Assembly (NCBI GenBank): GCA_017517605.1
Contig: JAFWYQ010000031.1
Span: 1 to 44,585 of the forward strand
Origin: Bacteroidaceae bacterium
Lineage (GTDB): Bacteria; Bacteroidota; Bacteroidia; Bacteroidales; Bacteroidaceae
Reading direction: 5' to 3'
DNA: 44,585 bases
Part shown: in pieces, positions 1 to 44,585 of the stretch
How the letters are laid out: each line of letters starts with the position of its first letter
Position numbering within the stretch: position 1 is the stretch's first letter
Program-made: the position numbers and the translations under genes
Notes under the pieces: generated by a model
The model's database searches: none
The model's input: the letters and a program-made list of their open reading frames with translations, nothing else
Told to the model about the DNA's origin: nothing

Positions 1-107
1 TATATACGCGAAAGTGTATAATACGTGTGCGTGTGGGCGAGGGATTAAGTGAATTTAACAATTCCGTATCGCCCACACACGCGCGTAACACATATTTCGC
101 GTATATA
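1..107. repeat. Long imperfect inverted repeat at window edge
   Basis: The first 40 bases (TATATACGCGAAAGTGTATA onward, ending GTGTGGGCGA) are an imperfect reverse complement of 69-107 (starting TCGCCCACACACGCGCG, ending TTTCGCGTATATA). The arms are about 38 bases with a roughly 30-base loop. The element may continue to the left of the window. Confidence 0.6.
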
Positions 108-231
108 GGGTGGCTCGGTGGCATGGTGGGTGTTGAAATGAACGTTGTGGAGTACGGAATACTATATAGCTTTCGGCTCCATACTATACTCGTTGCGGCC
201 TCATACTATACTCGTTAAGTCTCCGCGCACC

Positions 232-358
232 GTAGGGGCAGACCTATGTGTCTGCCCAGATATATGCCGCACGCTACATTCGGGCATCCCCTTGTGGGTG
301 CCCACACACGCAAGGCATCGCAAACTGCTATTGGGCAACCACAAGGGATTGCCCATAC
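232..358. repeat. GTAGGGGC palindromic repeat cluster, copy 1
   Basis: Three modules are visible. GTAGGGGCAGACCTATGTGT with its closing CTGCCC is at 232-257, GGGCATCCCCTTGTGGGTGC is at 282-303, and the inverted GGGCAACCACAAGGGATTGC module is at 333-358. Related modules occur at 829-904 and 4737-4811. The layout resembles bacterial REP/BIME elements; no transposase for them is in the window. Confidence 0.7.
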
Positions 359-617
359 GGTGGATGTGCTCAGATTTTTCGCTTTGCTCAAAATGATAAA
401 ATACACTTTGAACCTTAAACTTTAAACCTTGAACTATATCTATAGTTCCCTTCCATCGTGGCGAAGCGGAATGGCCCAAACTGTTAAGGGAGGTTCAGAA
501 GAATGGTATTCGTCAGCAAGGAAGAATGCATTCTTCCGTGAGTAGGATTACTAATCTTATGGCGGGAAGAAGATGCGGATGTCGAGTGCTGAAGGTTTGA
601 ATCTTTCGCATCTGTCA

Positions 618-664
618 CGGCGGATTTGTAATCCGCCGTATTTGAAAAGGGGATTTGCAATCCC
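618..664. repeat. Pair of short palindromes (CGGCGGATT and GGGGATTTGC types)
   Basis: 618-638 has perfect 9-base arms CGGCGGATT/AATCCGCCG around TGT. 650-664 is a GGGATT/AATCCC palindrome. They sit side by side in the gene-free region and look like members of a dispersed intergenic repeat family. Confidence 0.6.
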
Positions 665-828
665 ATTTCAGCAATAAGGAACCTCAATCGCATCACAGAT
701 GCTGATACTCACGGCATCCGCGTTACAAAGCGGATGGACGAACAAATCCGTGTCATCCGCGAAATTCGTGCTTAACATTCTAATCGCCGCCTCTGCTGAA
801 CGTAGTGAAGGATCTATGAACGTCCACT

Positions 829-904
829 GTAGGGGCATCCCCTTGTGGGTGCCCGAATGTTTGATGCCACACATATCCGGGCAGACACATAGGTCTGCCC
901 CTAC
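829..904. repeat. GTAGGGGC palindromic repeat, copy 2
   Basis: The left arm 829-854 begins GTAGGGGCATCCCCTTGTGG and the right arm 879-904 ends GGTCTGCCCCTAC. The outer GTAGGGGCA/TGCCCCTAC ends are inverted. The inner parts mix the two subtypes seen separately at 232-303, so the modules appear interchangeable. Confidence 0.7.
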
Positions 905-1076
905 AGCAGTCATGTACTTGCGTATAAAGATTTGCGACTTTTGTATCGTATCAAGCAGTCTTGTATATCTCCTTTGGGGAATGGGGACATTTTTAATATC
1001 TTTACAGTGTAAATGGAAGAATGTTTACAACAAATGGCTGCTGTTGGTTGAAAAAATGCAGAAAAGCGCGAGTTTC

Positions 1077-1108
1077 CTTGTCTATGTCTCAATTATTGAG
1101 TAACTTTG
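1077..1108 (+). promoter_or_regulatory. Bacteroides-type promoter for the 1157 regulator gene
   Basis: A -33-like CTTG at 1077-1080 is followed after exactly 20 bases by TAACTTTG at 1101-1108, matching the Bacteroides TAnnTTTG -7 box. The predicted leader before the ATG at 1157 is about 40 bases. Confidence 0.6.
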
Positions 1109-1156
1109 TACACTAATTGGGAAGATTACTAACCAAGGTAATGAATTGAATTTGTT

Positions 1157-4100
1157 ATGAATATTAGAGGCTTGTTCTTGTTTGTGTCCTTTCTGCTTGT
1201 TTCGACGGTCGGGATGGCAAAGGATTATATGTTCCGCCACATCGAGGCAGACGAGGGATTGTCCAATAGTCAAATCAATACTATCTTTCAGGATTCACGG
1301 GGTTACATGTGGTTCGGTACCTCGTCGGGGCTGAACCGCTATGACGGTTTTCAGATGAAGGTGTACCGCAGCAGTATGACTGATGCAAACTCCTTGCCCG
1401 ACAGTTATATACGCGACATCCGCGAGGATGTGTCGGGCTTCCTGTGGGTGCAGACTTCGGAAGGCTATGCCATTTACAATCCTGCCACGGACAGTTTTGA
1501 CCGCGACATACGTCAGCATGTGTTCCAATATGGTCTTGCTGAAGAGCCTACCTCGGTGTTTGTGGACAAGAAGGGCGACTTCTGGTTCTATCTGGCGGGT
1601 AAGGGCTGCTATTGGTACAACATTGAACAGAAGATTCTCTACCCGTTTGAACAGGGGGATGGCGCAGGCATGTTGCCTGAGGGCGACATCTCCTATATGA
1701 CGGAATGCAAAGAAGGTACCCTGTTGGTGTATACCAGCGGCTTGCTGGTGTGTGTCAATGGCGACATGCGCCGCGTGGTGTGGATGAACGACTACATCCC
1801 GGCCAAGACGGCTCCCCGTACACACTCTTATTCGGCTTTTGTGGACAAGAACGAGAATGTGTGGGTGTATGGCATTCCTGGCGTGCGCATCTACAACAAG
1901 GAACAGGACAAATGGATTCCCTCCATGTCGGCTCTGACCGAGCAATGGGGATTGCCCGCAGATGACAAGATTGACAACGGCATCGTGGGAATGGGGCAGG
2001 ACCGGCATGGTGTGCTGTGGATGGCTACACGGCATCATGGCCTGTTGATTGTGAATCCCCAGGCGAAGACGGTGCAATGGGAGAGGGCTTCGGATGCGGA
2101 TGCCCGCTCGTTGAAACACAACGCTATGCTCACCCTGTATGTGTCGCCCGCGAAGGATGTGGTGTGGGCCGGTGCGGCAAGGAGCGGACTGGCCTATTAT
2201 TCGGATTGCATGTTCAAGTTCCATACCGATGTGAAGGAGGATGTCACTGCCATTGCCCCCAATGGCGAGGAACGCTATTGGGTGGGGACAGGCAAGAATG
2301 GTATCCTTGACTACAATCCGGCTACGGGCGAAATCGGCAGGCTGAATACGTCGGTAGACTTCAGACAACATGAGATTTCGTCGCTGTATGCCAGCCGCAC
2401 GGGGGCATTGTGGGCCTCTACGAACAAGGGGCTTGTCTTCCGTGTGCAAGAGGGTGGACGTGAGGTGACAAATTACCAGATTGTTACTCCTAATGCCCCT
2501 GCTACCCCTGCCACTCATGCGATAACCGACCTGTTGGAGGACAACCGCGGCTCTTTGTGGATTGCCACTTTGGGAGCAGGCCTGCAGCGCCTCGACATCC
2601 AGACGGGGAAGATAACGGTATACAGCGTGGCAAGAAACGGCTTGCCGTCTGACCGAATCAATTCGTTGGAACTGACGAGCGACCGCAATCTGTTGATGGG
2701 AACCACTCAGGGAGTGGCTGTGCTGGATCTGGAAAAGAATACGGTGGCTTCGTATCACGGTACCCGCGAAGGGAATATCCCTTATACCAGTTCGTATGTG
2801 AACCACGTGATAGAAGACCATCGCGGACTCTGGTGGATTGCTACGCGCGACGGTGTGAACATCTACGACTCGAAGACCGACCGCCTGTCGGTGATTGGTG
2901 CTGCCGAAGGATTGGCCAATGCGGTAGTGCTGGGCGTGGGATGCAGTGGTGCCGAGTCTGTGTGGGCCAGTACGGCCGGTGGTATCTGCCGCATTGTGGT
3001 AGAGAGAAATGATACGGGAACCGACTATATTTACCGCATATACAATTATAGCGAACACGACGGCCTGCAGGGGTATGAGTTCAACCAACGCTCCATTTGG
3101 GTTACCTCGGATGGCGAGGTGGCTATGGGTGGAACCCGTGGAATGAATGTGTTCCGTCCGAACGATATTGTGTACAACCAGAAGTTGCCTAAGGTGATGT
3201 TCTCCGCATTGCGTGTGGGAGATACTGAGGTGAGTGTAGGGGAAGAGGTGAACGGTACCGTTGTCATGCCGGAGGCTTTGGGACATGATGGCCAGATATT
3301 CCTTACCCAGGCTCATCCTTCGTTTACCGTGATGTTTGGTTCCGATGACTTCAGTATGCCGGAGAAGAACCGCTTCCAATATAAGCTGGATGGATTTGAT
3401 GATGCATGGCACGAGTGTACTCCCTTGCGTAATGGAGTGACATTTACCAACCTCTCTCCAGGTGAATATGTGCTGAAGGTGAAGGCCATCAACGGCGATG
3501 GCTATAGCGGGAACGAGACGGCGCATCTGCAGATAGTGGTAAAGGGACCCTTCTGGACTTCGCCTTGGGTGATACTCATTTATGTGGCCGTGGTAGCCCT
3601 GTTGGCATGGATGTTCCTGCGCATGTGGCTACGCAAGGAGCGTTTGCAAATCAAGAAACAGCTGTTGGAGGACGAATCCTTCGGCTTGTGCGACAAGGAT
3701 AGTGTGATTGTTGGTAATGATGAAGAGAGTGAAGCTGTCAAGCAGCCGGTGGTAGAGGAGACTCCTGTTGTGGAGGTGCAGCTTCCTGTAGTGGTGGCAG
3801 TGGACGAGAATATAGAATACCTTGCCTATATTGATGACTGTTTGAACAAGGCATTCAAGGTGACTCCGACTACGGATGCAGAGGCGGCCTGGAACTCGAT
3901 TGTGGCGCAACACCCGGATGTGGTGCTGCTCAGTGTGTCGTCCATCGATTCAGAAACCTACTTCCTCTGCCATCGTCTGAAGGCGGATGAAAGTACGGCA
4001 CACATACCGGTGGTATTGCTTATTTCCAAGCGCATGAAGGATGAGTTGGAGGCTGTGGGTATGGATGATGTTTGCCTGTTGAAGCCCATAACGAAGGAGC

Positions 4101-4519
4101 ATTTGCAGAAACGATTGCAGCTGCTGCTGGCCGGTGACGATGAACAGGCGGTTGATGCGCTGACCGCTACGATGACACAAAGCGAACTTACGGTAGAGGA
4201 GAAACTGATGGCCGATGCGGCACGTTACGTTGAAGAGAATATCTCCCGTCCCGACCTGTCGGTAGAGGAGATGGCCCGCCAGATGGGAATGAGCCGTGCA
4301 CATCTGTATAAATGCCTGATGGTAGCTTGTGGAAAGACACCGATCGAGTTCATTCGTGCTATACGCTTGAAGCAGGCGGCTGAATTGTTGAAGGATTCCC
4401 GTTACAATGTTTCTGAAGTGGCCTATCAGGTAGGCTTCAATAATCCACGCTATTTCGCCAAATATTTCGCCGAAGCATACGGCGTGCTTCCTTCGGCTTA
4501 TCAAGAGAAGTTCAGATAA
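1157..4519 (+). CDS. HTCS-derived membrane regulator lacking histidine kinase (sensor, TM, pseudo-receiver, AraC)
   Basis: This 1120-residue protein is built like a hybrid two-component regulator with its middle removed. Residues 1-21 form a signal peptide. A large periplasmic sensor of repeated two-component propeller units follows (for example DSRGYMWFGTSSGLNRYDG near residue 50). A Y_Y_Y domain occupies about 717-797 and one transmembrane segment about 802-824. After a short acidic linker comes a receiver-like domain (about 878-992) and an AraC-type helix-turn-helix domain (about 1014-1120). The HisKA and HATPase domains normally found after the membrane segment are absent; full HTCS proteins are usually about 1300-1400 residues. 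The receiver phosphoacceptor position reads S926 instead of Asp, while K976 in the KP motif is kept. I infer a one-component, membrane-tethered regulator signalling without phosphotransfer. No SusC/SusD genes are adjacent, so its targets are unknown. The start fits the promoter at 1077-1108. Confidence 0.88.
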   Translation: MNIRGLFLFVSFLLVSTVGMAKDYMFRHIEADEGLSNSQINTIFQDSRGYMWFGTSSGLNRYDGFQMKVYRSSMTDANSLPDSYIRDIREDVSGFLWVQTSEGYAIYNPATDSFDRDIRQHVFQYGLAEEPTSVFVDKKGDFWFYLAGKGCYWYNIEQKILYPFEQGDGAGMLPEGDISYMTECKEGTLLVYTSGLLVCVNGDMRRVVWMNDYIPAKTAPRTHSYSAFVDKNENVWVYGIPGVRIYNKEQDKWIPSMSALTEQWGLPADDKIDNGIVGMGQDRHGVLWMATRHHGLLIVNPQAKTVQWERASDADARSLKHNAMLTLYVSPAKDVVWAGAARSGLAYYSDCMFKFHTDVKEDVTAIAPNGEERYWVGTGKNGILDYNPATGEIGRLNTSVDFRQHEISSLYASRTGALWASTNKGLVFRVQEGGREVTNYQIVTPNAPATPATHAITDLLEDNRGSLWIATLGAGLQRLDIQTGKITVYSVARNGLPSDRINSLELTSDRNLLMGTTQGVAVLDLEKNTVASYHGTREGNIPYTSSYVNHVIEDHRGLWWIATRDGVNIYDSKTDRLSVIGAAEGLANAVVLGVGCSGAESVWASTAGGICRIVVERNDTGTDYIYRIYNYSEHDGLQGYEFNQRSIWVTSDGEVAMGGTRGMNVFRPNDIVYNQKLPKVMFSALRVGDTEVSVGEEVNGTVVMPEALGHDGQIFLTQAHPSFTVMFGSDDFSMPEKNRFQYKLDGFDDAWHECTPLRNGVTFTNLSPGEYVLKVKAINGDGYSGNETAHLQIVVKGPFWTSPWVILIYVAVVALLAWMFLRMWLRKERLQIKKQLLEDESFGLCDKDSVIVGNDEESEAVKQPVVEETPVVEVQLPVVVAVDENIEYLAYIDDCLNKAFKVTPTTDAEAAWNSIVAQHPDVVLLSVSSIDSETYFLCHRLKADESTAHIPVVLLISKRMKDELEAVGMDDVCLLKPITKEHLQKRLQLLLAGDDEQAVDALTATMTQSELTVEEKLMADAARYVEENISRPDLSVEEMARQMGMSRAHLYKCLMVACGKTPIEFIRAIRLKQAAELLKDSRYNVSEVAYQVGFNNPRYFAKYFAEAYGVLPSAYQEKFR

Positions 4520-4544
4520 AATTAAGTTTCGCAAGTAGAGAAGT

Positions 4545-4686
4545 AGCTATTCAGCGATAATACAAACTTCAACTTATTATTTAGAAAGCAGAGACACAAA
4601 GAAGATATATTTGTCACTGAAAAGGGGAAAGACTCTGTGTTTCTGTGTCTCTGTGTCCTAAATAATTTGTTTCGCTGAATAGTTAC
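4545..4686. repeat. MITE-like repeat, copy 1
   Basis: Terminal inverted repeats of the form AGCTATTCAGC and GCTGAATAGTT bound about 142 bases. Inside, GCAGAGACACAAAG and CTCTGTGTTTCTGTG arms can pair into a long imperfect hairpin around TTGTCACTGAAAAGG. The copy at 24330-24478 matches over its full length in the opposite orientation. It starts 25 bases after the regulator stop codon, so its hairpin may also end that transcript. Confidence 0.8.
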
Positions 4687-4736
4687 GTAGAGAAGTAGCA
4701 GGAGTGTAGACAATAGTTTTAACAATGAGTATTGCC

Positions 4737-4811
4737 GTAGGGGTGCCCCTTGTGGGTACCCGAATGGAACGGGCAAAACAATGATTGGGCATCCACAAGG
4801 GTTGCCCCTAC
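4737..4811. repeat. GTAGGGGC palindromic repeat, copy 3
   Basis: The 25-base left arm 4737-4761 (GTAGGGGTGCCCCTTGTGGG onward) is nearly the reverse complement of 4787-4811 (ending AAGGGTTGCCCCTAC), with a 25-base loop. It belongs to the family at 232-358 and 829-904. Confidence 0.7.
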
Positions 4812-4960
4812 AGAGGGCAAAAACGAGGATTCCATGCAAACAGTACATTCGTCTACACTACTAAGCGAAGCGTCACTCCTACACTCCTGTACTCCAAAAG
4901 GTTGTACATGTGACTATGAAATGAAACTGATGAGGGTTTATGTCCGAACTAAACTTAAGT

Positions 4961-5012
4961 AAAAAAACAAGGTTCAAAGTAAAGGCGTTTAAACCTTAAA
5001 CTTTGAACCTTG
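4961..5012 (-). terminator. Probable intrinsic terminator of ackA
   Basis: On the minus strand the perfect 13-base arms CAAGGTTCAAAGT (5012-5000) and ACTTTGAACCTTG (4980-4968) are followed directly by seven T residues. It lies 26 bases past the ackA stop. The same sequence looks like a dispersed repeat, since related TTTGAACCTTAAACTTTAAA text is at 404-436. Confidence 0.7.
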
Positions 5013-5037
5013 AACTTTTAATATATTTATACTCTGC

Positions 5038-6234
5038 TTATTTCAGTAATGTCATGGTGTCTGATGCAATCATCATCTCCTCATCGGTGGGGATGACAAC
5101 AACCTTGACCTTGGACTCGGCAGTTGAGATGATGCCCTCTTCGCCACGGGTAGCGTTATTGATGTCGTGGTCAATCTTTACACCCATGTATTCGAGTCCT
5201 GCACAAGCAGTTTCGCGGCAATCGGCCTGATTTTCGCCTACACCACCGGTGAAGAGGATTACATCCACACCACCCATAGCGGCTGCGTATGCACCGATGT
5301 ACTTCTTGATACGGTAGAAATACATGTCGATGGACAGACGGGCACGTTCGTTGCCGTTGGCTGCTGCGGCGGCTACTTCGCGCATGTCAGATGATACACC
5401 TGATACGCCTACCAATCCCGATTTCTTGTTCAACAGGTTAGAAATGCCTGTGGCGTTCAATCCCTCCTTCTCCATAATGAAGGTAACGGCACCACCGTCG
5501 ATGTCGCCTGAGCGGGTTCCCATCATCAAGCCTTCCAACGGAGTGAGTCCCATGGTGGTGTCGATACACTTGCCATCCTTAACGGCTGAGATGGAGCCTC
5601 CGTTACCTACGTGGCAGGTGATGATGCGGCTGCCTTCGACGGGGATGCCGAGGTATTCGCATACACGCTGTGATACGTAGCGGTGCGAGGTTCCGTGGAA
5701 ACCGTAGCGACGTACACCATACTTCTCGTACAACTCGTAAGGTACGGCATACATGTAAGCATGTGCGGGCATGGTCTGGTGGAAAGCGGTATCGAATACT
5801 CCCACTTGCGGGATGTTAGGAAGCAAGGCTGATACGGCATTCACACCCTTCAGGTTGGCAGGGTTGTGCAGGGGGGCAAGGTCGTTGCAGGCGGTGAAGG
5901 CATCCAACACCTCCTTGTTCAGTACGACTGATTGGCTGAAACGCTCGCCACCGTGTACCATACGGTGACCTACAGCATCCAGTTCGTCCAATGACTTCAA
6001 TGCTCCGTATTCTGCACTGGTCAATGTCTGGAAAATGAAGTCTACACCTACAGTATGCTCGGGGATATCCTTTTCTAAGATTTTCTTTTCGCCGTTGGGC
6101 AAAGTCAGTTTCAAGAACGAACCGGGCAAGCCGATTTTCTCGATTCCTCCTTGAGCGAGCACCTCTTTGGTCTCCATCTCAAAGAGCTTGTATTTGATAG
6201 ATGAACTTCCACAGTTCAATACTAAGATTTTCAT
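5038..6234 (-). CDS. ackA: Acetate kinase
   Basis: The enzyme interconverts acetyl phosphate plus ADP and acetate plus ATP, the last step of acetate-forming fermentation in the cytoplasm. The 398-residue length is normal for the family. It opens with LVLNCGSSSIKYKLF (nucleotide-binding start with the conserved Asn) and shows HRMVHGG, DTAFHQTMP, HGTSHRYV, MGTRSGDIDGG and a late TDEEMMIASDT, the usual substrate and metal residues. I chose the ATG at 6234 because the upstream in-frame extension is a low-complexity stretch derived from an intergenic repeat. It lies 107 bases downstream of pta on the same strand, so the two genes form the usual acetate operon. A terminator follows at 4961-5012. 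Confidence 0.97.
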   Translation of the reverse strand: MKILVLNCGSSSIKYKLFEMETKEVLAQGGIEKIGLPGSFLKLTLPNGEKKILEKDIPEHTVGVDFIFQTLTSAEYGALKSLDELDAVGHRMVHGGERFSQSVVLNKEVLDAFTACNDLAPLHNPANLKGVNAVSALLPNIPQVGVFDTAFHQTMPAHAYMYAVPYELYEKYGVRRYGFHGTSHRYVSQRVCEYLGIPVEGSRIITCHVGNGGSISAVKDGKCIDTTMGLTPLEGLMMGTRSGDIDGGAVTFIMEKEGLNATGISNLLNKKSGLVGVSGVSSDMREVAAAAANGNERARLSIDMYFYRIKKYIGAYAAAMGGVDVILFTGGVGENQADCRETACAGLEYMGVKIDHDINNATRGEEGIISTAESKVKVVVIPTDEEMMIASDTMTLLK

Positions 6235-6280
6235 AATTGCAATTTTTATTAGTCTAATTGGTCTTATTGGGTCAATTCGT

Positions 6281-6316
6281 CCCATTAGTCCAATGTTGTC
6301 CTATAAGACTAATGGG
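6281..6316 (-). repeat. Hairpin repeat between pta and ackA
   Basis: Perfect 10-base arms CCCATTAGTC (6281-6290) and GACTAATGGG (6307-6316) sit between the two genes. Further partial copies of the same word (TTAGTCTAATTGGTCTTATT) follow toward ackA, and a short GGGC-CAAA-GCCC hairpin overlaps the edge. The run looks like a dispersed intergenic repeat; it could also mark mRNA processing between the two genes. Confidence 0.55.
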
Positions 6317-6341
6317 GCTTTGGCCCAGTGATTATCAGTTC

Positions 6342-7349
6342 TTATTTCGCTGCAATTGCCTGATTGGCGGTGATGGCCACCATTTTGTAAACGTCCTCTA
6401 CTGAACAACCGCGTGACAAGTCGTTTACAGGGCGGGCAATACCTTGGAGGATGGGACCGATGGCATCGGCATTGCCCAAGCGCTGTACCAGTTTGTAGGC
6501 AATGTTACCCACTTCGAGGTTGGGGAATACCAATACGTTTGCCTTTCCTGCGATTTCGCTTCCAGGAGCCTTGCTGCTTCCTACTGAAGGAACCAGAGCA
6601 GCATCGGCTTGCAATTCGCCGTCAATCTTCAAGTCGGGCGCCAATTCTTTGGCCAAGGCAAGTGCTTCGGTCACCTTGTCAACCACTTCGTGTTTGGCTG
6701 AACCTTTGGTTGAGAAGCTGAGCATGGCTACGCGCGGGTCTTCGAATCCGGCTACGGCCTTGGCTGTCTGTGCAGTACATACGGCAATCTGTGAGAGCTG
6801 TGCGGCATCCGGCATAGGAGTTACGGCTACGTCGCCTACTACGAGTACACCGTTTTCTCCATATTGTGGAGTCTGTGTCACCATCAGCATGGCACCTGAT
6901 ACACAAGTGATGCCCGGTGATGTCTTGATAATCTGCAAAGCGGGACGCAATACGTTACCGGTGGTGTTGCGTGCACCTGCCAACTGTCCGTCAGCATCGC
7001 CCGCCTTGATGATGAGGCAACCCAAGTAGAGCGGGTCGAGTACCAGTTTGCGTGCTTCTTCGATGGTCATTCCCTTCTTCTTGCGGAGTTCGCACAGGAG
7101 TTGTGCATATTCCTCCTTCTTCGGATGGTTTTCGGGGTCGATGATGGTGGCCTTACCGATGTTGGTCAATCCGTATTCTGCGGCCAATGCATTGATTTCT
7201 GCAGGATTACCGATAAGGATGAGGTCTGCAACTTCGTCGGCCAGCAGTTGGTCGGCGGCTTTCAGAGTACGTTCTTCTGTTCCTTCAGGAAGAACGATGC
7301 GCTGCTTGTTGGCTTTCGCACGCGCAATGATTTCGCTGATTAAGTCCAT
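6342..7349 (-). CDS. pta: Phosphate acetyltransferase
   Basis: It converts acetyl-CoA and phosphate to acetyl phosphate and CoA, feeding the adjacent acetate kinase. The 335-residue protein is the short single-domain form of the family (PTA_PTB domain only), without the N-terminal regulatory domains of the long enterobacterial enzyme. Visible family features include VLPEGTEERTLKA near the start, QLAGARNTTGNVLRPALQ in the middle and ANVLVFPNLEVGNIAYKLVQ followed by GPILQGIARPVNDLSRG at the end. The ATG at 7349 is preferred; an in-frame ATG 72 bases upstream would add an atypical hydrophobic lead. A TACTTTTG -7 box lies upstream at 7401-7408. Confidence 0.97.
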   Translation of the reverse strand: MDLISEIIARAKANKQRIVLPEGTEERTLKAADQLLADEVADLILIGNPAEINALAAEYGLTNIGKATIIDPENHPKKEEYAQLLCELRKKKGMTIEEARKLVLDPLYLGCLIIKAGDADGQLAGARNTTGNVLRPALQIIKTSPGITCVSGAMLMVTQTPQYGENGVLVVGDVAVTPMPDAAQLSQIAVCTAQTAKAVAGFEDPRVAMLSFSTKGSAKHEVVDKVTEALALAKELAPDLKIDGELQADAALVPSVGSSKAPGSEIAGKANVLVFPNLEVGNIAYKLVQRLGNADAIGPILQGIARPVNDLSRGCSVEDVYKMVAITANQAIAAK

Positions 7350-7400
7350 AATGAAAGTGTATTTTAGTATTAAAAGATTGTACGAAATGGTATTTCCCTG

Positions 7401-7408
7401 CAAAAGTA
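7401..7408 (-). promoter_or_regulatory. Probable -7 box for pta-ackA
   Basis: On the minus strand TACTTTTG matches TAnnTTTG. It lies 52 bases before the chosen pta start. The -33 position is weak (a TTTG is present but at a 24-base spacing). Confidence 0.45.
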
Positions 7409-7519
7409 CTACATTTTGCAATATCTACGTTACAAATCAGCAAACTTTTTCTCTTCCACGTGAAAAAAACTTTTTTCAGGTTTGGGAAAAAATAAAACTA
7501 ACCAATCCCCAATAAAATG

Positions 7520-8479
7520 CTATGCAGGATTGTGACGCTCTTCCCTTATCCGCTTGCGCCAAAGTTGCCAGCTGTTGAACAGATTCTGCCACAGGACGTA
7601 AGAGCCGGGGCCGAGGGACGAGAGTGGTGTCAGATAGGTGTAGGCCATCCAGATAGCGAATACAGTGTTCTTTTGTCCAAGGGCCTGCCCTCCGCTGATG
7701 CGGTCGTTGTAGTGTCCGCCAATCAGTTTGCCCAAAAGGAATTGGATGGAGCATGTGGCAAGTCCGGCTCCGCTGATGGCCAGTAGGGTAAGGCCGCTTG
7801 CCTGACTGTTTGCAATGAAGCGGATTGTCTGACCTACCACAATGGCCAGTGCCACACTCCACAGGTAGAATGCCACTCCGTGACGGGCGGCAATCCCTTG
7901 TTGCAACCGGGGGAAGAAGGTGCGCACAAGTGTGGCGGCGATAAGGGGACAGATGAGAAGGGGGAACACTTTCCTTAAAATCTCACCAAAAGCCGGCCAG
8001 AAGGTGACTCCCTCGTGAGGCTCGACGAGTGGGAAAAGGATAGGGACAACAATGGCCGTGACGATGTTGGAGAGGATGGTGTAAGTGGTTAGGCTCGAAG
8101 CGTTTCCACCCAACTTCCCTGTGATGACAGCTGCTGCCGTGGCCGTAGGACAAATGAGGCAAACCATGGCGGCTTGCGCTACCACTCTGTAAGGCATGTG
8201 AGGGAAGAGTATCAACGGAAGTGCCGTCAGCAGACAGGCAACCACTTGAAACAGTATAAGCCATAAGTGCCAACGCTGGGGACGCAATTCGCGCAAGGAT
8301 ACTTTGCAAAAGGTGAGGAACAACATGACGAAAATCAGTACGGGTGTCAGTACCGATACAGTCGAGTGTACCCATGGCTTGAGCGGAGCCAGCAGGGGTA
8401 CGTGGGCGAAAAGCAAGTAAACTATTGCACCCACGGACATGGCTATGGGCATTGTCCAGTTCTTGAAGAATTGTAGCAT
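7520..8479 (-). CDS. SBF-family (bile acid:sodium symporter-like) membrane transporter
   Basis: This 319-residue protein is almost entirely hydrophobic helices (nine or ten). It carries a family-like central segment VCLICPTATAAAVITGKLGG followed by SLTTYTILSNIVTAIVVPI, and a late GGQALGQKNTVFAIWMAYT segment. Members of the SBF/BASS superfamily are inner-membrane sodium-coupled carriers of organic anions such as bile acids or pantothenate; the substrate here cannot be told. The start MLQFFKNW at 8479 is preferred over an upstream in-frame ATG because the upstream residues overlap the -7 box at 8501-8508. It is a single gene, convergent with nothing and followed by pta upstream sequence. Confidence 0.85.
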   Translation of the reverse strand: MLQFFKNWTMPIAMSVGAIVYLLFAHVPLLAPLKPWVHSTVSVLTPVLIFVMLFLTFCKVSLRELRPQRWHLWLILFQVVACLLTALPLILFPHMPYRVVAQAAMVCLICPTATAAAVITGKLGGNASSLTTYTILSNIVTAIVVPILFPLVEPHEGVTFWPAFGEILRKVFPLLICPLIAATLVRTFFPRLQQGIAARHGVAFYLWSVALAIVVGQTIRFIANSQASGLTLLAISGAGLATCSIQFLLGKLIGGHYNDRISGGQALGQKNTVFAIWMAYTYLTPLSSLGPGSYVLWQNLFNSWQLWRKRIREERHNPA

Positions 8480-8500
8480 CGCGATTGTCTTGATAGGCCG

Positions 8501-8508
8501 CAAAGTTA
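8501..8508 (-). promoter_or_regulatory. -7 box for the SBF transporter gene
   Basis: TAACTTTG on the minus strand matches TAnnTTTG. A TTTTG is found 23 bases further upstream, slightly long for the -33 element. The box is 22 bases before the chosen start codon. Confidence 0.5.
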
Positions 8509-8603
8509 CGAATAAAACCACATCCTTTGGTCAAAAGGGCGCATCTTTCGTTTGGAAAATCCTAAATCTTTGCGTTTTCTTTCCCTCTTTGACAAGAAAG
8601 TAG

Positions 8604-8611
8604 TACTTTTG
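8604..8611 (+). promoter_or_regulatory. -7 box for the amidase gene
   Basis: TACTTTTG at 8604-8611 matches TAnnTTTG, with TTTC at 8580-8583 exactly 20 bases upstream. It lies 19 bases before the ATG at 8630, giving a very short leader, and supports that start over the longer in-frame frame from 8552. Confidence 0.55.
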
Positions 8612-8629
8612 CAACATTATTCGACAAAA

Positions 8630-9793
8630 ATGCGCATAAAAGGTCTTTTACAAATCATCGTTTGTCTCTGTTTCCTTTGGTTGCTTCTCCCGATGGAGAT
8701 GATGGCCGAGGGGAAGGATTTTGTTGTGGTGATAGATGCCGGACACGGTGGGAAGGACCCTGGTGCCGTAGGGAAAAAGGCTCAGGAGAAAAACATTAAT
8801 CTGGATGTTGCATTGGAGTTGGGACGGTTGATAAAAAACAATTGCGACGATGTGCGCGTGGTGTATACCCGCAATACCGATGTATTCATCTCGCTTGATC
8901 GCCGTGCCAAGATTGCCAACGATGCCAAGGCCGACCTCTTCATCTCCATCCATACCAATGCCTTGCCTAAAGGACGCATTGCCCGTGGTACCGAGACCTA
9001 TACATTGGGTATGGCCCGTGCTGACGACAATTTGGAGGTGGCCAAACGCGAGAACTCTGTAATCCTTGTGGAGGACGACTATAAGGAGCGTTACGCAGGA
9101 TTCAATCCTAAATCGTCGGAAAGCTACATCATGTTTGAATTCATGCAAGACAAGCACATGGAGCAGAGTGTGTCGCTTGCCCGTCTCATACAAGGACAGT
9201 TCAAGTCACATGCCGGACGTATTGACAAGGGGGTGCATCAGGCAGGATTCTTGGTGCTTCGCGATACCTCGATGCCCAGTGTGCTGGTGGAGTTGGGATT
9301 CATCTCTACTCCCGATGAAGAGACCTACATGAGTAGTAAAAAAGGAGTGGCTGCCCTCAGCCGTAGCATCTACAATGCCTTTATGGCGTACAAGAAATCC
9401 CATGCCGTAGCGGGTGCTACATCAAGCCAGGCTTCAAGTGACAACAGCCTTGGGATGAAGGTAGTACAAACGACGCCTGAACCTACCCCCGCCAAAAAGG
9501 AGGTGAAGACGCAGGAAAACGCTACGCAACGCCCCGTCTTCAAGGTGCAGTTGCTGAGCACTTCCACCAAACTTTCTGCAGGAAGCAGTAAACTAAAAGG
9601 TGTGAAAGCAAGTTGTTATGAAGAAAACGGAATGTATAAATACACGACAGGCGAAACAGAGGATTACGATGAGATTCTTCGCCTCAAGCGTCAAATGGAA
9701 AAGACATTCAAAGGGGCATTCATCGTTGCCTTCCGTGGAGGAAAGAAAATGGACGTGCAGGAGGCTATCCGTGAATCCAGAAATAAGAAATAG
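8630..9793 (+). CDS. N-acetylmuramoyl-L-alanine amidase with C-terminal SPOR-like domain
   Basis: It is a periplasmic zinc amidase that cuts the amide bond between N-acetylmuramic acid and the stem peptide of peptidoglycan, usually during cell separation. A signal peptide covers about residues 1-24. The Amidase_3 domain runs to about residue 255, with the zinc and catalytic residues in place: H39 (VIDAGHGGKDPGA), E53 (AQEKNINLDV), H108 (ISIHTNA) and E221 (VLVELGFIS). After a linker rich in Ser, Thr and Lys, residues about 303-385 (VFKVQLLSTS onward) resemble a SPOR peptidoglycan-binding domain. The total of 387 residues fits the Bacteroidales form. An MCE-domain gene follows 42 bases later, and dnaA after that, all on the same strand. 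Confidence 0.92.
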   Translation: MRIKGLLQIIVCLCFLWLLLPMEMMAEGKDFVVVIDAGHGGKDPGAVGKKAQEKNINLDVALELGRLIKNNCDDVRVVYTRNTDVFISLDRRAKIANDAKADLFISIHTNALPKGRIARGTETYTLGMARADDNLEVAKRENSVILVEDDYKERYAGFNPKSSESYIMFEFMQDKHMEQSVSLARLIQGQFKSHAGRIDKGVHQAGFLVLRDTSMPSVLVELGFISTPDEETYMSSKKGVAALSRSIYNAFMAYKKSHAVAGATSSQASSDNSLGMKVVQTTPEPTPAKKEVKTQENATQRPVFKVQLLSTSTKLSAGSSKLKGVKASCYEENGMYKYTTGETEDYDEILRLKRQMEKTFKGAFIVAFRGGKKMDVQEAIRESRNKK

Positions 9794-9835
9794 AAGCATC
9801 ATATATATAATAAGGTATACATAGATAGAAACATT

Positions 9836-10729
9836 ATGAAATATTGGACAAAAGAAGTAAAGATAGGAGTAACCGGTATTGTGGCCATAGCTCTGTTGGT
9901 ATTTGGTATCAACTTCCTGAAAGGTATCAATCTGCTGAAAAGCGGATCGGGGTATTATGTGGAGTTTGAAGATTTTGCCGGTCTTGTAAATTCAAGTCCC
10001 GTTTATGCCAACGGATTCAGTGTGGGTATTGTGCGCAATATCGACTACGATTACGAGCATTCAGAGAAAATCGTGGTGGAGATAGACCTTGATGCCGATA
10101 TGAAATTGCCGAAAGGTACTACTGCCGAACTGGAAACTGAAATATTGGGTACGGTGAAAATGAACTTGATTCTCCCCAAAAAGAATGTAGGATGGTGCGC
10201 TGTGGGCGATACAATACAAGGCTCGGTGAATGCGGGTATGATGGGAGTTGCCGCCAATCTGGTGCCCAAAATTGAAACTATGCTTCCGAAACTGGATTCT
10301 ATACTGGGTTCGCTCAACAGTTTGCTTGCCGACCAAGCATTGACCAACACTTTGCACAATACAGAGCAGATTACGGCCAACCTGCAAATTACGACCAAAG
10401 AACTCAACACACTGTTGAAAAATGATTTACCGGCTATCACGGGCAATTTGAATACCGTCACGGCAAACTTTGCGGAAATCAGCACCAATCTGAAAGATAT
10501 TGACTATGCTGCTACCATTGCCAAAGTAAATGCCACGTTGGATGGGGTGAAACAATTTACCGAGAGTCTGCAAAATCCGAATGGTACAGTAGGAATGTTA
10601 TTGAACGACAAGTCTTTATATAATAATCTAACGCTCACAACTCACAATGCCGCATCACTGTTGGAAGATGTGCAGGCCCATCCCAAACGATATGTTCACT
10701 TCTCTATCTTTGGACGAAAGGACAAATAG
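9836..10729 (+). CDS. MCE/MlaD-family lipid-transport protein
   Basis: The 297-residue protein has one N-terminal membrane anchor (about residues 10-29, VTGIVAIALLVFGINFLKG) followed by an MCE domain (about 38-115, YYVEFEDFAGLVNSSPVYANG and the conserved ELETEILGTVKMNL). The rest is helical with many Asn and Leu. MlaD-like proteins bind phospholipid or other hydrophobic substrate at the periplasmic face and work with an MlaE/MlaF-type ABC transporter; those partner genes are not in this window. It probably shares a transcript with the amidase upstream and ends at a terminator at 10754-10787. Confidence 0.88.
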   Translation: MKYWTKEVKIGVTGIVAIALLVFGINFLKGINLLKSGSGYYVEFEDFAGLVNSSPVYANGFSVGIVRNIDYDYEHSEKIVVEIDLDADMKLPKGTTAELETEILGTVKMNLILPKKNVGWCAVGDTIQGSVNAGMMGVAANLVPKIETMLPKLDSILGSLNSLLADQALTNTLHNTEQITANLQITTKELNTLLKNDLPAITGNLNTVTANFAEISTNLKDIDYAATIAKVNATLDGVKQFTESLQNPNGTVGMLLNDKSLYNNLTLTTHNAASLLEDVQAHPKRYVHFSIFGRKDK

Positions 10730-10753
10730 AAATGAGGAAAGAAGGACTTAAAG

Positions 10754-10787
10754 GTGGACGACTGTCGGGCAGTTCGTCCACTTCCTT
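10754..10787 (+). terminator. Intrinsic terminator after the MCE gene
   Basis: GTGGACGACTG pairs with CAGTTCGTCCAC (one bulged base) around TCGGG, followed by TTCCTTTTT. It lies 25 bases past the stop codon. Confidence 0.75.
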
Positions 10788-11104
10788 TTTAAGGGAAAAA
10801 TGAAAAAGCGGTAATGAACGTTGTAATGCTGTTATTAGATTTTGTCTAAATAGCAAAATCCTTGTGCCGCGATGCTGAAAACCTTGAAATATCACGGATT
10901 TATGAATCCTTATCGTTTATTGATATTTTTTGTTTTTAGTTGCTGAAACCTTTCAAGTGATTGAAATGCAGAATCTTACACAGAGAATAACCTTCTAAAT
11001 AATAACGCAAAAAATGCTCTCTCTAACGTGTTGAATACTATACCCTTATTGATAGACAAGAAAAACCAAAGAAAAAAAGATTTTTTTATTTCAAATAAGA
11101 TTCG

Positions 11105-11112
11105 CAACTTTG
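11105..11112 (+). promoter_or_regulatory. Weak -7-like box before dnaA
   Basis: CAACTTTG differs from TAnnTTTG at the first base, and a T-run replaces TTTG 20 bases upstream. It lies 48 bases before the dnaA start. Plausible but not strong. Confidence 0.35.
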
Positions 11113-11159
11113 CACCGTGAAAAGCTAATAATTGGATTAAAGCATAACAAAACAATCGT

Positions 11160-12569
11160 ATGACGGATAATAATTTTGTGGCGCTTTGGGATCGCTGTCT
11201 GAAAGTTATTGCAGACAACATTCAGGAGTCCACATTCAATGCATTTTTCCTGTCCATTCGTCCCATGAAGTTCGATGGAAACACCCTCATGTTGGGGGTG
11301 CCCAGTCCCTTTGTGTACGAATACTTGGAGAAGCATTATATAGACCTGCTCCGTAAAGTGATCTATCATCACTTCGGGGAAGGTACCCGTTTGACGTATT
11401 GTGTGCTTACTGATAAGGCGAACAAGAAAAAGCAAGAATGGGAGAGTGAGCGCACCTCAACTGCCGTTCAGCCGAAAGCCATTGTGCGCGATGGTAATAA
11501 GGTGGTTGCTTCTCAACCCATGCCGGCGGTGCAGGAGTTGGACTCACGCTTGAACCCGAAATATAATTTCGAGAATTTCATCGAAGGGCTTAGCAATAAG
11601 TTGTCGCGTACTGCGGGTGAGGCTGTTGCCCAAAATCCGGCCAAGACATCCTTTAATCCTCTCTTTATCTATGGTTCATCAGGTGTAGGAAAAACCCATT
11701 TGGTGAATGCTATCGGTACACGTATCAAGGAACTTTATCCAGAGAAGCGTGTGCTCTATGTGTCGGCTCATCTCTTTCAAGTGCAATATACCAATTCGGT
11801 ACGCGAAAACACAGTAAACGATTTCATCAACTTCTATCAATCCATCGATGTGTTGATTATTGATGACGTGCAGGAATTTGCAGCCTTGACAAAGACACAA
11901 AATACCTTCTTCCACATATTCAACCATCTGCATCAGACAGGAAAACAGCTGATCCTTACCTCTGACCGTTCACCCGTGATGCTTCAGGGCATGGAAGACC
12001 GCCTGCTTACCCGTTTCAAATGGGGATTGATAGCCGAAATGGAGCGCCCCAATGTTGAGTTGCGTAAGAACATCCTTTGGGACAAGGTACGTCGCGACGG
12101 TCTTAAATTTCCCGAAAAGGTAATTGATTTCATTGCGGAGAATGTAGATGAAAGTGTACGCGACTTGGAAGGTATCATCATCTCTTTGATGGCATATTCT
12201 ACGGTTTACAATCGAAATGTGGACATCGAGATGGCTGAGCGTGTTGTGCGTAAGGCGGTTCGTATGGTTGAGAAGAAACCGCTTGATGTGCCCGATGTAT
12301 TAGAAAAAGTATGTGAACATTACGGTGTAGACACGAATGCCGTATTCAGCAAGGCACGTAAACGCGAAATCGTGCAAGTGCGTCAGGTTGCCATGTATTT
12401 GGCAAAGAAGCACACGGAAGCCTCTTTTGCCAAAATTGGTAGTTTGATAGGAAAACGCGATCATGCAACCGTACTTCATGCATGTAAAATCGTTGGTGCA
12501 CAAATAGAGGTGAATAAAGTGTTCAGAAGCGAAATTGAAGAATTGGAAAACGAATTAAGAAGAAAGTAA
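11160..12569 (+). CDS. dnaA: Chromosomal replication initiator DnaA
   Basis: This is the AAA+ initiator that binds DnaA boxes and opens the replication origin. The 469 residues have the usual four domains: an N-terminal helical domain (about 1-85), a linker, the ATPase core and the C-terminal DNA-binding domain. Walker A is GSSGVGKT (172-179), Walker B has D235-D236 in LIIDDVQEF, and the signature helix [13 protein letters not shown] centres on D434. [12 protein letters not shown], the usual lead into the ATPase, is at about 128-139. The start at 11160 matches the family N-terminus. No dnaN or recF follows; enolase is convergent downstream, so the common dnaA-dnaN order is not used here. Confidence 0.98.
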
Positions 12570-12598
12570 TAGGTATTTTTCTTTCTTTGAATCAACAT

Positions 12599-12636
12599 AC
12601 ACCGGGCCTGTATTCTGTAAAATGCAGGCCCGGTGT
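12599..12636. terminator. GC-rich hairpin between dnaA and eno
   Basis: Perfect 12-base arms ACACCGGGCCTG and CAGGCCCGGTGT enclose a 14-base loop, 29 bases after the dnaA stop. No T-run follows on the plus strand. It probably terminates or stabilises the dnaA transcript; it is 134 bases from the convergent eno stop. Confidence 0.6.
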
Positions 12637-12769
12637 GCTTGATGGGGACATTCAAGTACCAGCAATTGGGGATACCCTATCCGTTGGAAGGTGTTGAACC
12701 TTTGAATCGAAAGGCGTTACCAGCGTGCTAAAGGGATATTTGTATCTTATAAATCCGTTTCATAACACG

Positions 12770-14050
<1,281 letters not shown>

Positions 14051-14107
14051 TCAATTTTGTTTGTGAGTAACAACAATCTACTTCGTAGAAATGTTCCAGC
14101 CGAAGAA

Positions 14108-17221
<3,114 letters not shown>

Positions 17222-17297
17222 TTATTAAAGTTCGTTATTAGACCCATCGTTTAGGGAAATTGCCCTATTCAAATGGCTTGGGATTAAAAGTTATGGA

Positions 17298-17305
17298 CAA
17301 AGGTA
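17298..17305 (-). promoter_or_regulatory. -7 box for the beta-galactosidase gene
   Basis: TACCTTTG on the minus strand matches TAnnTTTG. TTTC is found exactly 20 bases upstream (17326-17329). The leader to the ATG at 17212 would be about 80 bases. Confidence 0.6.
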
Positions 17306-17576
17306 AGTATATTAGTTCATATAAGGAAAGTTTTTTTGATAAATTTTATAGCTGTCAAATTATTTTGCTCGTCTGACATTTGAATGGCATTACAATGCCG
17401 ATATTTAAAGGGTGGGGGAGTAACATGTAATCATTCTTCATTCTTTACATCCATTGGTAATAAATCCTGTATTTCTATTTCCTCCCTATCTCATTAAATG
17501 AGAATGCTTCGTGACAGGTGTTTTTTGCATATTTATGTAATACTAAGGTGTGAGGATGAGGCAAGGTCCAAAGTGG

Positions 17577-17610
17577 TTAGCCGCTAACCTCTCAAGTGCT
17601 TAGCGGCTAA
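17577..17610. repeat. TTAGCCGCTAA inverted pair
   Basis: TTAGCCGCTAA at 17577-17587 and its exact reverse complement TTAGCGGCTAA at 17600-17610 are spaced by 12 bases. Each unit is also palindromic around its centre base, so the pair could be a dimer-protein binding site or a hairpin. Confidence 0.6.
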
Positions 17611-17715
17611 GGAGGACGAAGAAGGTTGTTTTTGCTTGATTTTTTTATTGTTTTTCTTATTATTGATACACCCTATTTCCTATCAAAATGTCAAATTGTA
17701 TATTTTACTTGCGAG

Positions 17716-17763
17716 AATCGCGTATTTTCATACGAGAGAAGTTTTGCTTGGAAATACGCGATT
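17716..17763. repeat. AATCGCGTATTT hairpin repeat
   Basis: Perfect 12-base arms (AATCGCGTATTT at 17716-17727, AAATACGCGATT at 17752-17763) flank 24 bases and are followed by TTTT. The text from 17689 (TGTCAAATTGTATATTTTAC) resembles 44213-44256, so this is probably a diverged dispersed repeat rather than a terminator; no gene ends here. Confidence 0.5.
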
Positions 17764-17911
17764 TTTGACTTGGTAGAATGGCGTAATCTATTGAATAATA
17801 GTCTATATACGAATATTTAATTGTCGAAAAACAGAAAATCTACGTGCCAATTATGTGACTAAAAAGAAGAATTGTCCAATGGTGTAGAAATAGAACAATG
17901 TGCGTACCTCC

Positions 17912-18023
17912 GTCCGATGGCCATCGGGCTCGAGATGAATAGCCATCGGATGGCAGAAGAATGGGCATTTGTGTGTGACTCCGATGGCCATCCGACATAA
18001 GTCCGATAGCCATCGGACTCGAG
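17912..18023. repeat. Cluster of CCGATGGCCATCGG palindromes
   Basis: Four related units are visible. 17912-17934 and 18001-18023 share GTCCGAT-G/A-GCCATCGG-G/A-CTCGAG. 17941-17955 is AGCCATCGGATGGCA, and about 17978-17996 is ACTCCGATGGCCATCCGAC. The outer two are 89 bases apart and nearly identical. No coding frame explains them. Confidence 0.7.
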
Positions 18024-18192
18024 TGCAATGGAGTAAAGTGATGCATAGGAATGCCTATTTTGACGCGTAGAAGGTGTGGCTTTTGTGAATATGAAAGGTG
18101 AAAATCGGACTATTTACAACCTGTTTATACAGAAAAGAATGCTCTTTTTGTATAAATATTCACTACGTCATCCCTTTTATACAATTTTATAA

Positions 18193-18238
18193 TTGACAAA
18201 ATGTCAATATTACGTTAAATGAAGATGTATATTTAACG
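18193..18238 (-). terminator. Possible 3' hairpins for the alpha-2-macroglobulin-like gene
   Basis: On the side where the minus-strand gene ends (stop at 18294), ATTTAACG/CGTTAAAT arms (18231-18238 with 18213-18220) and a TTGACA-AAA-TGTCAA palindrome (18193-18207) follow in order. There is no T-run, so the call is weak. Confidence 0.35.
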
Positions 18239-18293
18239 CCTTTCTGTCAAATGGAATAAAACAGAAGGTGCTTTTAACTCTCTTATTTTGATG

Positions 18294-21200
18294 TTATTTT
18301 ATACATAGAATATTGCTTTCTGTGTGGCCGACAAATTCGGGGGCATAGGCGCATTGTACGGTGGCAATGCCCGCTTGGTAACGGCCGGTGCGATCGACAC
18401 GGAAGGTCTGTTCAAAGGTGTGTGTTCCCTTGGGCAGGTGGTCGATGAAGTAGAGCGTGGCGGCATCTTTCACCGAGCGGTAGTGTCCGATTCCTCCTTC
18501 GTGACGATAGCCGGACGCACTGCTGACAGGTTCGAGGCAGGCAGCCCGGCTGTCCTTTATCTGTACGAAGTCCATGGCGCGGTCGGTGCGGATGGTCAGT
18601 CGTGACACAACTTTGTCGCCCACGTGCAACACTGTCTCTTCGGTGATAGGAATCCAGATCTTCCGCTCCGATTCCCTCGATAGGGGAGATGTTGATGGCG
18701 AGGTTTTATCTGTTCCCTCTCCTTCGGGGAGGGGTAGGGAGGGGCTTCGTCGCTCAACCATCCATGTACGCTCGATGCTCAGCGGTTGGTCAAGTTTCTT
18801 GCCATAGGCTGTGGCTGTGCGTCCCGTATAGGTTGAGGTCACTTTGTCCATATCTTCCAAGTATTGAGCGTAAACAGCTCCCCATGCCAATCCTGTAGTC
18901 TGTTTTTCAAGCGTTGCTTCGCGGGGGAGTTTTTTCAGCATCTCAGTAGAGTAGGTGTACTTCTGGTAATCTATTCCTGTTGTAGAAGTTATGGGTGATA
19001 TGATGGCTTTGTTGTCTAATGATAACGTTGTTGCCTCTCTTGTTGTTAACAGTTCGGTTTCCTTCATTAACAGCGCATAAATGGCATCCACCGTATTCAG
19101 CGGATTGTCCCAACTTTGTGCCTGCTTCTGCATTAGTAGCCACTGATTCATCTGCTCGATGTAGATAGAGTCTGTTCCGATAAACGCTAATGCTTCGATG
19201 GTGGCCACCTGTGTCGGCAGGCGGTTGTCGCGCCAGCTTTCGTAAGGCTGTGGATTATCGAAGTAGCGTCCCATTTGTGGTGTATAGGTGGTGTATTCCA
19301 TCAACGAGGTCAGGAACTTGTCAGCTTCGGTTTGCTTTTCGTAATGTCTTAGAATAATGGCAGCCTTGGCTTTGCCGTAGGGAGTCAGTGCATTGAGTTG
19401 TCCGACTAAATTCTCTACCATATGATCTGCAGCCTTTTGGGCATTCTTGTCCAATAGTTTTCCGTTCAAGGCGATGCTACTCAGGTAGTGTATGGTTAGT
19501 TCTGATGGACGCACCTCTTGTCCCTCTTTTTCCTGTTTCTGCATCCGGCGGTATTCTGCAAGCAGTTCGTTGTTGAGGAATTCGCTTGCCGATGCCATCA
19601 TGTGGCGCGAAGGATAATCCAGTTCGCTACCAGTGAGGTAAATGACACGCTCCATCAACTCCAGTATGTAGGTTGTCACATAGCGGCTGCTCTGCATTCC
19701 CTTGTACCAGCTCCATCCGCCGTCGGGGTTTTGCAATGCCTGCATCTTGTCCAAGTAGAGGGCGATGCGGGTGTTGGCATGTGACTTGTCGAAGAGGAGT
19801 GCCAGTTGGCGTTTTTGTGCAGCTTCGTCATTTGCGTCAGTTACCCAAGGTGTTTCGGTCAGTAACATTGTTTTCAACTCTTGATTCTTCTGCAAATTGC
19901 TCCACAAGGATTCTTTGTCGTTAGCCTTCCATTGCTCAAACGGAGTCTTTATTTGCGGATTCGATTGTGCGATGTATGATGCAATGCTGTGGGCATACCA
20001 GGCTGCGGCCCACGCGAAGGCATCTTCTGTAGTGGGAGTAGCCACGGTGGGCAATGCCTGTATGGCTGTCCATATGGGATTGCCTGTTACCTCCACCGTC
20101 AAGCGTTGGTTGGTGGCCGTAGGGCTGTGGTGGTTGAACAGGTGGGTGAGTGATTCCGTGACAGAGCCCGGCCCGTTCACCATCAGCGGTTGGCTCTCGG
20201 TTATCCACACTTTGTTGGTCAGCACGGGCAGGTAGCGTTGCTCGCCATCGCTGAACTTACCTCCATCGGCTACGATGCGACAGATGGGCAGAGGCACGTC
20301 CGTGTTGTCGATGGTAAAGGCAAAGCTGACGATGCTTGTCTTGCTTGCTTCGGTCTTGAACTTTGCTTTGCGGCTCAGTATCACCTTTTCTGTCAAGGGG
20401 TCAATCAACTCCATACGGGCAGTACCCTTAATGTCCTTTTCGGACAAGTTGCTGATAGTGGCATTGATGGTGGTCTTGTCGCCCATACGGACAAAACGTG
20501 GCAGGTTGGGTTGCACCATAAACTCCCGTTGGGTAGTGACGAAGTCTTCCAACGTGCCAATGTCCATCTGCTTGGTGTGTGCCAAGGCACGGAAACGCCA
20601 GCGTGTCAAGTTGTCGGGCAGGGTGAAGCTGATCTTTACCCGTCCTTCTGCATCGGTGCGTAAGTAAGGTTGGAAGAAGGCTGTCTCCGTAAAGTTTTCG
20701 CGCAATGCCATTCCTTGGGGAAGAGCTTCGGGAGACTCCTCTTCGTAGTAGCCATTCCCTTTTTGGGTACCCACTGAGATTTCTTTCTCCATTAATTGGA
20801 CTCCGGTAAAGTTGGCTCCGGCCACACGGCCGACCAATGCCATATCGACATCGTTGATACTCATCATTGCTTCGCCCATGAACTCGGTAGTGAAGTTGTA
20901 GAATCGTGGTGCCACATCGTCGTAGCGGTATTGGGTGGGTACTTTCAAGGTGCTTAATTGGAAATCGATACTGGTGTAAGGATTTGGGCCTGTGTACGTA
21001 CTCCATCTTGAACGATAGTATAAGGGAATACGGTCTCTGAAACGGAATTCCCATCTCCTTTGGTTGCCCAATTGCTCAAGCGAAGCGTCGTACATCGAGG
21101 CCAACATCTCAGCGTCAGCAGGTGTCCCGTCGGGACGCTTGATGGTCAGTGTCCACTCTTCCTCTGTGCCGGGCGTCAGTTTGTTGCGGAAGGTTTCCCA

Positions 21201-24200
21201 TTTCAACTCCAGTTTCTTGTCGGGTTGCTTCTTTTCCAAGTACTGTGAATAGGTGTGTGTCCGTCCGTCCTTCACATACATTACGCTTACGTACATGTAT
21301 CTGCCATATTCAGGTTGGTAATCGAAGGTGAAGGTCTGTACTGTATCGCTCATGGTGAAGTGGCGGCTTTCGATATGCTCCTTTTCTGAGAATATATCCA
21401 TCTGTATATGGGCATCCTTCTCTCGTGTGCCGAATTGCAGGCGGGCAGGCTCACCTACAGCTACTTTGCTATTCAGCCAATTGAACCAGTCAATGGCTCC
21501 AATGGGGACTTTTGTTTCTTCTTTGGAATACTTTGTAAAATATACCATGTGCTGAACACTGTCCTTTTGTCCCTCAAGTGCTGTTTTGGCTACAATCTTA
21601 TAACAAGCAGAAGGCAAATCTTTGAGAAAGTCCAGAGCATGAGGTTGGTTGGAAACGAATGTTCCGCTATGAACATGCTGACAGAATTTCTTGTATCTGC
21701 TATCCATTTCTGCATGTTCTTTCAATTCATTGGTTTGGAAGAGTTGGTAATTCACTTGTGTATGGATAGGCACTCCCTCCAGATTTGTCACTTTAAAGGT
21801 TAATAGGGGTGCGTCTTCTTTGAATATTTTGGATTGATTCGTTAGTGATTTGTCTTTGAACATGATGTTCAGCTCCAAAGGACAACTGTTCAGACTCAAT
21901 TCTGTATGCGCACGCTGACTCTCACCAGCTTCGGAGGTTATAGTGGCATTTATTTGATAATGATAATTCCACCAACAGAGTTTTGAGGTGTCAGTATTTT
22001 CATTCAGATACACCTTGATGCTGAATCTGCCATCACTATCCGTTATGGTTTCATAGTCTTGCAAGTCTTCGTTGAATTGGTAATCTACCCATCCATGTAG
22101 CCATCCGGAATAACTCTTGTGGATTTCATAATCCACCTTTGCATCCGCCACAGGCACTCCGCTATAGGTCATGGCCTGTCCTGTCAACGTCACCGTATCG
22201 CCAATGGCATAGGCGGTCTTTACCGTGTCGAAGGTTACTTCAAAGGTTGGCAACTTGTATTCTTCAACTTGGAGACCAAGGGGATTCGTAGTTAGAGAAT
22301 TACCTTGTCTGACTTCTATCCGATAGCTACCGTTCAGCCCTTCGGCGGGTAGTACAAATTCAGTATTGAACGAGCCATACTCGTTGTTCCTTACCGTCTT
22401 TTTCTCTACCACCTGTCCTTTAGGGTCTTTCAGTGTTACGTCCAGCACTTCGTCCTTGCCAACCTGTAAACTGTCGTCAGGTAGTTGCCAATAGCTTATA
22501 CCTTTTATATATATGGTCTGTCCGGGGCGGAAGTGTGTTCGGTCAGAGAAGAGGTTAGTGACCAACTCCTTCTTCTCTTCATCAATGTATGTGGGGTAGA
22601 AGTCCGAATTGAGGATGTATGGCATGGAGTTGTCCGTGGCGGTACTTATGCGCACAAGGTCAGCTTCGCGGTTGGCTTGCATGGTGGCATTGCCGTGCTT
22701 GTCTGTCCGCTTGCTTTTCATAGGGATGATGGTTCCCTTCTGTCGGTCGTAGCGGGCGGTCTGTATGATGGCGTCTGCTACGGGTTTTCCACTCTTGGCA
22801 TCCAGCACGGCATACTCTACCATGTCGTTGGTCAGCCTATGCGAAACCAGTTTATAAGGCAATATATAGAATTGTGACAAGAAGGAACCAATGTGGTTGG
22901 CTATGGCCTCTATCAGATAGGCACCCGGCTCTTGGGGAAGGGTCAGGTTGACGAGAGTATCACGTACTTGATACTCCTTGTCGGGCGTCAAGGTAAATTT
23001 GTGTTCGCTATGGAACTTGCTGTATTTTTTCAGATTTTCGTACTCACTACTCATGAGTAGTGTGTCCAACGGACAATCCACTTTGCGCAACCATACGGTG
23101 AACCTGTCCAAATTCTTGTGCTTAATCAGCAGACGGATGGTGCCTTCTGGATAGTTTCGATCCTCATAGTTGTAAAGTTCGAAAAAGGGTCGCAATATCT
23201 CATTCTCTATATTCTTCAGCAGATTGATGGCTCCGTAGGTGGGATACTTCTCTATGCCTTCACGCACGGTGGCTAAGGCTTGACTGTACTTCCCTTTATA
23301 GCGATATGCGTTGGCAATGTCCAGGTAGATGCTTCCGCAAAGTTCATTTCCTTCGAATTGTGTCAACATCTTATTTAGTTGGTGCAGGTGTTTGTCTGTA
23401 TCCCTCCTATAGGAAGGGATGATGTTCATGCGGTTCTGCTCCATAAAGAGCCATGCACTTGGCTCTTTTTCAGGGTCAATCATTGCCAGCATCCGTTGGA
23501 AGATGCGCATTGCTTGAGTAGGGCAGTCGTAGGCAGAGGCCGATTTCAACGTGTCGTTCTTGAACTCTTCGTAATCAAGGGGAAAGGATTTCCAATCGGA
23601 TTGTGGATACGACCAACTCAGTTGGCTCTCCAAGTCGCGTATGCCAAACGCTGCACGCCGGCCGATGAGGTGCATCAAGTCGTGGTTGTAATACTTGCTC
23701 CATTCACCCATATATACAATGGGAGAATAGGTGCGGGTGGAATATTCGTGCAACTCTTCCAAATGCTTGACGGAAGCTACGAAATGGTCGAATGCCCGTT
23801 GGGCGTACATCTGACGGGTCCATTGGCTCATATCTTCGGGCAACTCAGACACAGGCTTGTCATCGTTCCCTCCACGTTCCGAATAGTAGTAGATGCTTCC
23901 CAACAGAGTGTGTAGCATGGCCGCGTCGCTGATGGAGGTGGCGGGATTGGCCACCCACTTCTCCAGCCCTTCAATGTCCACATACAAACTATCTATACTT
24001 AGTTGCTTGCGGTGGGACATCGCTTCTAAGTAGCCTTGCATCATGTAGGGAGTCTCTCCTTCGTCCGCGGCTTTTTGGAAAAGTTGTTGGGCAAGGGCTA
24101 TCACTGTTTGTGGCTTTCCTTCATCAACGGCCGTATTGATGTCGCTCCACAATTGTCTATAACTCTGTGCTGACAGGGTAAATACACCTGCTATCAGAAG

Positions 24201-24230
24201 GGATACGAGGGTGACGATTTTTCGTTTCAT
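18294..24230 (-). CDS. Very large alpha-2-macroglobulin-family protein without thioester
   Basis: The 1978-residue protein begins with a signal peptide (about 1-21, ending LSAQ) with no lipobox, then tetratricopeptide-like helices (TYMQGYL and YRYKGKYSQAL regions). Macroglobulin domains follow, including HFRPGQTIYIKGISYW near residue 570 and a carboxypeptidase-regulatory-like part. The A2M core is at about 1175-1240 (FFQPYLRTDAEGRVKISFTL, DNLTRWRFRALAHT). Next is a helical domain like the complement thioester domain, but its start reads TPTTEDAFAWAAAWY with no Cys-x-Glu-Gln, so no covalent trap is expected. Bacterial relatives are periplasmic and thought to guard against proteases or act in envelope homeostasis. 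About residues 1828-1855 are a Pro/Ser/Glu-rich insertion that matches an intergenic repeat (18668-18748). The start at 24230 (MKRKIVTLV) is chosen over the longer frame because it opens the signal peptide. Confidence 0.88.
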   Translation of the reverse strand: MKRKIVTLVSLLIAGVFTLSAQSYRQLWSDINTAVDEGKPQTVIALAQQLFQKAADEGETPYMMQGYLEAMSHRKQLSIDSLYVDIEGLEKWVANPATSISDAAMLHTLLGSIYYYSERGGNDDKPVSELPEDMSQWTRQMYAQRAFDHFVASVKHLEELHEYSTRTYSPIVYMGEWSKYYNHDLMHLIGRRAAFGIRDLESQLSWSYPQSDWKSFPLDYEEFKNDTLKSASAYDCPTQAMRIFQRMLAMIDPEKEPSAWLFMEQNRMNIIPSYRRDTDKHLHQLNKMLTQFEGNELCGSIYLDIANAYRYKGKYSQALATVREGIEKYPTYGAINLLKNIENEILRPFFELYNYEDRNYPEGTIRLLIKHKNLDRFTVWLRKVDCPLDTLLMSSEYENLKKYSKFHSEHKFTLTPDKEYQVRDTLVNLTLPQEPGAYLIEAIANHIGSFLSQFYILPYKLVSHRLTNDMVEYAVLDAKSGKPVADAIIQTARYDRQKGTIIPMKSKRTDKHGNATMQANREADLVRISTATDNSMPYILNSDFYPTYIDEEKKELVTNLFSDRTHFRPGQTIYIKGISYWQLPDDSLQVGKDEVLDVTLKDPKGQVVEKKTVRNNEYGSFNTEFVLPAEGLNGSYRIEVRQGNSLTTNPLGLQVEEYKLPTFEVTFDTVKTAYAIGDTVTLTGQAMTYSGVPVADAKVDYEIHKSYSGWLHGWVDYQFNEDLQDYETITDSDGRFSIKVYLNENTDTSKLCWWNYHYQINATITSEAGESQRAHTELSLNSCPLELNIMFKDKSLTNQSKIFKEDAPLLTFKVTNLEGVPIHTQVNYQLFQTNELKEHAEMDSRYKKFCQHVHSGTFVSNQPHALDFLKDLPSACYKIVAKTALEGQKDSVQHMVYFTKYSKEETKVPIGAIDWFNWLNSKVAVGEPARLQFGTREKDAHIQMDIFSEKEHIESRHFTMSDTVQTFTFDYQPEYGRYMYVSVMYVKDGRTHTYSQYLEKKQPDKKLELKWETFRNKLTPGTEEEWTLTIKRPDGTPADAEMLASMYDASLEQLGNQRRWEFRFRDRIPLYYRSRWSTYTGPNPYTSIDFQLSTLKVPTQYRYDDVAPRFYNFTTEFMGEAMMSINDVDMALVGRVAGANFTGVQLMEKEISVGTQKGNGYYEEESPEALPQGMALRENFTETAFFQPYLRTDAEGRVKISFTLPDNLTRWRFRALAHTKQMDIGTLEDFVTTQREFMVQPNLPRFVRMGDKTTINATISNLSEKDIKGTARMELIDPLTEKVILSRKAKFKTEASKTSIVSFAFTIDNTDVPLPICRIVADGGKFSDGEQRYLPVLTNKVWITESQPLMVNGPGSVTESLTHLFNHHSPTATNQRLTVEVTGNPIWTAIQALPTVATPTTEDAFAWAAAWYAHSIASYIAQSNPQIKTPFEQWKANDKESLWSNLQKNQELKTMLLTETPWVTDANDEAAQKRQLALLFDKSHANTRIALYLDKMQALQNPDGGWSWYKGMQSSRYVTTYILELMERVIYLTGSELDYPSRHMMASASEFLNNELLAEYRRMQKQEKEGQEVRPSELTIHYLSSIALNGKLLDKNAQKAADHMVENLVGQLNALTPYGKAKAAIILRHYEKQTEADKFLTSLMEYTTYTPQMGRYFDNPQPYESWRDNRLPTQVATIEALAFIGTDSIYIEQMNQWLLMQKQAQSWDNPLNTVDAIYALLMKETELLTTREATTLSLDNKAIISPITSTTGIDYQKYTYSTEMLKKLPREATLEKQTTGLAWGAVYAQYLEDMDKVTSTYTGRTATAYGKKLDQPLSIERTWMVERRSPSLPLPEGEGTDKTSPSTSPLSRESERKIWIPITEETVLHVGDKVVSRLTIRTDRAMDFVQIKDSRAACLEPVSSASGYRHEGGIGHYRSVKDAATLYFIDHLPKGTHTFEQTFRVDRTGRYQAGIATVQCAYAPEFVGHTESNILCIK
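18668..18748. repeat. Palindromic repeat inserted in frame within the alpha-2-macroglobulin-like gene
   Basis: 18710-18748 reads CTGTTCCCTCTCCTTCGGGG followed by AGGGGTAGGGAGGGGCTTC, a G/C-strand-biased imperfect palindrome with the look of a dispersed intergenic element. A second small inverted pair (TCCC-TCGATA-GGGGA) lies at 18673-18686. In the gene it encodes SPSLPLPEGEGTDKTSP and the residues after it, unlike the beta-rich sequence on both sides, and it keeps the frame. Confidence 0.6.
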
Positions 24231-24266
24231 GGGCATTATTTTTAGATGATTGCACGAAATTTGCTT

Positions 24267-24274
24267 CAAATGTA
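24267..24274 (-). promoter_or_regulatory. -7 box for the alpha-2-macroglobulin-like gene
   Basis: TACATTTG on the minus strand matches TAnnTTTG; the -33 position has no TTTG. It lies 37 bases before the start at 24230 and supports that start over the longer frame. Confidence 0.45.
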
Positions 24275-24329
24275 GTAAACATCTTCATTGGATGTTCTTT
24301 TTTTTATGTTTTTTTGTACTTTGATGGGT

Positions 24330-24478
24330 AACTATTCAGCAAAACAAATTATTTAGAACACAGAGGCACAGAAACACAGAGTTTTTTTCTTTTTCAGTGA
24401 CAAATATATCTTCTTTGTGTCTTTGTGTCTCTGTGTTCTGAATAATAAATTGAGCGTTTGTATTATTGCTGAATAGTT
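24330..24478. repeat. MITE-like repeat, copy 2 (inverted relative to copy 1)
   Basis: AACTATTCAGCAAAACAAAT at the left and ATTGCTGAATAGTT at the right are terminal inverted repeats. The inside has AACACAGAGGCACAGAAACA against TTTGTGTCTCTGTGTT arms around TTTTTCAGTGACAAATATAT. The reverse complement aligns with 4545-4686 along its length, with a few small indels. No transposase frame is inside. Confidence 0.8.
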
Positions 24479-24530
24479 GCCTTTGATGGGGACTGTAGGG
24501 TATAGTGCCCTTTGTCTTCATACCTATGCT

Positions 24531-24588
24531 GTGTCTTTTTGTAGAAAAGGTTGAATCTTGGGAGTCAACCTTTTCTACAAAAAGACAC
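24531..24588. repeat. Perfect 24-base-arm hairpin
   Basis: The arm beginning GTGTCTTTTTGTAGAAAAGG (24531-24554) is the exact reverse complement of 24565-24588 around a 10-base loop ATCTTGGGAG. No gene ends next to it, so it is not an ordinary terminator; its position is between divergent promoters. Confidence 0.75.
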
Positions 24589-24682
24589 TATATGTTTGAT
24601 GAATGGATGCTTATACTGTGGCAAGAAAGTGTGTATGAATGCAAACTCATAGGTACAATGCCTAATAAAAAGTTCTGTTTTT

Positions 24683-24714
24683 TTTGTCGTTATAGATTTT
24701 ATTACCTAATTTTG
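24683..24714 (+). promoter_or_regulatory. Consensus Bacteroides promoter for the lipoprotein-DUF5723 pair
   Basis: TTTG at 24683-24686, a 20-base spacer and TAATTTTG at 24707-24714 match the Bacteroides consensus fully. The leader to the ATG at 24809 is about 85 bases. Confidence 0.8.
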
Positions 24715-24808
24715 CAAAGTTTTACAAGAACTTTAGACCTATTGGCCTTAAATAGAGTAAAAAAGAACTATAATTTTAAATCAAAACTATAATTTAAGGA
24801 ACAGAATT

Positions 24809-26704
24809 ATGAGAAAGAAAGCATTGCAATCTTTGGCGTTGTGTGCAGTGGGAGCCTTCCTGCTCTTGCCTTCGTGTGTGGAGGTGAACGACGATTATGA
24901 CCTGAACAAGGACATTGACATGACGATTGGTGCCGGTGGTGACTTGACATTGCCGACAAGCAACACCGTGAAACTGAAAATGAAGGACATTCTCGACTTG
25001 GAGGAGGACGGCATTGTTCAAGCCGTTGGTGAAGACAGCATCTATTATTTGATTGAAGGGGCTGACAATCCTTCAACCTTTGAATTTGAGTTGCCCACTA
25101 TCAAGGTGAATGACCCTACGTTGGACCCCTTCGAAATGTCGTTTACCGTGCCCTCTCTTGAGACATTGTTGGCAAGTTTTGAATTGCCGGAAATGATAGA
25201 AGAACAGATATTGGCCAATAAGGACAATCTGGCATTGTTGGAGACATTGTTGGGCGATGAGGCTACCATTATTCGCGAGTCGCCTGAGATTGAATTGGAT
25301 AGAGGATTCAATGTGTTGAACTATGAATTTGAAGTACCCGAAGAGGTTATCGGATTGGAATACATTGATTTCAGTACACATCCTATGCAACCGGACTTTG
25401 ATTTGACCACAACTATGCCTGCGGGAAAATTGATGTTGCACCATGTGAATGCCGAGTTTCCTGCCATGTTGAATCACGATGATAGAACGTTTGGAGGAAC
25501 ATGGTTGGGCCGATTGAATGAACATGGGCTTCATCAGTACAATGTGCCCGATACAACATTGACAAACGGTGAACATACTCGTTTGGAACTGGAGTTCATT
25601 GGTATCAGATTGACGGATCGTCCTGAACCTGAGAATCGTCCATGGGAACGTGCTGACCATCCCGACGGAATCTTGTCTATCGGCGAAGAGGTGGCTATGC
25701 ACGGTACCGTTACGGTAAGGGGAACTATCCTTGATTTTATCGATTTGGCCGGCGAAACCTTCAAGATGATTGCAACCATCAAGATGAAGGCTCCTCAGAT
25801 TGACAAAGTAACCGTGAAGGTTGATCCCGAAATCAATCCCGAGTCAACAACCATTGAATTGAACGACCTGCCCGACTTCTTGACAGAGAATGATGTGAGG
25901 GTGATTCTGCAACAACCTACCATCCGTTTGGATGTCATGGCTGAAGAGACCACTACCCACGAGGCATTGCCCGTGTTGGTGGAGTGCTGGGGAGCATTGG
26001 AGACAGACAAAGGTGTAACCGTAAACCTTGGCAACGAGGCTGAGCCTAAGATTCAGATTGGTGGCGAAGTCAATTCAAGTTGGTGCATTTGGGATGGAGA
26101 GACACAACCTGAATGGGGTAGCGAATACTCGTATTACCAGGCAGCGAATCTGACCCATATCATCGAAGAGATTCCTAATAGGATTGATTTGAGTTTTGAT
26201 GCCCGTGTGAAGCAAGAGTATCTGACCATTGCATTGGGTACATCGTACAAGGCTACGATAGACTACAAAGTGGAGTGCCCGTTGGCATTGGCCGAAGGTT
26301 CTCAGATTGTCTATAGCGAGACAGTTGAAGATTTGGGAGCAGACTTGGACGGCATTGAAGTGAAGGGTTTGAAGATTACAGCCTTGTTGCTTGTGGAAGA
26401 CAAGGATGGTGGCAACAGCATTCCGTTCAACGAACTGGATTTGATTGTAAAGCCATTGGATAAGAATGGCAATCCTGTCGAAGGTATTGTGGTAGATCCG
26501 TTGATTGGCAAGAGCAGTGGTGAAATCATTGAATTGCACCTGACTTGCGAAAAGGGTGCTATGGAGAATTTGGATGCCCTCACTTTCGAGGTGGCTTGCC
26601 GTGTGACCAACAACGATGCTGCTCCGCTGAGTGCCAACACTACCGTACAGCTTACTAACGTGACCATTGGCATCGAGGGTGGTGTAATTGCCGATTTGAA
26701 CTAA
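24809..26704 (+). CDS. Large lipoprotein of unknown function
   Basis: The 631-residue protein has a lipoprotein signal peptide with lipobox LLPSC (Cys at about 23), so it should be anchored in a membrane, probably the outer one. The rest is rich in Asp, Glu, Leu and Thr and appears to be beta-structured, with repeated FEFELPTIKV- and LTFEVACRVTNN-like strands; I recognise no enzyme motif. It is separated by 33 bases from the following outer-membrane beta-barrel gene and shares the promoter at 24683-24714, so the two products probably work together at the cell surface. Function is not known to me. Confidence 0.8.
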   Translation: MRKKALQSLALCAVGAFLLLPSCVEVNDDYDLNKDIDMTIGAGGDLTLPTSNTVKLKMKDILDLEEDGIVQAVGEDSIYYLIEGADNPSTFEFELPTIKVNDPTLDPFEMSFTVPSLETLLASFELPEMIEEQILANKDNLALLETLLGDEATIIRESPEIELDRGFNVLNYEFEVPEEVIGLEYIDFSTHPMQPDFDLTTTMPAGKLMLHHVNAEFPAMLNHDDRTFGGTWLGRLNEHGLHQYNVPDTTLTNGEHTRLELEFIGIRLTDRPEPENRPWERADHPDGILSIGEEVAMHGTVTVRGTILDFIDLAGETFKMIATIKMKAPQIDKVTVKVDPEINPESTTIELNDLPDFLTENDVRVILQQPTIRLDVMAEETTTHEALPVLVECWGALETDKGVTVNLGNEAEPKIQIGGEVNSSWCIWDGETQPEWGSEYSYYQAANLTHIIEEIPNRIDLSFDARVKQEYLTIALGTSYKATIDYKVECPLALAEGSQIVYSETVEDLGADLDGIEVKGLKITALLLVEDKDGGNSIPFNELDLIVKPLDKNGNPVEGIVVDPLIGKSSGEIIELHLTCEKGAMENLDALTFEVACRVTNNDAAPLSANTTVQLTNVTIGIEGGVIADLN

Positions 26705-26737
26705 TGTTTTCCACAAAAGGATAAATAGATAATCGTT

Positions 26738-28129
26738 ATGAAATCAATTATAAAGAAAACCGCGTTATCATTGATGTTGGCTTCTTTCGCGGGAGGAGCC
26801 GTGGCGCAGCAGACGCTCAATTCTGCCTATTTCTTGGATAATTTCACTTATCGTCACGAGATGAACCCAGCATTCATGGGTGATTCGTACTTCAGCTTTC
26901 CTGTGTTGGGTCAGTTGAGTATCAGTACCCGTGGTAATGTAGGGTTGGAGAACTTCCTCTATCCTATGGATAATGGAAAGTTGGGTCTCTTTATGCATCC
27001 CGATGTAAGCAGTGACCAATTCTTGGGTGATTTGGACGACGACAATAACCTGTCGTTCAATATGAAGACCAGCATCTTCTCGTTGGGATTCCGTGGCTTT
27101 GGTGGTTTCAACACCGTGGGATTGAACCTGCATGTACATACAGGTTTGAACATGCCGTATGGCCTGTTTGCCTTTGCCAAGAACGGAATGCAGGGCGATA
27201 CCCACTATAGCTTGGATGAGTTCTCTATCCGTGCCCGTGCATACGCCGAGTTGGCTTTAGGACATGCCCGTCAAATCAACGAGAACCTGACTGTGGGTGC
27301 CAAATTGAAAGTCCTTTTGGGTGGTGCTGCCTTTGATGCCACGATGGAGAATATGGATATCAATTTGACTCAACAGCAGTGGTTGATTCGTGCGAATGCC
27401 AAGGTGAACGCTTCGCTGAAGGGTGCTTACTTCACTCAAGACGAAGAGGGATTGGTAGATGGTATGGAAGTGGAATCTCCTGGATTGGGCGGTTTGGGCT
27501 TCGGTGCCGATTTGGGAGCTACCTATAAGTTCGATGAAGGTCCTTTGACAGGTTTGACTCTTTCTGCTGCTCTGCTCGACTTGGGTTTCATCAATTGGTC
27601 AGACAATGTGACGGCCTACAACGAGGGTGAAGACTTCGTGTTTGACGGTTTCAAGGATATTGCCATTGATGATGAAACGGGTGGCCGTAAGTTGGAAGAC
27701 CAGGCTGATGACTTGGCCGATGATTTGGAGAAACTCTATAATGTACGTACTGACGGTAAGGTCGGAAGCCGCAAGACTTCGTTGGCTACAACATTGAATC
27801 TGGGTGCCGAATATGCCTTCCCCTTGTACGACAAGTTGAAGTTCGGTTTGCTCTACTCCAAGCATTTCGATGATATGTTCAGTTGGCAAGAGACCCGCGT
27901 GTCTGCCAATGTGGATCCGACCCGTTGGTTTGGCGCCGGTGTCAACTATGCATTCTCTACGTATGGTTCATCCATGGGGCTTGTCCTCAATTTCCATCCG
28001 ACAGGATTCAACTTCTTCATCGGTACCGACTATATGTTGAGCAAGGTGAACACACAGTTCATCCCATTGAACTCCAATGCCAATGTTTCGATGGGTGTGA
28101 ACATTATTTTAGGACATAACAAACATTGA
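26738..28129 (+). CDS. Outer-membrane beta-barrel protein, DUF5723-like
   Basis: The 463-residue protein starts with a signal peptide (about 1-23, ending GGAVAQ) and opens with NFTYRHEMNPAFMGDSYFSF, the type of start I associate with DUF5723 proteins of Bacteroidales. Alternating hydrophobic residues, many Gly and aromatic residues, and a final NVSMGVNIILGHNKH strand suggest a transmembrane beta-barrel. Family function is unknown. It follows the lipoprotein gene in one transcript and ends in a strong hairpin at 28138-28207. The DUF name is from memory and should be confirmed by profile search. Confidence 0.8.
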   Translation: MKSIIKKTALSLMLASFAGGAVAQQTLNSAYFLDNFTYRHEMNPAFMGDSYFSFPVLGQLSISTRGNVGLENFLYPMDNGKLGLFMHPDVSSDQFLGDLDDDNNLSFNMKTSIFSLGFRGFGGFNTVGLNLHVHTGLNMPYGLFAFAKNGMQGDTHYSLDEFSIRARAYAELALGHARQINENLTVGAKLKVLLGGAAFDATMENMDINLTQQQWLIRANAKVNASLKGAYFTQDEEGLVDGMEVESPGLGGLGFGADLGATYKFDEGPLTGLTLSAALLDLGFINWSDNVTAYNEGEDFVFDGFKDIAIDDETGGRKLEDQADDLADDLEKLYNVRTDGKVGSRKTSLATTLNLGAEYAFPLYDKLKFGLLYSKHFDDMFSWQETRVSANVDPTRWFGAGVNYAFSTYGSSMGLVLNFHPTGFNFFIGTDYMLSKVNTQFIPLNSNANVSMGVNIILGHNKH

Positions 28130-28137
28130 TTCAAGTG

Positions 28138-28207
28138 CAAATTACCATGCACAATCTACAATTCCACCAACACGGTATAAGAATTGTAGATTGTGCATGG
28201 TAATTTG
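28138..28207 (+). terminator. Hairpin with perfect 27-base arms after the DUF5723 gene
   Basis: CAAATTACCATGCACAATCT and the next seven bases (28138-28164) are exactly complementary to 28181-28207 around a 16-base loop. It begins 9 bases after the stop codon. It should stop or protect the transcript, though the length is unusual for a simple terminator and there is no clear T-run. Confidence 0.65.
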
Positions 28208-28290
28208 TCATTTATAACTTTTTGTGTTTAAAAAGTAAAAAAGTGTAAATAGATGGCCTTTATTTCGCAAAAAAGTCTCATCTTTGCATT

Positions 28291-28956
28291 ATGAATTGGT
28301 TTGAGCAGATAACCGTACTTGACGTATTGATAAAGGGCTTTATTGTTGGAGTCGTTGTTTCGGCGCCAATGGGGCCTGTAGGGGTACTTTGTATCCAACG
28401 TACGTTGAACAAAGGGCGTTGGTACGGCTTTGTTACCGGATTGGGGGCTGCTCTCAGCGATATCATTTATGCACTCATAACTGGTTATGGTATGAGTTTT
28501 GTGGTGGAGTTTATTGAAAATCCACAGACTCTGTATTATTCCCAACTGATAGGTAGTGTCATGTTGTTTGGCTTTGGTTTATATACATTCCGTAGCAATC
28601 CGGCACAGAATATCAGACCTATATCAGCCAACAAAGGCAGTTTGGTACGTAATTTCGTAACTGCCTTTTTTGTTACTCTTTCCAATCCATTCATCATTCT
28701 GCTGTTCATCGGCTTGTTTGCCCGTTTCTCGTTCGTATTGCCCGAACGTTTCTTCTATGAACAGTCTATCGGTTATTTGGCCATTGTGGGTGGAGCCATC
28801 ACTTGGTGGTTCTTGATTACCTATTTAGTGAATAAACTCCGTACCCGTTTCGACTTGCGGGGCATCTGGATATTGAACCGCATCATCGGTGTGGTGGTAA
28901 TGATTGCTTCTGTCGTAAGTGCCATCTTTACCTTGATAGGCAAGACGTTGTACTGA
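28291..28956 (+). CDS. LysE-family amino-acid exporter
   Basis: The 221-residue protein has about six hydrophobic segments and a LysE/RhtB-type start (GFIVGVVVSAPMGPVGVLCI, residues about 10-30) with a following GLGAALSDIIYALITGYG and a conserved ATP-free carrier core (FFVTLSNPFIILLFIGLFA near 125). Family members export amino acids or small metabolites through the inner membrane; the substrate here is unknown. A CATCTTTG box at 28279-28286 is only 4 bases before the start codon, so the transcript may be nearly leaderless if that box is used. DUF4924 follows on the same strand. Confidence 0.85.
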   Translation: MNWFEQITVLDVLIKGFIVGVVVSAPMGPVGVLCIQRTLNKGRWYGFVTGLGAALSDIIYALITGYGMSFVVEFIENPQTLYYSQLIGSVMLFGFGLYTFRSNPAQNIRPISANKGSLVRNFVTAFFVTLSNPFIILLFIGLFARFSFVLPERFFYEQSIGYLAIVGGAITWWFLITYLVNKLRTRFDLRGIWILNRIIGVVVMIASVVSAIFTLIGKTLY

Positions 28957-29024
28957 GTGCATTCCTGATTCTCCGAAAGGGTAGGGATTTTTTTTTGTTA
29001 ATTCATAATTCACAATTATCTACC

Positions 29025-29570
29025 GTGTTCATTTCAAAGCAACTTAAAGAAAACAATATAGCCGAATACCTGCTCTACATGTGGCAGGTCGAGGACATGA
29101 TACGTGCCAATGGTATGGATATGGAGCGCATCAAGACTACGCTGATTGCTCCTGCCCGTCTGGATGCCGGGCGCGAAAAGGAATTGGTAGAATGGTACGA
29201 GAACCTGATAGAGATGATGCGCTTGGAAGGCGTTTTGGAAAAGGGACATCTGCAAATCAACAAGAACATCATCACGTTGTTGACCGACTTGCATTTGCAA
29301 TTGCTGAAATCCACCAAATATCCCTTCTATAGTGCCGCCTATTACAAGGCGCTCCCTTTCATTGTGGAGCTTCGCACCCAAGGGGATAACCGCAATCTGT
29401 CTGAATTGGAGAATTGTTTCGAGGCCCTTTATGGCCTGTTGCTCCTCAAGTTGCAGAAGCGGGACATCAGCGAGGGAACCCTTCAAGCCACCAAGGCCAT
29501 CAGCCAACTGTTGGGTATCTTGAGCGACTATTACAAAAAGGATAAGGCTGGGGAGTTGGAGTTGGATTAG
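29025..29570 (+). CDS. DUF4924-like protein
   Basis: The chosen frame gives 181 residues from a GTG start at 29025 (VFISKQLKENNIAEYLLYMW), which fits how relatives begin; the longer frame from a TTG at 28995 adds residues translated from a common AT-rich repeat (AATTCATAATTCACAATT). The protein is helical and soluble, with no membrane segments or enzyme motif that I can see, and a Lys/Asp/Glu-rich end. I recognise it as a DUF4924-type Bacteroidetes protein of unknown function. It is next to rfbD and prfC but separated by a hairpin repeat. Confidence 0.75.
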   Translation: MFISKQLKENNIAEYLLYMWQVEDMIRANGMDMERIKTTLIAPARLDAGREKELVEWYENLIEMMRLEGVLEKGHLQINKNIITLLTDLHLQLLKSTKYPFYSAAYYKALPFIVELRTQGDNRNLSELENCFEALYGLLLLKLQKRDISEGTLQATKAISQLLGILSDYYKKDKAGELELD

Positions 29571-29645
29571 CTACAAGTGAATAGCTACGAGTGACAAGTT
29601 GCCTGTGGCCTTTACTGATTACTCGTAGCTTGTAGCTCGTCACTA
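29569..29645. repeat. AGCTACAAG/CTTGTAGCT nested inverted repeat
   Basis: AGCTACAAG (29569-29577) and AGCTACGAGT (29583-29592) pair with ACTCGTAGCT (29621-29630) and CTTGTAGCT (29629-29637). Related text (AGCTACAAGCTACGAGCTAC) occurs at 43928-43950, so it is a dispersed repeat. It may also act as the DUF4924 terminator. Confidence 0.6.
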
Positions 29646-29663
29646 ATAAATAAAGGAATCGCA

Positions 29664-30515
29664 ATGAAGAATATTTTGATTACAGGAGCCAACGGACAGT
29701 TGGGAAATGAGATGAGGGTGCTTTCGACTGAGCATCCTGAATACACCTACTTCTTTACAGATGTGCAGGAGTTGGACATCTGTGACGAACAGGCAGTGAT
29801 GAACTTTGTGCAGGACAATGCCATCGATTGCATCGTCAATTGCGCGGCTTATACCGCTGTGGATAAGGCCGAGGAGTGTGTGGAGCTTTGTGACAAACTC
29901 AACCATGTTGCTCCTGGCTACTTGGCCAAAACTGCAGCTTCGCGAGGTGCAGCCTTGATACAGGTGTCAACCGATTATGTGTTTGATGGAACCAACCACA
30001 TACCTTATCGCGAGACAGAACCGACTTGTCCCAATTCAGTATATGGACGTACCAAATTGGCAGGCGAGGAAGAAGCTATGAAGCAATGCTCACGCACGAT
30101 GATTATCCGCACGGCATGGCTTTACTCCACCTTTGGCAACAACTTTGTTAAGACCATGATTCGCTTGGGTCGAGAGAAGGAACAGTTGGGTGTTATCTTT
30201 GACCAGATAGGTACACCTACATACGCCCGCGATTTGGCCCGTGCCATCTATGCTGCCATTGCGCAGGATGTGCCTTCGGGAGTCTTCCACTTCAGCAACG
30301 AGGGTGTCTGCTCGTGGTACGATTTCACCCGTGCCATCCATCGCATAGCAGGCATCACTACGTGTCGTGTGCGTCCGCTTCACACCGAGGAGTATCCTAC
30401 ACCCGCCGCCCGTCCGCATTACTCTGTACTTGACAAAACCAAGATAAAGGAAACTCTGAACATCGAAATACCCTATTGGGAGGACAGTTTGCGCGAGTGC
30501 ATGATGTTGATGTGA
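29664..30515 (+). CDS. rfbD: dTDP-4-dehydrorhamnose reductase
   Basis: It reduces dTDP-4-dehydro-L-rhamnose with NAD(P)H to dTDP-L-rhamnose, the last step in making the rhamnose donor for surface polysaccharides. The 283-residue extended short-chain reductase has the nucleotide motif ITGANGQLGNEM (residues 6-17), a VSTDYVFDG motif, and the catalytic pair Y127 and K131 (VYGRTKLAGE), then RTAWLYSTFGNNFVKTM typical of RmlD. The other rml genes are not in the window. The prfC start lies 21 bases after the stop, so the two are probably cotranscribed. Confidence 0.93.
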   Translation: MKNILITGANGQLGNEMRVLSTEHPEYTYFFTDVQELDICDEQAVMNFVQDNAIDCIVNCAAYTAVDKAEECVELCDKLNHVAPGYLAKTAASRGAALIQVSTDYVFDGTNHIPYRETEPTCPNSVYGRTKLAGEEEAMKQCSRTMIIRTAWLYSTFGNNFVKTMIRLGREKEQLGVIFDQIGTPTYARDLARAIYAAIAQDVPSGVFHFSNEGVCSWYDFTRAIHRIAGITTCRVRPLHTEEYPTPAARPHYSVLDKTKIKETLNIEIPYWEDSLRECMMLM

Positions 30516-30536
30516 TCCGTGCCTAAAGAAAAAATT

Positions 30537-32105
30537 ATGAACCAAGAAATAGAAAGAAGAAGAACCTTTGCGATTATCGCACACCCGGATGCGGGTAAGA
30601 CATCGTTGACCGAGAAGTTGCTGCTCTTCGGTGGCCAGATACAAGTGGCCGGAGCAGTAAAGAGTAACAAAATCAAGAAGACCGCTACCTCCGACTGGAT
30701 GGACATCGAGAAGCAGCGTGGTATCTCCGTCACCACCTCGGTGATGGAGTTCGATTATCACGACTACAAAATCAATATTCTCGATACTCCCGGTCACCAG
30801 GACTTTGCGGAAGATACTTACCGTACACTCACCGCCGTTGATTCCGTTATCATCGTAGTCGATGGAGCCAAGGGTGTGGAGACACAGACACGCAAGCTGA
30901 TGGAGGTGTGTCGTATGCGCAACACGCCGGTGATTATCTTTGTCAACAAGATGGACCGCGAGGCCAAGGACCCGTTTGACCTGTTGGACGAACTGGAAGA
31001 GGAACTCCACATCCATGTGCGCCCTCTTACATGGCCCATCGAGAGTGGCGAGCGATTCAAGGGTGTGTATAACCTTTACGAACATAACCTCAACCTTTTC
31101 CAACCCTCCAAGCAGGTGGTGGCCGAGAAGGTGGCTGTTGACATCAACACCGAGGAACTTGACAATCAGATTGGCTCCAACTTGGCCGACAAGCTCCGTG
31201 GTGAATTGGAGTTGCTCGAAGGTGTCTATCCCGAGTTCGAGACAACGGAATACCTCAAGGGCGAGTTGGCTCCCGTCTTCTTCGGTTCGGCACTCAACAA
31301 CTTTGGTGTGGAGGAACTCTTGAACACCTTTGTGGAGATAGCTCCCAGCCCTCGTCCTACCAAGACAGAGGAGCGCGAAGTGAATCCCGACGAGGAGAAG
31401 TTCACCGGCTTCATCTTCAAGATTACCGCCAACATCGACCCCAACCACCGCTCTTGTATCGCCTTCTGTAAGGTCTGCTCAGGCAAGTTCTCGCGCAACA
31501 CCCCTTACTATCATGTGCGCCACGACAAGACGATGCGTTTCTCAAGCCCCACCCAATTCATGGCGCAACGCAAGACCACCGTCGACGAGGCTTGGGCAGG
31601 CGACATCATCGGTCTTCCCGACAATGGCACCTTCAAGATTGGCGACACACTGACCGAAGGCGAAAAACTCCACTTCCGCGGTATCCCCAGCTTCTCGCCC
31701 GAGATGTTCAAGTACATCGAGAATGCCGATCCCATGAAGCAGAAACAACTTGCCAAGGGTATCGACCAATTGATGGACGAAGGTGTGGCCCAGCTCTTTG
31801 TCAACCAGTTCAACGGACGCAAACTCATCGGAACCGTTGGCCAGCTTCAGTTCGAGGTTATCCAATACCGCTTGGAGAACGAGTACAACGCCAAATGCCG
31901 TTGGGAGCCCGTCAGCCTCTACAAAGCCTGTTGGATTGAGAGCGACGATCCCGCCCAACTCGAGGCCTTCAAGAAACGCAAGTACCAGTATATGGCCAAG
32001 GACCGCGAAGGTCGTGATGTCTTCCTGGCCGATAGTGGCTACGTGCTTCAGATGGCACAGAGCGACTTCGAGCACATCCGTTTCCACTTTACCAGCGAGT
32101 TCTGA
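30537..32105 (+). CDS. prfC: Peptide chain release factor 3
   Basis: RF3 is the GTPase that removes RF1 or RF2 from the ribosome after peptide release. The 522-residue protein has the G1 loop AHPDAGKTS (15-23), G3 [12 protein letters not shown] and G4 NKMDREAKD, as well as the [18 protein letters not shown] switch region that marks RF3 against elongation factor G. The remaining domains follow family order and the end [14 protein letters not shown] is typical. I use the ATG at 30537; an in-frame GTG at 30519 would add six residues. It follows rfbD closely on the same strand. Confidence 0.96.
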
Positions 32106-32140
32106 TATCCCCTTAGGCGCGGATGTGTATTATGCCGATA

Positions 32141-32172
32141 TTTGCCTATTCCGCTTTTTATCCTTACATTTG
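32141..32172 (+). promoter_or_regulatory. Consensus promoter for the PqqD-kinase-exporter cassette
   Basis: TTTG at 32141-32144, a 20-base spacer and TACATTTG at 32165-32172 give a full Bacteroides consensus match. The PqqD start at 32196 lies 24 bases downstream. The longer frame starting at 32142 would include the promoter and is rejected. Confidence 0.8.
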
Positions 32173-32195
32173 CAATCAATATAAAACATGCTGTT

Positions 32196-32465
32196 ATGAA
32201 AATAAGCTCAAACTATAGACTCCGCACCATAGCCGGTGAGACCATTGTGGTGAACCAAGGGGTGGGAGAGAAGAATCTGACACGCATCATTTCGTTGAAC
32301 GCTTCGGCGCGCATGATGTGGGAAGAGTTGGCAGATAAAGCCTTTACCTTGGACGATGCCGCCCATTTGTTGGAAGAGACTTATGGCATTGATGCCGCCC
32401 AAGCCCGAAAAGATGCCTCTGCATGGGTGGAGGCATTGAAGAAGTGTGGGATAATAGGTGAATAA
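32196..32465 (+). CDS. PqqD-family peptide-binding (RRE) protein
   Basis: The 89-residue protein has the PqqD fold signature: short N-terminal strands (YRLRTIAGETIVVNQG), the SLNASARMMWEEL segment typical of the first helix, and a winged helix end (ARKDASAWVEALKKCGIIGE). PqqD-like proteins bind leader peptides of ribosomally made, modified peptides (RiPPs) and hand them to modifying enzymes; stand-alone copies occur as the B1 protein of lasso peptide clusters. The gene overlaps or abuts the nucleotidyltransferase gene, and the promoter at 32141-32172 places it first in a five-gene cassette. Confidence 0.88.
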   Translation: MKISSNYRLRTIAGETIVVNQGVGEKNLTRIISLNASARMMWEELADKAFTLDDAAHLLEETYGIDAAQARKDASAWVEALKKCGIIGE

Positions 32466-32475
32466 GCAACGTACC

Positions 32476-33585
32476 ATGAATCTGTCACTGAACACTGCCG
32501 AAAAAATGTTGCTGGCCTTGCTGCGCATGGCGTTGCATAGCCGTGTGGAAGCGGATGTCCCTTGGGATAATATTCCCGATGCCGCTTGGCACCAATGCTA
32601 CAAGTTGGCTGCCCGCCAAGGAGTGATGGCCATGGCTTGGGATGGCATACAGCTGATACCTGGCGAATGCCCGTTGCCACGCCCCTTGAAACTGACATGG
32701 GCGATGGCTGTAGAGCAATACGAGGAGAAGTACCGTCACTATTGCAGTGTGGCGGACGAGTTGTCGGCACTATATAGCCAGCATGGCATCCACATGGTGC
32801 AAATGAAAGGTGTAGGCCTGTCGGCCATCTATCCGATACCGGCCCATCGCGAGGGAGGTGACATCGACATCTATGCATGGTCGGCCAATCGTGAGGAGAT
32901 GACCGATGTGGAGGCCAACCGCCTGGCTGACGAGTTGATGCGGCAGATGGGAGTGGATGTGGATACGGAGCACTCGGCCAAGCACAGCAACTTTTACTAT
33001 AAAGGGGTTCCCATCGAGGGACACAAGACTTTTCTGAATGTGACCAAGTATCGTGTGGCCACTCCTATGGACGAGTTGTTGCACCGCTTGCTGAAACCCG
33101 AGCCGACACCGTTGTGCGAGGGTGCCTATACGGTGCAGACACCGGGCAAGGAGTTCAATGCGCTGTTCCTTTCCTTTCATGCCGCACAGCACTATGGCAA
33201 CGGCATCCGCTTGCATCACTTGATGGATTGGGCTTGCCTGCTGATGCGTTATGGTTGGTGCTTGCCTGCAGAGGTGACCGACGAGCGTCTGCTACGTTTC
33301 ATCAATTCATTGACAACCCTCAGCAACCAACTGCTCGGCACATCCGTTGCCGTAGAGGCCGACGAGCGGATGACGGAGCAACTGTTTGCCCAAATGCTTC
33401 ATCCACGCTACGACAGGGCAGTGCCTGTCAAGGGCAAGGTGCGGGTGCTGTGGCACAAGACGCGGCGCTTCTTCCACGAGCATCGCTTGCTCTCCACCGT
33501 TTTTGAGGATGCGTCTATCGGACGGGCCATTGTGGATTCTGTCATCTTCCACATCCGAAAGCCCGAGACTATATTTGAGGTGTAG
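32476..33585 (+). CDS. Nucleotidyltransferase-family protein (NTP_transf_5 type)
   Basis: The protein has about 369 residues from the ATG at 32476; a GTG at 32458 would overlap the PqqD gene by 8 bases. The nucleotidyltransferase core shows MKGVGLSAIYP followed by HREGGDIDIY with the metal-binding pair D129 and D131. Proteins of this kind (PF14907) appear beside PqqD and HPr-kinase-like genes in paeninodin and pseudomycoidin lasso clusters, where the pair modifies a C-terminal residue of the peptide. The substrate here is unknown. An 81-base gap filled with phased CTATAG units separates it from the ABC exporter gene. Confidence 0.82.
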   Translation: MNLSLNTAEKMLLALLRMALHSRVEADVPWDNIPDAAWHQCYKLAARQGVMAMAWDGIQLIPGECPLPRPLKLTWAMAVEQYEEKYRHYCSVADELSALYSQHGIHMVQMKGVGLSAIYPIPAHREGGDIDIYAWSANREEMTDVEANRLADELMRQMGVDVDTEHSAKHSNFYYKGVPIEGHKTFLNVTKYRVATPMDELLHRLLKPEPTPLCEGAYTVQTPGKEFNALFLSFHAAQHYGNGIRLHHLMDWACLLMRYGWCLPAEVTDERLLRFINSLTTLSNQLLGTSVAVEADERMTEQLFAQMLHPRYDRAVPVKGKVRVLWHKTRRFFHEHRLLSTVFEDASIGRAIVDSVIFHIRKPETIFEV

Positions 33586-33587
33586 AA

Positions 33588-33658
33588 TTATAGAAAACTA
33601 TAGTAGTTATAGTAACTATAGTCGGCTATAGAAACTATAGTTCCTATAGTAACTATAT
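33588..33658. repeat. Phased CTATAG/TTATAG repeat array
   Basis: Eight TATAG-type units start at 33588, 33598, 33607, 33616, 33626, 33635, 33644 and 33653, spaced 9 or 10 bases apart. CTATAG is itself palindromic. The array fills the gap between the nucleotidyltransferase and ABC exporter genes. Confidence 0.75.
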
Positions 33659-33666
33659 AGAAAAAT

Positions 33667-35289
33667 ATGAGACTGATACGACGAATACTGAACCTGTTGC
33701 TCCCCAATGAACGAAAGACAGGGATGAAGGTGGCTGGTGCTGTCTTCCTCTCGGCCATATTGGATTTTGTGGGGTTGGCAGTGTTGTTGCCCGTTCTCTA
33801 TCTTTTGTTGGATGGGGGTGGTCAGCAACGTGCGGCTGCATGGTTCTGCTTGTTGGCAGTGGCGGTGATTGCGCTGAAAAGTGTTTTTGCAGCCATGCTC
33901 TCGCGCTATCAGCAACGTTTTCTTTTGTCGCTCTATAAACGACTCAGTGCTTCGCTGTTCGACGCTTATTATCGTAAAGGTTTGCTCTTTATCCGCGAAC
34001 AGGGAGTGAGTCGCTTGGGGCATCAGGTGAACTTTGTCTGCTACGCATTCAGTTTGAATATGTTGTCGCCCTTGTTGCGTATTGCCGGTGATGGGTTGTT
34101 GATTCTTTTGGTGACGGTCGCGCTGGTGGTGTTCGATTGGTTTACGGCTCTTATCTTGTTTGCTTCGTTCTTGCCTTTTATGGTATTCTATATTATAGGT
34201 ATACGCAAACGGCTTCGTATATACGGCGAACAGGAGTTGGATGCCCGTCGAAAGCAAGCACGTATTGTGAACGAAACCTTTGGTGGCTTTGCCGAACTGG
34301 AGGTAAACGGTGGGTTCGACACCATGAAGCAAGTGTTCCAACAGGGATTGGAGCAAATTTCCAATAGTCGGATGAAGATGGAGCGTATCTCGCGTGTACC
34401 GATGTTCCTGTCGGAATTGTCGGTAATTGTGGGACTGACCCTGCTGACGGTATTGGGGACAGGCGACATAAAGGCATTGGTCGGAGTGTTTGCTGTAGCA
34501 GCTTTCCGCTTGTTGCCGGCCTTGCGTGGCATACTGATGGGATGGACGCAGATACAGAATACGGTACCAAGTCTTCAAATCATCGAAACAGGGTTGGCCG
34601 ATGCGAATGAAGTGGATATTAACAACGTGGACATATCCTTTGAACATAGCATTACAATCCGCAACTTGACTTATGGCTACGAAGCCGGTGCTCCTGTGTT
34701 GGATGGCTTCAACTGCTCTATCCGCAAAGGGGAATACGTCGGCTTCAACGGATACAGTGGAGTGGGGAAATCTACTCTTTTCAATCTGTTGTTGGGCTTT
34801 CTGAAACCTCAATCGGGCGGAGTGTATGTGGATGCTATTCCTTTGACACAAGATAACCAACCTGCCTGGTTAGGGAAAATAGGCTATGTGCAGCAGGATG
34901 TCTTCATCTTCCAAGGTTCATTGGTCGAGAATGTGGCATTGGGGTGTAAGGATATAGATAAGGAAAAGATAACGAACATATTGAAACAGGTGTGCCTTGA
35001 TAAATGGGCCAATGAATTGCCGCAAGGCATGGATACACCGATGGGTGAATATGGCAAACGCTTGTCTGGTGGACAACGACAGCGGATAGGTATTGCACGC
35101 GCCTTGTACAAGGAGGCTGAAATAATCTTGTTGGATGAGGCTACCTCGGCCCTTGACAATCACACGGAAATGGAGATAAATACCATGTTGGCCGGATTGC
35201 GTAAGGTGTATACTGGCCTTACCATCTTGTCCATTGCGCACAGGGAAAGTTCGTTGTCCTATTGTGACCGTATAATAACCATTGATTAA
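33667..35289 (+). CDS. ABC exporter (membrane domain fused to ATPase)
   Basis: The 540-residue protein is a half-size type I exporter: residues about 15-310 hold roughly six membrane helices (VAGAVFLSAILDFVGLAVLL at the start) and residues about 335-540 the ATPase. Walker A is GYSGVGKS (362-369), the signature LSGGQRQRIG starts at L466, and Walker B ends IILLDEA with D490. It has no N-terminal C39 peptidase domain, so it would not cut leader peptides itself. The next gene starts 3 bases after its stop. The context suggests it exports the product modified by the neighbouring PqqD, nucleotidyltransferase and kinase. Confidence 0.92.
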   Translation: MRLIRRILNLLLPNERKTGMKVAGAVFLSAILDFVGLAVLLPVLYLLLDGGGQQRAAAWFCLLAVAVIALKSVFAAMLSRYQQRFLLSLYKRLSASLFDAYYRKGLLFIREQGVSRLGHQVNFVCYAFSLNMLSPLLRIAGDGLLILLVTVALVVFDWFTALILFASFLPFMVFYIIGIRKRLRIYGEQELDARRKQARIVNETFGGFAELEVNGGFDTMKQVFQQGLEQISNSRMKMERISRVPMFLSELSVIVGLTLLTVLGTGDIKALVGVFAVAAFRLLPALRGILMGWTQIQNTVPSLQIIETGLADANEVDINNVDISFEHSITIRNLTYGYEAGAPVLDGFNCSIRKGEYVGFNGYSGVGKSTLFNLLLGFLKPQSGGVYVDAIPLTQDNQPAWLGKIGYVQQDVFIFQGSLVENVALGCKDIDKEKITNILKQVCLDKWANELPQGMDTPMGEYGKRLSGGQRQRIGIARALYKEAEIILLDEATSALDNHTEMEINTMLAGLRKVYTGLTILSIAHRESSLSYCDRIITID

Positions 35290-35292
35290 ATA

Positions 35293-36150
35293 ATGAATCA
35301 TTATTATCAGATAGCAGGGCATTGTTTGAAGATTTCAGGCGAACTGTTGTGCCACGCCATAGAAGAGATTACAGGTTTTGCCCCTTTCCGTATGCAGGAT
35401 TCGGATGAGGCTGTACTTGAATTTATGATGGCTGAAACAGGTGATGTGCCCACCTTTGAGAAGGTGCAATATACATTGGCGTATGAAGATGTGGAAGGCT
35501 CCTTTGGACTTGTATCGGACAAGGTGTATATGCTTTGTCTTGCACCCGAAGGACGAGCCTCTCTTTACATGTGGGCCGATGTTGAGCAAGGACGGGTGTA
35601 TCTGAATGGAAACCAAGAGATGTACTTGTTGCGTTTTGCCTTGTGGGTGGGATTCGGTTTGTTGACGTGCCTTCAGAATACGATTGCTGTTCATAGTAGT
35701 TGTATTGTGTATGATGACAAGGCTGTACTGTTCCTGGGTGAAAGTGGTACAGGAAAGAGTACGCATACACGCTTATGGCGCGAACATATAGAGGGAGCGG
35801 TATTGTTGAACGACGACAGTCCCATTCTTCGTGTAGAAGACGGGAAGGTGTGGGCGTATGGAAGTCCATGGAGTGGTAAGACTCCTTGCTATAAGAATCA
35901 ACGATATGAATTGAAGGGGTGCGTGCGATTGTCGCAAGCACCTCATAATCGAATGAAGCGTTTGACTGTATTGCAAGGGTATGGCGCTCTGCATCCTTCG
36001 TGTCCGCCGGAGTTTGCATACGACAACTTGTTGTACGATGGGGTGAGTCAAATTATTGGTGGAATACTGTCAGCTGTCCCTGTGTATCATTTGGAGTGTT
36101 TGCCAGATAAGGAGGCTGCGGAACTATCTTGTAGAACCATATTTGGATGA
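35293..36150 (+). CDS. HPr-kinase-like protein kinase
   Basis: The 285-residue protein has an HPr kinase/phosphorylase-like catalytic half: AVHSSCIVYDDKAVLFLGES leads into P-loop GESGTGKS (149-156), then NDDSPIL supplies the conserved Asp pair and VWAYGSPWSGK follows, as in HprK relatives and PEP carboxykinase-like folds. The N-terminal half (about 1-125) is unlike HprK and has no recognised domain. HprK-like enzymes encoded in lasso peptide clusters phosphorylate a C-terminal Ser of the peptide, so a peptide substrate is a reasonable inference here. The stop codon overlaps the next start (ATGA), implying translational coupling to the S26 peptidase. Confidence 0.85.
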   Translation: MNHYYQIAGHCLKISGELLCHAIEEITGFAPFRMQDSDEAVLEFMMAETGDVPTFEKVQYTLAYEDVEGSFGLVSDKVYMLCLAPEGRASLYMWADVEQGRVYLNGNQEMYLLRFALWVGFGLLTCLQNTIAVHSSCIVYDDKAVLFLGESGTGKSTHTRLWREHIEGAVLLNDDSPILRVEDGKVWAYGSPWSGKTPCYKNQRYELKGCVRLSQAPHNRMKRLTVLQGYGALHPSCPPEFAYDNLLYDGVSQIIGGILSAVPVYHLECLPDKEAAELSCRTIFG

Positions 36151-36602
36151 ACATGGTGAAAACGGTGTCAAATACTCTTTTCTTTTCTTGGGTAGAAGAG
36201 GAAATTGTCAAAGGAAATGAAGTGCGTTTTAAACTGAAAGGGGTTTCTATGTCACCATTGATTCGTGACGGAAAAGATGATGTCATTCTTGTTCCTTGTA
36301 AATCAGAAGAATTGAAACCGATGGATGTTGTACTTTTCCGTTATCAAGGTAAGCATTTGCTTCATCGCATTATCCGTAGGGAAGAGAATAAATTATGGAA
36401 TCAAGGAGATGGCTCTTTTGTTGCGATGGAACAATGTTCTGTAGAGGATGTAGTGGGAAAGGTTGACCGTATATGTCGACCTTCAGGTAAAGTCGTTTCT
36501 GTTGATTCAAGACAATGGCGTTGGTTGAGCCGAATGTGGAGATTCTCTGACGTGTTGCGCCGCTTTTTGTTGAGAATATACCTGTTTTTCTATTCAAATT
36601 GA
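36147..36602 (+). CDS. S26-type signal peptidase-like protein (Ser/His, SipW-like)
   Basis: The 151-residue protein has the signal-peptidase core LKGVSMSPLIRDGKDDVILV with the catalytic Ser at S34, and a second catalytic position filled by His at H73 (HLLHRIIRREE), as in SipW and ER-type signal peptidases rather than the Ser/Lys pair of LepB. A GDGSFVAMEQC segment follows. A hydrophobic C-terminal segment (LLRIYLFFY) could anchor it. It is translationally coupled to the kinase gene. A role in removing a leader or signal peptide from the cassette product is inferred. A tandem DUF4890 pair follows 95 bases downstream. Confidence 0.85.
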   Translation: MNMVKTVSNTLFFSWVEEEIVKGNEVRFKLKGVSMSPLIRDGKDDVILVPCKSEELKPMDVVLFRYQGKHLLHRIIRREENKLWNQGDGSFVAMEQCSVEDVVGKVDRICRPSGKVVSVDSRQWRWLSRMWRFSDVLRRFLLRIYLFFYSN

Positions 36603-36697
36603 AACTTTTTTTTCTCTTCAATTAAACTTTTGCAATATATTGATGTCTTAGTAAATGTCATATTAAACTATTTTATTAACAAAAAAAACAAAAAAAA

Positions 36698-37096
36698 ATG
36701 AAAAAGATTGGATTAATCTTGTTTGCCTCTTTGGCAATGAGCGTAGGTGCAATGGCACAGATGCCTAATTTTGATCGTAGCGAAATGTTGAAGAACATGA
36801 CTAACAATCAGACTGAACGTTTGAAATTGAACAAGGAACAGGCTGCTAAGATGTTGGTGTTGAACGATAGCTTGATGTCATCTATGATGGGTGGCTTCAC
36901 TCCTGGTGCTGACATGGGTCAGATGGATTTCGAAGCTATGCGCGCTAAGATGGAAAAGGCTCGTGAAAAATATAATAAGGGCGTGAAGGCTCTTTTGACT
37001 GCTGACCAATACAAGGAATTTGAAAAGATGCAGGAAGAACAACGCCAGAGAATGGGCCAGGGTGGTCCTGGTGGATTCGGCGGTGGTCCGAGATAA
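36698..37096 (+). CDS. Small secreted DUF4890-like protein, first copy
   Basis: The 132-residue protein has a signal peptide (about 1-20, ending AMAQ), a helical central region (QTERLKLNKEQAAKMLVLND, then EKAREKYNKGVKALLTADQY) and a Gly-rich end (GQGGPGGFGGGPR). It looks like the CpxP/Spy-type DUF4890 family, periplasmic and possibly chaperone-like; the exact function is unknown. The second copy at 37292 shares the same layout and upstream region. A terminator follows at 37119-37162. It is downstream of the PqqD cassette, but whether it is functionally linked is not known. Confidence 0.8.
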   Translation: MKKIGLILFASLAMSVGAMAQMPNFDRSEMLKNMTNNQTERLKLNKEQAAKMLVLNDSLMSSMMGGFTPGADMGQMDFEAMRAKMEKAREKYNKGVKALLTADQYKEFEKMQEEQRQRMGQGGPGGFGGGPR

Positions 37097-37118
37097 TTTT
37101 CTCTAAACAAAATATTCA

Positions 37119-37162
37119 AGAAGAGGTATGTCATAAATGTTTTGACATACCTCTTCTGCTTT
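37119..37162 (+). terminator. Intrinsic terminator between the DUF4890 copies
   Basis: Perfect 15-base arms AGAAGAGGTATGTCA (37119-37133) and TGACATACCTCTTCT (37143-37157) flank a 9-base loop, followed by GCTTTTT. Confidence 0.85.
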
Positions 37163-37291
37163 TTAGTCTCTTTATGGTTATTTTATGATTAGATAAATAT
37201 TTATACGTATTATTGATTAAACCTTTTGTTGTATATTGTTGTCTTATTAAATGTTACCGTAAATTATTCATTAACCATAAATTAAAAAAAT

Positions 37292-37825
37292 ATGAAGAAA
37301 ATCGGATTGATTTTGTTTGCCTTCTTGGCAATGAGTGTGTGCGCTGTGGCACAGAATGACCGTCCTCGTGGTGAGCGTGGTGGAGCACCTCGTATGAACC
37401 GTGAGCAGATGGTGAAGAACATGACAGATAATCAAGTAAAGCGTTTGAAACTGAACAAGGAGCAAGCTGCAAAGATGCAAGTGCTGAACGATAGCTTGAT
37501 GTCAGCAACGATGGGTGGGTTTGGTACAAGACAACGTAATGCCCCCCGTTCAGAGATGAGCCAGGCTGATCGTGAAGCTCAGCGTAAGGAAAGAGAGGCA
37601 AGAACGGCAAAGGCTCGCGAGAAGTATAATAAGGAGGTGAAGGCTATCCTTACTCCAGAGCAGTACAAGGAGTTTGAAAAGATGGAGAAAGAACGTCCGC
37701 AGCAAGGATTCGGTGGTGGTCGCCGTGGAGGACAGGGTGGTCCTGGTGGATTCGGTGGTGGTCGTCCCAATGGTCCTGGTGGACAAGGTGGCCCTGGTGG
37801 ATTTGGTGGCGATCGTAATAGATAA
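37292..37825 (+). CDS. Small secreted DUF4890-like protein, second copy
   Basis: The 177-residue protein starts with a signal peptide nearly identical to the first copy (MKKIGLILFAFLAMSVCAVA) and shares NREQMVKNMTDNQVKRLKLN, LNDSLMSATMGGFG and YKEFEKMEKERP. It has an insertion rich in Arg, Ser and Ala in the middle and a longer Gly/Arg/Pro tail ending GGFGGDRNR. The upstream bases (TTAAACCTTTTG and beyond) resemble those before the first copy, so the duplication included the leader. A bidirectional terminator at 37840-37873 follows. Confidence 0.8.
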   Translation: MKKIGLILFAFLAMSVCAVAQNDRPRGERGGAPRMNREQMVKNMTDNQVKRLKLNKEQAAKMQVLNDSLMSATMGGFGTRQRNAPRSEMSQADREAQRKEREARTAKAREKYNKEVKAILTPEQYKEFEKMEKERPQQGFGGGRRGGQGGPGGFGGGRPNGPGGQGGPGGFGGDRNR

Positions 37826-37839
37826 GGCGCTATTCAATA

Positions 37840-37873
37840 AAAAAAAGTTGTGTCAATTGACACAACTTTTTTT
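37840..37873. terminator. Bidirectional intrinsic terminator
   Basis: A perfect 34-base palindrome has arms of 17 bases ending AAGTTGTGTCAA and TTGACACAACTT with a run of A or T at each end. It lies 15 bases after the second DUF4890 stop and 4 bases before the HIT gene stop, so it serves both convergent genes. Confidence 0.9.
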
Positions 37874-37876
37874 GTT

Positions 37877-38302
37877 TTATAATGCAGCCTTGATGGCTTC
37901 AATCATTTCTTGATATTCTTGGTCAGTGAGATACACTTTACCAGGATTCATTTGGAAAGTACCTCCGTAGTCGGGACCATCTACATACTTGGGGGCCAAA
38001 TGGAAGTGCAAGTGCGAAAGTTTGTCGCTATAAGCACCGTAGTTGATCTTTTCGGGATGGAATACTTTGTCCATGGCACGAGTTACGCGGGTTACGTCGG
38101 CCATGAAGGCGTTGCGTTCTTCGTTGCTCAATTCGAACAGGTCGTTCACATGATCTTTATAAGCCACCAGGCAACGGCCATGGTAAGTCTGCTCCTTGAA
38201 GAGGAATACGCGTGATACACTCAGTTGGGCAATCTCAATCATCAAGTTGTGAAGTGTCTCGTTGTTGGTACAATAGAGACAATCTTTAGGATCACTTTTC
38301 AT
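37877..38302 (-). CDS. HIT-family nucleotide hydrolase
   Basis: The 141-residue protein has the histidine triad motif HLHFHLAPK in the second half, where the middle His attacks the phosphate, and a CLYC pair near the start (residues 8-11) plus an HGRCLVAYKDH segment typical of HIT/FHIT-type hydrolases of nucleotides or dinucleotides. The start at 38302 fits. The next gene upstream, endonuclease IV (nfo), lies 58 bases away on the same strand. The terminator at 37840-37873 closes it. Confidence 0.9.
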   Translation of the reverse strand: MKSDPKDCLYCTNNETLHNLMIEIAQLSVSRVFLFKEQTYHGRCLVAYKDHVNDLFELSNEERNAFMADVTRVTRAMDKVFHPEKINYGAYSDKLSHLHFHLAPKYVDGPDYGGTFQMNPGKVYLTDQEYQEMIEAIKAAL

Positions 38303-38360
38303 GTCTTTATAGGTTTAAAAGTTTTGTTTAATTATGAATTAGTTTTAATGTTTTTCTCGT

Positions 38361-39200
38361 TTATTTTTCGCTTTCTTTTCTTAACCATTCAATTTCTTCT
38401 GCCCACAGGCTTTCGTCAGGAGTTTCCAAAATGATGGGGATGTTGTCGAAGCGTGGGTCACGCATGAGTTTTGAGAAGAATCCCATTTCCATAAGGCCTT
38501 TTCCTAAACTATCGTGTCGGTCCACATGGCTGGCAAGTGGCTTTTTGCTATCGTTCAAGTGGATGCCTCGCAGATAGTTTAGTCCTATCACTTCATCCAA
38601 TTCGGCCCACACGTTTTCGTAATCATTCACTAAATCATATCCGGCGGTGAAGGTGTGGCAAGTGTCGATGCAGAAGCCTACACGACTCTTGTCCTCTACA
38701 CGGTCGATGATGTGGCGCAGGTGGTAGAAACTGAATCCCATGTTGCTTCCTTGTCCGGCCGTGTTTTCTATAACGGCGGTAACGCCTTGTGTCTTCTCTA
38801 AAGCAATATTGATGCTTTCGGCAATGCGGTCGAGGCACGCTTCGGGCGAGATTTTGTTTAGATGACTACCTGGATGGAAGTTGAGCAGTTTCAATCCTAA
38901 TTGCTCGCACCGTTGCATCTCGTCGAGAAAGGCAGTGCGTGATTTTGCCAATCCCTCTTCCTCGGGATGGCCCAAGTTGATGAGGTAACTGTCGTGGGGA
39001 AGGATATATTCCGGAAGGAAACCATATTCTTCGCAACGCTCCTTGAACAACTTGATGCTCTTCTCTGTCAACGGTGGACTAACCCATTGCCGTTGGTTCT
39101 TGGTGAAAAGGGCAAAGGCGTTTGCCCCTATAGCATGTGCATTCACAGGAGCATTCTCTACTCCTCCTGATGCGCTGACGTGTGCTCCGATATGTTTCAT
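38361..39200 (-). CDS. nfo: Endonuclease IV
   Basis: Endonuclease IV cuts DNA 5' to abasic sites and repairs oxidised 3' ends, using three zinc ions in a TIM-barrel. The 279 residues start [18 protein letters not shown], the family entry motif, and contain [53 protein letters not shown] and IILETPDES, which supply the zinc ligands in the usual order. All are present, so the enzyme should be active. The gene precedes HIT and follows the AAA-ATPase gene on the same strand. Confidence 0.96.
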
Positions 39201-39218
39201 GTTGATATTTTATTCTAT

Positions 39219-40778
39219 TTAGCGTCCTTCCACCATCCACTTGTCAAGGTTGCGTGTTTCGGGACTGAAGTTGACACCTATTTTATACAGTGTGCGCGGG
39301 TCTTTCTCGAAGGGTAAGGCATAACCCTTTTCGTTGATTTGGCGGAGAGCCTCTTCGGCCGTACCGTTGAGTTTGAACTCCATGACGTAGATGTAATCGG
39401 GTGTTTGCAGCACCAAATCGATGCGTCCGTTGTTGGTGTGGTATTCCACTTGGGTGTAGAATCCCATCAGTTTGAAGACGATGTAGAGCACGTTGGAATA
39501 GTGCAATTCCTGTTGGCGCACCAACTCGTAGGTAGTGTCGCTGAAGAACGAACGTAGGCGGGTGAAGAATCCGTCGATGTCGCCCGTACGTACCTCGCGG
39601 ATGAAGTTCTGCACGGCAAACATGGATTGCGCCTCGTTGCGCATGGCCGTATAGAGTGGTGCAAGGAAACGGATGAATCCCTCCTCCACCTCCTTGTTCG
39701 GATAACCAAGGGTGTAGATGCGGAACTCGGGGTCGTACCCTTTGATTGTCAGATAACCGCTTTGGTAGATTACGGGGATGGGGTCGCTGTCCGAAGCGTC
39801 CAACCCGTTCAACATGTCATCCGTTGCCATGGCTCCGTTCACTTCGTCCAAGTTGTAATCGTGGCTCTTCAACAGTTCTATCAAGTAGGTGGGCGTCCCC
39901 GTCTCGAACCAATAATTGGAGAATTTCTTGTTGGCAAATGTATTCAACACACTGAAAGGATTGTACATGCCTTCGGCATCTTCTACAAAATGGTAACCGT
40001 CATAATTCTTACGGAGTTCCTCTGCAATCTCATTGTAAGTTTTCTGTTGGAAACTTGCCAACTCTTCAATGTCTTTCTTGAAACAGGCATGTAGTTCATT
40101 CTCAGAGATTCCGCATATCCTTGAATATTCAGGCAACATGGAAATATCGCGTAGATTGTTCAAGTCGCTGAATACACTCACTTTACCAAACTTGGTCACC
40201 CCCGTCAGTAGAGCAAACTTGATGCAGCCATCCATTGTCTTCAACACTCCGTAGAATGGCTTCAATGTGTTGCGGAGTTCCGTTTGCACCTCTTTGTTAC
40301 CGATGCTCTGAAGCAGAGGCTTGTCGTATTCGTCAATGAGAATAGCTACACGTTCACTGGTCTTTTCGTATGCGCGTCGGATAACTCCAGCGAAACGAAG
40401 CGAGAAGGAACGTTCTGATTCTGAAGCTCCATATTGTTCCTCCCAACGGGAAAGATTGCTTTCCAAGATATTCTCCAGACTCTCTACCGAACCGTACTTT
40501 TCGATGTTCAGGTCCAAATGCAGTACAGGGTGCACCGTCCACTTCTTCTCCAACTGTTCGATGGCCAATCCCTCGAACAGTTCCCGCTTTCCTTCAAAAT
40601 AGGCTTTCAGGGTCGATATGAGTAGACTCTTTCCAAAGCGGCGTGGCCGGCTGAGGAAATAGTAACGGTTGCTTGTCACCATTTTATGCATCAATGCAGT
40701 CTTGTCAATGTACAGATAGCCATCCTTGCGAAGGCTTTCAAAGTCCTGTACACCGATAGGGTAAAGTCTGTTGCTCAT
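39219..40778 (-). CDS. AAA-ATPase-like and PD-(D/E)XK nuclease-like protein
   Basis: The 519-residue protein (from MSNRLYPIGVQDF; three more residues if the upstream ATG is used) belongs to the AAA-ATPase_like/PDDEXK_9 group common in Bacteroidetes. The N-terminal half has a Walker-A-like RPRRFGKSLLISTLKA (about 47-62) and an ILIDEYDKPL Walker B. The C-terminal half has GRIDLVLQTPDYIYVMEFK, in which the Asp and Glu-x-Lys fit a PD-(D/E)XK nuclease fold. Members occur in many copies per genome and their role (mobile-element or defence linked) is not established. A promoter is at 40802-40833. Confidence 0.88.
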   Translation of the reverse strand: MSNRLYPIGVQDFESLRKDGYLYIDKTALMHKMVTSNRYYFLSRPRRFGKSLLISTLKAYFEGKRELFEGLAIEQLEKKWTVHPVLHLDLNIEKYGSVESLENILESNLSRWEEQYGASESERSFSLRFAGVIRRAYEKTSERVAILIDEYDKPLLQSIGNKEVQTELRNTLKPFYGVLKTMDGCIKFALLTGVTKFGKVSVFSDLNNLRDISMLPEYSRICGISENELHACFKKDIEELASFQQKTYNEIAEELRKNYDGYHFVEDAEGMYNPFSVLNTFANKKFSNYWFETGTPTYLIELLKSHDYNLDEVNGAMATDDMLNGLDASDSDPIPVIYQSGYLTIKGYDPEFRIYTLGYPNKEVEEGFIRFLAPLYTAMRNEAQSMFAVQNFIREVRTGDIDGFFTRLRSFFSDTTYELVRQQELHYSNVLYIVFKLMGFYTQVEYHTNNGRIDLVLQTPDYIYVMEFKLNGTAEEALRQINEKGYALPFEKDPRTLYKIGVNFSPETRNLDKWMVEGR

Positions 40779-40801
40779 ATCATCCACTCTTTAGTTTGCC
40801 G

Positions 40802-40833
40802 CAAAGATAGCGTTTTTATCCTTTGCAAGCAAT
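40802..40833 (-). promoter_or_regulatory. Promoter for the AAA-ATPase-like gene
   Basis: On the minus strand ATTG at 40833-40830, a 20-base spacer and TATCTTTG at 40809-40802 fit the Bacteroides consensus with one mismatch in the -33 element. It lies 24 bases before the chosen ATG at 40778. Confidence 0.65.
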
Positions 40834-40879
40834 AAATCAATCTTTTTTTTGCAAAGGATAACTTTCGGGAAAAAAGGAA

Positions 40880-40918
40880 AATCCCCGCAACCTTACTTGG
40901 TTTCAGGTTGCGGGGATT
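40880..40918 (-). terminator. Intrinsic terminator of the secreted-protein operon
   Basis: On the minus strand AATCCCCGCAACCT (40918-40905) pairs with AGGTTGCGGGGATT (40893-40880) around an 11-base loop, then a TTCCTTTTTT tract follows. It lies 29 bases past the stop of the 40947 gene. Confidence 0.85.
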
Positions 40919-40946
40919 GTTAATGTGGGTACATACGGATTATAGA

Positions 40947-42341
40947 TTATCGTATGAGCATCTTCTTGCCATTGATGATGTAGATACCACGGGGAAGTTC
41001 CTGTTTAATCCTTTCCATCGGGATTTGTGATTTCACTCTTATTCCCTGTAGATTATAGACATCGACAAGTTGTCTGGCTACGACGGTGTTGATACCTGTC
41101 GGATTCAGGATGTTCAACCCAATGGCGGTTTCGGTGGCTGTACCCGTCACGTCGTGCAGGGCCACGTAGCAGACGCCATCTTCTGCAATGGCACAACCGG
41201 CTTGCTTGGCTTCTTCACCCGACACGTCGAGCAACCGTGCTCCTGTGGGGGAGAATACTTGCAAGTTCGCTGCTTGGCTTATGTTGAAGACAAGGCTGTC
41301 TCCGCAAACGGTTTTCACCTGATACCAATGGATTTCATTCTGTGCGGGTGTTGCATCTGTGCGGATTTCTCCGTGTTGCAACTCTGCCATCGGAATGACC
41401 TCTTTACGCGATGCTCCGTCGATGAACATACAACTTTCCTCTGCATATCCGCCTTGGCTGTTATAGACTCTCACGTGCAGGTCGTTCTTACCATATATAT
41501 AAGGTGTGCCTTCTTCTACCTCAAAGTGGAAATCCATTGAGCGGATGGGATATGTACCGACTTCCAGCATGTCCATCAGATGATAAGGTTTTACGTGATT
41601 GGCCACCACGGTACGCAGGTTGGCCATATCGTCGTTCACCCAATAGTCGTAGCGGAGATTGGTATCGCGCTGCTTGATGAAGTGGTAGGTGCAAGTGCGT
41701 ATGACTGTACCTTCATCGTCCACCAACATACACAGCAGTTGGTGCAAACCATCGTTCAAGGATTCTATATCCACATCGAAACAGAATCCTTTGTCCTGCA
41801 GGATTCCGCCTTCCCGTATGGTCTTGCCTCCATCGAGGGAGTAGAAACAGGTGAGTTCGCCAAGTTCTTCTGCCGTTTTGGCGCGCATGAAGAAAGCCTG
41901 CTTGGTTGCGACCACCTTTCCATCAGGCAGTTTCATCACAACCAACATCGAATGCAACGTCTCTGCTTTCAACGTGTTTACGTCGAGATTCCAATCTATC
42001 AGGCCTCCCTCTGCGGTGAGATTCTGCTCTGTCCAAAGCGAATCGTTGATATAGCAATAGACTGTGAAGTCGTGCATCTCTTCTTTGACCCGTTTTTTCA
42101 CAAAGAGGGCTGTACGAACAGGCGAATGGAGCGTGTCGGACTCAGTGACCTGATAATGCAGAAAATGCAAGCCGTCGGACAATTGGGCCACATCAATCTG
42201 CATGTCCCAAGCGGCCTCCTGCGAAGTTCCTTCCTGCCATATTTCACTCTGTCCGTCGAACCAATAGCGGTATTCAAAGCCCGTTTGTCCCCTTGCAACC
42301 CAATGCAGGCAAAGGAACAGTATCAGCAATATTTTTCGCAT
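40947..42341 (-). CDS. Secreted protein with repeated beta-domains and T9SS-like C-terminal tail
   Basis: The 464-residue protein has a signal peptide (about 1-19, ending ARGQ). Three similar units of about 80 residues follow; each begins with an aromatic-rich strand (YRYWFDGQ, YCYINDSLW, CFYSLDGGK) and ends in a DGLH or ETLH segment. The last 60 residues (VDVYNLQGIRVKSQ to ELPRGIYIINGKKMLIR) resemble the type A sorting domain of the type IX secretion system, although such tails also occur in Bacteroidales where the system is not known. Function is unknown. The upstream beta-helix gene ends 24 bases before it, so both probably share the leader RNA at 43484-43801. Confidence 0.78.
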   Translation of the reverse strand: MRKILLILFLCLHWVARGQTGFEYRYWFDGQSEIWQEGTSQEAAWDMQIDVAQLSDGLHFLHYQVTESDTLHSPVRTALFVKKRVKEEMHDFTVYCYINDSLWTEQNLTAEGGLIDWNLDVNTLKAETLHSMLVVMKLPDGKVVATKQAFFMRAKTAEELGELTCFYSLDGGKTIREGGILQDKGFCFDVDIESLNDGLHQLLCMLVDDEGTVIRTCTYHFIKQRDTNLRYDYWVNDDMANLRTVVANHVKPYHLMDMLEVGTYPIRSMDFHFEVEEGTPYIYGKNDLHVRVYNSQGGYAEESCMFIDGASRKEVIPMAELQHGEIRTDATPAQNEIHWYQVKTVCGDSLVFNISQAANLQVFSPTGARLLDVSGEEAKQAGCAIAEDGVCYVALHDVTGTATETAIGLNILNPTGINTVVARQLVDVYNLQGIRVKSQIPMERIKQELPRGIYIINGKKMLIR

Positions 42342-42365
42342 AGTTCAAACTTCTTTAGGATACGA

Positions 42366-43394
42366 TTATTCCACACCACTCACCTCAATCTCCACTTTCA
42401 GTTTGCCGTCTTCGGTAGACTGTGAAGCCACATTGAACTTGCTAATCTTAGGTAGGTCACTCTTGAAGGTGAAGGGGAAGTTGCCACCGTAGATGCCCAC
42501 CTCACGACCATCAGTTCCTACATACTTGGCCTTGGCCTCGTCGGTAAGTTCAAAGGTCTCTGTGTCGGAATAGGTGCCGGTATATGTTTTAAAAATGGTG
42601 CTGACATTATCATCTTTTATACTCTCATATTGATTATAAGGATAAAGAAACTCGAATAAATCAAGGGTTTCACTATTGTATAATCCTAAACAATTGAAAG
42701 CTTGGCAAGAACGTACAATTGGATTTCCTGTATAAGATGGCCATAAAATACAATTTGTAAATAAGGAATTTGACCAATCATAAGGATAACCTTCAATTAA
42801 ACAATTATTAAAGGCGTAATTAGAATTCTCATTGTTTGATGTACAGACTCTTCTTATGTAGCTATTAAAACACGTTACTTTTTCGCCTTCATTATTAACA
42901 TCAAGTTCTTTTGTTATTTTGCATTGAATTAATATGGCATTGAATAGTTTTGAAGAAGCATTGTATGATTTTATAGTATTTAAACGACATTTGATAAAAT
43001 GTGCATTTTTAACAGGTAGATTATAACTCATTTCTCCATAACAAATGTAATCATCATTATATAAACCTTCCAAAGTCAAATGTCCTGTAGCATCCACACT
43101 GTCGGGCACACCATAGAGGTTAAAGTTCCCATCCAATCGTGTGCAATCGTCCGTTGCACCGGCACCAGCACCACGTACTGTGATGTTCTTGGCAATGTCC
43201 ACACTCTTGAACATACCGCTTGAAAGGGTAATCAAGTCGCCATGAGTAGCCGCTTCATAAGCCTCGGCCAAAGCACCATAGCCATAATACACAGATACGT
43301 CCTCGCCATGATTCAGCGTAGCCACCAACGAACTTTGGGCATAGCCCACTGCCATGCAAGCAAGCACGGCAACCAGAGAAATCAATCGTTTCAT
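42366..43394 (-). CDS. Secreted right-handed beta-helix-like protein with AT-rich core
   Basis: The 342-residue protein has a signal peptide (about 1-19, ending GYAQ). The part from about residue 20 has the look of a parallel beta-helix (DLITLSSGMF, KSVDIAKNITVRGAG, HLTLEGLYNDDY, then many Asn-rich turns such as FNSYIRRVCTSNNENSN). The centre (about 42590-43060) is visibly richer in A and T than both ends, which suggests a different origin. No enzyme motif is visible. It is the first gene of the secreted-protein operon. Confidence 0.72.
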   Translation of the reverse strand: MKRLISLVAVLACMAVGYAQSSLVATLNHGEDVSVYYGYGALAEAYEAATHGDLITLSSGMFKSVDIAKNITVRGAGAGATDDCTRLDGNFNLYGVPDSVDATGHLTLEGLYNDDYICYGEMSYNLPVKNAHFIKCRLNTIKSYNASSKLFNAILIQCKITKELDVNNEGEKVTCFNSYIRRVCTSNNENSNYAFNNCLIEGYPYDWSNSLFTNCILWPSYTGNPIVRSCQAFNCLGLYNSETLDLFEFLYPYNQYESIKDDNVSTIFKTYTGTYSDTETFELTDEAKAKYVGTDGREVGIYGGNFPFTFKSDLPKISKFNVASQSTEDGKLKVEIEVSGVE

Positions 43395-43483
43395 ACGAAT
43401 ATAAGTTTTGCGCCTATAGATTTCCCCAGAGTCGGCAATTTATACAATGTTTTGCTTTTTGTTTATAGTTTATCAGGGATACA

Positions 43484-43801
43484 TATAAAAAAAGACGTGG
43501 GAATCTGGCCTGCTGCTCGTCCCACGACCTAAAGGCTCTCGCATTGCCCAATCCTGTCAGAACGAGCAACGTTAGAAAACCCCACGCCGATATGTATAAC
43601 AACCTGACCCGTCCCTCGGATGAAGAACGAGCCAAGAATATAGACATATCCCAATAGGGCACCTACCGCTGCTTTGTTTTCGACAAGATTTGAGAATTTG
43701 CGAGATTCTTAGGTCGTCAAACACAAAGCGTCAAGTAAACGCCTTTCCATCTATGTATTTCCCCACCCTACTCCCTCACGATGGAGGGCATTCGGCATGG
43801 G
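43484..43801 (-). ncRNA. Candidate structured leader RNA with terminator-like end
   Basis: From a -7 box at 43808-43815 a minus-strand RNA of about 320 bases would fold. GCTTTGT (43729-43723, read on the minus strand) can pair with ACAAAGC (43677-43671). A three-step rod follows: ATACATAT (43597-43590) with ATATGTAT (43487-43480), CGTGGG (43586-43581) with CCCACG (43501-43496), and GTTGCTCGT (43570-43562) with ACGAGCAGC (43520-43512). The CCCACG arm is followed by TCTTTTTTT, like an intrinsic terminator. The beta-helix gene starts about 90 bases further on. It may be a stand-alone small RNA or an attenuating leader. An 82-codon frame overlaps it but looks incidental. Confidence 0.5.
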
Positions 43802-43807
43802 ACGGGG

Positions 43808-43815
43808 CAAAGGTA
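43808..43815 (-). promoter_or_regulatory. -7 box for the leader RNA
   Basis: TACCTTTG on the minus strand matches TAnnTTTG, inside otherwise unremarkable DNA about 410 bases before the nearest start codon. The -33 position is weak. Confidence 0.5.
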
Positions 43816-44212
43816 CAAAAAAAGTGAAGAATGAAGAACGAAGAGTGAAGAATTTTATGGTTTTATGTTGAAGAACATATATTTATGTACAATTTACCAA
43901 TTACAAAGTACAAACGGGAATTAGTGATGAGCTACAAGCTACGAGCTACGAGTAACAATCTACAATCAGTTGACGAGTTGACAAGGAATGGAACGCGGAT
44001 GAAACAGATGAAACGGATGAACGCAGAATTTTTCTTGTGTGACAGAAGGACAAAAGAGACATAAGATTAACGTGAAGTCGATATTATTGATGCCGTTAAT
44101 ACAATATGGTTCATGTCGTTTCAGTTATCCCAGGTTTACCGGACACCAATAAAGAAGTCATCAATTCTTATGTTTCTTATGTACTTATGTCTAAAACCGA
44201 GAAATGACATTT

Positions 44213-44256
44213 TGTCAAAATGTATATTCCAGCTTTCGAGAATTGTGTATTTACGT
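44213..44256. repeat. Diverged copy of the 17689 repeat
   Basis: TGTCAAAATGTATATTCCAG followed by CTTTCGAGAATTGTGTATTT aligns with 17689-17730 with roughly three quarters of bases matching by eye. The matching AATACGCGA arm is about 20 bases further at 44279-44287. Confidence 0.45.
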
Positions 44257-44504
44257 AGGGGAGTACGGCATGATGAAAAATACGCGAAGGAAATAGGGCC
44301 ATTATTGTAGTAATACATCTGATGTATAATCAGATAGGGGCAAATTTCTTGTTCGCGATTTTGCCTCTGAAAAATCAAGAAAAGGGCTTTTTTGGGGAAA
44401 AATAGTACGTTGAGGGGAGAAAAAAGGGGGATTTCGTAAGGGATTTGAAGAACTTTTCAAAAAAGTCATAGAGTGAGTGCAGCCAAAATTGACTATTTTC
44501 CAGC

Positions 44505-44585
44505 AACGCTTAAGCGTTATTCGAAAAACGCTAAAGCGATAATGAAAAAAGAGTTAACCTTTACTGAAATTACGCTTAAGCGATA
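44505..44585. repeat. AACGCTTAAGCGTT-type palindromes at window end
   Basis: AACGCTTAAGCGTTATT (about 44505), AACGCTAAAGCGATAAT (about 44527) and TTACGCTTAAGCGATA (44570-44585) are three related palindromes spaced by about 20 and 43 bases. The array runs off the window. Confidence 0.6.

Follow-up and report, generated by a model that had tools for sequence, protein, structure and literature searches.

Linear Polyphosphorylated Peptides (LPPs) are known from Bacillota, where the gene set lppA-K-B-S-D-N yields linear phosphorylated peptides (Popov et al., Nat Commun 2026, PMC13381572). According to the accessible part of that report, the LPP precursors carry the motif YxxPxVLxHQxIxFETxxS, polyphosphate is found on Ser3 of the core, and the class is declared restricted to Bacillota. 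Lasso pathways of the paeninodin or pseudomycoidin type, as described in the accessible part of a review (PMC8498205), also use a PqqD protein (B1), an HprK-like kinase, a nucleotidyltransferase and an exporter. A further related set is the HPr-rel-A system, defined by a TIGR04352 kinase and a TIGR04353 (PqqD_rel_X) protein. Here we describe an operon whose products very probably mature and export the linear phosphopeptide RiPPs of an LPP-type branch in Bacteroidota, working in trans on dispersed precursors.

The operon lies on a 44,585-nucleotide contig of a Bacteroidaceae bacterium, the whole of which was analysed (hereafter, the window). It is a single + strand operon of five genes, with the following features:

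32141-32172, + strand: promoter of the presumed Bacteroidales type, TTTG-N20-TACATTTG (pattern scan), with the pqqD ATG 23 bp downstream
32196-32465, + strand: PqqD-family discrete RiPP recognition element (RRE; PF05402, 3.1e-13)
32458-33585, + strand: NTP_transf_5 nucleotidyltransferase with an intact GDID motif (PF14907, 2.3e-40)
33586-33666, + strand: CTATAG-type palindrome array between the nucleotidyltransferase and exporter genes (9 matches versus 0.04 expected), folding as a stable hairpin (z -3.7)
33667-35289, + strand: MsbA/PglK-like ABC exporter of 540 aa (ABC_tran 3.9e-31; ABC_membrane 6.5e-7)
35293-36150, + strand: HprK-like P-loop kinase (TIGR04352, 1.7e-4; invariant motif residues)
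36147-36602, + strand: S26 peptidase of the SipW/Sec11 type, predicted leader peptidase (TIGR02228, 1.1e-7)

The ORF coordinates bear out the original prediction of five co-directional genes with tight or overlapping junctions: the PqqD and nucleotidyltransferase genes overlap by 8 bp and the kinase and S26 genes by 4 bp, 3 bp separate the exporter and kinase genes, and 81 bp lie between the nucleotidyltransferase and exporter genes. The consensus promoter claimed before pqqD is also present; its pattern, which we take to be the Bacteroidales consensus, has three matches in the whole window when both strands are scanned. We place the pqqD start at the ATG at 32196, the listed 107-aa ORF beginning at a TTG further upstream. 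Two DUF4890-type genes that follow the S26 gene were omitted from the system because their families are absent from those recurring in at least 4 of 62 kinase-selected loci. Assignment to a defence system was also rejected, PADLOC matching the ABC protein only.

Conserved residues support the assignment of the individual proteins. The kinase motif SGTGKST and residues N173, D175 and H134 are invariant in 24 of 24 sequences; its PDB matches are mostly generic P-loop proteins, and its sequence likeness to HprK is weak (1ko7, E 0.36). The GDID motif of the nucleotidyltransferase (G134-D135-I136-D137) is invariant in 11 of 11, and a search of the PDB with this protein returned no match. In the S26 peptidase, S34-M35, H73-R74 and G87-D88 are invariant in 22 of 22; its best model, the archaeal-type signal peptidase TIGR02228, scores 31.8 bits (cut-off 51.85), and its five PDB matches include SPase I (best 0.0021) and SEC11C (0.068). 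The best named model for the exporter is PglK (6.5e-74), followed by MsbA (8.4e-68), both under curated cut-offs; no peptidase domain was found in it, and one related genome (G188) carries an S26-ABC fusion. The stand-alone PqqD is a discrete RRE predicted from its sequence to bind the YxxP leader. Its Y62 and D72, invariant in 22 of 22, align with a Tyr and an Asp of LppB and are spaced like LppB Y60 and D70 (numbering from the accessible part of PMC13381572). However, its profile scores the actinobacterial lasso RRE TfuB1 (6jx3, 1e-7) far above LppB (9x8z, 0.15), with TbiB1 (5v1u, 6e-4) and PbaB1 (9x90, 4e-3) in between, which counts against the LPP reading. The HPr-rel-A models are matched weakly and far below their curated cut-offs, TIGR04352 (HprK_rel_A) by the kinase at 1.7e-4 (20.8 bits; cut-off 200) and TIGR04353 by PqqD at E 0.01.

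The original prediction had seen no precursor. None was found in the window, but four are encoded in trans on other contigs of the metagenome-assembled genome (MAG), which has one PqqD and one kinase. They belong to a family of conserved small ORFs, often linked to kinase loci, of which 84 distinct members (median 48 aa) were gathered. The leader has a fixed register, YxxPxxExxExxxE-(G)F(A/C)xS; a short, acidic, variable tail of 6-43 aa follows, net acidic in 82 of 83. YxxP, which was required for inclusion, occurs in 84 of 84; position 14 is E in 74 of 84, position 18 is A or C in 74 of 84, position 20 is S in 75 of 84 and position 6 is V or I in 54 of 84. Leaders are under purifying selection (pN/pS 0.17 and 0.30), and a genome may have up to 18 matches. 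Scans of 18 precursors gave no Pfam match and just two NCBIfam matches, both at E 0.11 and each to one member. Other ideas about the peptides were rejected. A general mimicry of protein C-termini by the cores was not supported, the C-terminal best being higher in 34 of 82 and lower in 44 of 82; one single case of such resemblance is nonetheless striking. A secreted gene of ~150 aa before hprK (11 loci) was considered as a substrate, but goes with one chromosomal place, with a sigma-70 gene in 9 loci and a trypsin/PDZ protease gene in 6, and synteny may therefore explain its recurrence. Two of its members have Gly-rich tails.

Precursors and kinase occur together across genomes. Of 151 genomes sampled from the window's family, 122 have a kinase relative, namely 63 of 66 precursor genomes and 59 of 85 others (p 2.6e-5); 59 of the 122 are without a precursor match (first model, E 0.01). 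Across the order, the kinase is found in 10 of 12 precursor genomes versus 26 of 235 others (p 7e-8), or in 9 of 11 precursor genomes with the MAG itself removed (p 4e-7). In two genera, all 14 genomes of recorded genus have both precursor and kinase, or neither. The phylum scan found precursors in 2 of 296 genomes, the MAG and G396, and here the kinase search covered the precursor genomes only. G396, from another order and found by its precursors, encodes two strong kinases, S26, PqqD, nucleotidyltransferase and ABC proteins. Precursor-like ORFs occur without a kinase in five genomes (G044, G067, G112, G314 and G387). A listed precursor lies within 10 kb of a kinase in 19 of the 63 genomes having both, where about one is expected by a rough estimate. 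The precursor models were built partly from precursors adjoining kinases; the search model drew on sequences from 7 of the 19 genomes, and one more of the 19 has a sequence identical to one of these. One precursor (G169) stands immediately upstream of hprK-s26-pqqD-ntp5-abc.

All five genes recur in identical order in 9 of 61 related loci, and the 62 kinase-selected loci include S26 in 57, PqqD in 55, an ABC gene in 43 and the nucleotidyltransferase in 26. As to the original question of whether the set accompanies a lasso cluster or another pathway, S26, PqqD, nucleotidyltransferase and kinase are joined in the G093 locus by an AsnB/cyclase-like gene (Asn_synthase 8e-8), and some relatives (G013, G036, G093 and G396) have capsule/EPS-type neighbours (Poly_export/SLBB, GNVR chain-length, sugar-transferase or flippase genes); the set thus occurs in some cases together with genes of other pathways. 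The G093 gene, the shared PqqD, kinase, nucleotidyltransferase and exporter, the YxxP leader and a weak match of 1 of 18 precursors to lasso_PadeA_fam (E 0.11) would all fit a paeninodin-kind lasso pathway with a cyclase and a B2 protease that lie elsewhere or escaped detection, the MAG being only 80.5% complete. Against this, and in line with the original prediction, cyclase and transglutaminase-like B2 protease were not found: the whole MAG gave no PF13471 match and a PF00733 match of only 28 residues. An S26 peptidase stands in place of B2, and the G093 cyclase-like protein, used as a single query at E 0.01, was found in none of the other 198 loci. A lasso pathway is thus very unlikely. The search for a radical SAM enzyme, also originally called absent, covered the ORFs of the locus. 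About as unlikely is that the genes modify a surface polysaccharide or its lipid carrier and that the small ORFs are incidental. The capsule/EPS neighbours and the PglK match of the exporter agree with this; against it speak precursor co-occurrence, linkage and leader constraint, and one would not expect such a pathway to include a PqqD that binds leaders or a peptidase of the leader type.

Many precursors are co-directional with a following gene for a predicted surface lipoprotein, which they directly precede in 52 of 74 testable cases, by less than 70 bp in 46 of the 52. This arrangement could mean that the small ORFs have nothing to do with the operon and serve as short regulatory leader ORFs for the lipoprotein genes, which we likewise regard as very unlikely: their distribution over genomes follows that of the kinase, one of them immediately precedes hprK, and lasso and LPP RREs are known to bind YxxP. 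On the LPP-type reading, the same arrangement makes it probable that product and paired lipoprotein act together at the cell surface. More tentatively, one maturase-exporter set may serve genome-wide peptide-lipoprotein pairs, each acidic peptide, once phosphorylated and decorated further, being destined for the lipoprotein encoded next to it (fimbrillin, LRR and GLUG types among them) and bound or covalently joined to it, in a many-cargo surface labelling or signalling system of gut Bacteroidota.

We infer how the peptides would be phosphorylated and cleaved and what product would result. Judging by the motif and the RRE residues, PqqD would bind the YxxP part of the leader. The HprK-like kinase would phosphorylate the conserved Ser, which follows the Tyr at a distance of 19 residues and corresponds to LppA Ser3. 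S26 would then cut at the (A/C)-x-S junction of small residues, where the candidate bonds are the one joining F and A and those following A and S. NTP_transf_5 may add a further group, possibly a sugar or nucleotide, onto the phosphate; this is the weakest step. The MsbA-like exporter would move the acidic core peptide out, a role that the one S26-ABC fusion supports. No ring would be formed, leaving the product linear. The uncyclised phosphopeptide of the original prediction is thus largely supported, by a matching precursor family, co-occurrence, frequent linkage and the LPP gene set of Bacillota (accessible part of PMC13381572). Paeninodin-like modification of the peptide C-terminus, C-terminal Ser phosphorylation included, was not supported: Ser ends only 1 of 83 tails, and the conserved Ser lies at the leader/core junction.

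A literature search that left aside subscription papers and preprints did not find the system in Bacteroidota; it returned lasso, RRE and LPP papers and one RiPP survey. A term search of a 2023 Bacteroidales RiPP survey (PMC10352776) gave no 'nucleotidyltransferase', and 'PqqD' in the reference list only. Given the kinase relatives in 122 of 151 family genomes, gut Bacteroidota may have few peptide-modifying systems that are more common. With it, LPP-type maturation would reach a second phylum, contrary to the published restriction, and a RiPP pathway would be seen to rely on multiplied precursors encoded in trans. Surface lipoproteins would be a concrete partner for a peptide class of unknown role. 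The leader motif allows the candidate substrates of a strain to be listed.

Compared with the paeninodin-type lasso pathways in the accessible part of PMC8498205, the present system shares PqqD, kinase, nucleotidyltransferase and exporter, and differs in that no B2 protease or cyclase was found, S26 is present instead and 82 of 83 tails are without a terminal Ser. With LPP, as presented in the accessible part of PMC13381572, it has in common the five gene families, that of the kinase tentatively, the lack of a cyclase, a YxxP precursor with a conserved part ending in Ser and a variable C-terminus, and capsule-locus neighbours in some members. The spacing of S26 Ser34 and His73 (39) is the same as that of LppS S29 and H68, whereas D88 follows the His by 15 residues versus 25 for LppS D93. 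The leader has ExxExxxE-GFAxS where LPP has LxHQxIxFETxxS, the LxHQxIxFET stretch being absent, and the Y-to-S spacing is one residue longer. LPP belongs to Bacillota; new here are the phylum, Bacteroidota, the leader signature, the dispersal of the precursors, their pairing with surface lipoproteins and one S26-ABC fusion.

The five genes predicted to run in one direction under a promoter do so:

32196–36602, + strand: five-gene operon for PqqD, an NTP_transf_5 nucleotidyltransferase (NTase), an ABC exporter, an HprK-like kinase and an S26 peptidase, with the promoter TTTG-N20-TACATTTG upstream.

PqqD, NTP_transf_5 and the ABC exporter can be assigned firmly to their families. The S26 peptidase (archaeal/SipW type) is placed with moderate confidence and the HprK-like kinase, from sequence comparison, weakly, although the P-loop, the NxD motif and one His of the kinase do not vary among the 24 relatives aligned; record titles place 17 of the 21 named relatives in the ruminant gut, under the labels Bacteroidaceae, Bacteroides, Bacteroidales and a few others. 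The NTase and ABC genes are separated by an array of CTATAG-type palindromes (33586–33666; 9 matches with two mismatches at most versus 0.04 expected; fold z −3.7), possibly an attenuator or processing site; the same pattern search found no match in the rest of the window. Immediately 3′ of the operon lie two DUF4890-related proteins with Gly-rich tails (36698–37096 and 37292–37825), only the second of which passes the Pfam cut-off.

Loci in relatives were selected by the kinase (62, window included; several truncated at contig ends), which is accompanied by S26 in 57, PqqD in 55, an ABC gene in 43 and the NTase in 26. The gene-neighbourhood search proposed with the original prediction returned the same five families in the window's order in 9 of the 61 other loci; the two frequent arrangements are pqqD-ntp5-abc-hprK-s26 and hprK-s26-pqqD(-abc). 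In a genome from a distant family of the same order (G188), the S26 domain, which keeps Ser, His and a GD, forms the N-terminal part of an 805-residue ABC exporter whose gene adjoins those for the kinase and NTase. This single case ties the peptidase to export; C39 domains likewise join peptidase and export in other peptide exporters. Polysaccharide export, chain-length, glycosyltransferase or flippase genes adjoin some loci (G013, G036, G093 and G396). The G093 cluster of kinase, PqqD, S26 and NTase genes (L141, contig C7) also contains a flippase gene and an AsnB/lasso-cyclase-like gene (3532–5139), and a TonB-receptor gene comes next after its precursor; the cluster is perhaps a cyclised relative with S26 in place of B2.

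No precursor had been seen in the window, which is one entire contig (C29) of a 2.97 Mb, 80.5% complete metagenome-assembled genome, and none lies on it; four lie on other contigs of the same genome (C30, C73, C77 and C94). This genome gives one PqqD match and one kinase match, so a single operon would need to serve all four. Those on C30, C73 and C94 are no more than about 1.2 kb from where their contig ends, as if the assembly had broken at repeats.

A search for conserved small ORFs, also proposed originally and carried out as a YxxP scan, yielded one family of 84 distinct sequences conserved in fixed register. Numbered from Tyr, Y1 and P4 occur in 84 of 84 by definition, since the count demands them, and none of 120 profile matches lacks YxxP. 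Conservation extends to E7 (66), E10 (62), E14 (74), G16 (54), F/L/I17 (80), A/C18 (74) and S20 (75). Lengths from the chosen Met are 26–75 residues (median 48); of 83 tails (median 18 residues), 82 have an acidic net charge and 46 have Trp among the final six residues. Among 18 precursors scanned, Pfam gave no match and NCBIfam two at E 0.11, one being the paeninodin family. The leaders are under purifying selection, synonymous change being relatively commoner: pN/pS is 0.17 among nine paralogues of one genome (G149), 0.30 among the four of the window's genome and 0.50 across all 84, where it is near saturation. These candidate substrates would be bound through the leader, phosphorylated on Ser, cut at a putative site and exported. 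One tail from the window's genome, NDSDDSEFGN, is almost identical to the C terminus of a lipoprotein predicted in a different genus (L095:1489–1617, L106:494–1507). This is a single near-match; tails showed no general likeness to protein C termini.

Most of the precursors are paired with predicted lipoprotein genes. Leaving out 10 of the 84 whose sequence ends too early, a same-strand gene with a lipobox, called by a simple pattern, directly follows 52 of 74 precursors (gap of 70 bp or less in 46), against a background of 28 of 393 other genes of the same loci; at least one of the 52 calls is false (an AI-2E transporter). Another same-strand gene comes next in 14 and an opposite-strand gene in 8. 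Pfam names for the paired genes include fimbrillin-like (6), FimA (3), and LRR/BspA, GLUG or adhesive domains, and at least 23 of the 52 have no Pfam family match at 1e-3.

Precursors and kinase also co-occur. The family scan (151 genomes) found the kinase in 122, precursors in 66 and both in 63; the order scan (247 genomes) gave 36, 12 and 10, with precursors in 9 of the 16 genomes with kinases of at least 150 bits versus 3 of the remaining 231. The phylum scan found precursors in 2 of 296 genomes, the window's own and G396; a later kinase search in this set, confined to G396, revealed two strong kinases and an S26, and the loci of G396 also hold PqqD, NTase and ABC genes. For two genera, 14 of 14 genomes of shown genus have both kinase and precursor or neither. 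A listed precursor lies within 10 kb of a kinase in 19 of the 63 genomes with both (about 1 expected, by rough estimate); 7 of these gave sequences to the precursor model and G080 has a sequence identical to one given, leaving 11. In G149, 9 of the 11 precursors listed (L130–L132, contig C1, about 1797–1848 kb) are at most about 30 kb away from one of the genome's kinases, each precursor being followed by a predicted lipoprotein gene of 756–1104 residues. The kinase was not found in G044, G067, G112, G314 and G387 despite precursor-like ORFs; an S26 C-terminal fragment persists in G112. No precursor reached the threshold used in 59 kinase genomes, where the model may be incomplete, the set idle or the substrates different.

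The same five families have been described in Bacillota as the Linear Polyphosphorylated Peptide (LPP) system, whose precursors carry the motif YxxPxVLxHQxIxFETxxS: LppB recognises and binds YxxP, LppK adds polyphosphate to core Ser3, LppS cleaves after Thr(−1), and LppN was without effect in the authors' host, the final product not being identified by them (Popov et al., PMC13381572). That report states LPP to be restricted to Bacillota, and its main text holds no word starting with Bacteroid (PMC13381572). The window's system has the same parts and probably functions like LPP; any product of its NTase, like its biological role, is presumptive. Unlike in LPP, the second half of the Bacteroidota leader differs, and the profile of the window-type PqqD, the RRE, is closer to the lasso RRE TfuB1 than to LppB. 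We file the system as a variant of LPP rather than as a proven member.
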